Origin: an uncultured Tenacibaculum sp.
GTDB taxonomy: Bacteria > Bacteroidota > Bacteroidia > Flavobacteriales > Flavobacteriaceae
Length of the DNA: 64,000 nt
Direction of reading: 5' to 3'
NCBI GenBank assembly: GCA_947492185.1
Contig: CANLMR010000007.1
Coordinates: 1 to 64,000 of the forward strand
The position numbers were made by a program, and so were the translations under genes. How positions within the stretch are numbered: the stretch's first letter is position 1; each line of letters begins with the position of its first letter. The notes beneath the pieces were generated by a model that was not told the origin of the DNA, searched no databases, and was given only the letters and a program-made list of their open reading frames with translations. Positions 1 to 64,000 of this stretch are shown piece by piece.

Positions 1-717
1 GGAGATGATGATATTTATAGTTTTGTTATCTACAGATGTAAAGAAGATATTGGAGGTTATGTAACGGATGTAAATACAGGTAAACCCATTTTAGGAGCCA
101 CAGTTCGATTAATAGATGAGAAAGGAATACCAGTTAGTGAGCAAGTAACACAGGCAGATGGAAAATATGCCTTTAAAGATATTGACTGTGAGAACAACTT
201 TACCGTAAGCGCTTCTAAGGATGATTACCGAAATGATCAAAAACAAACAGCCACAGAGGATGTTAATAAGAAAGAAATCAAAACAGATTTAGCCTTAGAA
301 TCGTTAATTGTTGAGAGTCCAGAGTCAGCACAGATTGTTATTAATCCGATATTCTTTGATTTTGATTTGTACAGCATTAGAAAAGATGCAGAATACGAGT
401 TAGAGCACATTGTAACGGTAATGAACAACAATCCAGATATGGTTATTAAGATTGAATCTCATACAGATAGTCGAGGAACAAAGGACTACAATAGAAACTT
501 ATCTGATAATAGAGCAAAATCAACAAGAGATTATATCATCTCAAGAGGTATTGAAGCCAATCGAATACAAAGTGCGATTGGGTATGGAGAAGACCGATTG
601 TTAAACCACTGTGATGATACGAATCAAAGCAAGTGTTCAAAGGAACAACATCAGAAGAATAGAAGATCCTATTTCTACATTGTAAAAGGCGGAAAAAACG
701 TTTCAATTTCTAATTAA
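1..717 (+). CDS. OmpA-family envelope protein, 3' part (N-terminus outside window)
   Basis: The frame is open from base 1, so only the last 238 codons are seen; the ORF-track start at 367 is internal. The visible part begins with a sequence like the end of a PD40/WD40-like repeat (GDDDIYSF). A carboxypeptidase-regulatory-like beta domain follows (GYVTDVNTGKPILGATV), then a C-terminal OmpA domain with IFFDFDLYSIR, the peptidoglycan-binding stretch IESHTDSRGTKDYN and NRRSYFYIV. In Bacteroidota, proteins with this layout are outer-membrane-associated peptidoglycan anchors, often next to PorP/SprF genes of gliding and type IX secretion. The partner gene is not visible, so that link is inference. 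The OmpA call is firm; the exact role is not. Confidence 0.9.
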   Translation, partial: GDDDIYSFVIYRCKEDIGGYVTDVNTGKPILGATVRLIDEKGIPVSEQVTQADGKYAFKDIDCENNFTVSASKDDYRNDQKQTATEDVNKKEIKTDLALESLIVESPESAQIVINPIFFDFDLYSIRKDAEYELEHIVTVMNNNPDMVIKIESHTDSRGTKDYNRNLSDNRAKSTRDYIISRGIEANRIQSAIGYGEDRLLNHCDDTNQSKCSKEQHQKNRRSYFYIVKGGKNVSISN

Positions 718-978
718 TAGTAATAAAACTTATGACAAAATTAACAAGTACATTTTCTAATTTCTTTCTTCTTTTAGTAGCTGCAAGAGATTTAAAGTTA
801 TAGAGATTTGATAGGAATTAAATTAGCTATTTTACTTTGTTAATAATCATAATGAATGAAAGGTTAGTTTGAAGTATCTATCGGATTTTAAAGTAAGAAG
901 CAATAAACTATTTGTAAGGCCTTAGACAGATAAAACAAGTCTAATTTGTGTCAACTTATTTCAGGACGAGACAATGTA

Positions 979-1590
979 TTAAAATAAGTCATTTAAAGAA
1001 ATTACGACTTTTTTATAAACATTAAAACTCAAAATTTTTCCTTCGTTAGTTCTTTTAATAAAAATTAAACCAAGATACTCTAGATGATTTATAATATTCC
1101 ATATTGTAGTATTGTAAGTATCATTTTTAAAAACATATTTATAAATTAAATCTTTTCGTTTGTACTTAATTATGCCTTTTAAAACCTCTAATTCTATTGG
1201 GAGTAATTCTTTCCAAACTTTGTTTTGAATTGCGTACTCAGTATTATATTGGTTTACTTTGTAAAGTTTATCCTTTTCATTTAGAAGTACTTTATACTCA
1301 TTACAATTGTTACAAATTCTATTGAAATTATTTATAACATATTCAAAGTTTACTCTAGTTTTTACTGAATATTTCCTTACCTGATTACATTTTTTACATT
1401 TATCGAATATTATTTCACAATAAGAATAACTTTTAACTATTTGAATGAGAAATGTAATATCAATATTAAAATGTTTACTTATTTTCAAATTAGTATTACT
1501 AAACTCCCCATTATTATACTCCCAGTATTTTTTAATAATACTCGTAGTAATTTTATCAATACCATCAGTAATATGTATGTTGTACTCCAT
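979..1590 (-). CDS. Hypothetical protein with two CxxC zinc-ribbon-like knuckles
   Basis: I do not recognise this 203-residue protein. It has two CxxC pairs about 30 residues apart (CKKCNQ and CNNCNE), the spacing of a zinc ribbon, then a lysine- and isoleucine-rich C-terminal half that could be a winged helix. The longer start at 1623 in the ORF track is unlikely: a flavobacterial -7 box (TATATTTG on the minus strand) lies at 1611-1618, inside that extension, which favours the ATG at 1590. It is transcribed divergently from an XRE regulator beside a recombinase trio, so it may be cargo or a regulator of the mobile region. There is no signal peptide, so it is probably cytoplasmic. Confidence 0.55.
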   Translation of the reverse strand: MEYNIHITDGIDKITTSIIKKYWEYNNGEFSNTNLKISKHFNIDITFLIQIVKSYSYCEIIFDKCKKCNQVRKYSVKTRVNFEYVINNFNRICNNCNEYKVLLNEKDKLYKVNQYNTEYAIQNKVWKELLPIELEVLKGIIKYKRKDLIYKYVFKNDTYNTTIWNIINHLEYLGLIFIKRTNEGKILSFNVYKKVVISLNDLF

Positions 1591-1610
1591 TTTATTTTGA
1601 CGAGTATACA

Positions 1611-1618
1611 CAAATATA
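1611..1618 (-). promoter_or_regulatory. Candidate -7 promoter box for the zinc-ribbon gene
   Basis: The minus strand reads TATATTTG, matching the Bacteroidota -7 consensus TAnnTTTG, about 20 bases before the ATG at 1590. I see no TTG -33 element at the right distance, so this is a moderate call. Confidence 0.4.
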
Positions 1619-1667
1619 GGCATATTTGCTTATAGGTTTATATGCCTTAAAAAAGAATTTAGCCCTA

Positions 1668-1895
1668 ATGACAGTTAGGGACGATAAATACATTATAGAA
1701 TTTGGTAAAAACTTGAGGAAGTTAAGAAAGAGTAAAAATATAACTCAAGAAAAATTAGCATTTTCTATTGGAATTGAAATATCTCAAATAAGTAGAATAG
1801 AAAGAGGTATAGTTAATACATCTATTTCAACTGTTAAAGCCATTTCCGATTCGCTTAAAATAGATATCAAGGAACTTTTTGACTTCGAATACTAA
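1668..1895 (+). CDS. XRE-family helix-turn-helix regulator (small)
   Basis: A 75-residue protein made almost entirely of one HTH_3/XRE domain: FGKNLRKLRKSKNITQEKLA, then ISQISRIERG and a C-terminal DIKELFDF. Such Cro/CI-like proteins bind operator DNA as dimers and commonly control mobile elements or restriction systems. I prefer the ATG at 1668 to the TTG at 1626 because the XRE domain starts directly after it. It is divergent from the zinc-ribbon gene and about 200 bp upstream of the recombinase trio, so either could be its target (inference). Confidence 0.8.
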   Translation: MTVRDDKYIIEFGKNLRKLRKSKNITQEKLAFSIGIEISQISRIERGIVNTSISTVKAISDSLKIDIKELFDFEY

Positions 1896-1986
1896 TTTCT
1901 AAGCTATTTTTTTTCAGGTAAATCTTTATTGAATTATTTATTAATGCATGAAATAAAACTCATGTTTCCTCCTTTTTTTAGATATA

Positions 1987-2014
1987 TAGGTATATCTAAA
2001 TTTTGATATACCTA
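1987..2014. repeat. Perfect 10-bp inverted repeat upstream of the recombinase trio
   Basis: TAGGTATATC and GATATACCTA flank an 8-base spacer (taaatttt). The repeat lies between the XRE gene and the first recombinase. It could be an operator for the XRE protein, a recombinase binding site at the left side of the element, or a weak hairpin. Confidence 0.5.
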
Positions 2015-2098
2015 GCTGAAAAAGAACAAGTTAAGTTTGTTTTTATATGTAAATCATTATCTTAGTAGTTAAAATTTATACGTAAAGAAACGATAATC

Positions 2099-3364
2099 AT
2101 GCAAAAGAAGATTTTAAAGTTTAATCTATTAATTATAAATGCGAAACAATACCTTCGAAATGAACTTCGTTATTCATTTTCTTCAGCTCAGACATATACT
2201 CTTGTTTGGAAACATTTAAGGAAGTTTATGTTTGAAAATGGTCATTATGATTACAATGATAGTATTGGTGAAAAATTTTTGAGGTTTAAGTTTGGTGAAA
2301 GTAAATGGGATAATTTAAATCGTAATCAGAGAACCTTTTTTAATGGAATTAAAATGATAGGTGATTTTCAAAAAACAAACAAAATAAATTTTCCAGAAAA
2401 AAAGTCTAAATATCCATTAAAATTTGAAGGAGATATAGGAACAATAATGTTAGAGTTTTTAAAAGACAAAGAAAAATTAAACCCTTCAAGATGCACATAT
2501 AATTCTTATCAACGTTCACTATTTACATTAAGTGCATACTGTAACCAAAAAGGTATTATTAAAATAGAGAATATTGATTTAGCTCTAATTTTGAATTTCA
2601 TTCAAGATGTAAAATTAGAAAAAACAGCAATATCAATATTGATAACGGCTTTAAGAAGTTTTATCAAATTCCTTTATGATAAGAATTATATAAACTATAA
2701 TTATTCAAAGAAAATACCAAGCTATAAACTTGTCAATCAACCTAAACTTCCTTCAAATTATTCTGAGGATGAAATTGAAAAGCTTATAAATTCTATCAAC
2801 AGAGCTAGTTCTATAGGGAAACGGAATTATGTAATTGTATTATTAGCGGCCAGATTAGGTTTAAGAGCATCAGATATAAGTAGACTAAGGTTTGAGCATT
2901 TACAATGGGAAACTAATAGGATTATTTTTCAACAACATAAAACTGGAAAACAGCTAATACTACCTTTGCTTCCGGATATAGGGAATGCTATAATTGATTA
3001 CTTAAAACATGGAAGACCAACCTCAGAGGAACCTTATATTTTACTTACAGCTAGAGCTCCTTACGGTAGATTTACAACCTCTAACGTTGTTACTCATGTA
3101 GTCCAAAGAGCTATGTGCAAAGCAGGAATAAATACGAGTGGTAGGAGATTTGGTCCTCATTCACTGAGGCATAGTCTTGGACTTCGTCTATTAGAGAAAA
3201 ATACTGTTTTACCAGTAATTTCAGAAGTGTTGGGTCATAAAGACACGAAAAGTACAAGATACTATCTAAGAATAGATTTAAAATCACTAACACAGTGTAT
3301 TCTTGATGTGCCAAAAGTAACAGAGGGGTTTTACAATCAGGAAGGAGGTAAATTCTATGGTTGA
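2099..3364 (+). CDS. Tyrosine recombinase, first of a recombinase trio (RitA-like)
   Basis: A 421-residue site-specific recombinase of the phage-integrase family. An N-terminal SAM-like core-binding region (about residues 110-200) precedes the catalytic domain. The active-site set looks complete: Arg256 in RLGLRASD, the Lys region HKTGK at about 280-284, HSLRH at 354-358, His380 in VLGHKD and the nucleophile Tyr388 or Tyr389. The gene overlaps the next recombinase by 8 bases, and a third follows with another overlap. Three consecutive overlapping tyrosine recombinases of about 420, 325 and 340 residues are the hallmark of RIT elements. Tn554-like elements (tnpA/tnpB/tnpC) are the alternative, but in those the third protein is not an integrase. 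No truncation is seen, so the gene looks functional. Confidence 0.9.
   Translation: MQKKILKFNLLIINAKQYLRNELRYSFSSAQTYTLVWKHLRKFMFENGHYDYNDSIGEKFLRFKFGESKWDNLNRNQRTFFNGIKMIGDFQKTNKINFPEKKSKYPLKFEGDIGTIMLEFLKDKEKLNPSRCTYNSYQRSLFTLSAYCNQKGIIKIENIDLALILNFIQDVKLEKTAISILITALRSFIKFLYDKNYINYNYSKKIPSYKLVNQPKLPSNYSEDEIEKLINSINRASSIGKRNYVIVLLAARLGLRASDISRLRFEHLQWETNRIIFQQHKTGKQLILPLLPDIGNAIIDYLKHGRPTSEEPYILLTARAPYGRFTTSNVVTHVVQRAMCKAGINTSGRRFGPHSLRHSLGLRLLEKNTVLPVISEVLGHKDTKSTRYYLRIDLKSLTQCILDVPKVTEGFYNQEGGKFYG
3342..3349 (+). promoter_or_regulatory. Strong Shine-Dalgarno sequence for the second recombinase
   Basis: AAGGAGGT ends 7 bases before the ATG at 3357, inside the last codons of the first recombinase. 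Flavobacterial genes seldom use such a sequence and most genes in this window have none. It sets the start of the second recombinase and hints that the trio came from elsewhere, although its bases also encode QEGG of the upstream protein. Confidence 0.65.
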
Positions 3365-4334
3365 AAATTTTCATAGCGTATACGCTGAGTATTTGAAACA
3401 GTTTATAAGTTTTAAGCGCAAGCTTGGTTTCAAGTTTAAAGCTGAAGCCTTTCTTTTAAAAAAAATTGATGAGGCTGCTTTAGAAACTAATCAATCATCC
3501 TCAGGTATAACTAAATCATTCGCAGATATAATTAGGAAGAAAAAACCAAATGAAGGATGGCAATATCGACAACGCAGAATATCTGTTTTAGCGATGTTTT
3601 CCTCTTACCTTAATGATATTGGAATAGATTCTTACATACCCAAAGTTCCTCCCTGTAAAAATAAGGAATATCTACCATACATCTTTTCTCAAAATGAAAT
3701 TAATACAATATTTAATGAATGTGATCAGTATAAATTAATAAGAAGACATCCATATAATAATTTATTTATTATGCCTGCATTGCTTAGGTTACTATACGCA
3801 ACAGGAATAAGATTTGGAGAAGCTATAAACTTAAAAGATGCAGACGTTGATCTCGAAGATAATTATTTATTAATTAAAGATTCAAAAAATGGAAAAGAAA
3901 GAATTATTCCAATTTCTTATTCTTTATCAGACGTATTAAAAGAGTATTTATGGTTTAGAAATTATCTTCCTAAAAACAAAAACAACTATTTTTTTATCGG
4001 TGTAAGTGGAAATAAATGTAACCAAAGTATAAGAGTTTGGTTCAAAAAAATTCTTGAGCGTTCAAATATTCAATATTTAGGGAAAAATAAAGGGCCCAGA
4101 GTTCATGATTTAAGACATACTTTTGCCGTGAATTCTTTAGTTAAAATGGTAGAAGCTGGTTTAGATTTGTATGTTTCATTACCTATATTATCTACTTATT
4201 TAGGCCATCAATCTATTAAATCTACAAATAAATATGTAAGATTAACTTCTATGTTATTTCCAGATTTAATGAATGATATTGATTATTCCTTAATTGATGT
4301 GTTTCCTAAATTCAAAAATTATGAACCCAACTGA
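3357..4334 (+). CDS. Tyrosine recombinase, second of the trio (RitB-like)
   Basis: A 325-residue phage-integrase-family recombinase. Catalytic residues are visible: Arg152 in YATGIRFGE, HDLRH at 250-254, His284 in YLGHQS and Tyr293 in NKYVRL. It starts within the end of the preceding recombinase (8-base overlap, good Shine-Dalgarno) and overlaps the next one by 14 bases, so the three are almost certainly cotranscribed and translationally coupled. In RIT elements the second recombinase is also the shortest, as here. The role (cleavage, or an accessory partner in excision and insertion of the element) is inferred from the family. Confidence 0.9.
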   Translation: MVENFHSVYAEYLKQFISFKRKLGFKFKAEAFLLKKIDEAALETNQSSSGITKSFADIIRKKKPNEGWQYRQRRISVLAMFSSYLNDIGIDSYIPKVPPCKNKEYLPYIFSQNEINTIFNECDQYKLIRRHPYNNLFIMPALLRLLYATGIRFGEAINLKDADVDLEDNYLLIKDSKNGKERIIPISYSLSDVLKEYLWFRNYLPKNKNNYFFIGVSGNKCNQSIRVWFKKILERSNIQYLGKNKGPRVHDLRHTFAVNSLVKMVEAGLDLYVSLPILSTYLGHQSIKSTNKYVRLTSMLFPDLMNDIDYSLIDVFPKFKNYEPN

Positions 4335-5334
4335 TTTCTCTAAATACATTTCAGACTTTCTGTCAAACTATTTAACTGATGAGAGAGGAGCATCTATTAA
4401 TACTATTAAAGCGTATAGAGATACTTTTGTTTTATTACTGCACTTTATGGAGAAAGAGAGAAAAATAAAACTTAATAAATTAAAAATTAAAGATATAAAT
4501 AAAGATACCATAACATCCTTTTTAAATTGGCTAGAGTATAATAGGAGTTGTAGTATTTCAACTCGTAATTCACGTTTAGCTGCAATTCATTCATTTTATA
4601 AGTTTTTGCAGTACAGAGAGTTGGGGCATATTTATGATTGCCAAAAAATTCTTTCCATTAAGCAAAAAAGAAGTCCTCAGCTTATAATGTCTTATTTAAC
4701 AATTGAGGGGATTAAGTCATTATTAAAACAGCCCGATCTAAATACCAAAAAAGGAAGAAGAGATTTAGCTTTATTATCTTTAATGTATGATACTGGAGCA
4801 AGAGTTCAAGAAATTATTGACCTTACACCATCTATGATTAATCTTAATAATCCTCCTACTATAAAAATTATTGGTAAAGGAAATAAGTCAAGATTAGTTC
4901 CAATGATTAATGCACAAACTCTACATCTTAAAAACTATATATTAGAACATCAATTGGATTCTCCTGTTAATTTATTACATCCGCTATTTACTAATAATAG
5001 AGGAGAAAAGTTAACTAGATCAGGTGTGAATTATATATTAAAGAAATATTTAACCAAAGCAAGAAGTATAGAGCCATCAATAATACCCGAAAATATATCT
5101 TGTCATTCAATTAGACATTCAAAAGCAATGCATTTATTGCAGTCAGGTGTTAATTTAGTTTATATCAGAGATATATTGGGTCATGTATCTATACAAACAA
5201 CCGAAATTTACGCAAGAGCAGATTCTAAGTTTAAACGTTTAGCTTTAGAAAAAGCATACTCTAAATTAATACCAGAGGAAGAACCGTTATGGCATAAAAA
5301 TAAAAATTTAATAACTTGGTTGAAAAAATTCTAA
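4321..5334 (+). CDS. Tyrosine recombinase, third of the trio (RitC-like)
   Basis: A 337-residue XerC/D-like recombinase. The N-terminal core-binding domain (residues 5-100) has the usual SxNTIKAYRDT pattern. Catalytic residues are Arg161 in YDTGARVQE, Lys around 186 in IIGKGNKS, HSIRH at 262-266, His288 in ILGHVS and Tyr297 in TEIYAR. I place the start at the ATG at 4321 because the domain begins there; the track start at 4294 only adds out-of-family residues. It overlaps the second gene by 14 bases. Just behind its stop is an array of short inverted repeats that is probably the end of the element. Confidence 0.9.
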   Translation: MNPTDFSKYISDFLSNYLTDERGASINTIKAYRDTFVLLLHFMEKERKIKLNKLKIKDINKDTITSFLNWLEYNRSCSISTRNSRLAAIHSFYKFLQYRELGHIYDCQKILSIKQKRSPQLIMSYLTIEGIKSLLKQPDLNTKKGRRDLALLSLMYDTGARVQEIIDLTPSMINLNNPPTIKIIGKGNKSRLVPMINAQTLHLKNYILEHQLDSPVNLLHPLFTNNRGEKLTRSGVNYILKKYLTKARSIEPSIIPENISCHSIRHSKAMHLLQSGVNLVYIRDILGHVSIQTTEIYARADSKFKRLALEKAYSKLIPEEEPLWHKNKNLITWLKKF

Positions 5335-5340
5335 TAATTA

Positions 5341-5448
5341 TTATGTAAAGTAAATTTCAATAAAGTTTAGTAATAATCTTATATAGAGAAGTTTTATACA
5401 CATAATGTTTTACTTTGCATAATGAAATTTATGCAAAGCTTTACATAA
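5341..5448. repeat. Inverted-repeat array at the right end of the recombinase trio
   Basis: A 10-base motif occurs four times: TTATGTAAAG at 5341-5350, its variant CTTTGCATAA inverted at 5413-5422, TTATGCAAAG at 5429-5438 and CTTTACATAA inverted at 5439-5448. In addition TAAATTTCA at 5351-5359 is the exact reverse complement of 5423-5431. The arrangement looks like paired recombinase binding sites around a crossover core. This is direct observation; the attachment-site role is inference. Confidence 0.7.
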
Positions 5449-5449
5449 T

Positions 5450-5611
5450 TGTCATAACCATCCTTCTGGTAATGTTAAGCCAAGCAATTCAGATATTAAA
5501 CTTACCCAGCAAATAAAAGAAGCTGGTATAACACTTAACATAAAATTGCTTGATCATATAATAGTTAGTAAAAAGAAGTATTTTAGCTTTGCAGATGAAG
5601 CAATTTTATAA
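5450..5611 (+). pseudogene. radC: Truncated radC (C-terminal MPN/JAB domain fragment)
   Basis: Too fragmentary for the ORF track. Translation from 5450 gives CHNHPSGNVKPS, the metal-binding HxH and downstream serine region of RadC/JAMM proteins. It continues through LTQQIKEAG and LLDHIIVSKK to SFADEAIL and a TAA at 5609-5611, the normal RadC C-terminus. Homology stops abruptly on the 5' side at the last inverted repeat of the recombinase element. The N-terminal half of radC is not seen to the left of the trio, so the gene is broken and probably also lost sequence. The stop lies 9 bases before the next gene, suggesting an old radC-deacetylase gene pair. Confidence 0.85.
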
Positions 5612-5620
5612 ATCTATTTT

Positions 5621-6925
5621 TTGATACTAGTTTATACACATAAAGTTACACCAAGAGTTCGATATATATTCAAGCATATTTTTACACGAGTATTATCAAT
5701 TGATATTGATTTTACATCAAAGGTTGAAGAGTTTGTAGCTTTTAACGGGCCAAAACTTTCGTATACAACTGTGGCTTTAGGAAATGAATTTTTTATTAAA
5801 AGCACAGAATTGTTATTCGAACAAGGTGTAAGCGATTTTGAAATTAGTATTTCAATTTGGGAAGATATACCATGCTTTTTCTTTCAAGGAAGTAAGTCTA
5901 CTATACCTTTTGATATCTTTTCTGCAAGCTTTTATTTAATTACTAGATATGAGGAGTATTTGCCACATATAAAAGATAAGCATGGTAGGTTTACTGCTGA
6001 GCAAAGTCTTGCATATGAAAATGGGTTTTTGGAAAGACCAGTAGTAGATATTTGGGCTTATAAATTAAAGAAAGCTTTACAAGAAAGATTCCCTGATTAT
6101 AAATATCCGGAAAGAAAATATACATACATGTCTACTATAGATGTGGATAATGCTTTTGCCTATAAGCATAAAAGTATTGTTCGTTCTATAGGAGGCTTAT
6201 TGAAAGATATATATAAGCTAAATATTTTAAATGTTATTGATCGTTTGGCTGTACGATTTAACTTAAGAAAAGATCCTTTTAATTCGTTTCCAGAGATTAT
6301 AAGACTGAAAAAAAAGTATAACATAAGAACTATTTTTTTCTTCTTAATTGGTGATTATACCACTTTTGATACCAATGTTTCTTCTTCAAAAACAAAATTC
6401 AGATTACTCATTAAAGATATGGTAGATTATGCTAGAGTTGGTTTGCATCCGTCTTATTATACCATGAATGACAACTATAAGTTGAAGGAAGAAAAGCAAC
6501 GAATGGAAGGAATTACTAATATGCCGATCTTTAGGTCAAGACAACACTATTTACGTTTTTCTTTACCAGATACCTATCAAAGATTAATTGATTTAGAAAT
6601 TAAAGAAGACTACTCAATGGGATATGCTAGTCATACTGGATTTAGAGCTAGTACATGTACACCATTTTATTTTTATGATCTAGATTTTGAAATTCAAACG
6701 CCTTTAAAAATTTTTCCATTTGCTTTAATGGATACTACCTTGAATGACTATATGAAACTTACTCCAAAGCAATCTTTAGGAAAAATAAATGAACTTAAAC
6801 AAGAAGTGAAAAAAGTTAATGGAACATTTATCACCTTATTTCATAATGAAAGTTTGAGTAATTACTTAAGATGGAAAGGTTGGAAAAGAGTTTATGAATC
6901 AATGTTGAAAATAGCTACTAGCTAA
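5621..6925 (+). CDS. Polysaccharide deacetylase-like protein (DUF7033 plus NodB-like fold)
   Basis: A 434-residue protein of the type annotated in flavobacteria as polysaccharide deacetylase family. The N-terminal half contains the DUF7033-like stretch DIFSASFYLITRYEEYLP and ERPVVDIW. The C-terminal half has a deacetylase-like barrel with TIDVDNAFAYKHK (candidate metal site), GLHPSY and TGFRASTC. It probably removes or modifies acyl groups on a surface glycan in the cytoplasm or periplasm; no clear signal peptide is seen. The start is TTG at 5621, because the frame is closed 9 bases upstream by the radC stop and MILVYTHKVTPR is a family-like start. The next gene overlaps by one base (TAATG), so they form an operon. 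Confidence 0.8.
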   Translation: MILVYTHKVTPRVRYIFKHIFTRVLSIDIDFTSKVEEFVAFNGPKLSYTTVALGNEFFIKSTELLFEQGVSDFEISISIWEDIPCFFFQGSKSTIPFDIFSASFYLITRYEEYLPHIKDKHGRFTAEQSLAYENGFLERPVVDIWAYKLKKALQERFPDYKYPERKYTYMSTIDVDNAFAYKHKSIVRSIGGLLKDIYKLNILNVIDRLAVRFNLRKDPFNSFPEIIRLKKKYNIRTIFFFLIGDYTTFDTNVSSSKTKFRLLIKDMVDYARVGLHPSYYTMNDNYKLKEEKQRMEGITNMPIFRSRQHYLRFSLPDTYQRLIDLEIKEDYSMGYASHTGFRASTCTPFYFYDLDFEIQTPLKIFPFALMDTTLNDYMKLTPKQSLGKINELKQEVKKVNGTFITLFHNESLSNYLRWKGWKRVYESMLKIATS

Positions 6926-7830
6926 TGATACGAATTGTTTCAAGGAAAGATTTAGACATTGAAAAATACAATGATTGTATTGAGAATTCATTGCAATCTA
7001 ATGTTTTTGGTTTTTCATGGTATTTAGATGAAGTTGTCGATCTATGGAGTGTTTTGGTTTTAGACGATTATGATGCAGTAATGCCGATTCCTTGGAGAAG
7101 AAAGTTTTTCATAAAATATACTTATCAACCTTATTGGATTATACAATTAGGAATATATTCTAAAGAAATTGTAGATGAAAATGAATTTCTAATTGAACTT
7201 TTTAGTGAGTTTAAGTACACTAGTCTTCGAATGAATGCTTTTAATGCATTTAGTATGTTTCATTCATATCATCTGCAAAAACGTCTTCAAGTTATTTCTT
7301 TAAAGAATACTTATGAGAAAATTTTTTCAAATTATAATAGAAATAGAAAAAGAGAATTAAAGAAAGCTAATCAAGAAGATTTGATTGAGAATTGGAATGA
7401 TAAACCAAAGAATTTAATAGATTTATTTCAACAAAATGTAGGAAAACGAGTTTCAAAGATTACTTCGGAAGATTATCTTCGATTATATAAAGTAATGAAT
7501 CTTTGTATTGAAAAAAAAAATGGAGAATTGCTTACTATTTACAATAAAGAAAATGAATTGATTTCTGGAGCTTTCTTTTTGAAACATAAGAATAGAGTAA
7601 CAGAGCTAGTGTGTTCTTCTGATTTTAAGAATAGAAATAACGGAGCAAATACATTTATGAATGATAGAGCAATATTTAAATATCAGCGAAATTATGAACT
7701 TTTTGATTTTGGAGGTTCATCTATGAAAAATATAGCAAAATATTATGAAAGTTTTGGAGCAGAAGATGAAAACTATATTCAACTACACCGTAATAAATTA
7801 CCTAAGCTTTTAAGATTCTTTAAGCGATAA
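6925..7830 (+). CDS. GNAT/FemAB-like acyl- or aminoacyl-transferase
   Basis: A 301-residue protein that overlaps the preceding deacetylase gene by one base. The central part YNRNRKRELKKANQ and the C-terminal LISGAFFLKHKNRVTELVCS, FDFGGSSMKNIAKYYESFGA resemble the GNAT-like fold of FemAB/BioF2-type enzymes seen in flavobacterial glycan clusters. It probably acylates a sugar or peptide in the same pathway as its neighbours. The substrate cannot be read from sequence. Its end overlaps the convergent flippase gene by 21 bases. Confidence 0.65.
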   Translation: MIRIVSRKDLDIEKYNDCIENSLQSNVFGFSWYLDEVVDLWSVLVLDDYDAVMPIPWRRKFFIKYTYQPYWIIQLGIYSKEIVDENEFLIELFSEFKYTSLRMNAFNAFSMFHSYHLQKRLQVISLKNTYEKIFSNYNRNRKRELKKANQEDLIENWNDKPKNLIDLFQQNVGKRVSKITSEDYLRLYKVMNLCIEKKNGELLTIYNKENELISGAFFLKHKNRVTELVCSSDFKNRNNGANTFMNDRAIFKYQRNYELFDFGGSSMKNIAKYYESFGAEDENYIQLHRNKLPKLLRFFKR

Positions 7831-9081
7831 TAAATACTTCTTATATAAAACGTAAAAAGCAACAACAGAAGCTAATCCTGTTAACCACATTAAACAAGCT
7901 GAAGTTATTGCAGCGCCTTTAACACCAAATAGAGGAATTAACGTGAGGTTAGTAAAATAATTAATTACAATAGCAGCTGAGGTAATGTAAAAGTTAACTT
8001 TAACTTGACCTATTGAAGATAAAAGGTTGCCATACAAACCTCGTAAAATTAAAATACCACAAATCCCAAATATTAGAATGATAAAGCTATCAAAGTATTG
8101 CGTAAATGTTGAATCAAATAAGTGTAGCACAAATTCTCCAAATAAGTAGAAAAAAGTACAGCTTAATAAGCTTATGATGGTAAACAAAATTAAATATCCT
8201 TTAGTGTATTTTTTAATAAAGCTAGTATCAGTTATTTTTTCCGTGAACGTAACAAAATCAGTAGTTATAAAAACACGAGGTAAGAATAATAAACTAAAGG
8301 GAATTAAAGAAATGTATCTATAAATTGTAATTTTTTCAGGATCTTTAAGTAAAGAACCAATCAGTAAAATATCTATTGAAAATAATAAAAGCGTTACGAC
8401 ATTAGATAAGCCACCAAATATTCCATATTTCCAAAAATCAAAATTAATAAGGTTAAGTTTTTTTGAGGTTGTATTAGAGGATAACAATAGTTTATAAAAA
8501 AATAGTATTGTTATTAATGGAGTAATCACAAAAGAAATAGAATATCCAGTTGTTCCCCAAAAATGACTTAGCACAAAAACTGAGGATATTAAAATAATGT
8601 TATATGTCACTTCTAATATAGCTAGCTTTTTATTTCGATGTTCTAAACGTACTCTAACTTTAATTATTTCAAAAAGAAATGCGGGAATAAAAACCAAAGA
8701 AAGTATGTAGAGGTAAAACTTTACTTCTTTAATTTCAAAATGATAAACATAACTAAATAAAATTATGCCAATAGTTAAAAGCAAAGACGCTATAGTTCCT
8801 TTTTTTACTACATAGTTTAATAATTGCTGTTTTTCTTCATTAGTTTTAACTATAGCTCCGTACCGAATATAACTTTGATGTAATCCAAAACCTACAAGCG
8901 GTGTTAGAAAAACTACAAAATTCCACGCATATAAAACATTTCCTAATGGTTTAGATGGAATCAATTGTAGTGCAATCCATGAGGCGAGAAATGATAATAC
9001 TCTAGAAATTACTGTAGCTAAGAATACATAACTTCCTGCTCGTTTTATAAAATCTGATATGTAGTTTATTAGCGAATTCAA
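7810..9081 (-). CDS. Oligosaccharide flippase / polysaccharide export protein (MATE-like, Wzx type)
   Basis: A 423-residue integral membrane protein with roughly 12 hydrophobic segments. It opens with AGSYVFLATVISRVLSFLAS, typical of the polysaccharide_synt/MVF-MATE superfamily. Such proteins flip lipid-linked oligosaccharides across the inner membrane. It starts with TTG immediately after the TAA of the upstream glycosyltransferase (no intergenic base), so the two are translationally coupled; no internal Met lies near the N-terminus. The substrate is unknown, and the adjacent GT4 and deacetylase suggest a capsule or O-antigen-like glycan. Confidence 0.85.
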   Translation of the reverse strand: MNSLINYISDFIKRAGSYVFLATVISRVLSFLASWIALQLIPSKPLGNVLYAWNFVVFLTPLVGFGLHQSYIRYGAIVKTNEEKQQLLNYVVKKGTIASLLLTIGIILFSYVYHFEIKEVKFYLYILSLVFIPAFLFEIIKVRVRLEHRNKKLAILEVTYNIILISSVFVLSHFWGTTGYSISFVITPLITILFFYKLLLSSNTTSKKLNLINFDFWKYGIFGGLSNVVTLLLFSIDILLIGSLLKDPEKITIYRYISLIPFSLLFLPRVFITTDFVTFTEKITDTSFIKKYTKGYLILFTIISLLSCTFFYLFGEFVLHLFDSTFTQYFDSFIILIFGICGILILRGLYGNLLSSIGQVKVNFYITSAAIVINYFTNLTLIPLFGVKGAAITSACLMWLTGLASVVAFYVLYKKYLLSLKES

Positions 9082-10203
9082 TTAGGTCAAATATAATTCA
9101 GAAAACGTTTTGGAAATGACTTCTTTGCTAAAATGTTGAGTAGCATATTCATGAAGTTCACCTTTATTGACTTCACCATGATAAACCGATTTTAATGCTT
9201 CTAATAGTTCTAATTCGTTATTTGGAGTAATTAAATGTCCGAATTTGTTAGGGAAAAATTCAGGAACACCACCAACGTTAGTACTAATTACAGGAGTTCC
9301 ACAAGAAAAACTTTCTAAAATAACACAGGGTAAATTTTCATAATTACTAAAAAGCACAAAAACATCTGCATTTTGCATGTGCTTAACAATGTCTTTATGT
9401 GGAATATGTTCAATGAAATCTATATGATTAGTAATATTCAATTTGTCAGATAAAACTTTATATTTTAAAGAGTTTTCACCAAGTAAAACCAACTTAAAAT
9501 TGGATGTAAATTCTTTAAACTTTGAAATTGTTCTAATAATTCCTGATATATTTTTGTGCTCATCCAGCATATTGGAAGCATGAAGTATAACAAAACTCTT
9601 ATTTTGGTTTATAGTTTTAAGTGTGAATAAGTTTGTGTCTACCACATTGGGAACTGGATTATAGTTTCCTTTAAGTCCAAATTGTTCCATTGAATTTTGT
9701 AAATCTTTTGAAACTGGACAGATATATTTTGCTTTTTTAGCTATGCGTTTAGAAATTAATTGTTCAATTTTTGAAAGATGTTCTACTTGAGGAGGGTGAT
9801 AACCGGTCCAATGTTCGGAAATAATAAATTCCTTTTTGAATTTCCGATGCAAGTACAAAGCAAAAACACCGAAAGGGAACAGTTTGTTGAGATGTATAAA
9901 ATCAAATTTCTCTACTAATTTTAATAACACTTTAAAAGCTTTATAAAACCTAAATATCTTACTAAAAGCATTGTTACTTGGTTTTACATATGCTATATGA
10001 GTAGAAATCCCATTAATGACTTCAGTACTAATTTCAATAGAGCTTTTTAGACTCTGATCTGATATGATATGAATTACGGAAACCTTATGTTTTAAACTTA
10101 CAGCTTCTGCATGACGCTGAATGAAATCACCATTATTTGGCAATACTCGTGAAGGATACCAACCACAAAGAAAGAGAATATGTTTTTTAGTTTTTTGATT
10201 CAA
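9082..10203 (-). CDS. Glycosyltransferase family 4 (GT-B fold)
   Basis: A 373-residue retaining glycosyltransferase. The N-terminal Rossmann domain begins ILFLCGWYPSRVLPNNGDF, with the acceptor-side glycine-rich segment; the C-terminal GT1/GT4 domain carries FVLLGENS, and NLPCVILESFSCGTPVISTN contains the E-x7-E-like nucleotide-sugar site. It adds a sugar to a lipid-linked or growing glycan at the cytoplasmic face of the membrane. It is directly followed by the flippase gene. The sugar specificity is not readable from sequence. Confidence 0.88.
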   Translation of the reverse strand: MNQKTKKHILFLCGWYPSRVLPNNGDFIQRHAEAVSLKHKVSVIHIISDQSLKSSIEISTEVINGISTHIAYVKPSNNAFSKIFRFYKAFKVLLKLVEKFDFIHLNKLFPFGVFALYLHRKFKKEFIISEHWTGYHPPQVEHLSKIEQLISKRIAKKAKYICPVSKDLQNSMEQFGLKGNYNPVPNVVDTNLFTLKTINQNKSFVILHASNMLDEHKNISGIIRTISKFKEFTSNFKLVLLGENSLKYKVLSDKLNITNHIDFIEHIPHKDIVKHMQNADVFVLFSNYENLPCVILESFSCGTPVISTNVGGVPEFFPNKFGHLITPNNELELLEALKSVYHGEVNKGELHEYATQHFSKEVISKTFSELYLT

Positions 10204-10234
10204 AAGTATTGTTTTTTCCTAGTAATAACAGAAA

Positions 10235-10258
10235 AGGGTTCTGTAGTTACAGAACCCT
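10235..10258 (-). terminator. Hairpin between barrel and glycosyltransferase genes
   Basis: A perfect 11-bp stem (AGGGTTCTGTA / TACAGAACCCT) with a 2-base loop, followed on the minus strand by TTTTCTG. It probably terminates transcripts from the outer-membrane protein genes upstream; the U-run is short. Confidence 0.6.
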
Positions 10259-10408
10259 AAAAGTAAATTAAAAATTTGATAATTATTTCTATTGCGCAAT
10301 TTTCCCCATTCACTTTAGGTGTTTAAAGTGTAACTTTATCATAACAAATATTTTTTTCAGGTTTTGTAAAATCAAACTTTGATTAGAATTCAGTCAGAGT
10401 AAACTGAT

Positions 10409-10945
10409 TTAAAAATTAATTTGAAGAAATAAACTTGTTCTACTTACCGGTTCTTCACTGTTGATGTTTATATGTTGTTCAATACCAATAGAAATAAAAC
10501 TCTTAGGTAAAAAACGAAGTTTAGCTTGCATTGGAAGACCTATGGAGCTTCTTTTAATAAAATCAGAACTAATACTTATTTCATTTTTCGGTTTGTATTT
10601 GAACTTGTTATAACTAAGACCAGCGAATAAATCTATTGAAACCCATTTTTTTGAGCCAAATTCCTTTCCATACATAACACTATACTCATCAAAAATGTTT
10701 GGTTCGTTTTCGCCTCCAAATATATTTATTGCTATAGAGGTTACTCTTCCACGGTAAGCTTTAAAGAGATGTTCTCCTTTAGAAAACCCCAATTCTGCGG
10801 AACTAGCAAAACCATTAAAAATACTTGTATTACTTCCTCCTAAAGAAAAAGAAAAACTATTAAAACGAAAACGGTCATTTTTATCTTGACCACTAAGTTT
10901 TGTTAACGACAAGGCTAAAGCCATAAAAAGTATAATTTTTTTCAT
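10409..10945 (-). CDS. Small outer-membrane beta-barrel protein (paralogue B)
   Basis: A 178-residue protein with a signal peptide (MKKIILFMALALSLTKLSGQ). Alternating hydrophobic strands follow, and the chain ends in LFLQINF, the terminal aromatic residue typical of outer-membrane barrels. It is clearly related along its whole length to the next gene upstream (shared KFRVNSFSLS/RFRFNSFSFS, FSKGxHLFK, YNIMYGxxF, WxSxDLFAGL, IxIGIEQ). The function is unknown; small OMP_b-brl barrels of this kind are usually surface or pore proteins. The pair is 44 bp apart and probably one transcript. Confidence 0.7.
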   Translation of the reverse strand: MKKIILFMALALSLTKLSGQDKNDRFRFNSFSFSLGGSNTSIFNGFASSAELGFSKGEHLFKAYRGRVTSIAINIFGGENEPNIFDEYSVMYGKEFGSKKWVSIDLFAGLSYNKFKYKPKNEISISSDFIKRSSIGLPMQAKLRFLPKSFISIGIEQHININSEEPVSRTSLFLQINF

Positions 10946-10989
10946 GCTTTTTTAAAATTGAATATGATGATTTATGAAACTAAACCTGA

Positions 10990-11529
10990 TTAAAAATTAT
11001 ATTGTAAAAACATTCCAGTTTTACTTAGTACAGAAGTGTCATTTATATTTACATTTTGCTCTAAACCAAGAGATATTGATTTATTACTTAAAAATCGAAT
11101 TTTTACTTGTAACGGAAATCCTACAGTTTTTTGAGATGTAAATTTATCATCAAAACCGCTAGAAGTGTCCAAGTTGTATTTAATATTTGCATATCCCAAT
11201 CCTGCAAAAAGATCAAATGACAGCCATTTTTTCACTTCAAAAGCCCTTCCATACATAATATTGTACTCCTCAAAACTGTCCCTAGGACTTTTGTTTCCGA
11301 AGAGAGCAAAAGACAACTCACTTGCCCCACCCGTCATAAGTTTAAATAAATGGTTCCCTTTAGAAAAGGTCAAATCTATATTTCCACCTAATCCCAAACT
11401 AATTTTATTGGATCTTGGGATACTCATACTTAAAGAGAAGCTATTTACTCGAAATTTGTCATGGTCTTCTTGACTATAGATATTGCTAATTGTTAAAACA
11501 CTAAAGAGGATTAATAATGCTTTCTTCAT
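10990..11529 (-). CDS. Small outer-membrane beta-barrel protein (paralogue A)
   Basis: A 179-residue protein with signal peptide MKKALLILFSVLTISNIYSQ and a C-terminal MFLQYNF. It is the tandem paralogue of the following gene, with the same strand pattern and a conserved FDLFAGLGYANIKY segment. Both genes lie on the minus strand downstream of a membrane-anchored AraC regulator. No catalytic motif is visible, and a role as an 8-stranded barrel is inferred from length and pattern only. Confidence 0.7.
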   Translation of the reverse strand: MKKALLILFSVLTISNIYSQEDHDKFRVNSFSLSMSIPRSNKISLGLGGNIDLTFSKGNHLFKLMTGGASELSFALFGNKSPRDSFEEYNIMYGRAFEVKKWLSFDLFAGLGYANIKYNLDTSSGFDDKFTSQKTVGFPLQVKIRFLSNKSISLGLEQNVNINDTSVLSKTGMFLQYNF

Positions 11530-11650
11530 AAAAGATTAAGTTTTTTAATTTTTGCCAAAACTAGTTTTATGAAGTTTTTTTTGTGTCCGAAAAACTCTAA
11601 GTTGCTAAAAATAGGATATATTTATAAAAATTAGGAAAGTCCTAAAACGT

Positions 11651-12736
11651 CTAACTTCTATATTGTGTAGGAGTTACGCCAGTATGTTTTTTAAAAGCAT
11701 TATAAAAAGTAGATTTAGAATTGAAACCAGATTCTAGGGCAATAGATGTGATTGTGTATTGGTTATAGTCATCATTTTGTAATAAATCTTTAGAATATTC
11801 TATTCGATATTCATTAATCAATTGATTGAAGTTTTTTGAGCTTTGCTCATTAATCAATTTAGAAAGTTGACTTGTACTTACCCTAAGTTCATTTGCCAAA
11901 GTTTCTAAACTTAAAAGGTTATCTAAAAATCTACGATTATTAATAATGTAATCTTCAATGTCTTTAAATTTTTTTAAGTTATTACTTTGTTGAGATGTTA
12001 TTTTTTTTAGGTTTCGTTCACGAATTGATTTTCGTTCTTTAACCTGACGTAACATGTATACTAATTCATAACCTAACCAATAGATTAAAATTGTAGTCAT
12101 AATACGTAAAGGATAAAAAAAGACAATAAAGTTTTGAAAGTTCAGTTGGAATTTTACACCCACAGCGAGTGCCCAAAAAGCATAGGATATTAATGCAAGA
12201 AATACAAAGGTATTTAACCATTGTAAACTATCATAACTTAAAATACTTTTGAATAAGTTCTTTTTAAACTTAATAATTCTAAAAGAATAGAAGAAAATAC
12301 TTATAGAAACTATGAAACTTATTAATTCTTCTACAGCAGTATATTTCTCATAAAACAATTCATATTCAGTTGTTGTAGAAGTATCTTTAATAAACGAAAA
12401 TGATACTACTTGAAAAATTATACTGATAATAAATACAGGAAAAACAATTTTTAAAACATTAAAAAAATGGTTTTCTATTTTTAAGTAATTTATCAGGAAA
12501 GAGTAGAAGAGTGGTGCAATTAAAAAATGCCAAGGTATCTGAATATAATCTAAAACTATAAATCCTTCAGCTAAAAGCCACGATTGTAAATTATTCAAGG
12601 CGATTACTAGAATCATTAGGTTTAAGAACAAGGTATTTCTATTTAAACCCGTTTTTTTAAATAGAAAAAAACTAAATACAAAACCGTGAATAGCACTTAC
12701 AATTAAGAATAAATTAAAAAACTCGGAAACTTGCAA
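11651..12736 (-). CDS. Membrane-anchored AraC-family transcriptional regulator
   Basis: A 361-residue protein. The first ~230 residues contain about seven hydrophobic segments (for example FFNLFLIVSAIHGFVFSFFL, FLNLMILVIALNN, IYWLGYELVYML). The last ~100 residues are an AraC/XylS DNA-binding domain with two HTH motifs: SLETLANELRVSTSQLSKLIN and ITSIALESGFNSKSTFYNAFKKHTGVTPTQYR. This layout is common in flavobacteria and implies a membrane sensor that binds DNA directly from the membrane. The adjacent barrel genes are candidate targets. The membrane-plus-HTH layout is seen; the ligand is unknown. Confidence 0.9.
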   Translation of the reverse strand: MQVSEFFNLFLIVSAIHGFVFSFFLFKKTGLNRNTLFLNLMILVIALNNLQSWLLAEGFIVLDYIQIPWHFLIAPLFYSFLINYLKIENHFFNVLKIVFPVFIISIIFQVVSFSFIKDTSTTTEYELFYEKYTAVEELISFIVSISIFFYSFRIIKFKKNLFKSILSYDSLQWLNTFVFLALISYAFWALAVGVKFQLNFQNFIVFFYPLRIMTTILIYWLGYELVYMLRQVKERKSIRERNLKKITSQQSNNLKKFKDIEDYIINNRRFLDNLLSLETLANELRVSTSQLSKLINEQSSKNFNQLINEYRIEYSKDLLQNDDYNQYTITSIALESGFNSKSTFYNAFKKHTGVTPTQYRS

Positions 12737-12895
12737 CTTCTAGTATTTTATAACGGCTGCAAGATATGTTTTTTTGAAAAAACGAACTATTTCTTTAAGA
12801 AAACTATATGATTTTTTGTGTTCAGATAAAGTGTAAGTATTAATTATTTAATTGAAAGATTCAGTGATATAATTTATATATCATTACATTTGAAT

Positions 12896-13579
12896 ATGAC
12901 AGAAATTACAGATATATTCTTCGATCTAGATCATACTTTATGGGATTTCGATCGTAATTCAGGATTAACTTTTGAAAAAATTTTTGAAGAGAAACAAATA
13001 GATCTTGATATTAATTTTTTTTTAAAAGTATATGAACCTATTAATTTGGAATATTGGAGGTTGTATAGAGATGAAAAAATTGGAAAAGCAGAACTTCGTT
13101 ATAAACGATTAAAAACAACATTCGACAAGCTTAATTTTGATATAGAAGATAGTTTAATTGATGAAATTTCTGAAGACTACATTAACTATTTACCCCTTTT
13201 TAATCATTTATTAGAAGGAGCAATTGATTTATTAGAGTATTTAAAAGGAAAGTATAATTTGCATATTATTACAAATGGTTTTGAAGAGGTTCAAAAAATT
13301 AAACTTGAAAATTCTCAAATAAATGACTATTTTGAGGTGATTGTCACTTCAGAAAGTGTTGGGGTAAAAAAACCTAACCCTAAAGTTTTTGAATTTGCAT
13401 TAAATAAAGCAAATGTAAGTGCAAACAAGGCAATTATGGTTGGAGATAGCTTAGAAGCAGATGTTTTAGGAGCTTTGTCGGTAGGGATTTCTCCAATTCA
13501 TCTGTTTAAAGGTATACCTAGTGTTGATGATAGAATAACAAGTGTTCAATCCTTGTCAGAAATCAAACAATATTTGTAG
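12896..13579 (+). CDS. yjjG: YjjG-family noncanonical pyrimidine nucleotidase (HAD superfamily)
   Basis: A 227-residue HAD hydrolase: nucleophile motif I FFDLDHTLWDF near residues 8-18, motif II ITNGF, and motifs III/IV KKPNPKVF and MVGDSLEADVLGA. Members dephosphorylate (deoxy)UMP, dTMP and modified pyrimidine monophosphates, limiting the incorporation of damaged bases. I use the ATG at 12896, not the TTG at 12890. A TACATTTG box at 12885-12892 overlaps the TTG and ends 3 bases before the ATG, which would make the mRNA nearly leaderless if it is the promoter. The family is firm; the exact substrate is not. Confidence 0.85.
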   Translation: MTEITDIFFDLDHTLWDFDRNSGLTFEKIFEEKQIDLDINFFLKVYEPINLEYWRLYRDEKIGKAELRYKRLKTTFDKLNFDIEDSLIDEISEDYINYLPLFNHLLEGAIDLLEYLKGKYNLHIITNGFEEVQKIKLENSQINDYFEVIVTSESVGVKKPNPKVFEFALNKANVSANKAIMVGDSLEADVLGALSVGISPIHLFKGIPSVDDRITSVQSLSEIKQYL

Positions 13580-13612
13580 TAATTAACCCGTTGAAAATTA
13601 AGAGTACACTTT

Positions 13613-14161
13613 ATGAGAAAAAAGCAAATTTATTGTTTACTAGCCTTTGTATCCCTGTTTTTAAGTGCTTGTATTGATAATATAGATTTTAATCAAGCAG
13701 AGAATTTTGAAGCAACACCTGTTGTTGCACTTTCTTTGGTAAATGCAGATATTACTCAAAATGATTTAGTAGTTGGAGGTGCTGAAGTAGGTTCAATTAC
13801 TCAAACATCTGAGTTTACAGTTTTAGATAACGATACTGCTAGAAATAATTTAGAGCGAGTTGTTCTAAGATTCGAAATTAGTAACCAGTTTAATAGAAGT
13901 TTTAGAGTAGATTTTATCTTTCTTGATGAAAATGATGTGAGTACAAATAATGACATAACACTAAATGTTACAGCTAATAATACTAATTTTACTCAAGAAA
14001 ACGAGATTGTTGTAGCAAATAATCTTAGCTTTTTAAATTCAAGAAAAGTACAAGTTGTACTAACATTATTGCCAAGTACAGATGGTTCTACTATTGATAT
14101 AAATGTACCAACTACATTAGATTTTAAATCGGCAGGAACCTTTTATTTTAGAGTTAACTAA
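13613..14161 (+). CDS. Putative lipoprotein, hypothetical
   Basis: A 182-residue protein with a lipoprotein signal (lipobox LSAC at about residues 17-20). A beta-rich, asparagine-rich body follows with no motif I recognise (NNFERVVLRFEISNQF-like strands and a VTANNTNFT stretch). It lies 8 bases before a DUF5723 outer-membrane gene and is probably cotranscribed with it, suggesting a shared role at the outer membrane. No functional prediction is justified. Confidence 0.7.
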   Translation: MRKKQIYCLLAFVSLFLSACIDNIDFNQAENFEATPVVALSLVNADITQNDLVVGGAEVGSITQTSEFTVLDNDTARNNLERVVLRFEISNQFNRSFRVDFIFLDENDVSTNNDITLNVTANNTNFTQENEIVVANNLSFLNSRKVQVVLTLLPSTDGSTIDINVPTTLDFKSAGTFYFRVN

Positions 14162-14169
14162 TTTAACAT

Positions 14170-15543
14170 ATGAAGAAGATTTTTTTAGTAGTATTGATGT
14201 TAATTACGTATTCGTTAACGTCTCAAAATAAACAAATACTCTACGGTTTTGATAATATACCGCAAACATTATTATTAAACCCGGGTTCAGAAACAAATTA
14301 TAAATATCATATAGGTATTCCGTTAATATCTGGAATATCTGCACATGCAAATATTTCTGGTTTTACTATAGCTGATTTATTTAGAGCAGATAATGTTGAC
14401 TTTAACACTAAATTAGATAATGTTATAAATCAACTAGGAAATAACGATTATATTTCATTAAATACTCAGATAGAAATTATAAATGCTGGATATCAGTTAA
14501 ATGATAAAGATTACTTAAGCGTAGGATTTTATACTGAGCTAGATGTTTTTTCAAGTATTCCTAAAGATTTTTTAGAATTATTAAGAGAAGGTAATGCTGG
14601 GAATATTAATAGGAGCTTTCTTTTTTCAAAAGTCAGTGCAAAAGCAGATGCAGTAGGAGTTCTTCATTTTGGTATATCAAGAAAGTTAAATGAACGTTTT
14701 ATAGCTGGAGCAAGATTAAAAATTTATTCTGGAATGTTAAATGTACTTTCTAATAATAATCAAGGTAGTTTTACAACAAGATTAAGTACTAATGGTATTT
14801 ATCAGCACACATTAAGTAATCTTGACTTAACTGGATATTCTTCTGGTTTTTATAATGATAATGGAGGGATTGAGTTAACTACAAGTGATGTGCTAGGGAA
14901 TGCTTTTTTTGGACCAAATTTAGGTTTGGGAATAGATCTTGGTTTTACATACAAAGTTGATGAGCAAACAGAATTTTCTGCGAGTTTATTAGATATAGGT
15001 TTTGTTAATTATTCCGATAAATTAAGAAATGGAACAGTTGAAGGGAATTATGTTTTTGACGGAATCGAATTTCAGTATGATGGTACGAATCCTAATTATT
15101 GGCAAGATTTAAATGATGATTTAGATGCCAATATTCCTCGAAGCGAAAATAAAGATTCATATTCTGTAATGCGTCCAATTAAATTTAATGCTGCTTTGCA
15201 TCATTACTTCGGTAAAACAAGGAAAGAGGAAACATGTTACGATATTTCTTATCGAAATTATTTTGATAATGCTGTTGGAGCACAATTATTTTCAGTTATT
15301 CGTCCTAATGGACCACAATTTGCATTTACAGGCTTTTATCAGAGAAGGTTGTCGCAAAAATTTACAACAAGAATAACATACACGGTTGATGATTTTTCAT
15401 ATACTAATTTCGGTTTAGGTATTTCTGCACATATTTGGAAGGTGAATCTTTATGGTGGTATTGATAATCTATTCAATCTTTCCGATATTGCAAATGCTAA
15501 TAGTGCTTCATTTCAATTCGGTATTAATATGTTATTCAAATAA
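14170..15543 (+). CDS. DUF5723-type outer-membrane protein
   Basis: A 457-residue protein with signal peptide (MKKIFLVVLMLITYSLTSQ), then GFDNIPQTLLLNPG and IGIPLISGISAHANISG. These resemble the start of the PorV/FadL-like barrel family called DUF5723 in Bacteroidota (mature proteins begin with 'Q..G....pq....NPa'). The body has repeated strand pairs (AGARLKIYSGMLNV, FNAALHHYFGK, VNLYGGIDNLFNL) and the chain ends in an aromatic-lysine FGINMLFK. It is probably an outer-membrane barrel. It sits between a lipoprotein and another exported protein in a three-gene cluster. Confidence 0.7.
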   Translation: MKKIFLVVLMLITYSLTSQNKQILYGFDNIPQTLLLNPGSETNYKYHIGIPLISGISAHANISGFTIADLFRADNVDFNTKLDNVINQLGNNDYISLNTQIEIINAGYQLNDKDYLSVGFYTELDVFSSIPKDFLELLREGNAGNINRSFLFSKVSAKADAVGVLHFGISRKLNERFIAGARLKIYSGMLNVLSNNNQGSFTTRLSTNGIYQHTLSNLDLTGYSSGFYNDNGGIELTTSDVLGNAFFGPNLGLGIDLGFTYKVDEQTEFSASLLDIGFVNYSDKLRNGTVEGNYVFDGIEFQYDGTNPNYWQDLNDDLDANIPRSENKDSYSVMRPIKFNAALHHYFGKTRKEETCYDISYRNYFDNAVGAQLFSVIRPNGPQFAFTGFYQRRLSQKFTTRITYTVDDFSYTNFGLGISAHIWKVNLYGGIDNLFNLSDIANANSASFQFGINMLFK

Positions 15544-15545
15544 AG

Positions 15546-16289
15546 ATGAAAAATATACTGGTTTTACTTTTGTTTTCTGTTTCTGTTTACGCTCAGAAGA
15601 GTATTAATAATTATAAATATATTATTGTTCCTAAGCAAATGGAAACTTTTGACGAGTCAGATAAACATCAAACTAGTTCTTTAACTAAGTTTTTATTTAA
15701 TAAAAATGGATTTACTGCCTTCTTAAGTGATGAAGATTTGCCTAAAGATTTAGCTCTTAATAAATGTTTAGCATTAAAAGCAATAATAGAAGATGGCTCT
15801 GGAATGTTCTCTACCAAAGCAAGCTTAGTTTTAAAAGATTGTTATAATAATATTGTATTTAAAGGAGAAGAAGGTAAAAGTAAAATTAAAGACTATAAGA
15901 AAGCATATCATGATGCCATAAGGAAATCATTTAGTTCGATAAAAAGATTGAGTTATCATTATAAACCTATAGAGAGTAATAAAAAGTCTTTAGACTTAAA
16001 TGTTTCAATGAAAAGGAATAAAAATGTTGAATTAATTAAAAAGAATTTTACATCTGCTGAAGAATTATTAACTAAATCTTTTGATTTATTTGCTTTTTCT
16101 ACTGAAACAGGCTATGAATTAAAGGATAAAGAATCTAATTTAAAATTTCAATTGTTAAGAACATCTAACCCAGATATTTTTATAATTAAAGATAAAAATG
16201 GGGTTTTACTCAAAAATAATGGAGTTTGGATGGCGCAATTCTATGAAGGAAGTACAATTGTTATGAAACCTTATAAGGTTAAGTTTTAA
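15546..16289 (+). CDS. Exported hypothetical protein
   Basis: A 247-residue protein with a short signal peptide (MKNILVLLLFSVSVYAQ) that starts 2 bases after the DUF5723 gene stop, so it is cotranscribed. The body NNYKYIIVPKQMETFDE and SSLTKFLFNKNGFTAFLSDE recurs in flavobacterial hypotheticals as I recall, but I cannot name a domain. The C-terminal half is lysine-rich and beta-like (VLLKNNGVWMAQFYEG). Its last 4 bases overlap the convergent rarA gene. It is likely a periplasmic partner of the upstream barrel (inference). Confidence 0.65.
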   Translation: MKNILVLLLFSVSVYAQKSINNYKYIIVPKQMETFDESDKHQTSSLTKFLFNKNGFTAFLSDEDLPKDLALNKCLALKAIIEDGSGMFSTKASLVLKDCYNNIVFKGEEGKSKIKDYKKAYHDAIRKSFSSIKRLSYHYKPIESNKKSLDLNVSMKRNKNVELIKKNFTSAEELLTKSFDLFAFSTETGYELKDKESNLKFQLLRTSNPDIFIIKDKNGVLLKNNGVWMAQFYEGSTIVMKPYKVKF

Positions 16290-17557
16290 TATTTGTATTT
16301 ATCTTTCCAGCGTTGTTTTAGAGTCGATCTAAAATTATTTTCTCTTTGATTATTTCCTGGTTCATATAACTTAGTATTAGTAATTTCATCAGGCATAAAT
16401 TCTTGATTAACAAAATTGTTTTCATAATTATGAGAATACAAATAATCTTTACCGTAATCTAAATCTTTCATCAATTTGGTTGGAGCATTTCGCAAATGTA
16501 ATGGAACTGATAAATCGCCAGTTTTTCGTACTAAGTTTTGAGCTTCACCAATAGCTATATAAGAAGCGTTACTTTTTGGAGAGTTTGCTAAATACACAGC
16601 ACATTGACTTAAAATTATTCTTGATTCAGGGTAACCAATTACAGAAACTGCCTGAAATGTATTATTAGCTAAGATTAATGCTGTTGGATTTGCGTTACCA
16701 ATATCTTCACTTGCAGAAATAAGCATTCTACGAGCAATAAATTTTACATCTTCTCCGCCTTCAATCATTCTAGCTAACCAATAAACAGCTGCATTAGGAT
16801 CATTTCCTCGGATAGATTTAATAAAAGCAGAGATAATATCATAATGTTGTTCACCAGTCTTATCATATCTAACCGTATTTTTTTGAATTTTTGAAAGTAC
16901 CAATTCGTTGGTTATTTCAACTCTATCTTCAGATGCTACTAAAAGTTCAAAAATGTTCAAGAGTTTTCTTGCATCACCACCAGAAACCTGAAGTAAAGCA
17001 TCTGTCTCCTTTAAAATAATTTCTTTTTGTGACAATAGCTCGTCTTTTTCAATAGCTCTATTTACAAGATCTATCAAATCCTGTTTGTCAAAGGAATTTA
17101 AAATGTATACTTGACAACGAGAGAGTAGGGCAGGAATTACTTCAAAACTAGGATTTTCAGTAGTAGCTCCAATCAAGGTTACCCACCCTTTTTCTACTGC
17201 ACCTAGTAACGAATCTTGTTGAGATTTACTAAATCTATGAATCTCGTCAATAAATAATATTGGATTTTTTTGAGTAAATAAACCTCCACTCTTTTTTGCT
17301 TTGTCAATAACTTCACGAACATCTTTTACCCCTGAGCTAATTGCACTTAAAGTATAAAAAGGGCGCTTAGATTCATTAGCAATAATATTTGCTAAAGTTG
17401 TTTTTCCAACACCAGGAGGACCCCATAAAATTAATGAGGGTATTATTCCCTGACGAATGTGTTGTGTCAGAATACCATTTTTGCCAACTAAATGTTGCTG
17501 ACTTAAATAATCATCAATTGTTTTAGGACGAACTCTTTCTGCCAAAGGTGCACTCAT
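16286..17557 (-). CDS. rarA: Replication-associated recombination protein RarA/MgsA (AAA+ ATPase)
   Basis: A 423-residue clamp-loader-like ATPase: Walker [10 protein letters not shown] at about 46-54, Walker B FIDEIHRF at about 102-109, sensor [10 protein letters not shown] and an arginine finger LLSRCQ. The C-terminal MgsA-type tetramerisation domain ([39 protein letters not shown]) is present. It acts at stalled replication forks with SSB. The length is normal. It is divergent from the rhomboid gene. Confidence 0.95.
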
Positions 17558-17611
17558 AACGTAAAAATAGTAAAGTTTTCTGACAGAAATTCGGAATTTT
17601 TAATATGGATT

Positions 17612-17619
17612 TATTTTTG
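17612..17619 (+). promoter_or_regulatory. Candidate -7 promoter box for the rhomboid gene
   Basis: TATTTTTG matches TAnnTTTG and ends 14 bases before the ATG at 17634. At the -33 position the sequence is TTC instead of TTG. Confidence 0.4.
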
Positions 17620-17633
17620 TAGTTTAATTAATC

Positions 17634-18344
17634 ATGAATCAAAATAAAGAATTTAAAATCTCGAATGATGTATTTGCTCTACCAGTGGTATTTGTCTTTT
17701 TTATTTGGTTTGTGTATTGGATAGAAATTAAATTTGGTTTTAATTTTAACAAGTTTGGAGTTTTGCCAAGAACTTTTAGTGGTTTCAAAGGTGTTTTCTT
17801 TACACATTTCATTCATAGTGACACAAAGCATCTCTTTAATAATTCAGTGCCTCTTTTCGTGCTTTTAATGAGTTTAATGTATTTCTATAGGTCGGTTGCA
17901 ATTAAAGTTTTGATTTATGGAGGTTTTTTAACTGGATTTTTAACTTGGGTTATTGGTAGAGAATCTTATCATATTGGAGCTAGTGGAATTGTATATCTAT
18001 TATTTAGCTTTGTTTTTTTTAGCGGAATAATTAAAAGTCATTATCGTTTAGTAGCGATGTCTTTAATTACTATTTTTTTATACGGAAGTATGATTTGGTA
18101 TGTTTTTCCTATAAAAGAAGGAATGTCTTGGGAAGGACATTTATCTGGTTTTTTATCTGGAATTCTTTTTGCTATTTTATACAGAAAGTATGGAATAGTT
18201 AAAGAAAAATATGTGTTTTCAAAAACAGACTTCGATGATAGATTTGATGAAAATGGCAATTATGTAGAACATGTTCCTGAGGAAGAAATCCAAACTCCAT
18301 TAATAACGTATAGATATATTTATAAAACAGAAGAGGAGGAGTAG
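17634..18344 (+). CDS. Rhomboid-family intramembrane serine protease
   Basis: A 236-residue membrane protein with six hydrophobic segments. It has the rhomboid signatures HLFNNSVPLFV (the HN-type segment), the catalytic Ser at about 117 in GASGIVY and the catalytic His at about 169 in WEGHLSGFLSGIL. It cleaves substrates inside the inner membrane. The C-terminal ~50 residues are charged and cytoplasmic (DRFDENGNYVEHVPEEE). Substrates are unknown. Confidence 0.93.
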   Translation: MNQNKEFKISNDVFALPVVFVFFIWFVYWIEIKFGFNFNKFGVLPRTFSGFKGVFFTHFIHSDTKHLFNNSVPLFVLLMSLMYFYRSVAIKVLIYGGFLTGFLTWVIGRESYHIGASGIVYLLFSFVFFSGIIKSHYRLVAMSLITIFLYGSMIWYVFPIKEGMSWEGHLSGFLSGILFAILYRKYGIVKEKYVFSKTDFDDRFDENGNYVEHVPEEEIQTPLITYRYIYKTEEEE

Positions 18345-18351
18345 TTTACAC

Positions 18352-19089
18352 TTACATCCTTTGACGAATAGTTTCGTAAAGAAATGCGCCACATGCAACA
18401 GAAACATTTAATGAATCAATTTCTCCAAGTAGTGGTAACTTCCCTTTGTAATCTACCATTTTTAATATAGAATTACTTACTCCTTTATGCTCTGATCCCA
18501 TAATAATGGCTAGAGGTTGATTTAAATCTATGTCATAAACTGAGTCTTCAGTTTTTTCAGTTGCAGCAACTAATTTTATTTCCGCAGCTTGTAATTGAAA
18601 AATTGCATCTTTAATATGATCTACTTTACATATTGGTAATTTAAAAGCTGCTCCCGCAGAGGTTTTAATTGTTTCTGAATTTACTGGCGCACTACCGCTT
18701 TTTTGGATTATAATAGCATCTACTCCAGTACATTCTGCAGTTCGAATAATTGCACCAAAATTTCTAACATCTGATAGTTGATCTAAAACTAAAAACAAAG
18801 GTGTTTTATTAGATTCAATAACATTTTCAATAATCTGTTCAAGGTTAGCAAATTCTATTGGAGAAATTTTAGCAACAGCACCTTGATGATTATTATGCTT
18901 AGATAGTCTATTGAGTTTTTCAACTGGAACAACACTAATAGATATTTTATTTTTCTTTAAAATTTTATCTAATTGAAAGAAAAGATCTCCTCGTAAACCT
19001 TTTTGCAGATACACTTTTTCTAATGTAGATCCACTTTCTATAGCTTCAATAATAGCCCTTATTCCAAAAATAACAGTCGATTGTTCCAT
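18352..19089 (-). CDS. rlmB: 23S rRNA (guanosine-2'-O-)-methyltransferase RlmB (SpoU/TrmH family)
   Basis: A 245-residue SPOUT methyltransferase. The N-terminal substrate-binding domain (VIFGIRAIIEAIESGSTLEK) is followed by the knotted catalytic domain with the three SpoU motifs LDQLSDVRNFGAIIRTAECTG, IMGSEHKGVS and LNVSVACGAFLYETIRQR. It 2'-O-methylates G2251-equivalent guanosine of 23S rRNA. The start at 19089 (MEQSTVIFG) fits the family; the longer track start at 19128 runs into the upstream terminator. A TACTTTTG box on the minus strand (19094-19101) lies 4 bases from this ATG. Confidence 0.93.
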   Translation of the reverse strand: MEQSTVIFGIRAIIEAIESGSTLEKVYLQKGLRGDLFFQLDKILKKNKISISVVPVEKLNRLSKHNNHQGAVAKISPIEFANLEQIIENVIESNKTPLFLVLDQLSDVRNFGAIIRTAECTGVDAIIIQKSGSAPVNSETIKTSAGAAFKLPICKVDHIKDAIFQLQAAEIKLVAATEKTEDSVYDIDLNQPLAIIMGSEHKGVSNSILKMVDYKGKLPLLGEIDSLNVSVACGAFLYETIRQRM

Positions 19090-19116
19090 GCTGCAAAAGT
19101 AACTTAATTTATGACA

Positions 19117-19147
19117 AAAAAAAACCACCTTTTAAAAGGTGGTTTTT
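19117..19147 (-). terminator. Rho-independent terminator after the first SusC/SusD operon
   Basis: A self-complementary AAAACCACCTTTT / AAAAGGTGGTTTT hairpin with A and T runs on both sides. It lies 24 bases after the stop of the 19171 lipoprotein gene on the minus strand and just before rlmB. Confidence 0.85.
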
Positions 19148-19170
19148 TAAACACTTTATTGTTTTAAATA

Positions 19171-19905
19171 TTATAATGTGAACTGCGCAGAATAATTTCC
19201 TCCGTAATTCCCAGATAAATCGATTAAAGTTGCACCATTTGCTGTTAAAACATAAGCAGTACCACCATCTCCATAACCATCAAAAGCTTGGAATGTATAA
19301 GTACCATTTGGTAAACAATTTACAAGATCTAAAGATCCAGTGAAATCTGTGTAAGCACCGAATGCTAAAGGATCATTACTAGCCATAACAGCAGCACCTG
19401 AAGCATCTAAAATTCTCCAAGCAGCTTCTTCTGGCCAGTCATCAAAAGTAATAGTTAATTTAGCTTTTGTTTCTCCATCAGGACAAGATTGAGACATAGG
19501 AATAACTAAATCTTCACCAACATTTAAACCACTAGTTTGAGTAAGTCTTAAAACTAATTTCTTTTCTGTTGTTAAATCTAAATTAATACTAGTAAAATCG
19601 ATATTAAATTTAGCCTCATTACTATTAGCAGGAATAGTAATGCTAGAAGGTACACTATAAGAAGCTGGATCAGCATCAGTATCTTCAGTAACCATAATAT
19701 CAATTACTCTATCAGAACCTGTTTTATTTGCAGTAAAAATTGTAATCTCTTTAGTCTCTTGAGCTCCGTCAGGAAGACTTACTACAACGGCATCACTAGC
19801 AAATGTCGCAAATGCTGGAGCGTCAAAGTCATCAATTGTATCTTTACAACTATTTAAAGTAGCTAAACCTAAAGCAGCTACTAAAAGTAATTTTATGTTT
19901 TTCAT
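19171..19905 (-). CDS. Surface lipoprotein accompanying SusC/SusD (hypothetical)
   Basis: A 244-residue protein with lipoprotein signal MKNIKLLLVAALGLATLNSC. A beta-sandwich-like region follows (EITIFTANKTGSDRVIDIMV, ITIPANSNEAKFNIDFT), then a C-terminal module with CLPNGTYTFQAFDGYGDGG, a pattern seen in secreted Bacteroidota proteins. It is 61 bp downstream of a SusD gene and ends at a terminator, so it is the last gene of that uptake operon and may be a surface substrate-binding or accessory lipoprotein (inference). Confidence 0.75.
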   Translation of the reverse strand: MKNIKLLLVAALGLATLNSCKDTIDDFDAPAFATFASDAVVVSLPDGAQETKEITIFTANKTGSDRVIDIMVTEDTDADPASYSVPSSITIPANSNEAKFNIDFTSINLDLTTEKKLVLRLTQTSGLNVGEDLVIPMSQSCPDGETKAKLTITFDDWPEEAAWRILDASGAAVMASNDPLAFGAYTDFTGSLDLVNCLPNGTYTFQAFDGYGDGGTAYVLTANGATLIDLSGNYGGNYSAQFTL

Positions 19906-19966
19906 ATATGTAAGGGTTAAAATCCATCTTAAGCTAAATACTTAAGATGGATTAAGTTATTATATA

Positions 19967-21490
19967 TTATAAATTTTGATCGTTAACGAACGGATTGTTT
20001 TGGATTTCATCTTGTGGAATCTCAAACTGGAAACGCTCACTATTATAAGGAATTGGAGTTCCTACTAAAGATAAGTGGTTGTTACCTCTTGTCGCAGTAG
20101 CTTTATTACGTTTTAAAGCTAAGTAACTCTTACCTTCACCCCAAAACTCGATACGAGTTTGTAAATAGATTTCATCTAATAAAGCTTGACCACTTAATGC
20201 ATCAACATAAGAATTATCAGGAACTCTTCTAGCTAATAAAGCTTTTAAAGAAGCTCTTGCAGGACCTACATTACCAGCTCTAGCATTAGCTTCAGCATTT
20301 AATAAGTAAGCCTCTTCAATACGCATGTATACATAATCTGCAGTAATACCAAAGTTAGTACCAGATCCGAAAGAAGTAGTACCAGCTACAGCTGCAGACC
20401 AATAGAACTTTAATAATGGTTGTAAGTGTCTACCATTAGCAGGATCATCTAAGAACTGAGCTTTTCTAGCATCATTTGCAGGAATAGCATCAAATAAATC
20501 TTGGTCCATTACTTTGTAGTCACCAGCCCAAGCATAACTAAATGAATAAGCATCTACTTGACCCCACCATGAGATTAATCCTAATCCTAATTCAGGTGTA
20601 ATATCAATACCCCATAACCAGCTTGGAGAGTTAACATCGTTAAATCCATTAGTAACATCAGCAGCAGCTAACATTGTATGGTTACCAGCGTTGATAACTT
20701 GTTGAGTTAAAGTAGCAACATCAGCATCTCTACCTCCTTTTGCACCTAAAACATAAGCCAATAACATACGAGCTACATCTTGGTTTACAGCACTTTTAGC
20801 AGTTCTGTTGAAACCATTTAATAATGTAATAGCATCGTTTAAGTCATTTTCCATTTGAGTATATACTTCTTCTGCTGTAGACTTAGGTAAGTTACCAGCT
20901 GTTTCACCAATTGGCATTGGTAAAATAGGCTCAGAAGCATTATATTCTTTTTGGTAGTACTGAGCTAAATAGAAATAAGAGTGAGCTCTCATTGCTTTAG
21001 CTTGCCCCATAGAGAATTTACTATCATCATTAGCAGGTACAGCATCATTACCACCTAAATTTTGGATAATTGTATTCGCAGATCTAATAATTCTGTAGTA
21101 GTATCTCCAAACTTGTCTGTTATCACCAAAAGTGAAATCTTCCATTGCTTGTAATTCTGTGATACTAGCTCTATACCATCCAAAAGTACTTAAGCTTAAA
21201 GCCATATCTCCACAAACCATATCTCCAAAAACGTCATAAGATTTGTGTCCGAAATCATCGTGTCCACCAGTTCCACCTGAACCAGCTTGAACCATTTGTG
21301 CATACATACCAGAAACGAATGCAGCTGGAATTGCTAAGTTTGTTTCTGCTCCTTGTTCTAATTGAGCAGATGTTAATGAAGTTGTAGGTTGACTATCCTG
21401 GGCAACTCCATCATTTCTTAATAATTCGTCACTACAGCTATATGAAATAGCTAATAAACTTGTAACGAATAATATTTTAATTTTTTTCAT
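19967..21490 (-). CDS. SusD/RagB-family nutrient-binding lipoprotein
   Basis: A 507-residue lipoprotein (lipobox region ISYSCSD). The SusD-like N-terminal TPR part contains VWRYYYRIIRSANTIIQNL and AKAMRAHSYFYLAQYYQKEY. The C-terminal region has YVYMRIEEAYLLNAEANARAG and IYLQTRIEFWGEGKSYLALKR, both family signatures. It forms the lid on the SusC transporter barrel at the cell surface. It starts 21 bases after its SusC partner. The ligand is not readable; no adjacent glycoside hydrolase is present, so a carbohydrate is not implied. Confidence 0.93.
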   Translation of the reverse strand: MKKIKILFVTSLLAISYSCSDELLRNDGVAQDSQPTTSLTSAQLEQGAETNLAIPAAFVSGMYAQMVQAGSGGTGGHDDFGHKSYDVFGDMVCGDMALSLSTFGWYRASITELQAMEDFTFGDNRQVWRYYYRIIRSANTIIQNLGGNDAVPANDDSKFSMGQAKAMRAHSYFYLAQYYQKEYNASEPILPMPIGETAGNLPKSTAEEVYTQMENDLNDAITLLNGFNRTAKSAVNQDVARMLLAYVLGAKGGRDADVATLTQQVINAGNHTMLAAADVTNGFNDVNSPSWLWGIDITPELGLGLISWWGQVDAYSFSYAWAGDYKVMDQDLFDAIPANDARKAQFLDDPANGRHLQPLLKFYWSAAVAGTTSFGSGTNFGITADYVYMRIEEAYLLNAEANARAGNVGPARASLKALLARRVPDNSYVDALSGQALLDEIYLQTRIEFWGEGKSYLALKRNKATATRGNNHLSLVGTPIPYNSERFQFEIPQDEIQNNPFVNDQNL

Positions 21491-21511
21491 GATTAAATAA
21501 GTTTTTTAAAA

Positions 21512-24500
21512 TTAAAATTTAACTCTTACCCCCATTGTGATTGTCGTTGCAGGAGCATAGATTCTACGCCCTGAGTTACCTGCTTCTCTAATTGCAGGGT
21601 TGAACCCTTCTCTTGCAGTGTTGATAAATAAATTATCACCCGACACCCAAATGTTGATACCATCAATTCCAGAGTTTTCCATAAAGTTGCTAGGTACAGA
21701 ATAACCTATTCTAGCATTATTTAAAGCAATAAAGTCAGTACTTGTAACAAAACGAGAAGATAAAGAAGTTGAATTTACTACTGCGTTATCAGATAGTAAA
21801 GGAACATCAGTAATATCTCCAGGTTGTTGCCATCTGTTTCTAATGTCTGTGTGGAAGTTATTTCCAGCAGCACCAAAACGATCACTCATTAATTCAGCAT
21901 ATTGTCCATCATAAGCATAACCACCTAAGCTATATGTAAATTGAGTAGCAAAGTCAAATGCTCCTAATTTCCCAGATAATCTAAAAGCACCTCTTACATC
22001 AGGAATAAATGATTTATCTAAGAATACTTGAGTTGCATTTGCATAAGTTTTAGTAACTTGTTTTTTGATGTTTGTATCACCACCAGCATTTCTATATTCA
22101 AATAACGAACTAGTTGTACTAGCGTCACCGTTTGGTAATGTAGAAAAATCTTCTTCTCCAGCATCTAATACACCGTTATCATTTGCATCATCGTAGTACT
22201 GGTACCACATTGGCGCTCCATCAGATGGATCAACACCAGCCCACTCTTGCATAAAGAAGTCGAAAATTGAACGACCAACAGCAAAAGCATAAGCTCCATC
22301 AGGACTAGATCCTGAATCAATTACTTTTTGTCTATTTGTAGATGGATCAAGAGGCATTACTAACATTTCGTTTTGTAACATCTCACCATTAACAGCTAAA
22401 TCTAACTTAAAGTTCTCTGTGTTTACTAAATGACCAGTAACATCAAATTCAAAACCAGCATTTAATACCTCTCCATCATTTACTAAGATAGAAGCAATAC
22501 CGTCAGAAGGTCCAACTCTTTGGTTGAAGAATAAGTTATCAGTAGTTTTTCTATAGTAATCAAAGTTAGCGTCTACATAGTTTCCAATACTCATCTCTAA
22601 ACCAGCTTGCCATTGTCTTGAAGTTTCCCAAGTTAAATCAGGGTTACCAGGAGTAGCTAAGTCAAGTGCTAAATTACCACCAACTAAGTTCGCATTAAAT
22701 ACATCGAAACCAGAAGCAGTTCCAGCTCCATCTTGATCACCAGTTACCCCCCAAGAAGCCTTAGCTTTTAAGTAAGAGAAGAAACTATCTTGCATGAAAT
22801 CTTCTTCACTAATTACCCAAGCAGCACCTATAGATCCGAATGTACCCCACTTGTCATTAACAAAACGAGAAGAACCATCCGTTCTTAAAGATCCAGTTAA
22901 GTAATATTTGTTAGCGAAGTTATAATTAACCTGTCCAAAGTAAGACTCAATAGCAGATCCGTTTTGAGAACCGAAAGCTGGAGATTGAGACTCTAAGTAG
23001 TTATTTGCATTGAATAATCCAGGAATGATAACATTAGATTTGTTAATTCCATTTTGCTCAAATCTTCTTTCAAAAGTTTCGTGAGCGGCTAAAGCCTCAA
23101 TAGAGTGATCACCGAAAGAAGTTTTATAACGTAATAATTGTAAGAACGTTTGAGACCATCTAACAGTATCAGTTAAACCTAATGTACCATTAGATGCAGC
23201 ATTTGTTCCATAAACATGGTTAGCCATGTTTATAAATCTATTTAAAGAATATTGACCACCAAACTTAGTTTCGAAAGTTAATCCTTCAGATAATTTGAAA
23301 TCAGCGTTAATGTTACCATTAATAGCATGAGTTTCACCACCATTAAAGTCTAAAATAGCAGAACCGATTGGGTTTAATAAGTTTGCATTTGGTCTAGATC
23401 TTGTGAATCCGTTTGCAGATGCAGTTGGAGATCCATAATCATATTGGAAACCTCCAAAAATAGGATCTGGAATTTTATCTCCAGTTCCAGGGAATCTAGC
23501 AAATACTGGATAAATAGGAGCCATTTTATCAGCAAATTCAAATACGTTTTCAGAACCTACAGTTTGACCATTATTAGTTGTTTGAGAAAAAGCATAACCA
23601 ATGTTAGATTGAAGTCTTAACCAATCTTTAACATCAGATGTTAAATTTAATCTCGTAGTATATCTTTTGAAATCAGAGTTTAAAGAATATCCACTATCAT
23701 TTAAGTAACCCATAGAAACGAAGTACTTAGATTTAGCAGAACCACCTCCCATACGAAGGTTAGCTTCAGTTCTGATTCCTTCACCAAAAGCAAAATCTGC
23801 GTATTTTTCAGGATCAAATAATCTTTGAACCCCAGATCTTACAGATCTTGTAGCTGGGTCAATTAAAGAAGCTGCATCTGCAACATTCCACATGTTGTAT
23901 CCTTGACCAATACCGTTACCACCTAATAAAGTAGCGTTAGCAAAACCAACAGGATCAGCATTTCCAGTTACAACACCTCTGTTAAATAAACCTTCCCATA
24001 CTAAACCAATATATTCTTCAGGGTTTTGAATTACATTATATCTAGGTATAATTTGAACGTTTACCCCTGACTTAACATCAGCTTCGATATATGATTTCTC
24101 TGAAGAAGTACCAGACTTTGTAGTAATTAAGATTACCCCGTTTGCACCTCTAGATCCATAAATTGCAGTTGCAGTTGCATCTTTAAGTACAGTAGTACTT
24201 TTAATATCTGCAGGGTTTACAGAGTTAAGATCAAATGTTCCAGCAAAAGGAATACCATCAATTACATATAAAGGAGCTCTGTTACCATTTGGAGAACCAT
24301 AACCACGAACACGAACAGTACCAATAGTACCTGGTTGCCCAGAAGTGTTAATTACAGTTACCCCAGCCACTTCCCCCGCTAACGCCTGAGAAACGTTAGT
24401 AAAAGATTTAGCCTCTAGGTTTTCAGTTGCTACAGTTGCAGCAGTACCCGCATACGATTGTTTAGTTGCTGTACCATAACCTACCACTATAACCTCTTCA

Positions 24501-24799
24501 AGTAAATTGTCAGTTTCAAGAGTTAAACTGATGTTGTTAGATGAACCTACTACTCTTTCAGCAGATTTCATACCAACAAAGCTAAAAACTAAAACATCAC
24601 CTGTCTTTGCTTTAATAGAGTAGTTACCATCAAAATCAGTTTCAGTACCAGAAGTAGTACCTTTTTTTAATACACTAACCCCAGGTAGCGGACCTGATTC
24701 ATCAGAAACAGTACCTGAAATCGTTCTCTCTTGCGCAAAGGAAATTTGCACAACCAACGCTAACAAAAGCGTTAAAATTCCATTAAACTTTGTTTTCAT
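21512..24799 (-). CDS. SusC/RagA-family TonB-dependent outer-membrane transporter
   Basis: A 1095-residue protein from the ATG at 24799 (signal peptide MKTKFNGILTLLLALVVQIS; the track start at 24823 only adds 8 residues). In order: a carboxypeptidase-D-like regulatory domain (GTVSDESGPLPGVSVLKKG), a TonB-box-like LEEVIVVGYGTATK, a plug domain with PLYVIDGIPFAG and ATAIYGSRGANGVILITTK, and a large barrel ending in TTITMGVRVKF. It takes up large substrates with its SusD partner using TonB energy. The N-terminal part is closely similar to the second SusC in this window. Confidence 0.95.
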   Translation of the reverse strand: MKTKFNGILTLLLALVVQISFAQERTISGTVSDESGPLPGVSVLKKGTTSGTETDFDGNYSIKAKTGDVLVFSFVGMKSAERVVGSSNNISLTLETDNLLEEVIVVGYGTATKQSYAGTAATVATENLEAKSFTNVSQALAGEVAGVTVINTSGQPGTIGTVRVRGYGSPNGNRAPLYVIDGIPFAGTFDLNSVNPADIKSTTVLKDATATAIYGSRGANGVILITTKSGTSSEKSYIEADVKSGVNVQIIPRYNVIQNPEEYIGLVWEGLFNRGVVTGNADPVGFANATLLGGNGIGQGYNMWNVADAASLIDPATRSVRSGVQRLFDPEKYADFAFGEGIRTEANLRMGGGSAKSKYFVSMGYLNDSGYSLNSDFKRYTTRLNLTSDVKDWLRLQSNIGYAFSQTTNNGQTVGSENVFEFADKMAPIYPVFARFPGTGDKIPDPIFGGFQYDYGSPTASANGFTRSRPNANLLNPIGSAILDFNGGETHAINGNINADFKLSEGLTFETKFGGQYSLNRFINMANHVYGTNAASNGTLGLTDTVRWSQTFLQLLRYKTSFGDHSIEALAAHETFERRFEQNGINKSNVIIPGLFNANNYLESQSPAFGSQNGSAIESYFGQVNYNFANKYYLTGSLRTDGSSRFVNDKWGTFGSIGAAWVISEEDFMQDSFFSYLKAKASWGVTGDQDGAGTASGFDVFNANLVGGNLALDLATPGNPDLTWETSRQWQAGLEMSIGNYVDANFDYYRKTTDNLFFNQRVGPSDGIASILVNDGEVLNAGFEFDVTGHLVNTENFKLDLAVNGEMLQNEMLVMPLDPSTNRQKVIDSGSSPDGAYAFAVGRSIFDFFMQEWAGVDPSDGAPMWYQYYDDANDNGVLDAGEEDFSTLPNGDASTTSSLFEYRNAGGDTNIKKQVTKTYANATQVFLDKSFIPDVRGAFRLSGKLGAFDFATQFTYSLGGYAYDGQYAELMSDRFGAAGNNFHTDIRNRWQQPGDITDVPLLSDNAVVNSTSLSSRFVTSTDFIALNNARIGYSVPSNFMENSGIDGINIWVSGDNLFINTAREGFNPAIREAGNSGRRIYAPATTITMGVRVKF

Positions 24800-24957
24800 T
24801 GTATAATTGTTTGAATTAATCAAACGCTAAAGTCTTAATTTTATCTTAAATAAACAATTTTTTAACAGAAAAAACGATGTAGCTTTATTTATAAATTATT
24901 GTAGAAAGTTTTCTTTTAACGAATAAATAAGAAAAATGCTCTTTTCTTCAAAACTTT

Positions 24958-26310
24958 CTATTTTTGGGTTTTAGATAAGTAACTTATTGATTCATTGTGT
25001 TTTTCGAATACTTTTTGACCTTGTATTAAACCTAAATCGATAGCAGATCTATAATGTATGCCTCCATAAAGTCTACTTATAGCAGCTTCTTTTGCAGCGT
25101 TTCTAAAAGAAGAAAATTTTCTAATAGGTAAACCATAAGGTAGTTCAGTAGTGTCATCAAATTGAAAATTGTCACCAAATACATCTGTTAATGTTTCTGA
25201 AGCTGCTCCTGAAACAACAGAATGTCCACTCGTATATTCAGGGAAAGGTGGAGTTTGTAAAACGGGCTCCCAAGATTCATCTAAATGATTATTGATTAGT
25301 GTTTCGGGTCTAACTAAATTACTTCTGTATTTTTCATCCCAACAACTAATAAAAGCATCTGCTATTGAAATTGATGTTTTAGTATAAGCATAAACAGTTT
25401 CCTCAAAAGTTGAATTAGTTTTCTTACAAGCAATTTTACAAATACCAATCCAGTGGGCTCCAGGAGTGATTTTTTTAGAAGCAAACATAAAATGACCTCT
25501 TGTAACTGAAACATAAGGATTACAGTCCCAAAATCTGGCAATAGCTATTTCTTCTGAACTATCTCCTTTATTATTAATTTCTTTAGTAACATTATATACT
25601 TCCATTAATTCTTTGTGAAAATCTGTGTTCTTTTCTAAAGAAAACTTTGGAGGTGCTTTTGGTTTGAATTGTGAAGCGGAATCTAAAGCAAAAGTTCTTA
25701 TCTTATTCCAATGTGGTTCTATAGCATCCATATATGAAGGCGGAGTGGGTTTCCATTGTGAAGGATCGTCACTAAGGATATTATGCTCAGGCATAGTTCT
25801 AGTTTGAGCGTAATTGTCTCTATTCATCCATTCTATAATTTGTTTAGAATAATGTATTCCGTGATTTTTTGCTTTATCAAAACTACTTTCATTTTGATTC
25901 TTCCAATTATTATATAGACTATCTCTGTAAGTAGTAAGTTTTTCTTTTGAGAAAATTAACTCTTTTGCAACATCTATATAAGCTATTAATGAAGCTAATT
26001 TTTTATTTGTGTTATTGGTTGAATTTAGTTGGTTTAGATTTAAGCCGTTCAATTGTGTTGATAAACTTTTGTATTTTGAAGCTTCAGTATTTAATGCTTC
26101 GTATGCTGCTATATTTGGATAAACGTAAATTCTACTAGCAACTGGAGGAGAAAATACATCATGAATCATGATCTGTGTCAAATGATCAACTATAGCATGG
26201 TATTGTTCTGAAGATATTTTAATTTCCTTTTTTTCTTGAGAACAAGAGAAAAATAGAAAGGGTAAAACAAAAATAGATATATGTTTAATTGATAATGTTT
26301 TAATTTTCAT
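24958..26310 (-). CDS. Vanadium-dependent haloperoxidase-family lipoprotein (PAP2 superfamily)
   Basis: A 450-residue protein. The signal ends in a lipobox (FLFFSCSQ). The C-terminal PAP2/vanadium site is visible: EYTSGHSVVSGAASETLTD (core SGH) and AAISRLYGGIHYRSAIDLG (the SRxxxGxHxxxD-type motif with His). The family oxidises halides with H2O2 or acts as acid phosphatase; which applies here cannot be decided. The start at 26310 (MKIKTLSIK) overlaps the end of the upstream FG-GAP gene by 11 bases, so the two are translationally coupled. Similar pairs next to SusC/SusD are common in marine Bacteroidota. Confidence 0.85.
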   Translation of the reverse strand: MKIKTLSIKHISIFVLPFLFFSCSQEKKEIKISSEQYHAIVDHLTQIMIHDVFSPPVASRIYVYPNIAAYEALNTEASKYKSLSTQLNGLNLNQLNSTNNTNKKLASLIAYIDVAKELIFSKEKLTTYRDSLYNNWKNQNESSFDKAKNHGIHYSKQIIEWMNRDNYAQTRTMPEHNILSDDPSQWKPTPPSYMDAIEPHWNKIRTFALDSASQFKPKAPPKFSLEKNTDFHKELMEVYNVTKEINNKGDSSEEIAIARFWDCNPYVSVTRGHFMFASKKITPGAHWIGICKIACKKTNSTFEETVYAYTKTSISIADAFISCWDEKYRSNLVRPETLINNHLDESWEPVLQTPPFPEYTSGHSVVSGAASETLTDVFGDNFQFDDTTELPYGLPIRKFSSFRNAAKEAAISRLYGGIHYRSAIDLGLIQGQKVFEKHNESISYLSKTQK

Positions 26311-29300
26311 TGATAACATACGATTTTACAGTATCGTTATTAGGTATGATTAGTACTATTTTTTTGTCTTTCATATTAAGTATAGCGGAATTTCTGATTT
26401 CTTGTTCTATTGGTTCAATTCCATATGAACTTAAATTGCTATAATTATTATGATTTGTCAATAATAAACCTTTTATACTTTCATAAGCACCATGATAGGT
26501 GTTTACAGATTTTGTATTTCCGAAAGCAAGAATATTCTCTTTTTGATTTAGTCTTAACTTACTAAATGTGTTTAAAGGTGAAAGTTGAAATGCTTTAGGT
26601 AAAGTTTTAAAGTTGTTAAAACTTCCATTATTATTTTCGATGTAACCAGAAGAAAGATTATTCACATAATATTTACGAGCTTTTTCTACTTCTTTTTTGG
26701 TTAATACTTCACTAATTGTTTTTGTAGCATAATCTTTATACTTAACAAATCTTTTCTTGATAATATTCATTTGAGATGCTAGTTCATCTTTAGAATAAAT
26801 AGGGTAGTACTTACCATTTATATTATATGCTAAAACAGTTTCTTTTTTACCATTACCATCAAAATCGGAATGATACATGTTTAATGGAGCATCTATAGTA
26901 GCTTTAAATTTAGTATTAGTTCCCCAGTTACCTAATAAAATATCTTGATCGCCATCGTTGTCTATATCAAACATGGTAACGGTTTGCCAAAGCCCCATAA
27001 GTTTTGGAAACTCATTAGTTAAAGTTAACTTACTTTTTTTATTTATATAGATTTTAGGATAATCCCATTCAGTAGTCACTATTAAATCTTTATTGCCATC
27101 GTTGTTCAAATCTGTCCAAATAGCATCAGTAACGTGAGATTTAAGTTTAAAGTTTTGGTCAGTTGTGAAATTACCTTTACCATCATTAATTAGTATGTAT
27201 GAATTAATTGATTGGCCAAAATCATTTGGGTTTGATCTGTTTCCTACAAATAAATCAATATCACCATCGTTATCATAATCATATGGTTTAACACAAGTAG
27301 TTATATTTTTGTTAGCAGGAATAGAGTTTGAAAGAGTAAAGTTTCCATTGTCGTTTAAATATAATCTATCAAGTTCATATTTCCAGTTTCTTCTTTCATT
27401 TATTCCACTTCCTACATATAAATCTAAGTCACCATCATTATCTGCATCGAAAAAGGTAGAACAAGTATCTTCAAAAAAAACATCCTTTTCTATATTAGGT
27501 ATTTCTTTAGCTATTAATTCTTTTCCGTTATTTAAAAACAGTTTAGCTGGATTTCCACACCCATTTCCAATAAATACATCATCAAATCCATTTTTATCTA
27601 TATCACCGATAGATAATGAAGGACCAGAGGTTGAAACTTTATATGGAATTAAACGTTCAACGTAAAAATCGTTGTACTTATCTTCTTTATGTGTATAGTT
27701 TAAAGTATTTGTTTCAGTAAATAAAGTAGGTGTTTTTACTTCTCTTGACGACCATTTTTTCAAACCTTCTTGATTATACTTAATTGTATTAAGCTTGTTG
27801 ATTTCTGAGTTAGTTATAGTTTGAACATTATTATTAGGCCATATTACTTGTATAGAATCTATCTTATTAATTGTATCTAATCCAAAATGAAGATTGTTAT
27901 CAACTGAAGAAATGAATCCTCTTGAATTGAAAAGCTGTTTTAATTGTTGTTTTTCTTTTGAAAATATAATTGCTTTAGTTCCAATTCCGTTTTGATTTCC
28001 TTTTGAATAGTTAAATTTTAACTTAATAAAGTTTTTGTTAGTTGTTGTGTTTTCATGTATGAATGAAAAATCATTCATATTATTGGTTATTAAATCTAAA
28101 TCACCATCTAAATCTAAATCAGCATAAGCAGCTCCATTAGAAATAGTATAGTAATCTTCAATCCAATCATTGTTTTTGTTTTCAAATTTTTTAGAATTCC
28201 CTTTGAATATTTGATTAGGCATTGTTCCTTTTGGCATTTCAGTTAAGGAAGCTAATAACCATTCATCTTTTGATTTTGTTTTATCTCGATATTTAAATGT
28301 GCTAGCAACATACATTCTAAAATCTAAATCATTAGGGCGTCTAAGTATACCATTTGCTACAAATAAATCTTGATGGCCATCATTATCATAATCAGCAATT
28401 AAAGGGCTCCAACTCCAATCAGTATCAGCAACACCATTGAATAGTGCTTCTTCGTTAAAAAAAACACCTGAGTTGTTAATTTGTAACATGTTTCTAGCAT
28501 ACTGATCTTTATATCCTAGTTTTTGTAACTGAATTTGTACATTAAGCATAGTATCATCTCCCTCAGATTCTTTAACAGCTCTTTCATCTTTGGGTAACAT
28601 ATCAAGTGTTATTAAATCTTGAAAACCATCACCGTTAATGTCGGCAGCATCACTTCCCATAGAAAATCTACTAATCATAGAGAATTTATTAGCTAAAGAT
28701 TCGGTAAAAGTTCCATCTTGATTATTTATGTAATAATAATCATCTTCATGGAAATCATTACATACGTAAATATCATCCCAACCGTCATTATTGAAATCGG
28801 CGATAGAAGCACTTAATCCATAACCGTTTGCTCCTCCAAATATTTTTGCTTTTTCACTATAATCAGTGAATGTGTTATTGTTGTTTTGTAGTAAAGCATC
28901 ACCTGTTAAGCCAGTTCTTTTCTCTCTAAGCATGGCTGGTCCGTGAGATGTTTTTGTGTGTACAGCATGATTAACGATATAAACATCTAAATCATCATCT
29001 TTATCATAGTCAAAAAAATATGCTTGCGTAGAATAACCTTTATAGTCTAAGTTGTATTCTTTTGATTTTTCAGAGAATGTGTTATCTCCGTTATTAATGT
29101 AGAGCTCATTATGACCTTTGAAGTCTAAAAGACCTGAAACAGCACAAATATAGATATCTAAATAACCATCATTATTTATATCTACTATTGTTGCACCAGT
29201 TTGCCAGTCTGATTTACCCTTTACACCGGCTTTTTCAGTTATATCTTCAAATTTTAAATTCCCTTTATTTAAATATAATTTATTATCTCCTTTATTAGAT

Positions 29301-29560
29301 ATAAAAAAGAGATCAGGTAAACTATCATTATTAAAATCACCAACGCTTACACCACCACCATTATAGTAGTATATGTAATTTATGATATTGTGTTTTACAT
29401 CATCAGTAATTTCATTTTTAAACGATAAGCCTGTTGCTTCAGGAGTTAATTTTTTGAATAAATAATTCTTGTTAGTTTGGTTGTTTTGGGGGTGTTCCTT
29501 CTTGCAGCTACTTAATATAAGGGAAAGTAGTATAACTACCATTAAAAGCTTAGTTTTCAT
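26300..29560 (-). CDS. FG-GAP/VCBS repeat lipoprotein with ASPIC/UnbV domain (CRTAC1-like)
   Basis: A 1086-residue lipoprotein (MKTKLLMVVILLSLILSSC) with many calcium-binding FG-GAP repeats such as GDFNNDSLPDLFFISN, DINNDGYLDIYICA, DYDKDDDLDVYIVN and DYDNDGDIDLFVGN. These form one or two seven-bladed propellers. Around the middle, NGIGTKAIIF and IQVIWPNN form the ASPIC/UnbV module. It is anchored to the outer membrane, probably at the surface. It is encoded directly ahead of the haloperoxidase (11-base overlap) and downstream of a SusC/SusD pair, from which a terminator-like hairpin separates it. The binding partner is unknown. Confidence 0.9.
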   Translation of the reverse strand: MKTKLLMVVILLSLILSSCKKEHPQNNQTNKNYLFKKLTPEATGLSFKNEITDDVKHNIINYIYYYNGGGVSVGDFNNDSLPDLFFISNKGDNKLYLNKGNLKFEDITEKAGVKGKSDWQTGATIVDINNDGYLDIYICAVSGLLDFKGHNELYINNGDNTFSEKSKEYNLDYKGYSTQAYFFDYDKDDDLDVYIVNHAVHTKTSHGPAMLREKRTGLTGDALLQNNNNTFTDYSEKAKIFGGANGYGLSASIADFNNDGWDDIYVCNDFHEDDYYYINNQDGTFTESLANKFSMISRFSMGSDAADINGDGFQDLITLDMLPKDERAVKESEGDDTMLNVQIQLQKLGYKDQYARNMLQINNSGVFFNEEALFNGVADTDWSWSPLIADYDNDGHQDLFVANGILRRPNDLDFRMYVASTFKYRDKTKSKDEWLLASLTEMPKGTMPNQIFKGNSKKFENKNNDWIEDYYTISNGAAYADLDLDGDLDLITNNMNDFSFIHENTTTNKNFIKLKFNYSKGNQNGIGTKAIIFSKEKQQLKQLFNSRGFISSVDNNLHFGLDTINKIDSIQVIWPNNNVQTITNSEINKLNTIKYNQEGLKKWSSREVKTPTLFTETNTLNYTHKEDKYNDFYVERLIPYKVSTSGPSLSIGDIDKNGFDDVFIGNGCGNPAKLFLNNGKELIAKEIPNIEKDVFFEDTCSTFFDADNDGDLDLYVGSGINERRNWKYELDRLYLNDNGNFTLSNSIPANKNITTCVKPYDYDNDGDIDLFVGNRSNPNDFGQSINSYILINDGKGNFTTDQNFKLKSHVTDAIWTDLNNDGNKDLIVTTEWDYPKIYINKKSKLTLTNEFPKLMGLWQTVTMFDIDNDGDQDILLGNWGTNTKFKATIDAPLNMYHSDFDGNGKKETVLAYNINGKYYPIYSKDELASQMNIIKKRFVKYKDYATKTISEVLTKKEVEKARKYYVNNLSSGYIENNNGSFNNFKTLPKAFQLSPLNTFSKLRLNQKENILAFGNTKSVNTYHGAYESIKGLLLTNHNNYSNLSSYGIEPIEQEIRNSAILNMKDKKIVLIIPNNDTVKSYVINEN

Positions 29561-29591
29561 TAATCAGAAGAAAGATTTAATGTTAATAAAA

Positions 29592-29621
29592 GAAAAGGGG
29601 TTGTTTAAACAACCCCTTTTG
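29592..29621 (-). terminator. Terminator between the second SusD and the FG-GAP gene
   Basis: AAAAGGGGTTGTTT and AAACAACCCCTTTT form a long hairpin ending in T's on the minus strand, 16 bases beyond the SusD stop. It would end or attenuate SusC/SusD transcripts before the FG-GAP/haloperoxidase pair. Confidence 0.85.
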
Positions 29622-29636
29622 TGATTAATTCATTAT

Positions 29637-31163
29637 TTAGTTTTGGGCTCCAGGAGAGTTGAAATCACTCTCGAAAGCTGGAACAGGCCAGTATTCTAAA
29701 TATCCATAATTAATTGTTGCATTAGTGTTTAATACACCAGCCGCATCTAATACATGTGCACCAGTTCTTGAACCAGCAGCAACACCATATCTTCTTGCAT
29801 CATAAAAAGAAAGATTTCTAAAGATTAATGCTAATCTTCTTTCTTTACGAACTTCTTCCCAAGCATCAGCTTGTGATAATCCAGTTCCTACAGTGGCAGC
29901 TAATCCAGAACTTTGTAGAGTTCTAACAGCATCTAAGTGTGCTAAACCTCCATCAATATCTGAAGTTCTAATTTTTGCCTCAGCTAATAATAATTCATTC
30001 TCTTCATGAGTTCCTCCATAGTATAACTTAATTGCACCAGCAGTACCAGAAACAATTGGAGAAGGATCTTTCCAGAAGTAGTTACAACCATACTGAATAC
30101 CTCTACCTCTTGGGTTAGGGAATACAAATGGATCAAAATATGCATTTAAACGAGCATCTCCTGCGTTAATATCTTGAATTAAACGTGGACTTGGGAAATA
30201 CCAGAAACCAGATACAACACCAGGTAACCATCCGTTATCTAATACAGTAGCCTCTGATGTCATAGCGAAAGCTTCATTATTGTTGCTTACACCATTATTA
30301 CACCAAGTGATTACGTTAGTCCAATCAGCAGCAGTCATATCAGTAACTTTAGTACTGTATACTAAGTTACGAGCTCTTAAACTGTTGATGTTTTTAACTA
30401 ATCCAGCCATGTCAACTTTAGTACTAGCAATATCAATTTGCACTCCAGTGAAAATATCATTGAATGCAGTAGCATCTGCAACACCATTAACTAATGTAGT
30501 AAGCTCATCTAATAAACGATTAGATTCAGCAACTAAAGCAGCACTGTTAACAAAAGCATCGTTTGTCTCACCAGGAACGTCGTTAATAATACCTTGTTCA
30601 TACATTAATCCAATTCTATGGTAAGAATAAGCTTTCCACCATAAAGCCCAAGCTCTATATGCATCTTTTTGAGAATCGCTAGCACCAACAACGTTATCAA
30701 CATTTGTTAAAATAACATTTGCGTGATTGTTAGCTGCATAATATTCAGCCCACTCATATTGTGTTGGGTTGTCAGAACCTGCAGCTCTCGTGTTTCTAAC
30801 TGCAATTTCACCTGGTTGTGGTCCACCTGCAGGAGGTGTTACCGTGCTACCATCGTCCATTATAATAGAAGAAGTTTGGTTTACCCAACGTCCTCCGAAG
30901 TTACCCCAAGGCATAGTTAAGTTATCTCCCATTGTTTCATGGTAACCAGCTACAAACCAAAAGTTTACACTTCTAGCAGGGTCTGTAGTGTGAACATACA
31001 TACCTTTAGCATATCCTGTCATTCCAGTAGGCGTTGCTAAAGCAGCTAATGTAGGTTCGTTTAAGTTTACAGGCTCTATGTCAGTATCTAAAAGATTGTC
31101 TTGACAAGATGTTAATACTAATAAACCTAAAACGAATATCGATAATAATCTAAATTTTTTCAT
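29637..31163 (-). CDS. SusD/RagB-family lipoprotein (second pair)
   Basis: A 508-residue lipoprotein (LVLTSCQD lipobox). It shows the SusD pattern: WAEYYAANNHANVILTNVD and YRAWALWWKAYSYHRIGLMY in the helical half, and ENELLLAEAKIRTSDIDGGLAHLDAVR plus WEEVRKERRLALIFRNLSFYDARRYG near the C-terminus. It lies 19 bases after its SusC partner. It differs strongly from the first SusD in the ligand-binding middle, so the two systems probably import different substrates. Confidence 0.92.
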   Translation of the reverse strand: MKKFRLLSIFVLGLLVLTSCQDNLLDTDIEPVNLNEPTLAALATPTGMTGYAKGMYVHTTDPARSVNFWFVAGYHETMGDNLTMPWGNFGGRWVNQTSSIIMDDGSTVTPPAGGPQPGEIAVRNTRAAGSDNPTQYEWAEYYAANNHANVILTNVDNVVGASDSQKDAYRAWALWWKAYSYHRIGLMYEQGIINDVPGETNDAFVNSAALVAESNRLLDELTTLVNGVADATAFNDIFTGVQIDIASTKVDMAGLVKNINSLRARNLVYSTKVTDMTAADWTNVITWCNNGVSNNNEAFAMTSEATVLDNGWLPGVVSGFWYFPSPRLIQDINAGDARLNAYFDPFVFPNPRGRGIQYGCNYFWKDPSPIVSGTAGAIKLYYGGTHEENELLLAEAKIRTSDIDGGLAHLDAVRTLQSSGLAATVGTGLSQADAWEEVRKERRLALIFRNLSFYDARRYGVAAGSRTGAHVLDAAGVLNTNATINYGYLEYWPVPAFESDFNSPGAQN

Positions 31164-31182
31164 CTTAATATTTGTTTTTATT

Positions 31183-34100
31183 TTAGAAAGAAATATTTAT
31201 ACCTAAGTTAATACTCCTAGTGTTAGGCATAGTAAATTCATCAAAACCTCTTTGGAATGTATTACCAAAAGTTCTAGAAGCTTCTGGATCTAAACCAGTA
31301 TAATCAGTAATAGTTAATAAGTTTCTTCCTGAAATTCTTACATCTAAAGCATCAATAAAGTCAGACTTTATAAATTTCTTTAATTTAAAGTTTACAGCTA
31401 CACTTCTTAATCTTAAGAAAGAAGCATCTTCTAAGAAATGAGATAAAGGAACATTAGTGTTATACAAAGAAGTATAATACTGAACAAAAGCTCCAGTTTG
31501 TTGAGTTCCCGAAGGATCTTCAATTGTAACAGGAACAGATGTATCTGAATGTAACCCATTATTGTATAACCATTGCTTAGCATTGTTATAAACGTCTAAA
31601 CCTTGGAACCAGTCTAACTGTAATGATAAGTTAACAAAATCACTAATTTGGAAATCGTTAATAAAAGTCATTACGAAATCAGGCTGAGAACTACCTAAGG
31701 TTCTTTTGTCTGGAGTAATAACTACATTACCAGTATTTTTATTTACAATATATCCACTACTTGCTTTAGTAAAGTTTCCTTGATCTGCAGTAGGGATAAT
31801 TAAGTTCCCGTCTAAATCGGTTTCATTTAAGTCTTCAACAACTTTGAATAAAGAGAAAGTACCAACTTCTTGACCTTCTTCTAACACGAAGTTATCACTA
31901 ACTACTAGTGGTTGACCACTCGAAATTCTATCTAAGACAGCTTGTGATTTTGTAAAACGAACACCAAAGTTCCAACCGAAATCTTCTGAAGTATAAACTT
32001 GAGTATCTGCAGAGAATTCAATACCATTACTTGATAAGTCATAGTTGTTAGATTGAATACCACCAGCACCTGTAGTTGGAGCTAATTCACCTCTAAAGAT
32101 TGCACCTGTAGTTTCTCTTGTAAAGTAGTTAACAAAACCATTTACGCTAGAAAACCAAGCACCTTCACTTGGGCTAAATCCATAATCTAAACCAACTTCT
32201 AATTCTTTAGTTTTTTCTACTTCTAAAGCTTCGTTAGATAAAGTAGCTGGAAAAGCTGAACCTACATCACTACCTAAAGTACTACTAGATAAAGTGATTA
32301 AGTTATTACCAAATGGAGGTTGGATACCAGCCTCACCATATGCAGCTCTTACCTTTAATAAGTTTACAGCGTCACTTTCAAAAGTTTCACCAATGTTAAA
32401 ATATGCATCAGCTCTTGGGAAAGTGAAATCTAATCCAGATCCAAATCTATTAGAAAAATCCTGTCTGAAACCTGCAGAGAAACCAAATAAACTTCCAAAA
32501 TCAAACTTCTGATTAATTAAGTAACCATATGTTCTAAATTGAGAGTTAAAGAATGGGTTTAATGTTTTTGTAGATGATTGGTTAACATTAAATGAACCAA
32601 AAGCACCAAATGGATTGTCAGTACCACTTACACTATTAGAAGTAAGCTCTTGATCTCTCCAGTCAAAGTTAGCAGTTGTAGTAGATACAATATTCGTATC
32701 CCATCCAAATTGCTCTTTAAAGTCAAGAATTAAGTTAGCAGAAGCTAAGAAGTTCTGGAAATATTCTTGATTTGTAATAAAGTTAATTCTACCAGTTTTG
32801 TTATTTGTAATAACTCTTTCTTGTTGGTGGTCACTTTTGTTTTCTTGGAAGAAAGTAAAGTTTTGTGTATAGGTATCGTAACCGTACTTAACATCAAAGC
32901 TTAAATAATCAGTTGGCTTGTAGTTTATGTTAAAGTTAGAGATATAACGCGTAACTTCATCTAGCCTTGTTTGATATCTTCTAAAGAAGAAAGGGTTAGT
33001 TGAGTTTGGATCTGTTAAATCTGGTTGAACTACAAAATCATTATCACTGTTTCTTACATTTAATAAATCAACGTGTGGTAAGTTTTGGAATACGTTATTG
33101 ATTAAGTTGTTTGCATTTGCATTATCCGTGTTAGTACCAGTGTCATTTGAACTATTAATAACATCAAAACGCCCAGTTACTTTTAAGTTTTCAGCTAAAT
33201 CAACTCCTAAGTTGAAACGAGCATCATACTTTACATATTGACCTTCAACTAATACAGATTCTTGTTCTGTTCTGTTAGCAGCTAATAAGTAGCTAGTCTT
33301 TTCTGTACCACCTACTAAATTAACACCTAAAGTTTGGTTTATAGCCGTATTGAATAATACGTCGGTAGCATCAAAAGTTTGTTCCGCGAAAGGAGTATCA
33401 TTGATACCTGCTGCACCTAATTGAGATGTTCCTACTGTAACAGGGTTAATAGCAACCGCTCCATATTGAGCTTCGTTGTTTAAATCTGTAACTCTTACTC
33501 CAGTTAAATCTGTTAAGAATCCTTGAGCATCAGTTTGGTATCTGTGGAATTTAGATCTTTTTAAATCATCTCCAGTGATAGCATTAACAACACCTAAATC
33601 AGTTCTAACAGTAACTCTCATTTTACCTGCTTTACCTTTCTTAGTAATGATGTTGATTACACCATTTGCTCCTTGAGCACCATAAATTGTACCGGCAGCA
33701 GCACCAGAAATTGTTTCAACTCTTTCGATAGTACTGAAATCGATATCAGCTAAACGTGAACTTTGGTTAGATGCACCACCTACACTAGAACTAGTTGTTA
33801 AAATTTGCACTCCATCAATTAAAATCATTGGTTGAGAACTATTAAGAGAGTTAATTGCTCTTAATACGATGTTTTGTTGCTGACCAGGTTGACCAGTTGT
33901 AGACTGAACTACTGTACCAGCAATTTTTCCTTGTAAAGCTTGGTCGATAGATTGGGTACCAGGGGATTCTAATTTTTGAGAAGAAATCGAGTTTACCGAA
34001 ACCCCTAATTTTTTCTTAGATGTTCCTGTTGCTACCCCCGTTACAACTACTTCTTCTAATACGTTGCTGTCTTCTCCCATAACAACGTTAATTGAGTTAG

Positions 34101-34359
34101 AGTTTCCAACCGTTTTTTCAACAGTTTTCATTCCAACAAATCTAAAAACTAATACGTCTCCTGTGTTAGCTTTGATAGTGTATTTTCCATCAAAATCAGT
34201 TTCCGTACCAGAGGCAGAACCCTTTTTCTGCACACTAACTCCAGGTAACGGTCCTGATTCATCTGAAACAATACCTGAAATTGTTTTTTCTTGTGCAAAG
34301 GAAACCTGCACAATAAACGCAAAGAATAGCGCCAAAATTCCATTAAATTTTGTTATCAT
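31183..34359 (-). CDS. SusC/RagA-family TonB-dependent transporter (second pair)
   Basis: A 1058-residue transporter: signal peptide MITKFNGILALFFAFIVQVS, regulatory domain GIVSDESGPLPGVSVQKKG, TonB-box-like LEEVVVTGVATGTSKKK, plug with PMILIDGVQILT and AGTIYGAQGANGVINIITKKG, and a barrel ending SINLGINISF. The first ~90 residues are almost the same as in the other SusC and the upstream DNA also shares short blocks, so the two genes share an ancestral 5' module; the barrels have diverged. It is cotranscribed with the following SusD. Confidence 0.95.
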   Translation of the reverse strand: MITKFNGILALFFAFIVQVSFAQEKTISGIVSDESGPLPGVSVQKKGSASGTETDFDGKYTIKANTGDVLVFRFVGMKTVEKTVGNSNSINVVMGEDSNVLEEVVVTGVATGTSKKKLGVSVNSISSQKLESPGTQSIDQALQGKIAGTVVQSTTGQPGQQQNIVLRAINSLNSSQPMILIDGVQILTTSSSVGGASNQSSRLADIDFSTIERVETISGAAAGTIYGAQGANGVINIITKKGKAGKMRVTVRTDLGVVNAITGDDLKRSKFHRYQTDAQGFLTDLTGVRVTDLNNEAQYGAVAINPVTVGTSQLGAAGINDTPFAEQTFDATDVLFNTAINQTLGVNLVGGTEKTSYLLAANRTEQESVLVEGQYVKYDARFNLGVDLAENLKVTGRFDVINSSNDTGTNTDNANANNLINNVFQNLPHVDLLNVRNSDNDFVVQPDLTDPNSTNPFFFRRYQTRLDEVTRYISNFNINYKPTDYLSFDVKYGYDTYTQNFTFFQENKSDHQQERVITNNKTGRINFITNQEYFQNFLASANLILDFKEQFGWDTNIVSTTTANFDWRDQELTSNSVSGTDNPFGAFGSFNVNQSSTKTLNPFFNSQFRTYGYLINQKFDFGSLFGFSAGFRQDFSNRFGSGLDFTFPRADAYFNIGETFESDAVNLLKVRAAYGEAGIQPPFGNNLITLSSSTLGSDVGSAFPATLSNEALEVEKTKELEVGLDYGFSPSEGAWFSSVNGFVNYFTRETTGAIFRGELAPTTGAGGIQSNNYDLSSNGIEFSADTQVYTSEDFGWNFGVRFTKSQAVLDRISSGQPLVVSDNFVLEEGQEVGTFSLFKVVEDLNETDLDGNLIIPTADQGNFTKASSGYIVNKNTGNVVITPDKRTLGSSQPDFVMTFINDFQISDFVNLSLQLDWFQGLDVYNNAKQWLYNNGLHSDTSVPVTIEDPSGTQQTGAFVQYYTSLYNTNVPLSHFLEDASFLRLRSVAVNFKLKKFIKSDFIDALDVRISGRNLLTITDYTGLDPEASRTFGNTFQRGFDEFTMPNTRSINLGINISF

Positions 34360-34476
34360 TTTGTATTTATTTGAATTAATGTTTGCTAAAGTCTTAAAAT
34401 AAACTTAAAAAAACAATAAAAAAAGTTAATAAAATGTGAAGTGATTGATATTTATGTTAAAAATAAGTGATTTTTT

Positions 34477-36156
34477 TTAGAAGTAATTTTTAAAGCTTAT
34501 TGATAGGTTAAAACCATTGTAGTTAGTTGTATTTTTGTTGAAGTTGCTGCTGAATACTAAATCGATTTTTGATTTCTTAACAAAGAAAGAATAACCTGCG
34601 CCAAGTGTTATGAAATTGTTTTTTAGTTTATTAATTCCTTCTGTAATTGCTAAATCTGTAATGCTATATAAATATGATTGAAGGTTGGTTTGAATTCTGT
34701 ACTCTAAATTGAATACTGTGTATTTAGTTGAAAAGATACTTTGTTGATTAATACCTCTGATAGAATTAGGTCCTCCAATCCTGAATAATTCATTTACTAA
34801 GTATGAGTTAGATAAAAGTATGTTAGACTCGTTTCTTAAGAAGATTGAGTTTTTAGTATTAATATCAAAGATGTAATAGGTTTCTAAATTAAGTTTATTT
34901 TGGGTTTGATTATGGTCTTCTGTAGTTCTTGTTCCAAATTGATATTTGCTTTGCAAGAAAAATTTAGTTTTAAATATTGGATGTGATTTTTGAGTTTTGT
35001 ATCTATAACTTAACCCTATGAATGAATTGCTGTAGTTTTCTATATTGTTAATTGAGTTGCTTAAAGTGTTGTTGGAAGTCTCAGTTTCAAAATTAATCCC
35101 TATTTCAGATTTAGGATTTAAACTATATAATAAGTTGGTTTGAAATTTTGAATTTAAAAAGGTACTATCTTGTTTGTGTATTTCAAATAAAGTCGAGTTC
35201 GAAATGGGTGAGTTGAACATGTAAGGAGTTTTCGCTTGTAAGTTGATGTTTTGGCTTTCATTGCCGTTAGCGTTCCACGAAAGGTTTAATTCTTCGCCAG
35301 TGTTTAATAGGTTAATTAGTTCTAGATTTAAATTACCAGTTAAAAGTAGTTTTTTGGTAATTGGATTTGTTGAGAAGTTTATAAGCCCATCAAAGCTATT
35401 CTGTTTTCTTTTTTCTAGGTATAAGTATATCGTTGTAGAATCTTTTTTAAATAATACTTCAGGTTGTTTTGTGGTTTTAACGAATTTTAAGCTGTTTATG
35501 TTGTTTGGAATAATGCTTATTTTGTTTTTATCAAAGGTGTCTCCTTTTTTAATTTTTAAAAAATAATTTAAATAACTCCTTGGAAAATCTTTATAACCTT
35601 TAATTAATATTTTTTCAATTACTCTTTTGTTTGATTCATTAATTTTTAAATCGGAAATAATGGTTTTGTTTTTAAGTTGTATGTTAGTTAGTCGAATTGT
35701 AGTGAAGGTTTTTCCTTGTGTAGAAAAGTGATTTTTAACCTGCTGGAGTATTTTTTCTAGGTTTGAGAAATTGATTTTGTCAGATTTAGGTTTTAAGCTT
35801 GGTATGATATCTTTTAAGTAGCTATATTTTTTAGGGATATTTAGTTGTAAAGAGTCAATTCTTTTTCCTAAAGATACTTTATAAACGATAGAATCTTTTT
35901 TTTGATTTGAAATTATTGAATCAATAAAACTATAGAAGAATCCTTTTAGTTTTAAATGATCTAATAAAAGCTCTTTTGAAATTATTTCTTTTTTGTTGAA
36001 TTTGATTCCTTTTAGAATGGAGTTTTCTATAGAATCACTTGAGTATATTTTTACTTGCTTTTTTTGACTAAAAAGATTTTTACTTACTAGTAAAACAAGA
36101 ATAATTAATATTATAACGCTTTTCTTCAATGTAATTGATATGAGGCTAAAGTACAT
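34477..36156 (-). CDS. BamA/TamA-like outer-membrane barrel protein (Omp85 superfamily)
   Basis: About 559 residues. A hydrophobic signal (KKSVIILIILVLLVSKNLFS) is followed by POTRA-like segments (IEKILIKGYKDFPRSYLNYF, KIKKGDTFDKNKI). The barrel carries the Omp85 signature RIGGPNSIRGI (the RGF/Y-type loop) and a C-terminal SISFKNYF. It is shorter than BamA, so it is a TamA- or ShlB-like member rather than the main assembly factor. I use the ATG at 36156; the TTG at 36165 is the track alternative. It is divergent from rpsL. The substrate is unknown. Confidence 0.8.
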   Translation of the reverse strand: MYFSLISITLKKSVIILIILVLLVSKNLFSQKKQVKIYSSDSIENSILKGIKFNKKEIISKELLLDHLKLKGFFYSFIDSIISNQKKDSIVYKVSLGKRIDSLQLNIPKKYSYLKDIIPSLKPKSDKINFSNLEKILQQVKNHFSTQGKTFTTIRLTNIQLKNKTIISDLKINESNKRVIEKILIKGYKDFPRSYLNYFLKIKKGDTFDKNKISIIPNNINSLKFVKTTKQPEVLFKKDSTTIYLYLEKRKQNSFDGLINFSTNPITKKLLLTGNLNLELINLLNTGEELNLSWNANGNESQNINLQAKTPYMFNSPISNSTLFEIHKQDSTFLNSKFQTNLLYSLNPKSEIGINFETETSNNTLSNSINNIENYSNSFIGLSYRYKTQKSHPIFKTKFFLQSKYQFGTRTTEDHNQTQNKLNLETYYIFDINTKNSIFLRNESNILLSNSYLVNELFRIGGPNSIRGINQQSIFSTKYTVFNLEYRIQTNLQSYLYSITDLAITEGINKLKNNFITLGAGYSFFVKKSKIDLVFSSNFNKNTTNYNGFNLSISFKNYF

Positions 36157-36214
36157 TAAAATCAAGAATTTCGGTATAAAATTAATTCTTGTTTTAAAAA
36201 TAACTTACTGATAT

Positions 36215-36244
36215 TTGAATAATTAGAAATAAATCGTACATTTG
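36215..36244 (+). promoter_or_regulatory. Flavobacterial promoter of the rpsL operon
   Basis: TTG at 36215-36217, exactly 19 bases, then TACATTTG at 36237-36244. This is a full match to TTG-N19-TAnnTTTG, about 60 bases before rpsL. The bases after it (CACACT) are repeated at the promoter before rpsH. Confidence 0.85.
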
Positions 36245-36304
36245 CACACTCTTAAAAATAGAGATTTATTAATAAGTACAAACGAAAACAAGTAATTAAT
36301 TAGT

Positions 36305-36685
36305 ATGCCAACTATTCAACAATTAGTTCGTAAAGGAAGAACCAAAATAACTAAGAAGAGTAAATCGGCTGCTTTGACGGCATGTCCTCAAAGACGTGGA
36401 GTTTGTACGCGTGTGTATACAACAACGCCAAAAAAACCTAACTCAGCTATGCGTAAAGTAGCTCGTGTTAGATTGACAAATGGTAATGAGATCAACGCGT
36501 ATATTCCAGGTGAGGGACATAACCTTCAGGAGCACTCGATAGTATTAGTTAGAGGTGGAAGGGTAAAAGATTTACCAGGTGTAAAATACCACATCGTACG
36601 TGGTGCATTAGATACTGCAGGTGTTGAGGGAAGAACTCAACGTAGATCTAAATATGGTGCAAAACGCCCTAAAAACAAAAAGTAA
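36305..36685 (+). CDS. rpsL: 30S ribosomal protein S12
   Basis: A 126-residue S12, part of the decoding centre. Family sequence is unmistakable ([54 protein letters not shown]). The lysines where streptomycin-resistance changes occur (KKPNS and VKDLPG) look wild type. It is the first gene of the rpsL-rpsG-fusA-rpsJ group, behind a full-consensus promoter. Confidence 0.99.
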
Positions 36686-36716
36686 GATTAATCAGTAACT
36701 TTTTTAATGTAAAGAC

Positions 36717-37193
36717 ATGAGAAAAAGAAGAGCGAAAAAAAGGGTTTTGTTACCGGATCCAAGATTTAACGATCAATTAGTAACACGTTTTGTAAACAAC
36801 TTAATGTGGGACGGTAAGAAATCTGTAGCGTTCAAAGTATTTTACGATGCAATGGATATCGTAAATGAAAAGAAAACTGACGAAGAAAAGTCAGCTTTAG
36901 AAATTTGGAAAGATGGTTTATCTAATGTAATGCCACACGTGGAGGTTCGTTCTCGTCGTGTAGGTGGAGCTACATTCCAGATACCAATGCAAATACGTCC
37001 AGATCGTAAAGTTTCAATGGCGATCAAATGGATGATTAGTTATGCTCGTAAGCGTAATGAAAAAACTATGGCTCAGCGTTTAGCAGCTGAGGTTTTAGCA
37101 GCAGCTAAAGAAGAAGGAGCAGCAGTTAAGAAAAGAGTTGATACTCATAAAATGGCTGAAGCAAATAAAGCATTCTCACACTTTAGATTTTAA
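36717..37193 (+). CDS. rpsG: 30S ribosomal protein S7
   Basis: A 158-residue S7, which starts assembly of the 30S head and contacts E-site tRNA. It starts [17 protein letters not shown] and contains [19 protein letters not shown] and ASYARKR-type conserved blocks. It lies 31 bp after rpsL. In E. coli the rpsL-rpsG gap carries an S7 autoregulatory site; here the gap is too short to judge. Confidence 0.99.
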
Positions 37194-37198
37194 TAGAA

Positions 37199-39316
37199 AT
37201 GGCTAGAGATTTAAAATTTACAAGAAATATTGGTATTGCTGCCCACATTGATGCGGGTAAAACTACAACAACTGAGCGTATTCTTTATTATACAGGAGTT
37301 TCTCACAAGATTGGAGAAGTGCACGATGGTGCTGCTACAATGGACTGGATGGAGCAAGAGCAGGAAAGAGGTATTACAATTACTTCTGCTGCAACTTCAT
37401 GTACTTGGGAGTTTCCAACTGAAAATGGACAAAAATTACCAGATACAAAAGGATATCACTTTAATATTATTGATACTCCTGGACACGTTGATTTTACTGT
37501 AGAGGTAAATCGTTCTTTACGTGTTTTAGATGGGTTAGTGTTCTTATTCTCTGCTGTAGATGGTGTTGAGCCTCAGTCAGAAACTAACTGGCGTTTAGCT
37601 GATAACTATAAAGTGCCTCGTATGGGGTTTGTTAATAAAATGGATCGTCAAGGATCTAACTTTCTAGCAGTATGTCAGCAAGTAAAAGATATGTTAGGTT
37701 CTAACGCAGTTCCTATTGTATTACCAATTGGTGAAGAAGCTGATTTTAGAGGTGTGATTGATTTAGTAAAGAACCGTGCTATTGTTTGGCATGATGAAAC
37801 TAAAGGGTCTACTTTTGATATTGTTGATATACCAGAAGATTTAAAAGAAGAAGCTGCTGAATACAGGGCTAAATTAATAGAGGAAGTAGCTGCTTACGAT
37901 GAGAATTTATTAGAGAAATTCATGGAAGATGAAGACTCTATTACGGAAGAAGAAGTTCACGCTGCTTTACGTGCTGCTGTAATGGATATGTCTATTATTC
38001 CTATGGTATGTGGTTCTGCTTTCAAAAATAAAGGAGTACAGTTTTTATTAGACGGTGTTTGTCGTTATTTACCTTCTCCGGTAGATAAAGAAGCTATCGT
38101 TGGTACTGATCCTGATACGGGAGAAGAAATTACTCGTAAGCCAGATGTAAAAGAGCCGTTTTCTGCTCTAGCATTTAAGATTGCAACTGATCCATTCGTA
38201 GGTCGTTTAGCATTCTTCCGTGCATATTCTGGTCGTTTAGACGCAGGTTCTTATGTTTTAAATAACCGTTCAGGTAAGAAAGAACGTATTTCTAGAATCT
38301 ATCAAATGCACTCAAATAAACAAAATGCTTTAGATTTTATCGAAGCTGGGGATATTGGAGCTGCAGTAGGATTTAAAGATATTAAAACTGGAGATACATT
38401 ATCTGCTGAGAAATCTCCGATTGTATTAGAATCGATGGATTTTCCAGATCCGGTAATTGGTATCGCAGTTGAACCAAAAACAAAAGCTGATGTTGATAAA
38501 TTAGGATTAGCTTTAGGTAAATTAGCTGAAGAAGATCCAACATTTACAGTTAGAACAGATGAAGCTTCAGGACAGACGATTATTTCTGGAATGGGTGAAT
38601 TACACTTAGATATTATTGTTGATCGTTTAAAGCGTGAGTTTAAAGTTGAAGTGAATGAAGGTCAGCCACAGGTAGAGTACAAAGAAGCTATTACAGCTGC
38701 TGCAGATCATAGAGAGGTTTATAAGAAACAATCTGGAGGTCGTGGTAAGTTTGCTGATATTGTGTTTACAATGGAGCCAGCTGATGAAGGAGTAAATGGA
38801 TTACAGTTTGAATCTACTATTAAGGGAGGTAATGTTCCAAAGGAATTTGTACCGTCTGTAGAAAAAGGATTCAAAGAAGCAATGAAAAATGGTCCTTTAG
38901 CTGGATATGAAATGGATTCAATGAAGGTGACATTAAAGGATGGATCTTTCCACCCTGTAGATTCTGATCAGTTATCATTCGAATTAGCTGCTAAAATGGG
39001 TTACAAAGCTGCTGCAAAAGCTGCAAGAGCTAAAATTATGGAGCCTATTATGAAGTTAGAAGTGTTAACTCCTGAAGAAAACATGGGAGATATCGTAGGA
39101 GATTTAAATAGAAGACGTGGTCAGGTATCTGATATGTCTGATAGAGCGGGATCTAAAGTTGTTAAAGCAACAGTTCCATTATCTGAAATGTTTGGGTATG
39201 TAACTGCTTTAAGAACAATGTCTTCAGGTAGAGCAACATCTACAATGGAATTTTCTCACTACGCTGAAACTCCAAGTAATATTTCAGAAGAAGTAATCGC
39301 TAATGCTAAAGGTTAA
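37199..39316 (+). CDS. fusA: Elongation factor G
   Basis: A 705-residue translational GTPase that drives ribosomal translocation and, with RRF, recycling. G-motifs: [13 protein letters not shown] (G1), [10 protein letters not shown] (G2), DTPGHVDF (G3), NKMDR (G4) and GSAFKNKG (G5). Domains II-V are complete, ending [10 protein letters not shown]. It follows rpsG after 5 bases and precedes rpsJ. Full length with normal motifs, so this is the main EF-G rather than a specialised paralogue. Confidence 0.99.
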
Positions 39317-39321
39317 TTAAG

Positions 39322-39627
39322 ATGAGTCAAAAAATTAGAATAAAATTAAAATCTTACGATTACAACTTAGTTGATAAATCAGCAGAGAAAATCGTTAAGA
39401 CAGTAAAAAGTACAGGAGCGGTTGTTAACGGACCAATCCCATTGCCAACTCATAAGAAGATTTTTACAGTATTACGTTCACCACACGTAAACAAAAAATC
39501 TAGAGAGCAATTTCAATTATCTGCTTACAAGCGTTTATTAGACATTTATAGTTCTTCATCTAAGACTATTGATGCGTTAATGAAGCTTGAGTTACCAAGT
39601 GGAGTTGAGGTAGAAATTAAAGTATAA
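39322..39627 (+). CDS. rpsJ: 30S ribosomal protein S10
   Basis: A 101-residue S10 ([42 protein letters not shown]). It belongs to the 30S head and also acts in NusB-dependent antitermination. It lies 5 bases behind fusA and, unusually for an S10 cluster, is followed by a terminator overlapping a new promoter, so it appears to end the rpsL transcript rather than lead the L3-L4 one. Confidence 0.99.
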
Positions 39628-39634
39628 GTAATTT

Positions 39635-39672
39635 AACTTTCGGCTTATTTTGTTAAGTCGAAAGTTTTTTTT
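39635..39672 (+). terminator. Terminator after rpsJ, overlapping the rplC promoter
   Basis: AACTTTCG and CGAAAGTT pair, with an inner CTTA/TAAG extension, followed by a run of eight T's. It ends the rpsL-rpsG-fusA-rpsJ transcript. The TTG -33 box of the next promoter lies in its loop. Confidence 0.85.
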
Positions 39673-39679
39673 AATTTTG
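39650..39679 (+). promoter_or_regulatory. Promoter of the rplC operon, embedded in the rpsJ terminator
   Basis: TTG at 39650-39652, 19 bases, then TAATTTTG at 39672-39679, a complete flavobacterial promoter. The -33 box is in the terminator loop and the terminator's T-run is the spacer. Confidence 0.8.
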
Positions 39680-39684
39680 CAGTC

Positions 39685-39862
39685 CGAAATTCGATGTCGA
39701 GTTTCAGAAATTTCTGGAATAAATACCAGAAATAACATGTCCGGAGGGTTTCGCGAAGGAAAAACGGTAAAACACAAAATTAGAGTTCAGTGTTTTGCGC
39801 TCTTTTTTTTTTGGAATTTGTTCGGGATAAAAATTTAAAATAATTAATAATTAATATTTAAT
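39685..39862 (+). promoter_or_regulatory. Structured leader of rplC with a candidate attenuator
   Basis: The transcript from the 39650 promoter would have a leader of about 175 bases. ATTTCTGG (39710-39717) can pair with CCAGAAAT (39726-39733), or its TTTCTG part with the upstream CAGAAA (39705-39710), so two exclusive structures exist. Further on, AAAACAC (39769-39775) and GTGTTTT (39790-39796) form a hairpin followed by a T-run at 39803-39812, like an intrinsic terminator before the gene. L3 and L4 are the first products; attenuation by L4, as known for the E. coli S10 operon, would be the parallel (inference). Confidence 0.6.
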
Positions 39863-40480
39863 ATGTCTGGGTTAATAGGAAAAAAAGTAGGTATGACCAG
39901 CTTATTCGATGAGAATGGGAAGAATATCCCATGTACTGTAATCGAAGCAGGTCCATGCGTAGTTACCCAAGTCAGAACCGAAGAGGTTGATGGCTATTCA
40001 GCTTTACAACTTGGTTTCGATGACAAGAAGGCAAAAAGCTCTAATAAAGCTTTAGACGGTCACTTTGCAAAAGCAGGTACTGTTGCTAAGAAACAAGTCG
40101 TTGAGTTCCAAGGTTTTGAAGGTGAGTTTAAATTGGGTGACTCAATCACAGTAGAGCACTTTACTGAAGGTGAGTTCGTGGATGTTTCAGGAACTTCTAA
40201 AGGTAAAGGTTTTCAAGGAGTTGTTAAACGCCACGGTTTTGCTGGTGTTGGACAAGCTACACACGGTCAACATAACCGTTTAAGAGCGCCAGGTTCTATT
40301 GGTGCAGCTTCATACCCTGCAAGAGTATTCAAAGGAATGCGTATGGCAGGACGTATGGGAGGAGATAGAGTAAAAGTTCAAAATTTAAGAGTATTAAAGG
40401 TTGTTCCTGAAAAGAATCTTTTAGTTGTAAAAGGTGCTATTCCAGGTCATAAAAACTCTTATGTAATTATTGAGAAGTAA
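39863..40480 (+). CDS. rplC: 50S ribosomal protein L3
   Basis: A 205-residue L3, a primary 23S-binding protein near the peptidyl transferase centre. It begins [17 protein letters not shown], with the conserved loop [14 protein letters not shown] and [23 protein letters not shown]. It is the first gene after the separate promoter and structured leader, and its stop overlaps the rplD start by one base. Confidence 0.99.
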
Positions 40481-41109
40481 TGAAGGTAGCAGTATTAGAT
40501 ATTACAGGAAAAGATACTGGTAGAAAAGTTGAACTTTCTAACGAAGTATTCGGAATCGAGCCAAATGATCATGCAATCTATTTAGATGTTAAGCAATATT
40601 TGGCTAATCAAAGACAAGGTACTCACAAATCTAAAGAGAGAGGTGAGATTGCTGGAAGTACTAGAAAGATTAAGAAACAAAAAGGTACAGGTACTGCACG
40701 TGCTGGTAGTATCAAGTCTCCAGTTTTTAGAGGTGGAGGACGTATCTTCGGTCCAAGACCAAGAAACTATTCTTTCAAATTAAACAAAAACTTAAAGCGT
40801 TTAGCTCGTAAATCTGCTTTAAGTATTCAAGCAAAAGATAGCAATTTAGTAGTAATTGAAGATTTCAATTTTGAAACTCCAAAAACTCAAGAATTTGTTA
40901 AGGTGTTAAAAGCTTTAGAATTAGATGCGAAAAAATCATTATTCGTGTTAGGTTCAGAAAACAAGAACGTTTACTTGTCTTCTCGTAACTTAAAAAACTC
41001 TAAGGTAGTTAGTGCTACAGGAATAAATACTTACAACGTATTAAACGCAGGTAAAGTAGTTATCACTGAGAGCACATTAGAAGGAATTGAATCTAATTTA
41101 AGTAAATAG
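40480..41109 (+). CDS. rplD: 50S ribosomal protein L4
   Basis: A 209-residue L4 that lines the peptide exit tunnel. The extended loop is seen in [29 protein letters not shown]. In several bacteria L4 represses its own operon; here it is the second gene behind a leader with an attenuator-like hairpin, so it is the prime candidate regulator. One-base overlap with rplC. Confidence 0.99.
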
Positions 41110-41117
41110 GGAATAAG

Positions 41118-41405
41118 ATGAGTATTTTAATTAAACCTATTATTACGGAAAAAGCAACTGGAGATAGTGAACGTTTTAATCGTTATACTTTTGTTGTGAA
41201 TAAGAGTGCTAACAAAATTCAAATTAAGGATGCTGTTGAAGCAGCTTACGGAGTAACTGTAGAGAAAGTAAGAACTTTAAATCATCCAGCATTAAGAAAA
41301 ACTAAGTATACTAAGAAAGGTTTAGTGTCTGGTTTAACAAGCGGTTATAAAAAAGCGGTTGTTCAGTTAGCAGAAGGCGAAATTGATTTTTATAACAATC
41401 TATAA
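41118..41405 (+). CDS. rplW: 50S ribosomal protein L23
   Basis: A 95-residue L23 at the tunnel exit, where it docks trigger factor and SRP. It has IKPIITEKATGDSERFNRYTF and VEKVRTLNHPALRKTKYTKKG. It lies 8 bases after rplD in the same transcript. Confidence 0.98.
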   Translation: MSILIKPIITEKATGDSERFNRYTFVVNKSANKIQIKDAVEAAYGVTVEKVRTLNHPALRKTKYTKKGLVSGLTSGYKKAVVQLAEGEIDFYNNL

Positions 41406-41420
41406 GAATAAGAAAGACAA

Positions 41421-42245
<825 letters not shown>

Positions 42246-42251
42246 TAAATC

Positions 42252-42530
42252 ATGGCAAGATCATTAAAAAAAGGACCTTACGTTCACTATAAGTTAGAAA
42301 GAAAAGTGTTAGCTAACGTTGAATCAGGAAAGAAATCTGTGATCAAAACCTGGTCTAGAGCTAGTATGATTACTCCTGATTTTGTAGGACAAACTATTGC
42401 TGTTCACAATGGACGTCAGTTTGTACCTGTTTACGTTACAGAAAACATGGTAGGTCATAAGTTAGGCGAATTTTCACCAACACGTTCATTCCGTGGACAC
42501 GCTGGTGCTAAAAATAAAGGAAAAAAATAG
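42252..42530 (+). CDS. rpsS: 30S ribosomal protein S19
   Basis: A 92-residue S19 of the 30S head and the A-site finger bridge. It starts [19 protein letters not shown] and has [19 protein letters not shown]. Six bases separate it from rplB. Confidence 0.99.
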
Positions 42531-42539
42531 TAGGATATT

Positions 42540-42944
42540 ATGGGAAGTCGTAAAAAAAACATGGCAACGCAGTTAAAAGAAGCTAAGAAGCAAAGAGCAT
42601 TTGCTAAGCTTACTAACTGTCCTACGTCACCGAGAAAAATGCGTTTAGTAGCAGATCAGGTAAGAGGTGTAGAGGTTGAAAAAGCTTTACAAATCTTAAA
42701 ATTCAGTCCAAAAGAAGCATCTCGTAATTTAGAGAAGTTGTTATTATCAGCTATTGCTAATTGGCAAGCTAAAAATGAAGATGCAAGTATGGAGGACGCT
42801 GGATTATTTGTTAAATCTATTTATGTAGATAGCGCAGGGATGTTAAAGAGATTAAGACCAGCTCCACAAGGACGTGCACATAGAATTCGTAAGCGTTCTA
42901 ATCACGTTACTTTAGAGTTAGGAGCTAAAAATAACAGTAATTAA
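42540..42944 (+). CDS. rplV: 50S ribosomal protein L22
   Basis: A 134-residue L22 that lines the exit tunnel near the macrolide site. The core [20 protein letters not shown] and the loop [19 protein letters not shown] are present with no visible resistance deletion. Flavobacterial L22 proteins carry an N-terminal extension, so I keep the start at 42540 (MGSRKKN); the next Met is at 42561. Confidence 0.97.
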
Positions 42945-42956
42945 TCATTAGTAGAA

Positions 42957-43676
42957 ATGGGACAAAAGACAAATCCAATAGGAAATCGTTTAGGAATTAT
43001 CAGAGGATGGGAATCTAACTGGTATGGTGGAAATGACTACGGTGATAAAATTGCTGAAGATGATAAGATAAGAAGGTATTTAAAAGCCAGATTATTTAAG
43101 GCAAGTGTATCTCGTATTATTATTGAGCGTACTTTAAAACTTGTAACCGTTACTATCACTACTGCACGTCCAGGTATCATTATTGGTAAAGGAGGTCAAG
43201 AGGTAGACAAGTTAAAAGAAGAGCTTAAGAAAATTACAGGTAAAGAAGTTCAAATTAATATTTTTGAGATTAAGCGTCCAGAATTAGATGCAAATTTAGT
43301 TGCAGCTAGTATAGCACGTCAAATTGAAAATAGAATTTCTTACAAACGTGCTACAAAAATGGCTATCGCGGCTGCAATGCGTATGAACGCTGAAGGTATT
43401 AAAGTACAACTTTCTGGTCGTTTAAACGGAGCTGAAATGGCACGTTCTGAGCACTATAAAGAAGGAAGAATTCCTTTATCTACTTTCAGAGCAGATATCG
43501 ATTATTCACTTGTTGAAGCACATACTACATACGGAAGAATCGGTGTGAAAGTATGGATTATGAAAGGTGAGGTTTATGGAAAGCGTGAGTTATCTCCGTT
43601 AGTTGGATTATCTAAACAAAAAGGTAATTCAAATAACAAGGGTGGTGGAAGACGTCAACCTCGCAGAAGAAAATAA
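42957..43676 (+). CDS. rpsC: 30S ribosomal protein S3
   Basis: A 239-residue S3 at the mRNA entry tunnel. It has [18 protein letters not shown], the KH-domain GxxG in [16 protein letters not shown], and [20 protein letters not shown]. The C-terminal tail is basic and glycine-rich ([14 protein letters not shown]), as in other Bacteroidota. Confidence 0.99.
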
Positions 43677-43696
43677 TTTTATAAAAGAAATTAGAG

Positions 43697-44128
43697 ATGT
43701 TACAGCCAAAAAGAGTAAAATTTCGTAGAGTTCAGAAAGGTAAAGGGAACATGAGTGGTAACTCTGGAAGAGGTACCCAATTATCAAACGGAATGTTTGG
43801 AATTAAATCCTTAGACCAGAACTTACTTACTTCTCGACAAATTGAAGCTGCTCGTATTGCGGCGACTCGTTATATGAAAAGGGAAGGACAACTTTGGATT
43901 AAAATTTTCCCAGATAAGCCAATAACAAAGAAACCGTTAGAGGTACGTATGGGTAAAGGTAAAGGAGCACCTGACCATTTTGTAGCTGTTGTTAAACCAG
44001 GAAGAATCTTGTTTGAAGTTGGTGGTGTGCCAATGGAGGTAGCAAAAGAAGCATTGCGTTTAGCTGCTCAAAAACTTCCTGTGAAAACAAAGTTTATCAT
44101 TGCAAGAGATTTTGATTATAACGCTTAA
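43697..44128 (+). CDS. rplP: 50S ribosomal protein L16
   Basis: A 143-residue L16 near the A and P tRNA sites. It begins [15 protein letters not shown] and has [20 protein letters not shown]-like and [10 protein letters not shown] blocks, including the conserved arginine region of the hydroxylated loop. Part of the same string as rpsC and rpmC. Confidence 0.98.
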
Positions 44129-44140
44129 TTCTAATAGATC

Positions 44141-44332
44141 ATGAAACAATCAGAAATAAAAGAATTATCAACAGCTGACTTACAAGATAAGCTAGGAGCG
44201 TTGAAGAAAAATTATACTGATCTTAAGATGGCTCATGCCATAACTCCATTGGAAAATCCTTTGCAGTTAAGAAGCTTAAGAAGAACTGTTGCAAGAATTG
44301 CAACAGAGTTAACTAAAAGAGAATTACAATAA
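44141..44332 (+). CDS. rpmC: 50S ribosomal protein L29
   Basis: A 63-residue helical-hairpin protein near the tunnel exit: MKQSEIKELSTADLQDKL at the start and SLRRTVARIATELTKREL at the end. Its size and position between rplP and rpsQ are standard. Confidence 0.97.
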   Translation: MKQSEIKELSTADLQDKLGALKKNYTDLKMAHAITPLENPLQLRSLRRTVARIATELTKRELQ

Positions 44333-44351
44333 ATTCTAGTCAGTTTTAAAG

Positions 44352-44609
44352 ATGGAAAAAAGAAATCTTAGAAAAGAGAGAATAGGTGTAGTATCGAGTA
44401 ACAAAATGGAGAAATCTATTGTTGTTAACGAGGTAAAAAGAGTAAAGCACCCAATGTACGGTAAATTCGTAAAGAAAACGAAAAAGTACGTTGCACATGA
44501 CGAGAATAACGATTGCAACATTGGAGATACAGTAAGAATAATGGAAACTCGTCCATTAAGTAAATCTAAACGTTGGAGATTAGTTGAAATCCTAGAAAGA
44601 GCTAAATAA
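44352..44609 (+). CDS. rpsQ: 30S ribosomal protein S17
   Basis: An 85-residue OB-fold protein that binds the 5' domain of 16S rRNA. It has [19 protein letters not shown] and the conserved loop [21 protein letters not shown]. The next gene (rplN) starts one base after its stop. Confidence 0.98.
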
Positions 44610-44610
44610 T

Positions 44611-44979
44611 ATGTTACAGACAGAATCAAGATTAAAAGTAGCAGATAACACTGGAGCAAAGGAAGTTTTAGTGATTAGAGTTTTAGGGGGAACAAAAAAG
44701 CGTTACGCTAGTGTTGGAGATAAAATTGTGGTTACTGTAAAGTCTGCAACTCCAAACGGAACTGTAAAGAAAGGTCAAGTTTCTCGTGCAGTGGTTGTTC
44801 GTACTAAGAAAGAAGTTAGACGTAAAGACGGGTCATATATTAGATTTGATGATAACGCTTGTGTACTTTTAAATCCTACTGAGGAAATGAGAGGTACTCG
44901 TGTATTCGGTCCTGTTGCTCGTGAATTACGTGAGAAACAATTTATGAAAATAGTATCATTAGCACCTGAGGTGTTATAA
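44611..44979 (+). CDS. rplN: 50S ribosomal protein L14
   Basis: A 122-residue L14 at the subunit interface and RsfS docking site. It has [41 protein letters not shown] and [12 protein letters not shown]. It is tightly spaced after rpsQ. Confidence 0.99.
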
Positions 44980-44993
44980 AAACAGATTTTAAG

Positions 44994-45302
44994 ATGAAGA
45001 AATTTAAAATTAAATCAGGAGATACTGTTAAAGTTATCGCAGGAGATCACAAAGGGTCTGAAGGAAAAGTTTTACGTATCCTTAAAGAGAATGATAGAGT
45101 AGTAATAGAAGGTGTAAATATGGTATCTAAGCATACTAAGCCTAGCGCTGCTAATCCACAAGGAGGAATCGTAAAACAAGAAGCTCCATTACATATTTCG
45201 AACGTTGCTTTAGTAGAAAATGGTGAAGCTGTAAGAATAGGTTATAAAGTTGAAGGAGATACTAAAACTAGAATCTCTAAAAAAACTAAAAACGCAATAT
45301 AA
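44994..45302 (+). CDS. rplX: 50S ribosomal protein L24
   Basis: A 102-residue KOW-domain protein that initiates 50S assembly: [22 protein letters not shown] and [20 protein letters not shown]. It sits 2 bases ahead of rplE. Confidence 0.98.
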
Positions 45303-45304
45303 TC

Positions 45305-45856
45305 ATGAGTTACGTACCAAGATTAAAAGAAGAATACAAAGCTAGAGTTATTAAAGCTCTAACTGATGAGTTCGGATATAAGAACGTAATGCAGGTGCCT
45401 AAGTTACAGAAGATTGTTGTAAGTAAAGGTGTAGGTGCTGCTATTGCAGATAAGAAATTAATTGAATATGCAGTTGATGAGTTAACTGCAATCACAGGAC
45501 AAAAAGCTGTTCCTACAATGTCTAAGAAAGATGTTGCAAACTTCAAATTACGTAAAGGAATGCCAATTGGAGCTAAAGTTACGTTAAGAGGAGATATTAT
45601 GTACGAATTCTTAGATCGTTTAATTACAGCTTCTTTACCTCGTGTTAGAGATTTTAGTGGAATTAAAGCAAATGGATTTGACGGTAGAGGTAATTACAAT
45701 TTAGGTGTTACTGAACAAATCATTTACCCAGAGATCAATATTGACCAAGTTAAGAAAATCAACGGTATGGATATTACTTTTGTAACATCTGCACAAACTG
45801 ATAAAGAGGCTAAGTCATTATTAGGAGAATTAGGTTTACCATTTAAAAAGAATTAA
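45305..45856 (+). CDS. rplE: 50S ribosomal protein L5
   Basis: A 183-residue protein of the central protuberance that binds 5S rRNA. It has [20 protein letters not shown]-like N-terminus, VVSKGVGAA and [21 protein letters not shown]. Four bases separate it from rpsN. Confidence 0.99.
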
Positions 45857-45860
45857 TAAG

Positions 45861-46130
45861 ATGGCTAAAGAATCAATGAAAGCGCGCGAGCGTAAAAGAG
45901 CTAAAACGGTTGCTAAATATGCTGAAAAAAGAAAGGCTTTAAAAGAAGCTGGAGATTATGAAGCATTACAAAAGTTGCCTAAGAACGCTTCACCAATTAG
46001 AATGCACAATCGTTGTAAACTAACTGGTCGTCCAAAAGGATATATGCGTCAGTTTGGAATTTCACGTGTTACTTTCCGTGAAATGGCAAACCAAGGATTA
46101 ATTCCAGGTGTAAAGAAAGCTAGCTGGTAG
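45861..46130 (+). CDS. rpsN: 30S ribosomal protein S14 (zinc-free type)
   Basis: An 89-residue S14 of the long, zinc-independent type: only one Cys ([13 protein letters not shown]) instead of four. The C-terminal [25 protein letters not shown] is conserved. It is followed by a terminator and a 411-bp gap, so it seems to end the rplC transcript. Confidence 0.98.
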
Positions 46131-46155
46131 TATTTTTCTACCTCTTATAATAAAC

Positions 46156-46188
46156 AAAAGTCACACTATCATGTAGTTGTGACTTTTT
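46156..46188 (+). terminator. Terminator after rpsN inside the spc cluster
   Basis: AAAAGTCACA pairs with TGTGACTTTT, with an inner CTA/TAG and a run of T's. It lies 25 bases after the rpsN stop and should end the rplC-rpsN transcript. The rest of the 46131-46541 gap holds AT-rich DNA (46190-46360), a promoter and the rpsH leader; no gene is seen in it. Confidence 0.85.
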
Positions 46189-46366
46189 GTGTTATCTAAT
46201 TTAGTCTATATTTAGTTTTAATTTTGATCTTTTTCATAGGTAAAAAAGATTTGATTTCTTCAATAAAGATACTAGTTTGAGGCTAAATTATTATTTCTTC
46301 TCTTGTCAATAAATTAATAGTCAATCTGATAATTAATAAATCCCTTTTTTTTTCGAAAACTTTATG

Positions 46367-46374
46367 TATATTTG
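46367..46374 (+). promoter_or_regulatory. Promoter -7 box of the rpsH operon
   Basis: TATATTTG matches TAnnTTTG and is followed by CACACT, the same bases found after the rpsL promoter. At the -33 position there is a T-run rather than TTG. Confidence 0.7.
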
Positions 46375-46464
46375 CACACTGTTTTTACGGGGTAAATTAT
46401 GTCTTGTTGTGAATGAATGATTAGAAATAGTAGACTGTTGTGAAAACAAAAATGAGTTTTAACT

Positions 46465-46527
46465 GGTTTCAGGTTTAGTAGCTACGATTGTTCGTAAGTA
46501 AAATAGAAGTTGCTAAAAACCAAAACC
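46465..46527 (+). promoter_or_regulatory. Large hairpin in the rpsH leader
   Basis: GGTTT-CAGG-TTTAGTAGC pairs with GTTGCTAAA-AACC-AAAACC to give a long stem with two wobbles and small bulges. An inner TACG/CGTA hairpin sits inside it. It ends 14 bases before the rpsH ATG, a position suited to blocking or permitting translation. S8, the first product, is a known autoregulator in E. coli; its role here is inference. Confidence 0.55.
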
Positions 46528-46541
46528 GAAATTAAATTAAT

Positions 46542-46940
46542 ATGTATACAGATCCAATCGCGGATTTTCTTACTCGTGTCAGAAACGCTATCATGGCAGG
46601 GCACAGAGTTGTAGAAGTTCCAGCTTCAAAATTGAAGAAGGAGATGACTAAGATTTTGTTTGATCAAGGTTACATTTTAAGTTATCAGTTCAATGAAGAT
46701 AAAGTTCAAGGAACTATTAAGATAGCTTTAAAGTACGATAGATTGACAAAGGAACCAGTCATCAGAAAAATTCAAAGAGTGTCTACACCAGGTTTACGTA
46801 AGTATGTTGGTGCTAAAGAAATGCCAAGAGTTTTAAACGGACTTGGTATCGCAATTGTATCAACTTCAAAAGGTGTGATGACTAATAAGAAAGCACGTCA
46901 AGAGAATGTTGGTGGAGAAGTATTATGTTACGTTTACTAA
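46542..46940 (+). CDS. rpsH: 30S ribosomal protein S8
   Basis: A 132-residue S8, a primary 16S-binding protein of the central domain: [37 protein letters not shown] and [19 protein letters not shown]. Here it leads a separate transcript behind its own promoter and a structured leader. Confidence 0.99.
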
Positions 46941-46955
46941 TAAACATTTTGTAAG

Positions 46956-47501
46956 ATGAGTAGAATAGGTAAAAGCCCAATCACATTGCCACAAGGTGTT
47001 GAATTTAAAGTAAACGATAACGTGGTAACAGTAAAAGGTAAATTAGGAGAGTTAACACAAAAGTTGTCTTCTAATATTACGGTAAAGGAAGAAGATGGTA
47101 CTATAACATTAGAAAGGCCATCAGATAGTAAAGAACACAAAGCTGCACATGGTTTATACCGAGCTTTAATCAATAATATGGTTGAAGGTGTGACTAAGGG
47201 TTATACTAAGGAACTAGAGTTAGTTGGAGTAGGTTATAGAGCGTCTAATCAAGGACAGAAGTTAGATTTAGCTTTAGGATTTTCTCATAACATTGTATTA
47301 GAGTTAGCACCAGAAGTAAAGGTTGAAACTATATCTGAAAAAGGTAAAAACCCAATCGTAAAATTAACTTCTCACGATAAGCAATTAGTGGGGCAAGTAG
47401 CGGCTAAGATAAGATCTTTCCGTAAGCCTGAGCCATATAAAGGTAAAGGAGTTAAGTTTGTTGGTGAAGTAATTAGAAGAAAAGCAGGTAAATCTGCATA
47501 A
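46956..47501 (+). CDS. rplF: 50S ribosomal protein L6
   Basis: A 181-residue L6 at the GTPase-associated region: [17 protein letters not shown] and the C-terminal [20 protein letters not shown], which contacts the sarcin-ricin loop region. 15 bases after rpsH. Confidence 0.99.
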
Positions 47502-47512
47502 TAATTAGTGTT

Positions 47513-47863
47513 ATGGCATTATCAAAACTTGAAAGAAGACAACGTATAAAGTATAGAATAAGAAAAGTTATTTCTGGTACAGCTGAAAAACCAAGGTTAT
47601 CAGTATTCAGAAGTAATAAGGAAATCTATGCTCAAATAGTAAATGATGTAGACGGTGTAACAATTGCAGCGGCTTCATCAAGAGATAAAGAAATTGCATC
47701 TGGTTCTAAAGCAGAAACTGCTGCAGCTGTAGGTAAAGCAATTGCTGAAAAAGCTGTAAAAGCAGGATTAGAAACTGTTGCTTTTGATAGAAATGGTTAC
47801 TTATACCATGGACGTGTGAAAGTATTAGCAGACGCTGCAAGAGAAGCTGGTTTAAAATTTTAA
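47513..47863 (+). CDS. rplR: 50S ribosomal protein L18
   Basis: A 116-residue 5S-rRNA-binding protein: [25 protein letters not shown]-like N-terminus (two blocks), ERAVKAG-like helix and [24 protein letters not shown] at the end. Standard place between rplF and rpsE. Confidence 0.98.
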
Positions 47864-47874
47864 GAAATTATATT

Positions 47875-48396
47875 ATGTTAGGATATAAAAACGTAGAAAG
47901 AGTAAAACCAAGCGGATTAGAGCTTGTTGACAAATTAGTAGGTGTTCAACGTGTTACTAAGGTTACTAAAGGAGGTAGAGCATTTGGTTTTTCTGCTATC
48001 GTAGTAGTAGGTGATAGTAACGGAGTAGTAGGGCACGGATTAGGGAAGTCTAAAGATGTATCATCAGCAATTGCAAAAGCAGTTGAAGATGCAAAGAAGA
48101 ATTTAGTTCGTATTCCACTTTTAAAAGGAACATTACCACACGAGCAAAAAGGTAAATTCGGAGGAGCAAAGGTGTTTTTAAAGCCAGCTTCAAACGGTAC
48201 TGGAGTTATTGCAGGTGGTGCGGTACGTGCCGTATTAGAATCTGTAGGAGTACATGACGTATTATCTAAATCTCAAGGATCATCTAACCCACATAACGTG
48301 GTAAAAGCAACATTTGATGCATTATTACAATTACGTAGTGCAGATACTATTGCTAGACAAAGAGGTATTTCATTAGAGAAAGTTTTTAACGGATAA
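47875..48396 (+). CDS. rpsE: 30S ribosomal protein S5
   Basis: A 173-residue S5 important for decoding accuracy: [40 protein letters not shown] and [20 protein letters not shown]. The spectinomycin-contact loop (VTKGGR) looks ordinary. Confidence 0.99.
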
Positions 48397-48407
48397 ATTT
48401 TAAGACG

Positions 48408-48590
48408 ATGAGTAAAATTAGAGTTACACAAGTAAAAAGTCAAATCGGTCGCCTTAAAAATCAGAAAAGAACGTTAGAGGCGTTAGGATTACGTAAAATG
48501 AACCAAACTGTAGAGCATGATGCAACACCTACAGTTTTGGGTATGGTAAATAAAGTTCAACACTTAGTTTCTGTAGAAGAAATTAAATAA
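48408..48590 (+). CDS. rpmD: 50S ribosomal protein L30
   Basis: A 60-residue L30: IRVTQVKSQIGRLKNQKRTL and RKMNQTVEHDATPTVLGMVNKV. Small but fully canonical between rpsE and rplO. Confidence 0.97.
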   Translation: MSKIRVTQVKSQIGRLKNQKRTLEALGLRKMNQTVEHDATPTVLGMVNKVQHLVSVEEIK

Positions 48591-48603
48591 GAAGATAATA
48601 AAA

Positions 48604-49053
48604 ATGGGTTTACATAACTTAAAACCAGCTGCTGGATCTACAAAAAACGGGAAAAGAATTGCTCGTGGAGAAGGATCTGGTCATGGTGGTACCTCTACAA
48701 GAGGACATAAAGGAGCTAAATCTCGTTCAGGTTACTCTCGTAAAATCGGATTCGAAGGTGGTCAAATGCCACTTCAAAGACGTGTGCCTAAGTTTGGATT
48801 TACTAACATCAACCGTAAGGAATATGTTGGAATCAACTTAGATAAATTACAAGAGTTAGTAGATAACGGTAGAATTGCTGATACAGTTACTATGGACGTT
48901 TTAGTAGAAAACAGATTAGCACGTAAAAATGAACTTGTAAAGATCTTAGGACGTGGTGAGTTGAAAGCTAAATTAAATATAACTGTACACAAATTTACAG
49001 CTACAGCAAAAGCAGCTATTGAAGCAGCTGGAGGTGAAGCAGTAACTTTATAA
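48604..49053 (+). CDS. rplO: 50S ribosomal protein L15
   Basis: A 149-residue L15 with the glycine-rich, basic N-terminal extension (GSTKNGKRIARGEGSGHGGT, RGHKGAKSRSGYSRK) that threads into 23S rRNA and a globular C-terminal domain. 7 bases before secY. Confidence 0.99.
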   Translation: MGLHNLKPAAGSTKNGKRIARGEGSGHGGTSTRGHKGAKSRSGYSRKIGFEGGQMPLQRRVPKFGFTNINRKEYVGINLDKLQELVDNGRIADTVTMDVLVENRLARKNELVKILGRGELKAKLNITVHKFTATAKAAIEAAGGEAVTL

Positions 49054-49060
49054 ACTGTAA

Positions 49061-50386
49061 ATGATGAATTTTATAAATACTTTAAGAGACATTTTCAAAA
49101 TAGAAGAGTTAAAAGATAAATTACTTTTAACGATAGGTTTAATCGCTGTTTATCGTTTTATGGCTGCAGTTCCATTACCTGGAATTGATCCTACACAATT
49201 AGCAGCACTTAAAGATCAAGCCGGAGGTGGACTCTTAGGTTTATTAAATGCATTTACAGGTGGGGCATTTGCTAGAGCATCAGTTATGGCTCTTGGAATC
49301 ATGCCTTACATTTCTGCATCTATTGTGGTTCAATTAATGGGGATTGCAATTCCTTATTTACAAAAACTTCAAAAAGATGGAGAGAGTGGACGTAAGAAAA
49401 TTACACAAATTACACGTTGGTTAACAATATTAATTACATTAGTACAAGGACCAACTTATATCACAGCAATTAAAACTCAATTTGGATTGCCAGAGTCAGC
49501 TTTCTTAGTTGGAGGAGCAACATTTTGGGTGTCATCTATGATTTTACTTACAGCAGGGACAATCTTTGCTATGTGGTTAGGAGAAAGAATTACTGACAAA
49601 GGAGTTGGTAATGGTATTTCTTTATTAATTACTGTAGGAATTATCGCTAATTTCCCAGCAGCGTTTTTACAAGAGTTTATCTCAAAAACGACTAACGCTG
49701 GAGGTGGTGGAATAATGATGATTTTAATTGAAGTTTTAGTGTGGTTTGTCGTAATATTATTAACTGTGTTACTAGTAACTGCTGTTCGTAAAGTAGCAGT
49801 TCAATATGCTAGAAGAACAGCAATAGCAAACATTAAAGATGTTGAAGGTGCTAGACAGTATATTCCATTAAAATTAAACGCAGCAGGTGTAATGCCAATC
49901 ATTTTTGCTCAAGCAATTATGTTTTTACCTATGACTTTAGGTCAGAAATTCCCTGCATTAATAAGTTTAACTGATATTAATGGATTATGGTATAATGTAA
50001 TCTTTGCGGTATTAATTATAATTTTTAGTTATTTCTATACTGCAATTACAATTCCTACTAATAAAATGGCAGAAGATCTTAAAAGAAGTAATGGATTTGT
50101 TCCAGGTTTTAAACCAGGAGAGGAAACTGCAAATCATTTAGATTCAGTTTTATCTAAAATTACTTTCCCTGGATCTTTGTTTTTAGCTGCGTTATCAATT
50201 TTACCAGCTATTATAGTTCAATTTGGGGTAACTCAAAACTGGGCATTGTTCTACGGAGGAACGTCATTAATTATTATGGTAGGTGTTGCAATAGACACTA
50301 TTCAACAAATTAATTCATATTTATTAAACAGTCGTTATGATGGTTTAATGAAGACAGGTAACACAAATAGAAAATCATTAAAATAA
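49061..50386 (+). CDS. secY: Protein translocase subunit SecY
   Basis: A 441-residue inner-membrane channel with ten transmembrane segments, starting [27 protein letters not shown]. It has the lateral-gate and plug region [21 protein letters not shown] and the cytoplasmic loop [19 protein letters not shown]. It forms SecYEG with SecE and SecG encoded elsewhere. Cotranscribed with the ribosomal genes as in most bacteria. Confidence 0.99.
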
Positions 50387-50390
50387 TAAT

Positions 50391-50606
50391 ATGGCTAAGC
50401 AACCAGCAATTCAACAAGATGGAACTATAACAGAAGCATTATCAAATGCAATGTTTCGTGTAGAATTAGAAAATGGACATATTGTTACGGCGCACATTTC
50501 AGGAAAAATGCGTATGCACTATATCAAACTTTTACCTGGAGATAAGGTGAAGTTAGAAATGAGCCCATATGATTTGACTAAAGCAAGAATTACTTACAGA
50601 TATTAA
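50391..50606 (+). CDS. infA: Translation initiation factor IF-1
   Basis: A 71-residue OB-fold protein that blocks the A site during initiation: [20 protein letters not shown] and [24 protein letters not shown]. It lies 4 bases after secY. Confidence 0.98.
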
Positions 50607-50617
50607 AACACACACTG

Positions 50618-50734
50618 ATGAAAGTAAGAGCATCATTAAAGAAAAGAAGTGCCGACTGTAAAATTGTACGCAGAAAAGGCAGACTATACGTTATAAACAA
50701 AAAGAATCCTAGATTTAAACAAAGACAAGGTTAG
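50618..50734 (+). CDS. rpmJ: 50S ribosomal protein L36 (zinc-free type)
   Basis: Too short for the ORF track. 38 residues, [20 protein letters not shown] to NPRFKQRQG. Of the usual four zinc ligands (C-C-C-H) only one Cys remains (ADCK), so this is the zinc-independent form. It lies between infA and rpsM (2 bases before the latter). Confidence 0.95.
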
Positions 50735-50736
50735 TT

Positions 50737-51102
50737 ATGGCAAGAATCGCAGGTATAGATATTCCAAAGAATAAGAGAGGCGTAATCTCTTTAACATACA
50801 TCTTTGGTATAGGAAAAAGCAGAGCTAAAGATGTTTTAGCTGAAGCTAAAGTAGACGAAAACATAAAAGTTCAAGATTGGAACGATGATCAAATCGCAGC
50901 AATTCGTGAGCAAGTTGGTAATTTCACTATTGAGGGTGAATTACGTTCTGAAGTTCAGTTAAACATTAAACGTTTAATGGATATCGGTTGTCAAAGAGGA
51001 ATCCGTCACAGACTAGGATTACCTTTAAGAGGACAAAGAACTAAAAACAACTCTCGTACTAGAAAAGGTAAGAGAAAAACTGTAGCTAACAAGAAAAAAT
51101 AA
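50737..51102 (+). CDS. rpsM: 30S ribosomal protein S13
   Basis: A 121-residue S13 of the 30S head: [40 protein letters not shown] and the basic tail [18 protein letters not shown], which reaches P-site tRNA. Confidence 0.99.
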
Positions 51103-51135
51103 TCATTAGATTATTTTTACTAATAGTAAAGAATC

Positions 51136-51522
51136 ATGGCAAAATCGAAAGTAACAAAAAAACGTAAAGTTGTAATCGAGTCTACAGGTGAGGCGCATAT
51201 TACAGCATCGTTCAATAACATCATCATCTCTTTAACGAACAAAAAAGGAGACGTAATATCTTGGTCATCTGCCGGTAAAATGGGATTCAGAGGATCAAAG
51301 AAAAACACTCCTTACGCAGCTCAATTAGCTGCTGAAAACTGTGCTTCAGTTGCAAAAGAAGCTGGTTTACGTAAAGTAAAGGTGTATGTTAAAGGACCAG
51401 GTAACGGTAGAGAATCTGCAATCAGATCTATCCATAATACTGGAATCGAAGTAACAGAAATCATTGATGTTACTCCAATTCCTCACAATGGATGTCGTCC
51501 ACCTAAAAGAAGAAGAGTATAA
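51136..51522 (+). CDS. rpsK: 30S ribosomal protein S11
   Basis: A 128-residue platform protein: [41 protein letters not shown] and the terminal [18 protein letters not shown]. 33 bases after rpsM; the gap holds only a weak A/T hairpin. Confidence 0.99.
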
Positions 51523-51538
51523 TAATTAATTTTTAACA

Positions 51539-51591
51539 AAGTGGGAATATAGATTGTCGAAGGAGTAAGCCTTAATTCACAATCCCCACTT
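51539..51591 (+). promoter_or_regulatory. Structured leader before rpsD
   Basis: AAGTGGG (51539-51545) pairs with CCCACTT (51585-51591), ATTGT (51553-51557) with ACAAT (51579-51583), and AAGG with CCTT in the core, so nearly the whole 81-base gap folds into one branched hairpin. S4 represses its own synthesis in E. coli and B. subtilis at different mRNA sites; a direct rpsD site here is inference. Confidence 0.55.
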
Positions 51592-51603
51592 AAATTTATA
51601 GAA

Positions 51604-52209
51604 ATGGCAAGATATACAGGACCAAAAACTAAGATTGCTCGTAAATTTGGCGAGGCAATTTTCGGAGATGATAAAAACTTCGAAAAAAGAAATTACCCTC
51701 CAGGACAACATGGAGTTGGTAAGAGAAGAGGAAAAAAATCTGAATATGCAATTCAGTTAATGGAAAAGCAAAAAGCTAAGTATACTTATGGTATCTTAGA
51801 GCGTCAATTCCGTAACTTATTTAAAAAAGCGCAAGCTTCAGGTGGTATTACAGGTGAGGTTTTATTACAATTATGTGAATCTCGTTTAGATAATACAGTA
51901 TTCCGTTTAGGAGTTGCTACTTCTCGTAGAGCTGCTCGTCAATTAGTTTCTCACCGTCACATTACTGTTAACGGAGATATCGTAAACATTCCATCATACA
52001 GATTAAAAGCTGGAGATGTAATTGCAGTAAGAGAAAAATCTAAATCTTTAGATGCAATTGAAAATGCTTTAGCTGCTAATAGTAGTGTATACGAATGGTT
52101 AAGCTGGAATGCTGATCAAAAATCTGGAACTTTTGTTAAAGTACCAGAAAGATTACAAATTCCAGAAAACATTAAGGAGCAGTTAATCGTAGAATTATAT
52201 TCTAAATAA
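51604..52209 (+). CDS. rpsD: 30S ribosomal protein S4
   Basis: A 201-residue S4 that nucleates 30S assembly: [31 protein letters not shown] and the S4 RNA-binding domain [22 protein letters not shown]. It lies in the alpha cluster between rpsK and rpoA and has hairpins on both sides. Confidence 0.99.
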
Positions 52210-52222
52210 TAAATTAATCATA

Positions 52223-52271
52223 TTGGTATTTAGCCAAAGGATCTATTCGTATTTCTTCAAACTTATAGATC
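52223..52271 (+). promoter_or_regulatory. Two hairpins before rpoA
   Basis: TTGG/CCAA (52223-52226 with 52234-52237) and a perfect 7-bp GATCTAT/ATAGATC stem (52240-52246 with 52265-52271) occupy the 98-base rpsD-rpoA gap. No T-run follows, so these are not terminators; they may be leader or processing structures. Confidence 0.45.
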
Positions 52272-52307
52272 GCGCAACTAAGTAACAATTAAAACGAAGA
52301 AACATAC

Positions 52308-53300
52308 ATGGCGATTTTAAATTTTCAAAAACCGGATAAAGTAATAATGATTGAATCTACTGATTTTTCAGGTAGATTTGAATTCAGACCGTTAGAACCA
52401 GGTTTTGGTTTAACAGTAGGAAATGCTTTACGAAGAGTATTATTATCATCTTTAGAAGGTTTTGCTATTACATCTTTAAGAATTGATGGTGTAGAGCATG
52501 AGTTTTCTACAATTACTGGAGTAGTTGAAGATGTAACTGAAATGATCTTAAACTTAAAACAAGTTCGTTTCAAAAAGCAAATTGAAGAATCTGATAGAGA
52601 AACGGTAACGATTGCTATATCAGGTCAAGAGCAATTAACTGCTGGAGATTTACAAAAATTCATTTCTGGATTTCAAGTGTTAAACCCAGAATTAGTTATC
52701 TGTAATATGGATAAGTCTGTTAAGATTAATGCAGAAATTACCATAGAAAAAGGTAGAGGGTTTGTGCCAGCTGAAGAAAATAAAAAATCAGGAGCACCAT
52801 TAGGAACTATTTTTACAGATTCAATCTTTACACCTATTAAAAATGTAAAGTACGCTGTAGAGAACTTCCGTGTTGAGCAAAAGACTGACTACGAAAAGTT
52901 AGTATTTGATATCGATACAGACGGTTCAATTAATCCTAAGGATGCATTAACAGAAGCTGCTAAGATTTTAATACACCACTTTATGTTATTCTCAGATGAG
53001 AGAATTACATTAGAGGCAGACGAAATCGCTCAAACAGAGTCGTATGATGAGGAATCATTACATATGCGTCAGTTATTAAAGACGAAATTAGTTGATATGG
53101 ACTTATCAGTTCGTGCTTTAAACTGTTTAAAAGCTGCTGAAGTTGATACGTTAGGAGACTTAGTGTCTTTTAATAAAGGAGATTTAATGAAGTTCAGAAA
53201 CTTTGGTAAAAAATCATTAACTGAATTAGAAGAGTTAGTGAATAATAAAGGTTTAAGTTTCGGAATGGATTTATCGAAATACAAATTAGATAGAGATTAA
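52308..53300 (+). CDS. rpoA: RNA polymerase alpha subunit
   Basis: A 330-residue alpha subunit. The N-terminal assembly domain includes [27 protein letters not shown] and [12 protein letters not shown]. The C-terminal DNA-binding domain starts around residue 255 and includes [21 protein letters not shown] and [18 protein letters not shown]. It contacts UP elements and activators. Confidence 0.99.
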
Positions 53301-53313
53301 TATTTAACTAGGT

Positions 53314-53355
53314 TATCATAATTTGCTCCTCAAGAGTGAGTAGAGCAAGATGATA
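53314..53355 (+). promoter_or_regulatory. Long hairpin before rplQ
   Basis: TATCAT and TTGCTC (53314-53328) pair with GAGCAA and ATGATA (53343-53355), interrupted only by a short bulge, and fill most of the rpoA-rplQ gap. The stem ends 18 bases before the rplQ ATG. No T-run follows. Confidence 0.5.
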
Positions 53356-53373
53356 GTCTAAAACTTAAAAGTC

Positions 53374-53871
53374 ATGAGACACGGTAAAAAAATAAACCAT
53401 TTAGGTAGAAAAACAGCACATAGAAAATCTATGTTAGCTAATATGGCTTGTTCTTTAATAGAGCACAAGCGAATTAACACTACTGAAGCGAAAGCAAAAG
53501 CTTTACGTAAGTATGTAGAGCCGTTAATTACAAAAGCTAAAGCTGATAACAATGCAACTGAGGAACAAAATACACACAATCGTCGTGTAGTATTTAGTTA
53601 CTTACGTAATAAATACGCAGTTACAGAATTATTCAAAGAAATTTCTGTGAAAGTTGCAGATAGACCAGGTGGATACGTTCGTATTATCAAATTAGGTAAT
53701 CGTCAAGGAGATAACGCGCCAATGGCAATGGTAGAATTAGTTGACTATAACGAGTTATATAATCCTAACGGCAAAAAAGCTAAGAAGACTACTCGTCGTA
53801 GTCGTCGTGGAGGAGCTAAGAAAGCTGCTGCCCCTGTAACTGATGTTGAAGCTTCACAAGAAGAAGAATAA
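53374..53871 (+). CDS. rplQ: 50S ribosomal protein L17
   Basis: A 165-residue L17 at the tunnel exit: [45 protein letters not shown] and [21 protein letters not shown]. It is longer than the ~120-residue E. coli form because of a basic then acidic tail ([22 protein letters not shown]), common in Bacteroidota. Last gene of the cluster. Confidence 0.99.
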
Positions 53872-53891
53872 ATGACAGTTTTATAAAATAT

Positions 53892-53928
53892 AAAAAAGGA
53901 TAAACAATTTAGTTTATCCTTTTTTTTT
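53892..53928 (+). terminator. Terminator of the ribosomal protein cluster
   Basis: AAAAAAGGATAAAC pairs with GTTTATCCTTTTTT, followed by more T's, 21 bases after the rplQ stop. Confidence 0.92.
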
Positions 53929-54047
53929 AAACTATTTTTGACAAATTTTTTAAATCATAAATATTTAGGTTATGAATCTTTAGATTGTTAAAGGATTGAT
54001 TTGTAGCTGAAACACCTGAAAATATTCAACAAAAACACAACAAACTA

Positions 54048-55154
54048 ATGAAATACACAACACGAAAAAAGGCACTAGTTTTACTTGCAGACGGTACAGT
54101 TTTTTACGGTAAATCTGTAGGAATTGAAGGTACTGTAACTGGAGAAATTTGCTTTAATACTGGTATGACAGGTTACCAAGAAATATTTACAGACCCATCA
54201 TATTTTGGCCAATTAATGGTTGCTACAAATGCTCATATTGGAAACTATGGAGTTAATGATGAGGAAATAGAATCTGAAGGAATTAAAATTTCAGGCTTAA
54301 TCTGTAGGAATTTTAGTTTTGAACATTCTAGAGTAGATTCTGATGGGAATTTAAAAGATTGGTTCGAAAAGCACAATCTTGTAGCAGTTTCAGATGTTGA
54401 TACACGTGCACTTGTATCTTATATTAGAGAGAATGGAGCTATGAATGCAATTATTACTACTGAAACTGATAACATTGAGGCGCTTAAAAAACAATTGTCT
54501 GAAGTTCCAAATATGGAAGGTTTAGAATTAGCTTCTCAAGTGTCTACAAAAGAACCATATTTTGTTGGAGATGAAAATGCTACATATAAAATTGCTGCTG
54601 TTGATATTGGAATAAAGAAAAACATCCTTAGAAATTTAGCGAAAAGAGATGCTTACATTAAAGTTTATCCTTACAATGCTAAGTTTGAAGAGTTAGAATC
54701 TTGGAATCCTGATGGGTATTTTATTTCTAATGGGCCTGGAGATCCAGAACCTTTAACAGAAGCACAAAATTTAGCGAAAGAAGTAATAGAGAGAGATTTA
54801 CCAATGTTCGGAATTTGCTTAGGTCATCAAGTAATCGCTTTAGCAAATGGGATTTCTACCTACAAAATGCATAATGGACATAGAGGAATTAATCACCCTG
54901 TAAAGAACTTAGTTACGGGTAAAGGAGAAATTACTTCACAAAATCATGGGTTTGCTATCAATAGAGAAGAAACTGAGGCACACGGAGATGTTGAAATTAC
55001 ACATGTACACTTAAATGATAATACCGTAGCTGGAATTAAAATGAAGAGTAAGAATGTATTTTCAGTACAATATCACCCAGAAGCTAGTCCTGGTCCACAC
55101 GATTCAGAATATTTATTTGATCAGTTTATAGAGAACATAAAATTGGCAAAATAA
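54048..55154 (+). CDS. carA: Carbamoyl-phosphate synthase small subunit (glutaminase)
   Basis: A 368-residue subunit that hydrolyses glutamine and passes ammonia to CarB for carbamoyl phosphate, the start of pyrimidine and arginine synthesis. The N-terminal CPSase_sm domain has LLADGTVFYGKSVGIEGTVT. The class I glutaminase has Cys257 in MFGICLGHQV and the His/Glu pair QYHPEAS near 343-345. carB is not next to it; eno follows instead, so the two subunits are encoded apart. Confidence 0.97.
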   Translation: MKYTTRKKALVLLADGTVFYGKSVGIEGTVTGEICFNTGMTGYQEIFTDPSYFGQLMVATNAHIGNYGVNDEEIESEGIKISGLICRNFSFEHSRVDSDGNLKDWFEKHNLVAVSDVDTRALVSYIRENGAMNAIITTETDNIEALKKQLSEVPNMEGLELASQVSTKEPYFVGDENATYKIAAVDIGIKKNILRNLAKRDAYIKVYPYNAKFEELESWNPDGYFISNGPGDPEPLTEAQNLAKEVIERDLPMFGICLGHQVIALANGISTYKMHNGHRGINHPVKNLVTGKGEITSQNHGFAINREETEAHGDVEITHVHLNDNTVAGIKMKSKNVFSVQYHPEASPGPHDSEYLFDQFIENIKLAK

Positions 55155-55224
55155 TCTATAAATACTGAAAACGATTTCGTAGAATTTACCTAAAAAATAA
55201 ACTAAAATACTGTAGCATTTGTAA

Positions 55225-56544
<1,320 letters not shown>

Positions 56545-56566
56545 TAAATCACGTTTAAATATTCTA

Positions 56567-56598
56567 TAAAAAATCTCGGTTTTCCGAGATTTTTTTAT
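56567..56598 (+). terminator. Terminator after eno
   Basis: AAAAAATCTCGG and CCGAGATTTTTTT form a stem with a TTTT loop, directly downstream of eno. Confidence 0.92.
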
Positions 56599-56745
56599 GG
56601 AATTCATTATCGAATTCTATAATTAGAGTATTACTAATAATTTTTCACAATTTTTTAAAGGGAAATCTCTTTAACAAAATTTCAAAAATGGATTTAAAAT
56701 GGTATCTTCGTGCATCATTTAAACATTTAAAAAACAAATAAAAAA

Positions 56746-58032
56746 ATGTCAGAAATAGCGAAACTACAAATTGGCGAAAATACATATGAGTTTCCTTTAG
56801 TAAAAGGTACTGAAAATGAAGTTGCAATAGATCTTAAAACGTTAAGAGGTGCTACAGGAGGTGTTATTACTGTAGATCCAGGTTTTAAAAATACAGGTTC
56901 TTGCCAAAGTGCTATTACATTTTTAAATGGAGAAGAAGGTGTTTTACGTTATAGAGGATATTCTATAGAAGAATTAGCTGAAAAAGCAGATTTTTTAGAA
57001 GTAGCTTACTTATTAATTTTTGGTGAATTACCGACTAAAGAGCAATTGGATAAGTTCTATAATGATATATTAGATGAAGCAATAGTAGATGACGATATTA
57101 AGAAGATAATTGATGCTTTTCCAAAGAATGCCCATCCAATGGGAGTATTATCATCATTAACTTCAGCATTAACAGCTTTTAATCCAACTTCTGTAAATGT
57201 AGATTCTGAAGAGGAAATGTATAATGCAATTGTTAAGATAATGGGTAAGTTCCCAGTCTTAGTTTCTTGGACAATGCGCAAATTAAAAGGTTTACCATTA
57301 GATTATGGTTCTAGAAAATTAGGTTATGTAGAGAATGTATTACATATGATGTTTAAAAAACCTAATGAAGATTACGAGCAAAATCCAATCTTAGTTAATG
57401 CATTAGATAAGTTATTAATCTTACATGCTGACCACGAGCAAAATTGTTCTACTTCAACAGTGAGAATTGTTGGTTCTTCTCATGCTGGATTATTCGCTTC
57501 ACTTTCTGCAGGTATTTCTGCTTTATGGGGACCATTACATGGAGGTGCTAACCAAGCAGTGTTAGAAATGTTAGAAGCAATTAAAGCTGATGGAGGAGAT
57601 ACTAAAAAATATATGGGTAAAGCTAAAGATAAAGAAGACCCGTTCCGTTTAATGGGATTCGGACACAGAGTTTATAAAAACTTTGATCCGCGTGCTAAGA
57701 TTATTAAAGTTGCCGCTGATGAGGTGTTAAATGATTTAGGTGTTGATGATCCTATCTTAGATGTTGCTAAAGGTTTAGAGCAAGAAGCTTTAAATGATGA
57801 GTACTTCGTAAAAAGAAGATTATATCCTAATGTAGATTTTTACTCTGGTATTATTTACAGAGCAATGGGAATCCCTGTTGAAATGTTTACTGTAATGTTC
57901 GCTTTAGGACGTTTACCAGGATGGATTGCTCAATGGAGAGAAATGCGTTTACGTAAAGAACCAATTGGACGCCCTCGCCAAGTCTATACAGGTGAAAATT
58001 TCCGCCCTTTTGTGGATATTAATAAAAGATAA
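56746..58032 (+). CDS. gltA: Citrate synthase (type II)
   Basis: A 428-residue TCA-cycle enzyme condensing oxaloacetate and acetyl-CoA. Catalytic His regions are visible in LHADHEQNCSTSTVRIVGSS and GPLHGGANQAVLEML, with FGHRVYKNFDPRA and the catalytic Asp in PNVDFYSGI. The N-terminal beta domain (QIGENTYEFPLVKG) marks the long, hexameric type typical of Gram-negatives. Confidence 0.97.
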   Translation: MSEIAKLQIGENTYEFPLVKGTENEVAIDLKTLRGATGGVITVDPGFKNTGSCQSAITFLNGEEGVLRYRGYSIEELAEKADFLEVAYLLIFGELPTKEQLDKFYNDILDEAIVDDDIKKIIDAFPKNAHPMGVLSSLTSALTAFNPTSVNVDSEEEMYNAIVKIMGKFPVLVSWTMRKLKGLPLDYGSRKLGYVENVLHMMFKKPNEDYEQNPILVNALDKLLILHADHEQNCSTSTVRIVGSSHAGLFASLSAGISALWGPLHGGANQAVLEMLEAIKADGGDTKKYMGKAKDKEDPFRLMGFGHRVYKNFDPRAKIIKVAADEVLNDLGVDDPILDVAKGLEQEALNDEYFVKRRLYPNVDFYSGIIYRAMGIPVEMFTVMFALGRLPGWIAQWREMRLRKEPIGRPRQVYTGENFRPFVDINKR

Positions 58033-58052
58033 ATTGAAATAAAACCATATAG

Positions 58053-58089
58053 TGTCATTCTGAATTAGTATCAGAATGACATTTTTTTT
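58053..58089 (+). terminator. Terminator after gltA
   Basis: TGTCATTCTGA and TCAGAATGACA with a 7-base loop, followed by eight T's. It ends just before the deiminase gene at 58095, which therefore needs its own promoter or readthrough. Confidence 0.9.
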
Positions 58090-58094
58090 GATGC

Positions 58095-59009
58095 ATGTTA
58101 CAACTCAACGTAAAAAACGAAACGACAAGGTTAAGGGCAGTGGTATTAGGTACTGCAGAAAGTAATGGCCCTGTTCCAAAAGTAGGAGATTGTTATGATC
58201 CTAAAAGTAAGCAGCATGTAATTGCTGGAACATATCCTAAAGAAGAAGATATGATTGCTGAAATGGAAGCTGTTGCAAATGTTTTTAGGAAGTATGATGT
58301 TCAGATTTTTAGACCAGAAATCATTCAAGATTATAATCAGATTTTTTCTAGAGATATAGCTTTTGTAATTGATGATAAGTTGGTTAAAGCGAACATTCTT
58401 CCTGATAGGAATAGAGAGTATGAAGCAATCCAACATGTTGTTTCACAAATTAATCCTGAAAATGTAATTGAACTTCCCGAAGAATGTCATGTTGAAGGAG
58501 GAGATGTTATGCCTTGGAATGACTATATTTTTATAGGTACATATTCAGGAAATGATTATTCAGATTATATTACTGCGAGAACAAATACAGATGCTGTAAT
58601 TGCTTTACAGGAATTGTTTCCAGATAAAACAGTTAAGGCTTTTGAATTGAGAAAATCTAATGAAGATCCAAAAGAAAATGCTTTACATTTAGATTGTTGT
58701 TTCCAACCTATAGGAAAAGATAAAGCAATACTTCATAAAAATGGATTTCTTGTGGAAAAGGAATATCAATGGTTAGTTGATTACTTTGGTGAAGAAAATA
58801 TTTTCGAAATTTCTAAAGAAGAAATGTATAACATGAATAGTAATGTTTTTTCTATTTCTGAAGAAGTAATTATATCAGAAAAAAACTTCACAAGATTAAA
58901 TACTTGGTTAAGAGAAAAAGGATTTACAGTAGAAGAAGTTCCATATGCTGAGATTGCAAAGCAAGAAGGATTATTAAGATGTTCTACATTACCATTAATA
59001 AGAGATTAG
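58095..59009 (+). CDS. Arginine deiminase / dimethylargininase-family hydrolase
   Basis: A 304-residue member of the guanidino-group-modifying (pentein) family. The active-site set is seen: Asp in FSRDIAFVID at about 85, HVEGGDV at 132-138, His198 in ALHLDCCF and the nucleophile Cys296 in LLRCSTLPL. Members hydrolyse arginine, methylated arginines or citrulline, or transfer amidino groups; the exact substrate cannot be fixed from sequence. The start at 58095 comes only 5 bases after the T-run of the gltA terminator, leaving almost no leader. No arc operon partners are present. Confidence 0.85.
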   Translation: MLQLNVKNETTRLRAVVLGTAESNGPVPKVGDCYDPKSKQHVIAGTYPKEEDMIAEMEAVANVFRKYDVQIFRPEIIQDYNQIFSRDIAFVIDDKLVKANILPDRNREYEAIQHVVSQINPENVIELPEECHVEGGDVMPWNDYIFIGTYSGNDYSDYITARTNTDAVIALQELFPDKTVKAFELRKSNEDPKENALHLDCCFQPIGKDKAILHKNGFLVEKEYQWLVDYFGEENIFEISKEEMYNMNSNVFSISEEVIISEKNFTRLNTWLREKGFTVEEVPYAEIAKQEGLLRCSTLPLIRD

Positions 59010-59061
59010 ATTTTTTAAAAAGATAAAATATAAAGCCTGAGATTTTTCTCAGGCTTTTATA

Positions 59062-59346
59062 TTATATTCTCGAAATTGATACTATATGAGGTCTTCCATC
59101 TAATGGAGCATAAATTTCTACAATTGCTTCCCAAACAACCATTGCTGGTGGCATAGAAGCTTCACATTTAAAACGGTAGTTTGTTCCAGCTACTATTTGT
59201 TTGGCAACAGATTCTGGAGTGTAAGTAACACCAACGAATCCGTTTAAAGCTTCGTCGAATACTTTTTTGTCTTCAGCTGATAAAGGTCCGTAAGAACTCC
59301 ATCCTCCTACCAATGTGTTTTCTTTTGTTGCAGTTTGATTTGACAT
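59062..59346 (-). CDS. Small cystatin/stefin-like protein
   Basis: A 94-residue protein without a signal peptide. An N-terminal GG (LVGGWSSYGP), one helix (SAEDKKVFDEALNGFVG), then KQIVAGTNYRFKCEASMPP, which contains the cystatin signature QxVxG in its full QxVAGTNY form. The final strands carry a second hairpin (YAPLDGRPHIVSI). This order matches eukaryotic stefins (cytosolic inhibitors of papain-type proteases). Inhibitory activity is inference; it could be a structural relative. It is monocistronic on the minus strand between two plus-strand genes. Confidence 0.7.
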   Translation of the reverse strand: MSNQTATKENTLVGGWSSYGPLSAEDKKVFDEALNGFVGVTYTPESVAKQIVAGTNYRFKCEASMPPAMVVWEAIVEIYAPLDGRPHIVSISRI

Positions 59347-59598
59347 AATAAAAAAATTTAAGTTTAGTTATTCCTACTCGTATGGCTTTTCGGTTTATCG
59401 CCTCTATAATTAACTATATAGAAAAGTCGTTTTTTAAAGTGATAACATCTACACTATTATAAAATCCCTAATTCGTTATTTCATTTTTATTGATATGCTA
59501 AAATTCAATAAAAAAATACTTGATAATTGATTTGATTCAATAAGTGTATGAAATAAAAACATAAGCGTTTTAAATTATGGTAAGAACGAATAAACAAT
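59347..59598. other. Intergenic region without a recognised gene
   Basis: About 250 bases of AT-rich DNA between the cystatin-like gene and the thiamine promoter. I see no ORF, repeat or strong hairpin in it. It must hold the promoter of the minus-strand cystatin-like gene, but I could not identify a clear box. Confidence 0.5.
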
Positions 59599-59606
59599 TA
59601 TATTTG
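59599..59606 (+). promoter_or_regulatory. Promoter -7 box of the thiamine operon
   Basis: TATATTTG matches TAnnTTTG; 19 bases upstream the sequence is ATG, one change from the TTG -33 box. The TPP riboswitch begins just downstream. Confidence 0.75.
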
Positions 59607-59614
59607 TAGTATTA

Positions 59615-59696
59615 AGCTTTAGGAGTAGCTAGTTAAACTAGTTTGAGAAATATCCTTAGAACCTGATTTGGTTAACACCAACGGAGGGAAAAGTAA
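59615..59696 (+). ncRNA. TPP riboswitch (THI element)
   Basis: The conserved elements are present in order: TAGGAGTAGCT, then TTTGAGAAATATCCT (CUGAGA-like box), GAACCTGATTTGG and TTAACACCAACGGAGGGAA. These match the thi-box consensus closely. It lies about 65 bases before thiS and would repress the operon when thiamine pyrophosphate is bound. I see no clear terminator between it and thiS, so control of translation start is more likely (inference). Confidence 0.95.
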
Positions 59697-59761
59697 TCTT
59701 CATTTTTAATACATCTTTATAGGGTGTATTGATGCTTCTAGAGTTTATTTAATTTGTTTTT

Positions 59762-61851
<2,090 letters not shown>

Positions 61852-61868
61852 ATAATTTAAACTTTAAA

Positions 61869-61953
61869 CGTCATTACGAGGAGAAAACGACGAAGTAATC
61901 TGTTTTTTATAAAGTAGATTGCTTCATCCCGAAACTTCGGGACTCGCAATGAC
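61869..61953. repeat. Palindromic intergenic repeat, copy 1
   Basis: Starts CGTCATTACGAGGAG and ends TCGCAATGACA, with GAAGTAATCTG and AGATTGCTTC forming an inner inverted pair. A second copy with nearly the same left half lies at 62559. The structure resembles REP/MITE-type repeats. Confidence 0.85.
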
Positions 61954-61985
61954 AATATTTAAATTCTGAAAATTAATAATTGAAT

Positions 61986-62588
61986 ATGTTAATAATTCTT
62001 ACTTCTGAACGAGAAATAGAAAATGAAACAATGCTTTTAAACCAATTGTTTGAAAATGGTTTAGAAGTATTGCATCTAAGAAAACCTTCATTTGATATTG
62101 AAGGGTATAGGAAATTATTAAACCAAATTGAAAAGAAATATTATAAGAGAATAGTAATTCATCAATATTTGAATTTATGTATGGAATACGAATTAAAAGG
62201 TATCCATCTTCAAGAGAGTGTAAGGGAATCGTTGGTAAATACGTTAGAATCTTTTACAAACGCATATAAGAAGAGAGGCTTTTCTGTAAGTAGTTCTTTT
62301 CATGAACCAGAAGAGTTGAATGCTTGTTCAATAAAATTTGATTATCATTTATTAAGTCCAGTTTTTTCTTCAATATCTAAACAAGGATATGAAGGAAGAG
62401 GTTTTGATGTTAATCACATTGATAAAACGATTATAGGAATGGGCGGAGTAAATTCACAAACTATACCTGAAGTTTTTAAACTTGGTTTTAAAGGAATAGG
62501 AGTTTTAGGAGGGGTTTGGAATACAGGAACTCCGATAGAAAGTTTTAAAGAAATAAAACGTCATTACGAGGAGGAAACGACGAAGTAA
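61986..62588 (+). CDS. ThiE/TenI-family paralogue (divergent thiamine phosphate synthase-like)
   Basis: A 200-residue TIM-barrel protein: VLHLRKPSF, LKGIHLQES, HYLLSPVFSSISKQGYEG and IGMGGVNS, GIGVLGGVW. It lacks the canonical ThiE ND (INDH-type) and G-x4-T-x-TK residues seen in the true ThiE encoded downstream, so it may be TenI-like or act on another phosphate ligand. I use the ATG at 61986, not the TTG at 61980. Its last 10 codons (KRHYEEETTK-stop) lie inside repeat copy 2, so the original C-terminus has been replaced or extended. Confidence 0.75.
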   Translation: MLIILTSEREIENETMLLNQLFENGLEVLHLRKPSFDIEGYRKLLNQIEKKYYKRIVIHQYLNLCMEYELKGIHLQESVRESLVNTLESFTNAYKKRGFSVSSSFHEPEELNACSIKFDYHLLSPVFSSISKQGYEGRGFDVNHIDKTIIGMGGVNSQTIPEVFKLGFKGIGVLGGVWNTGTPIESFKEIKRHYEEETTK

Positions 62589-62638
62589 TCTTTACATCAA
62601 TTAACAGATTGCTTCTTTCATACTTCAATCGCAATGAC
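62559..62638. repeat. Palindromic intergenic repeat, copy 2 (overlaps a gene end)
   Basis: Left half CGTCATTACGAGGAG is identical to copy 1 and the right half ends TCGCAATGAC. Bases 62559-62588 are in frame with the ThiE-like gene and supply its final residues and stop. Confidence 0.85.
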
Positions 62639-62648
62639 TATATAGAAA

Positions 62649-63401
62649 ATGAAACAACGCCCTTACATACTAACTATCGCTGGTTTTGATCCAACAAATG
62701 GAGCAGGTTTAACAGCAGATGTTAAAACCTTTGAACAATTAAAATGTTGCGGTTTATCTGTTTGTACAGCGAACACAATACAAAGTGATACTGAATTTCT
62801 AAAGTGTGATTGGATAGAAATAGATACCATTTTAGAGCAGATTCGAGTTTTGATGAATCGCTTTTCAGTTAATGTTGTAAAGATTGGAATTGTAGAGAAT
62901 TGGATAACACTATCCAAAATTATTGATTTGGTATTGAGTTTAAATCCAACCTCGAAAATAATTCTAGATCCAGTTTTAAAATCGTCATCTGGATTTTCGT
63001 TTCACGAGAATTTTAATGAGAAAGACTTTGATGAGATTTTGGCAAAGATTTATATGATCACACCGAATTATCAGGAAATACAGAATCTATATCAACGAAA
63101 AAGTATAGAGGAGACTATTACTCACATACAATCAAAAACCAACTTGTTTTTAAAAGGAGGTCATAATTTAGAAAAGCTAGGAGTTGATTATTTATATACG
63201 ATAGAAGGAAAAGCACATCCTTTTAATCCTAAAAAAGGAATAAAAATATACGAAAAGCATGGTAGCGGTTGTGTTTTGTCATCAGCAATTGCAAGCCATA
63301 TAGCTTTAAAATATTCATTAGTAAAATCTTGTTTTAAAGGAAAAAGATATATCGAGAAAGTATTGAGTTCTAATAAAACATTACTAGGATATCATAATTA
63401 A
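62649..63401 (+). CDS. thiD: Hydroxymethylpyrimidine/phosphomethylpyrimidine kinase
   Basis: A 250-residue ribokinase-fold enzyme that makes HMP-PP: LTIAGFDPTNGAGLTADVKTF (substrate site), VKIGIV, KIILDPVLKSSSG, LFLKGGH and the catalytic GSGCVLSSAIA. It follows the ThiE-like gene across repeat copy 2 and is 5 bases before thiE. No second fused domain is present. Confidence 0.93.
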   Translation: MKQRPYILTIAGFDPTNGAGLTADVKTFEQLKCCGLSVCTANTIQSDTEFLKCDWIEIDTILEQIRVLMNRFSVNVVKIGIVENWITLSKIIDLVLSLNPTSKIILDPVLKSSSGFSFHENFNEKDFDEILAKIYMITPNYQEIQNLYQRKSIEETITHIQSKTNLFLKGGHNLEKLGVDYLYTIEGKAHPFNPKKGIKIYEKHGSGCVLSSAIASHIALKYSLVKSCFKGKRYIEKVLSSNKTLLGYHN

Positions 63402-63406
63402 TTATA

Positions 63407-64000
63407 ATGATAAGTAAATTACAATATATATCACAAGGAGTTACTCCAGAAGAACATTTATTAAACATTCAAAATGCTTGTACAGCAGGATCAGAATGGG
63501 TTCAACTTCGTTTAAAAAATCAAACGGATAAAGTAATTTTAGAAACAGCTCAAAAAGCAAGAGAAATTACCAATCATTTTCAAACAAGATTAATAATAAA
63601 TGATCATTATAAGATTGCTAAACAAGTAAACGCAGATGGAGTTCATTTGGGGAAAACTGATGCTTGCCCAACTGTTGTTCGAGAATTTTTGGGAAAACTA
63701 TTTCTTGTTGGAGGAACAGCAAATACACTAGAAGATTGTAAAAATTTACTTGAAAAGCAAGTGGACTATATCGGGCTAGGACCATTTAGATATACCGTAA
63801 CAAAGAAAAATTTAAGCCCGATTTTAGGTTTAGAAGGTTATCAAGTGCTACTAGAAGAGTTAAATACGGAAACACCCGTAATTGCTATCGGAGGAATTGT
63901 TTTAGAAGATATACCATCATTATTGAAAACAAATATCCATGGAATTGCAGTATCAGGAGAAATAACTAAAGACTTCAATTCTATTTCAAAATTTCATCAA
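63407..64000 (+). CDS. thiE: Thiamine-phosphate synthase, 3' end beyond window
   Basis: Not in the ORF track because it is cut by the window end; 198 codons are visible. It has all canonical ThiE motifs: VQLRLKN, LIINDHYKIAKQVNADGVHLGKTD, YIGLGPFRYTVTKKNLSPILG (the T-x-TK diphosphate site) and IAIGGI. It joins HMP-PP and thiazole phosphate. It starts 5 bases after thiD. The usual length of ~210 suggests only a few residues are missing. Confidence 0.93.
   Translation, partial: MISKLQYISQGVTPEEHLLNIQNACTAGSEWVQLRLKNQTDKVILETAQKAREITNHFQTRLIINDHYKIAKQVNADGVHLGKTDACPTVVREFLGKLFLVGGTANTLEDCKNLLEKQVDYIGLGPFRYTVTKKNLSPILGLEGYQVLLEELNTETPVIAIGGIVLEDIPSLLKTNIHGIAVSGEITKDFNSISKFHQ

Follow-up and report, generated by a model that had tools for sequence, protein, structure and literature searches.

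The recombinase trio

The window analysed here (64,000 nt of an uncultured Tenacibaculum sp., at the start of contig C7) contains three co-directed tyrosine recombinase genes on the forward strand: ritA (2099-3364, 421 aa), ritB (3357-4334, 325 aa) and ritC (4321-5334, 337 aa from the ATG, or 346 aa from an alternative TTG start 27 nt upstream). ritA and ritB overlap by 8 nt and ritB and ritC by 14 nt, in agreement with an earlier sequence-only reading of this DNA, which had also described an intact R...HxxR...H...Y active site in each protein. All three products match PF00589 in Pfam (each E ≤ 3.2e-26), and six-way alignments of related trios bear out the active sites, as R256, H354xxR357, H380 and Y388/389 of RitA, R152, H250xxR253, H284 and Y293 of RitB, and R161, H262xxR265, H288 and Y297 of RitC are invariant. 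AlphaFold models, which were built from six sequences and are reliable in the N-terminal halves only, place two N-terminal core-binding four-helix bundles in RitA (residues 2-93 and 111-194), with block pLDDT values mostly of 77-90, down to 60-72 across residues 161-194. For RitC, a C-terminal helix (330-336) is predicted with low confidence. The trio is present in one copy in this genome. Promoter scans scored no higher than those of shuffled sequence, and a terminator was looked for without success.

Ends of the element and the radC target

The sequence-only reading had placed the element at 2099-5334. These coordinates hold for the trio genes, while the element as a whole runs on to 5454 at its right end and has its left end on another contig, C13. 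The right end (5340-5454) consists of a repeat of about 100 bp, a palindrome and a core, and abuts the 3' part of radC. The right terminal inverted repeat (5340-5425) has its counterpart at C13:30985-31070, in inverted orientation and beside the 5' part of radC; the two copies are 92% identical over 86 nt and agree in 89 of 102 columns of a longer alignment. These are the only two copies in the genome, inverted to each other and adjoining both halves of radC, and a search for a third gave none (next best E 0.008). As read from the sequence, an inner 6-bp spacer TGAAAT (5423-5428) separates two inverted half-sites. It is followed by a 20-bp palindrome, TTATGCAAAGCTTTACATAA (5429-5448), which is made up of two half-sites head to head and is the same in four related loci (L039, L032, L034 and L036). 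The 6-bp core TTGTCA (5449-5454) recurs on C13, at the left junction. Exact copies of the half-site TTATGYAAAG number four in the 64-kb window, against an expectation of 0.85, and every one of them falls within 5341-5448.

The host radC 3' part (5450-5611, forward strand; PF04002, E 3e-21) begins at the CxHNHPSG codons and supplies about 51-53 residues of the RadC C-terminus, and the 5' part lies on C13, up to about position 30,988. When the host left flank, the core and the host right flank are joined, a single RadC frame of 231 residues results. No further or intact radC was found in this genome, so the host probably lives without RadC. Empty sites, which the sequence-only reading had proposed to look for, are provided by 30 other Tenacibaculum genomes in which radC is uninterrupted; within the 1.5 kb of flank examined, a deacetylase gene neighbours radC in 29 of these 30 loci and trkA in 22. 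All the empty sites come from these other genomes, and neither an empty site nor an excised circle was seen for the same species.

At all left junctions radC is cut after (A/C)-H, and at all right junctions it resumes at NHPSG. The left and right cores, as read from the junctions, are TTGTCA/TTGTCA in this genome, ATGTCA/ATGTCA in T. skagerrakense, GGCGCA/GGTGCA in L032 and AGCTCA/CGCTCA in L036. Wherever a right junction is present (five loci), the palindrome is located towards the 3' part of radC, even in L036, in which the trio is oriented opposite to radC; this constant position could be explained by a symmetrical joined end. A search with the right-junction pattern matched no viral contig. 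Among 281 Flavobacteriaceae it gave exact matches in this genome and in G662, and one-mismatch matches in G490 and G476. The G662 match falls in an uninterrupted coding region without radC and was rejected as chance, as was that in G490.

Genes between the ends

A gene for a Cro/C1-type HTH regulator (1668-1895, forward strand; PF01381, E 6e-14) lies upstream of ritA; its start may be the ATG at 1668 or the TTG at 1626. Divergent from it is ORF214 (979-1623, reverse strand), encoding a hypothetical protein with CxxC pairs that gave no match in Pfam, NCBIfam or PADLOC. The ORF214 and HTH proteins are 96% and 97% identical, respectively, to those of T. skagerrakense at the amino acid level. The pair may regulate the element. 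It occupies 979-1895, between the cargo and the trio, and is absent from the trio-only element L032.

Positions 1-717 (forward strand) hold the 3' part of a PorE-like gene of the OmpA family (Pfam OmpA), the last gene of an adhesin/PorP-SprF/OmpA cluster. Reading C13 from the left end of the element, we found an open frame of 4,178 codons (about 4,170 aa from the first ATG, 8 codons in) and then a PorP/SprF gene, and contig C7 starts inside the OmpA gene that comes after PorP/SprF. The 5' part of the OmpA gene falls in the assembly gap. The product of about 4,170 aa is an adhesin-like repeat protein whose C-terminus resembles by eye a gliding/T9SS sorting domain; a profile search of this C-terminus gave no sorting-domain model. 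In T. skagerrakense (locus L039, genome G035), a single contig (C2, NZ_SLXM01000002.1) carries the 3' part of the adhesin gene, PorP/SprF, OmpA, ORF214, the HTH gene, ritABC, the right end and the radC 3' part, with a full-length OmpA gene (L039:7533-9494) contiguous with the trio. By alignment to T. skagerrakense, about 1.76 kb are missing between C13 and C7, and the element would therefore measure about 13.4 + 1.8 + 5.4 = 20.6 kb. Its continuity across the gap is suggested by synteny and by the paired ends. The present genome has a second sequence, at C3:254134-255593, that matches a portion of the OmpA cargo gene with 85% identity, and this near-copy may explain the contig break between C13 and C7.

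We conclude that the trio is very probably the recombinase end of a RIT element of about 20.6 kb inserted in the chromosomal radC of Tenacibaculum, and that the large surface-adhesion genes are probably its cargo. The sequence-only reading had recognised the trio, but neither the ends of the element, nor radC as its target, nor the cargo. Since RITs are described at about 3.5 kb (PMC3414803), exactly as seen in L032, one might instead regard the trio as such a short RIT, the adhesin cluster as genes trapped by two insertions or a rearrangement rather than as cargo, and the repeat on C13 as the leftover end of another RIT copy. The whole element is on one contig in neither Tenacibaculum genome, and the locus L031 (see below) demonstrates that RIT ends can be rearranged. 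Against this, however, no left-end-like sequence was found in the stretch from the OmpA gene to ritA, the repeat has just two copies in the genome, and a single radC split is flanked cleanly by both ends. The layout in T. skagerrakense is moreover identical, and L036 is a complete 12.2-kb unit on one contig. We consider the short-element explanation distinctly improbable.

Relationship to RIT elements and other families

By every sequence test available, the element belongs to the RIT elements, as the sequence-only reading had proposed from the gene architecture. RitA, RitB and RitC are 29%, 32% and 45% identical to the trio of Cupriavidus pHG1 (L070), and in each case the positional counterpart is the best match (E 2e-48, 4e-58 and 3e-91). 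The comparison with RIT families suggested in that reading thus gave a gene-for-gene match, and this order-specific homology, together with the two core-binding bundles in RitA and the structure of the ends, is the basis of the assignment. Two sequential core-binding domains in RitA and an extra C-terminal helix in RitC are RIT traits (PMC8138268), and so are terminal inverted repeats with an adjoining palindrome (PMC3414803, PMC10214605). The RITs of pHG1 and C. metallidurans CH34 share with the present element the gene order, the overlaps, three complete active sites, the two core-binding domains in RitA and the inverted ends with adjoining palindrome, and the pHG1 half-site TTTATGTAGAGT resembles the half-site found here. 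In other respects the element departs from the described RITs. It is about 20.6 kb long and carries cargo, whereas RITs are described as measuring about 3.5 kb and having an inverted repeat and a palindrome (PMC3414803); its repeats are about 100 bp as compared to the reported 28-34 bp; the second gene overlap (14 nt) exceeds the 4-8 nt reported for RITs (PMC3414803); and it resides, at a defined codon, in a chromosomal radC of Bacteroidota.

Tn554 targets radC. This target, the 6-bp core and the presence of cargo are common to Tn554 with its relatives and the element described here (6-bp core and cargo: PMC10214605), and GInts likewise combine three recombinase-fold genes at one end with variable cargo and site specificity (PMC5385486), so that a GInt or Tn554-type element might be considered in place of a RIT. 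GInts need ginD, have a GinC with an incomplete active site and are flanked by imperfect direct repeats of 10-17 nt (PMC5385486). Between 5334 and the right end, no ginD-like gene was found, the frames there encoding 20-33 aa only, and RitC keeps R161 whereas GinC lacks the first catalytic arginine; GInt membership was rejected on these grounds. The Tn554 set (TnpA, a much larger TnpB and a small TnpC) is set apart by its sizes from proteins of 421, 325 and 337 aa with no TnpB-sized protein and no small fourth gene after ritC. As all three active sites are complete and the best full-length plasmid matches of the trio are RIT trios, we regard a GInt or Tn554-type identity as hardly credible. 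The sequence-only reading had named best matches to Tn554-type or Xer genes, with no second copy in any genome, as the picture opposed to its own; in fact, the trio recurs at the same site in other genomes.

SEs have in common with the element the logic of a 6-bp footprint, cargo and the lack of mobilisation genes (PMC10214605), but they differ in their gene set (IntA, Tfp, IntB and Srap, with Tfp non-catalytic), which has no match here. Housekeeping XerC/XerD was rejected as well, the best scores being 118, 108 and 196 bits against NCBIfam cut-offs of 335, 220 and 330.

Related elements at the same radC codons

Single in this genome, the trio occurs at the same radC site in others, which answers the question of further copies raised in the sequence-only reading. 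Trios in a Flavobacterium, in flavobacterial mobile elements and in an Ignavibacteria bin are 40-67% identical to it and occupy the same radC codons, before His-Asn-His-Pro. Among the loci found as RitB relatives in genome contigs, these codons are used in L039, L031, L032, L034 and L036. L032 is an element of 3,518 bp with the intact trio only, inserted in a small radC with, by eye, a region of mobilisation-type genes downstream. A similar small radC is found in L031, where it adjoins an ssb gene, and L034, from an Ignavibacteriales bin, contains a radC 3' part. L036, from Flavobacterium microcysteis, is the 12.2-kb unit mentioned above, with cargo between its ends (L036:11950-19793); two of its proteins match PADLOC OloA (E 3e-36) and OloB (E 2e-116), which together make up the Olokun anti-phage system, so that the pair is Olokun-like, and the remaining cargo consists of two HNH-domain proteins, one of them below the Pfam cut-off, and one unknown protein.

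In a tree, the radC-inserted trios form one clade apart from six other trios (support 99). A rule by which every RIT would target radC was rejected, as the trio of G182 (L078:6600-10130), outside the radC clade, splits what is by eye an exbD-like gene. Its ends are arranged in the same way, with half-site TTATCCAAAG and palindrome TTATCACGAGTCGTGATAA, and here too the palindrome is at the 3' side. It thus seems that different genes serve as targets for other RIT groups, whose ends are organised alike.

Two further observations concern assembled contigs. In L031, a MAG, the trio lies between two different radC 5' parts (8269-8571 and 12044-12178) in inverted orientation, and neither junction has the palindrome, both being of the left type, a picture that recombination between two elements or two radC copies would give. 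L033/L034 and L077 (G977) are short contigs of about 3.5 kb that consist of a trio with its ends, which is what the assembly collapse of a multi-copy element should produce.

Divergence and proposed mechanism

Differences between this genome and T. skagerrakense at four-fold sites were low in ritA (0.06), ritB (0.08), ritC (0.15), the OmpA 3' part (0.14) and the adhesin 3' half (0.08), intermediate in the adhesin 5' half (0.30) and high in the host flanks (trkA 0.52, trkH 0.54, deacetylase 0.56, radC 5' part 0.67). The low synonymous divergence inside the element as compared to the host flanks lends indirect support to the suggestion of the sequence-only reading that the element may still move. 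One recent event that carried the element as a unit from one Tenacibaculum species to the other was considered and rejected, because the lowest values are confined to the right part and the adhesin 5' half is too diverged. The simplest reading of these differences is that the element was exchanged after the host split and its right part again later, with selection or repeat-associated gene conversion as possible additional influences.

Rather than being active at present, the element may alternatively be a dead remnant, once mobile and now fixed at radC by descent, which would fit its single copy and its matching location in T. skagerrakense, the nearest relative sampled. We judge this unlikely: the three frames and active sites are intact, both ends have exact half-sites, and the trio and the right part are far less diverged than the host flanks.

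For an active element, the following course of events can be proposed. RitA, RitB and RitC would most likely bind the half-sites TTATGYAAAG at both inverted ends, cut around the 6-bp core and circularise the element by joining its two ends. By strand exchange, the circle would then recombine with the 6-bp core in radC, just before the His-Asn-His-Pro-Ser-Gly active-site codons, and since the ends are nearly symmetrical, either orientation would be possible. The adhesin-like, PorP/SprF and OmpA genes between the ends would move with the element.

Target choice, ends and cargo of RITs have so far been poorly known. RIT elements as such are already known, and two proteobacterial ones lie in radC, in CMGI-2 of C. 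metallidurans CH34 and GI3 of B. petrii (PMC2864759; also PMC3414803). In a 2023 table, RIT target specificity is entered as not tested, and laboratory transposition has reportedly never been reproduced for any RIT (PMC10214605). Fixed codon-level targeting across groups and the carriage of cargo are both apparently new for RITs, although an earlier account of RIT cargo or of this target may exist, for example in the main RIT survey (Ricker et al. 2013, Plasmid). Cargo of about 9-17 kb (a T9SS-type adhesin cluster, an Olokun-like pair) would make RITs transposons and not bare insertion elements. We give about even weight to a wider proposal, namely that this RIT clade has become a family of cargo-carrying transposons whose members share one set of active-site codons as their point of entry into radC, both in chromosomes and in radC copies borne by mobile elements, the latter serving as vehicles, and that this family spreads modules for surface adhesion and anti-phage defence in Bacteroidota and Ignavibacteria. 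One site would be kept across such distant hosts because the codons targeted are the most conserved ones of radC. As the ends, core, empty site and target codons are known to the base and are seen again in independent insertions, integration is testable with a small reporter plasmid.

Occurrence in genome and virus collections

With a RitB profile (E ≤ 1e-40; only five candidates per genome scored), matches were obtained in 2 of 396 genomes of the phylum sample, 4 of 400 of the family sample and 3 of 395 of the class sample, each figure including the present genome. No RitB relatives were found in IMG/VR. A scan of the same collection for the palindrome returned four contigs, none of which has a trio or radC in the part examined. 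On IMG/VR contigs classed as viral, the same 20-bp palindrome with half-sites is located outside radC at L093:9469-9488 and L094:4652-4671.
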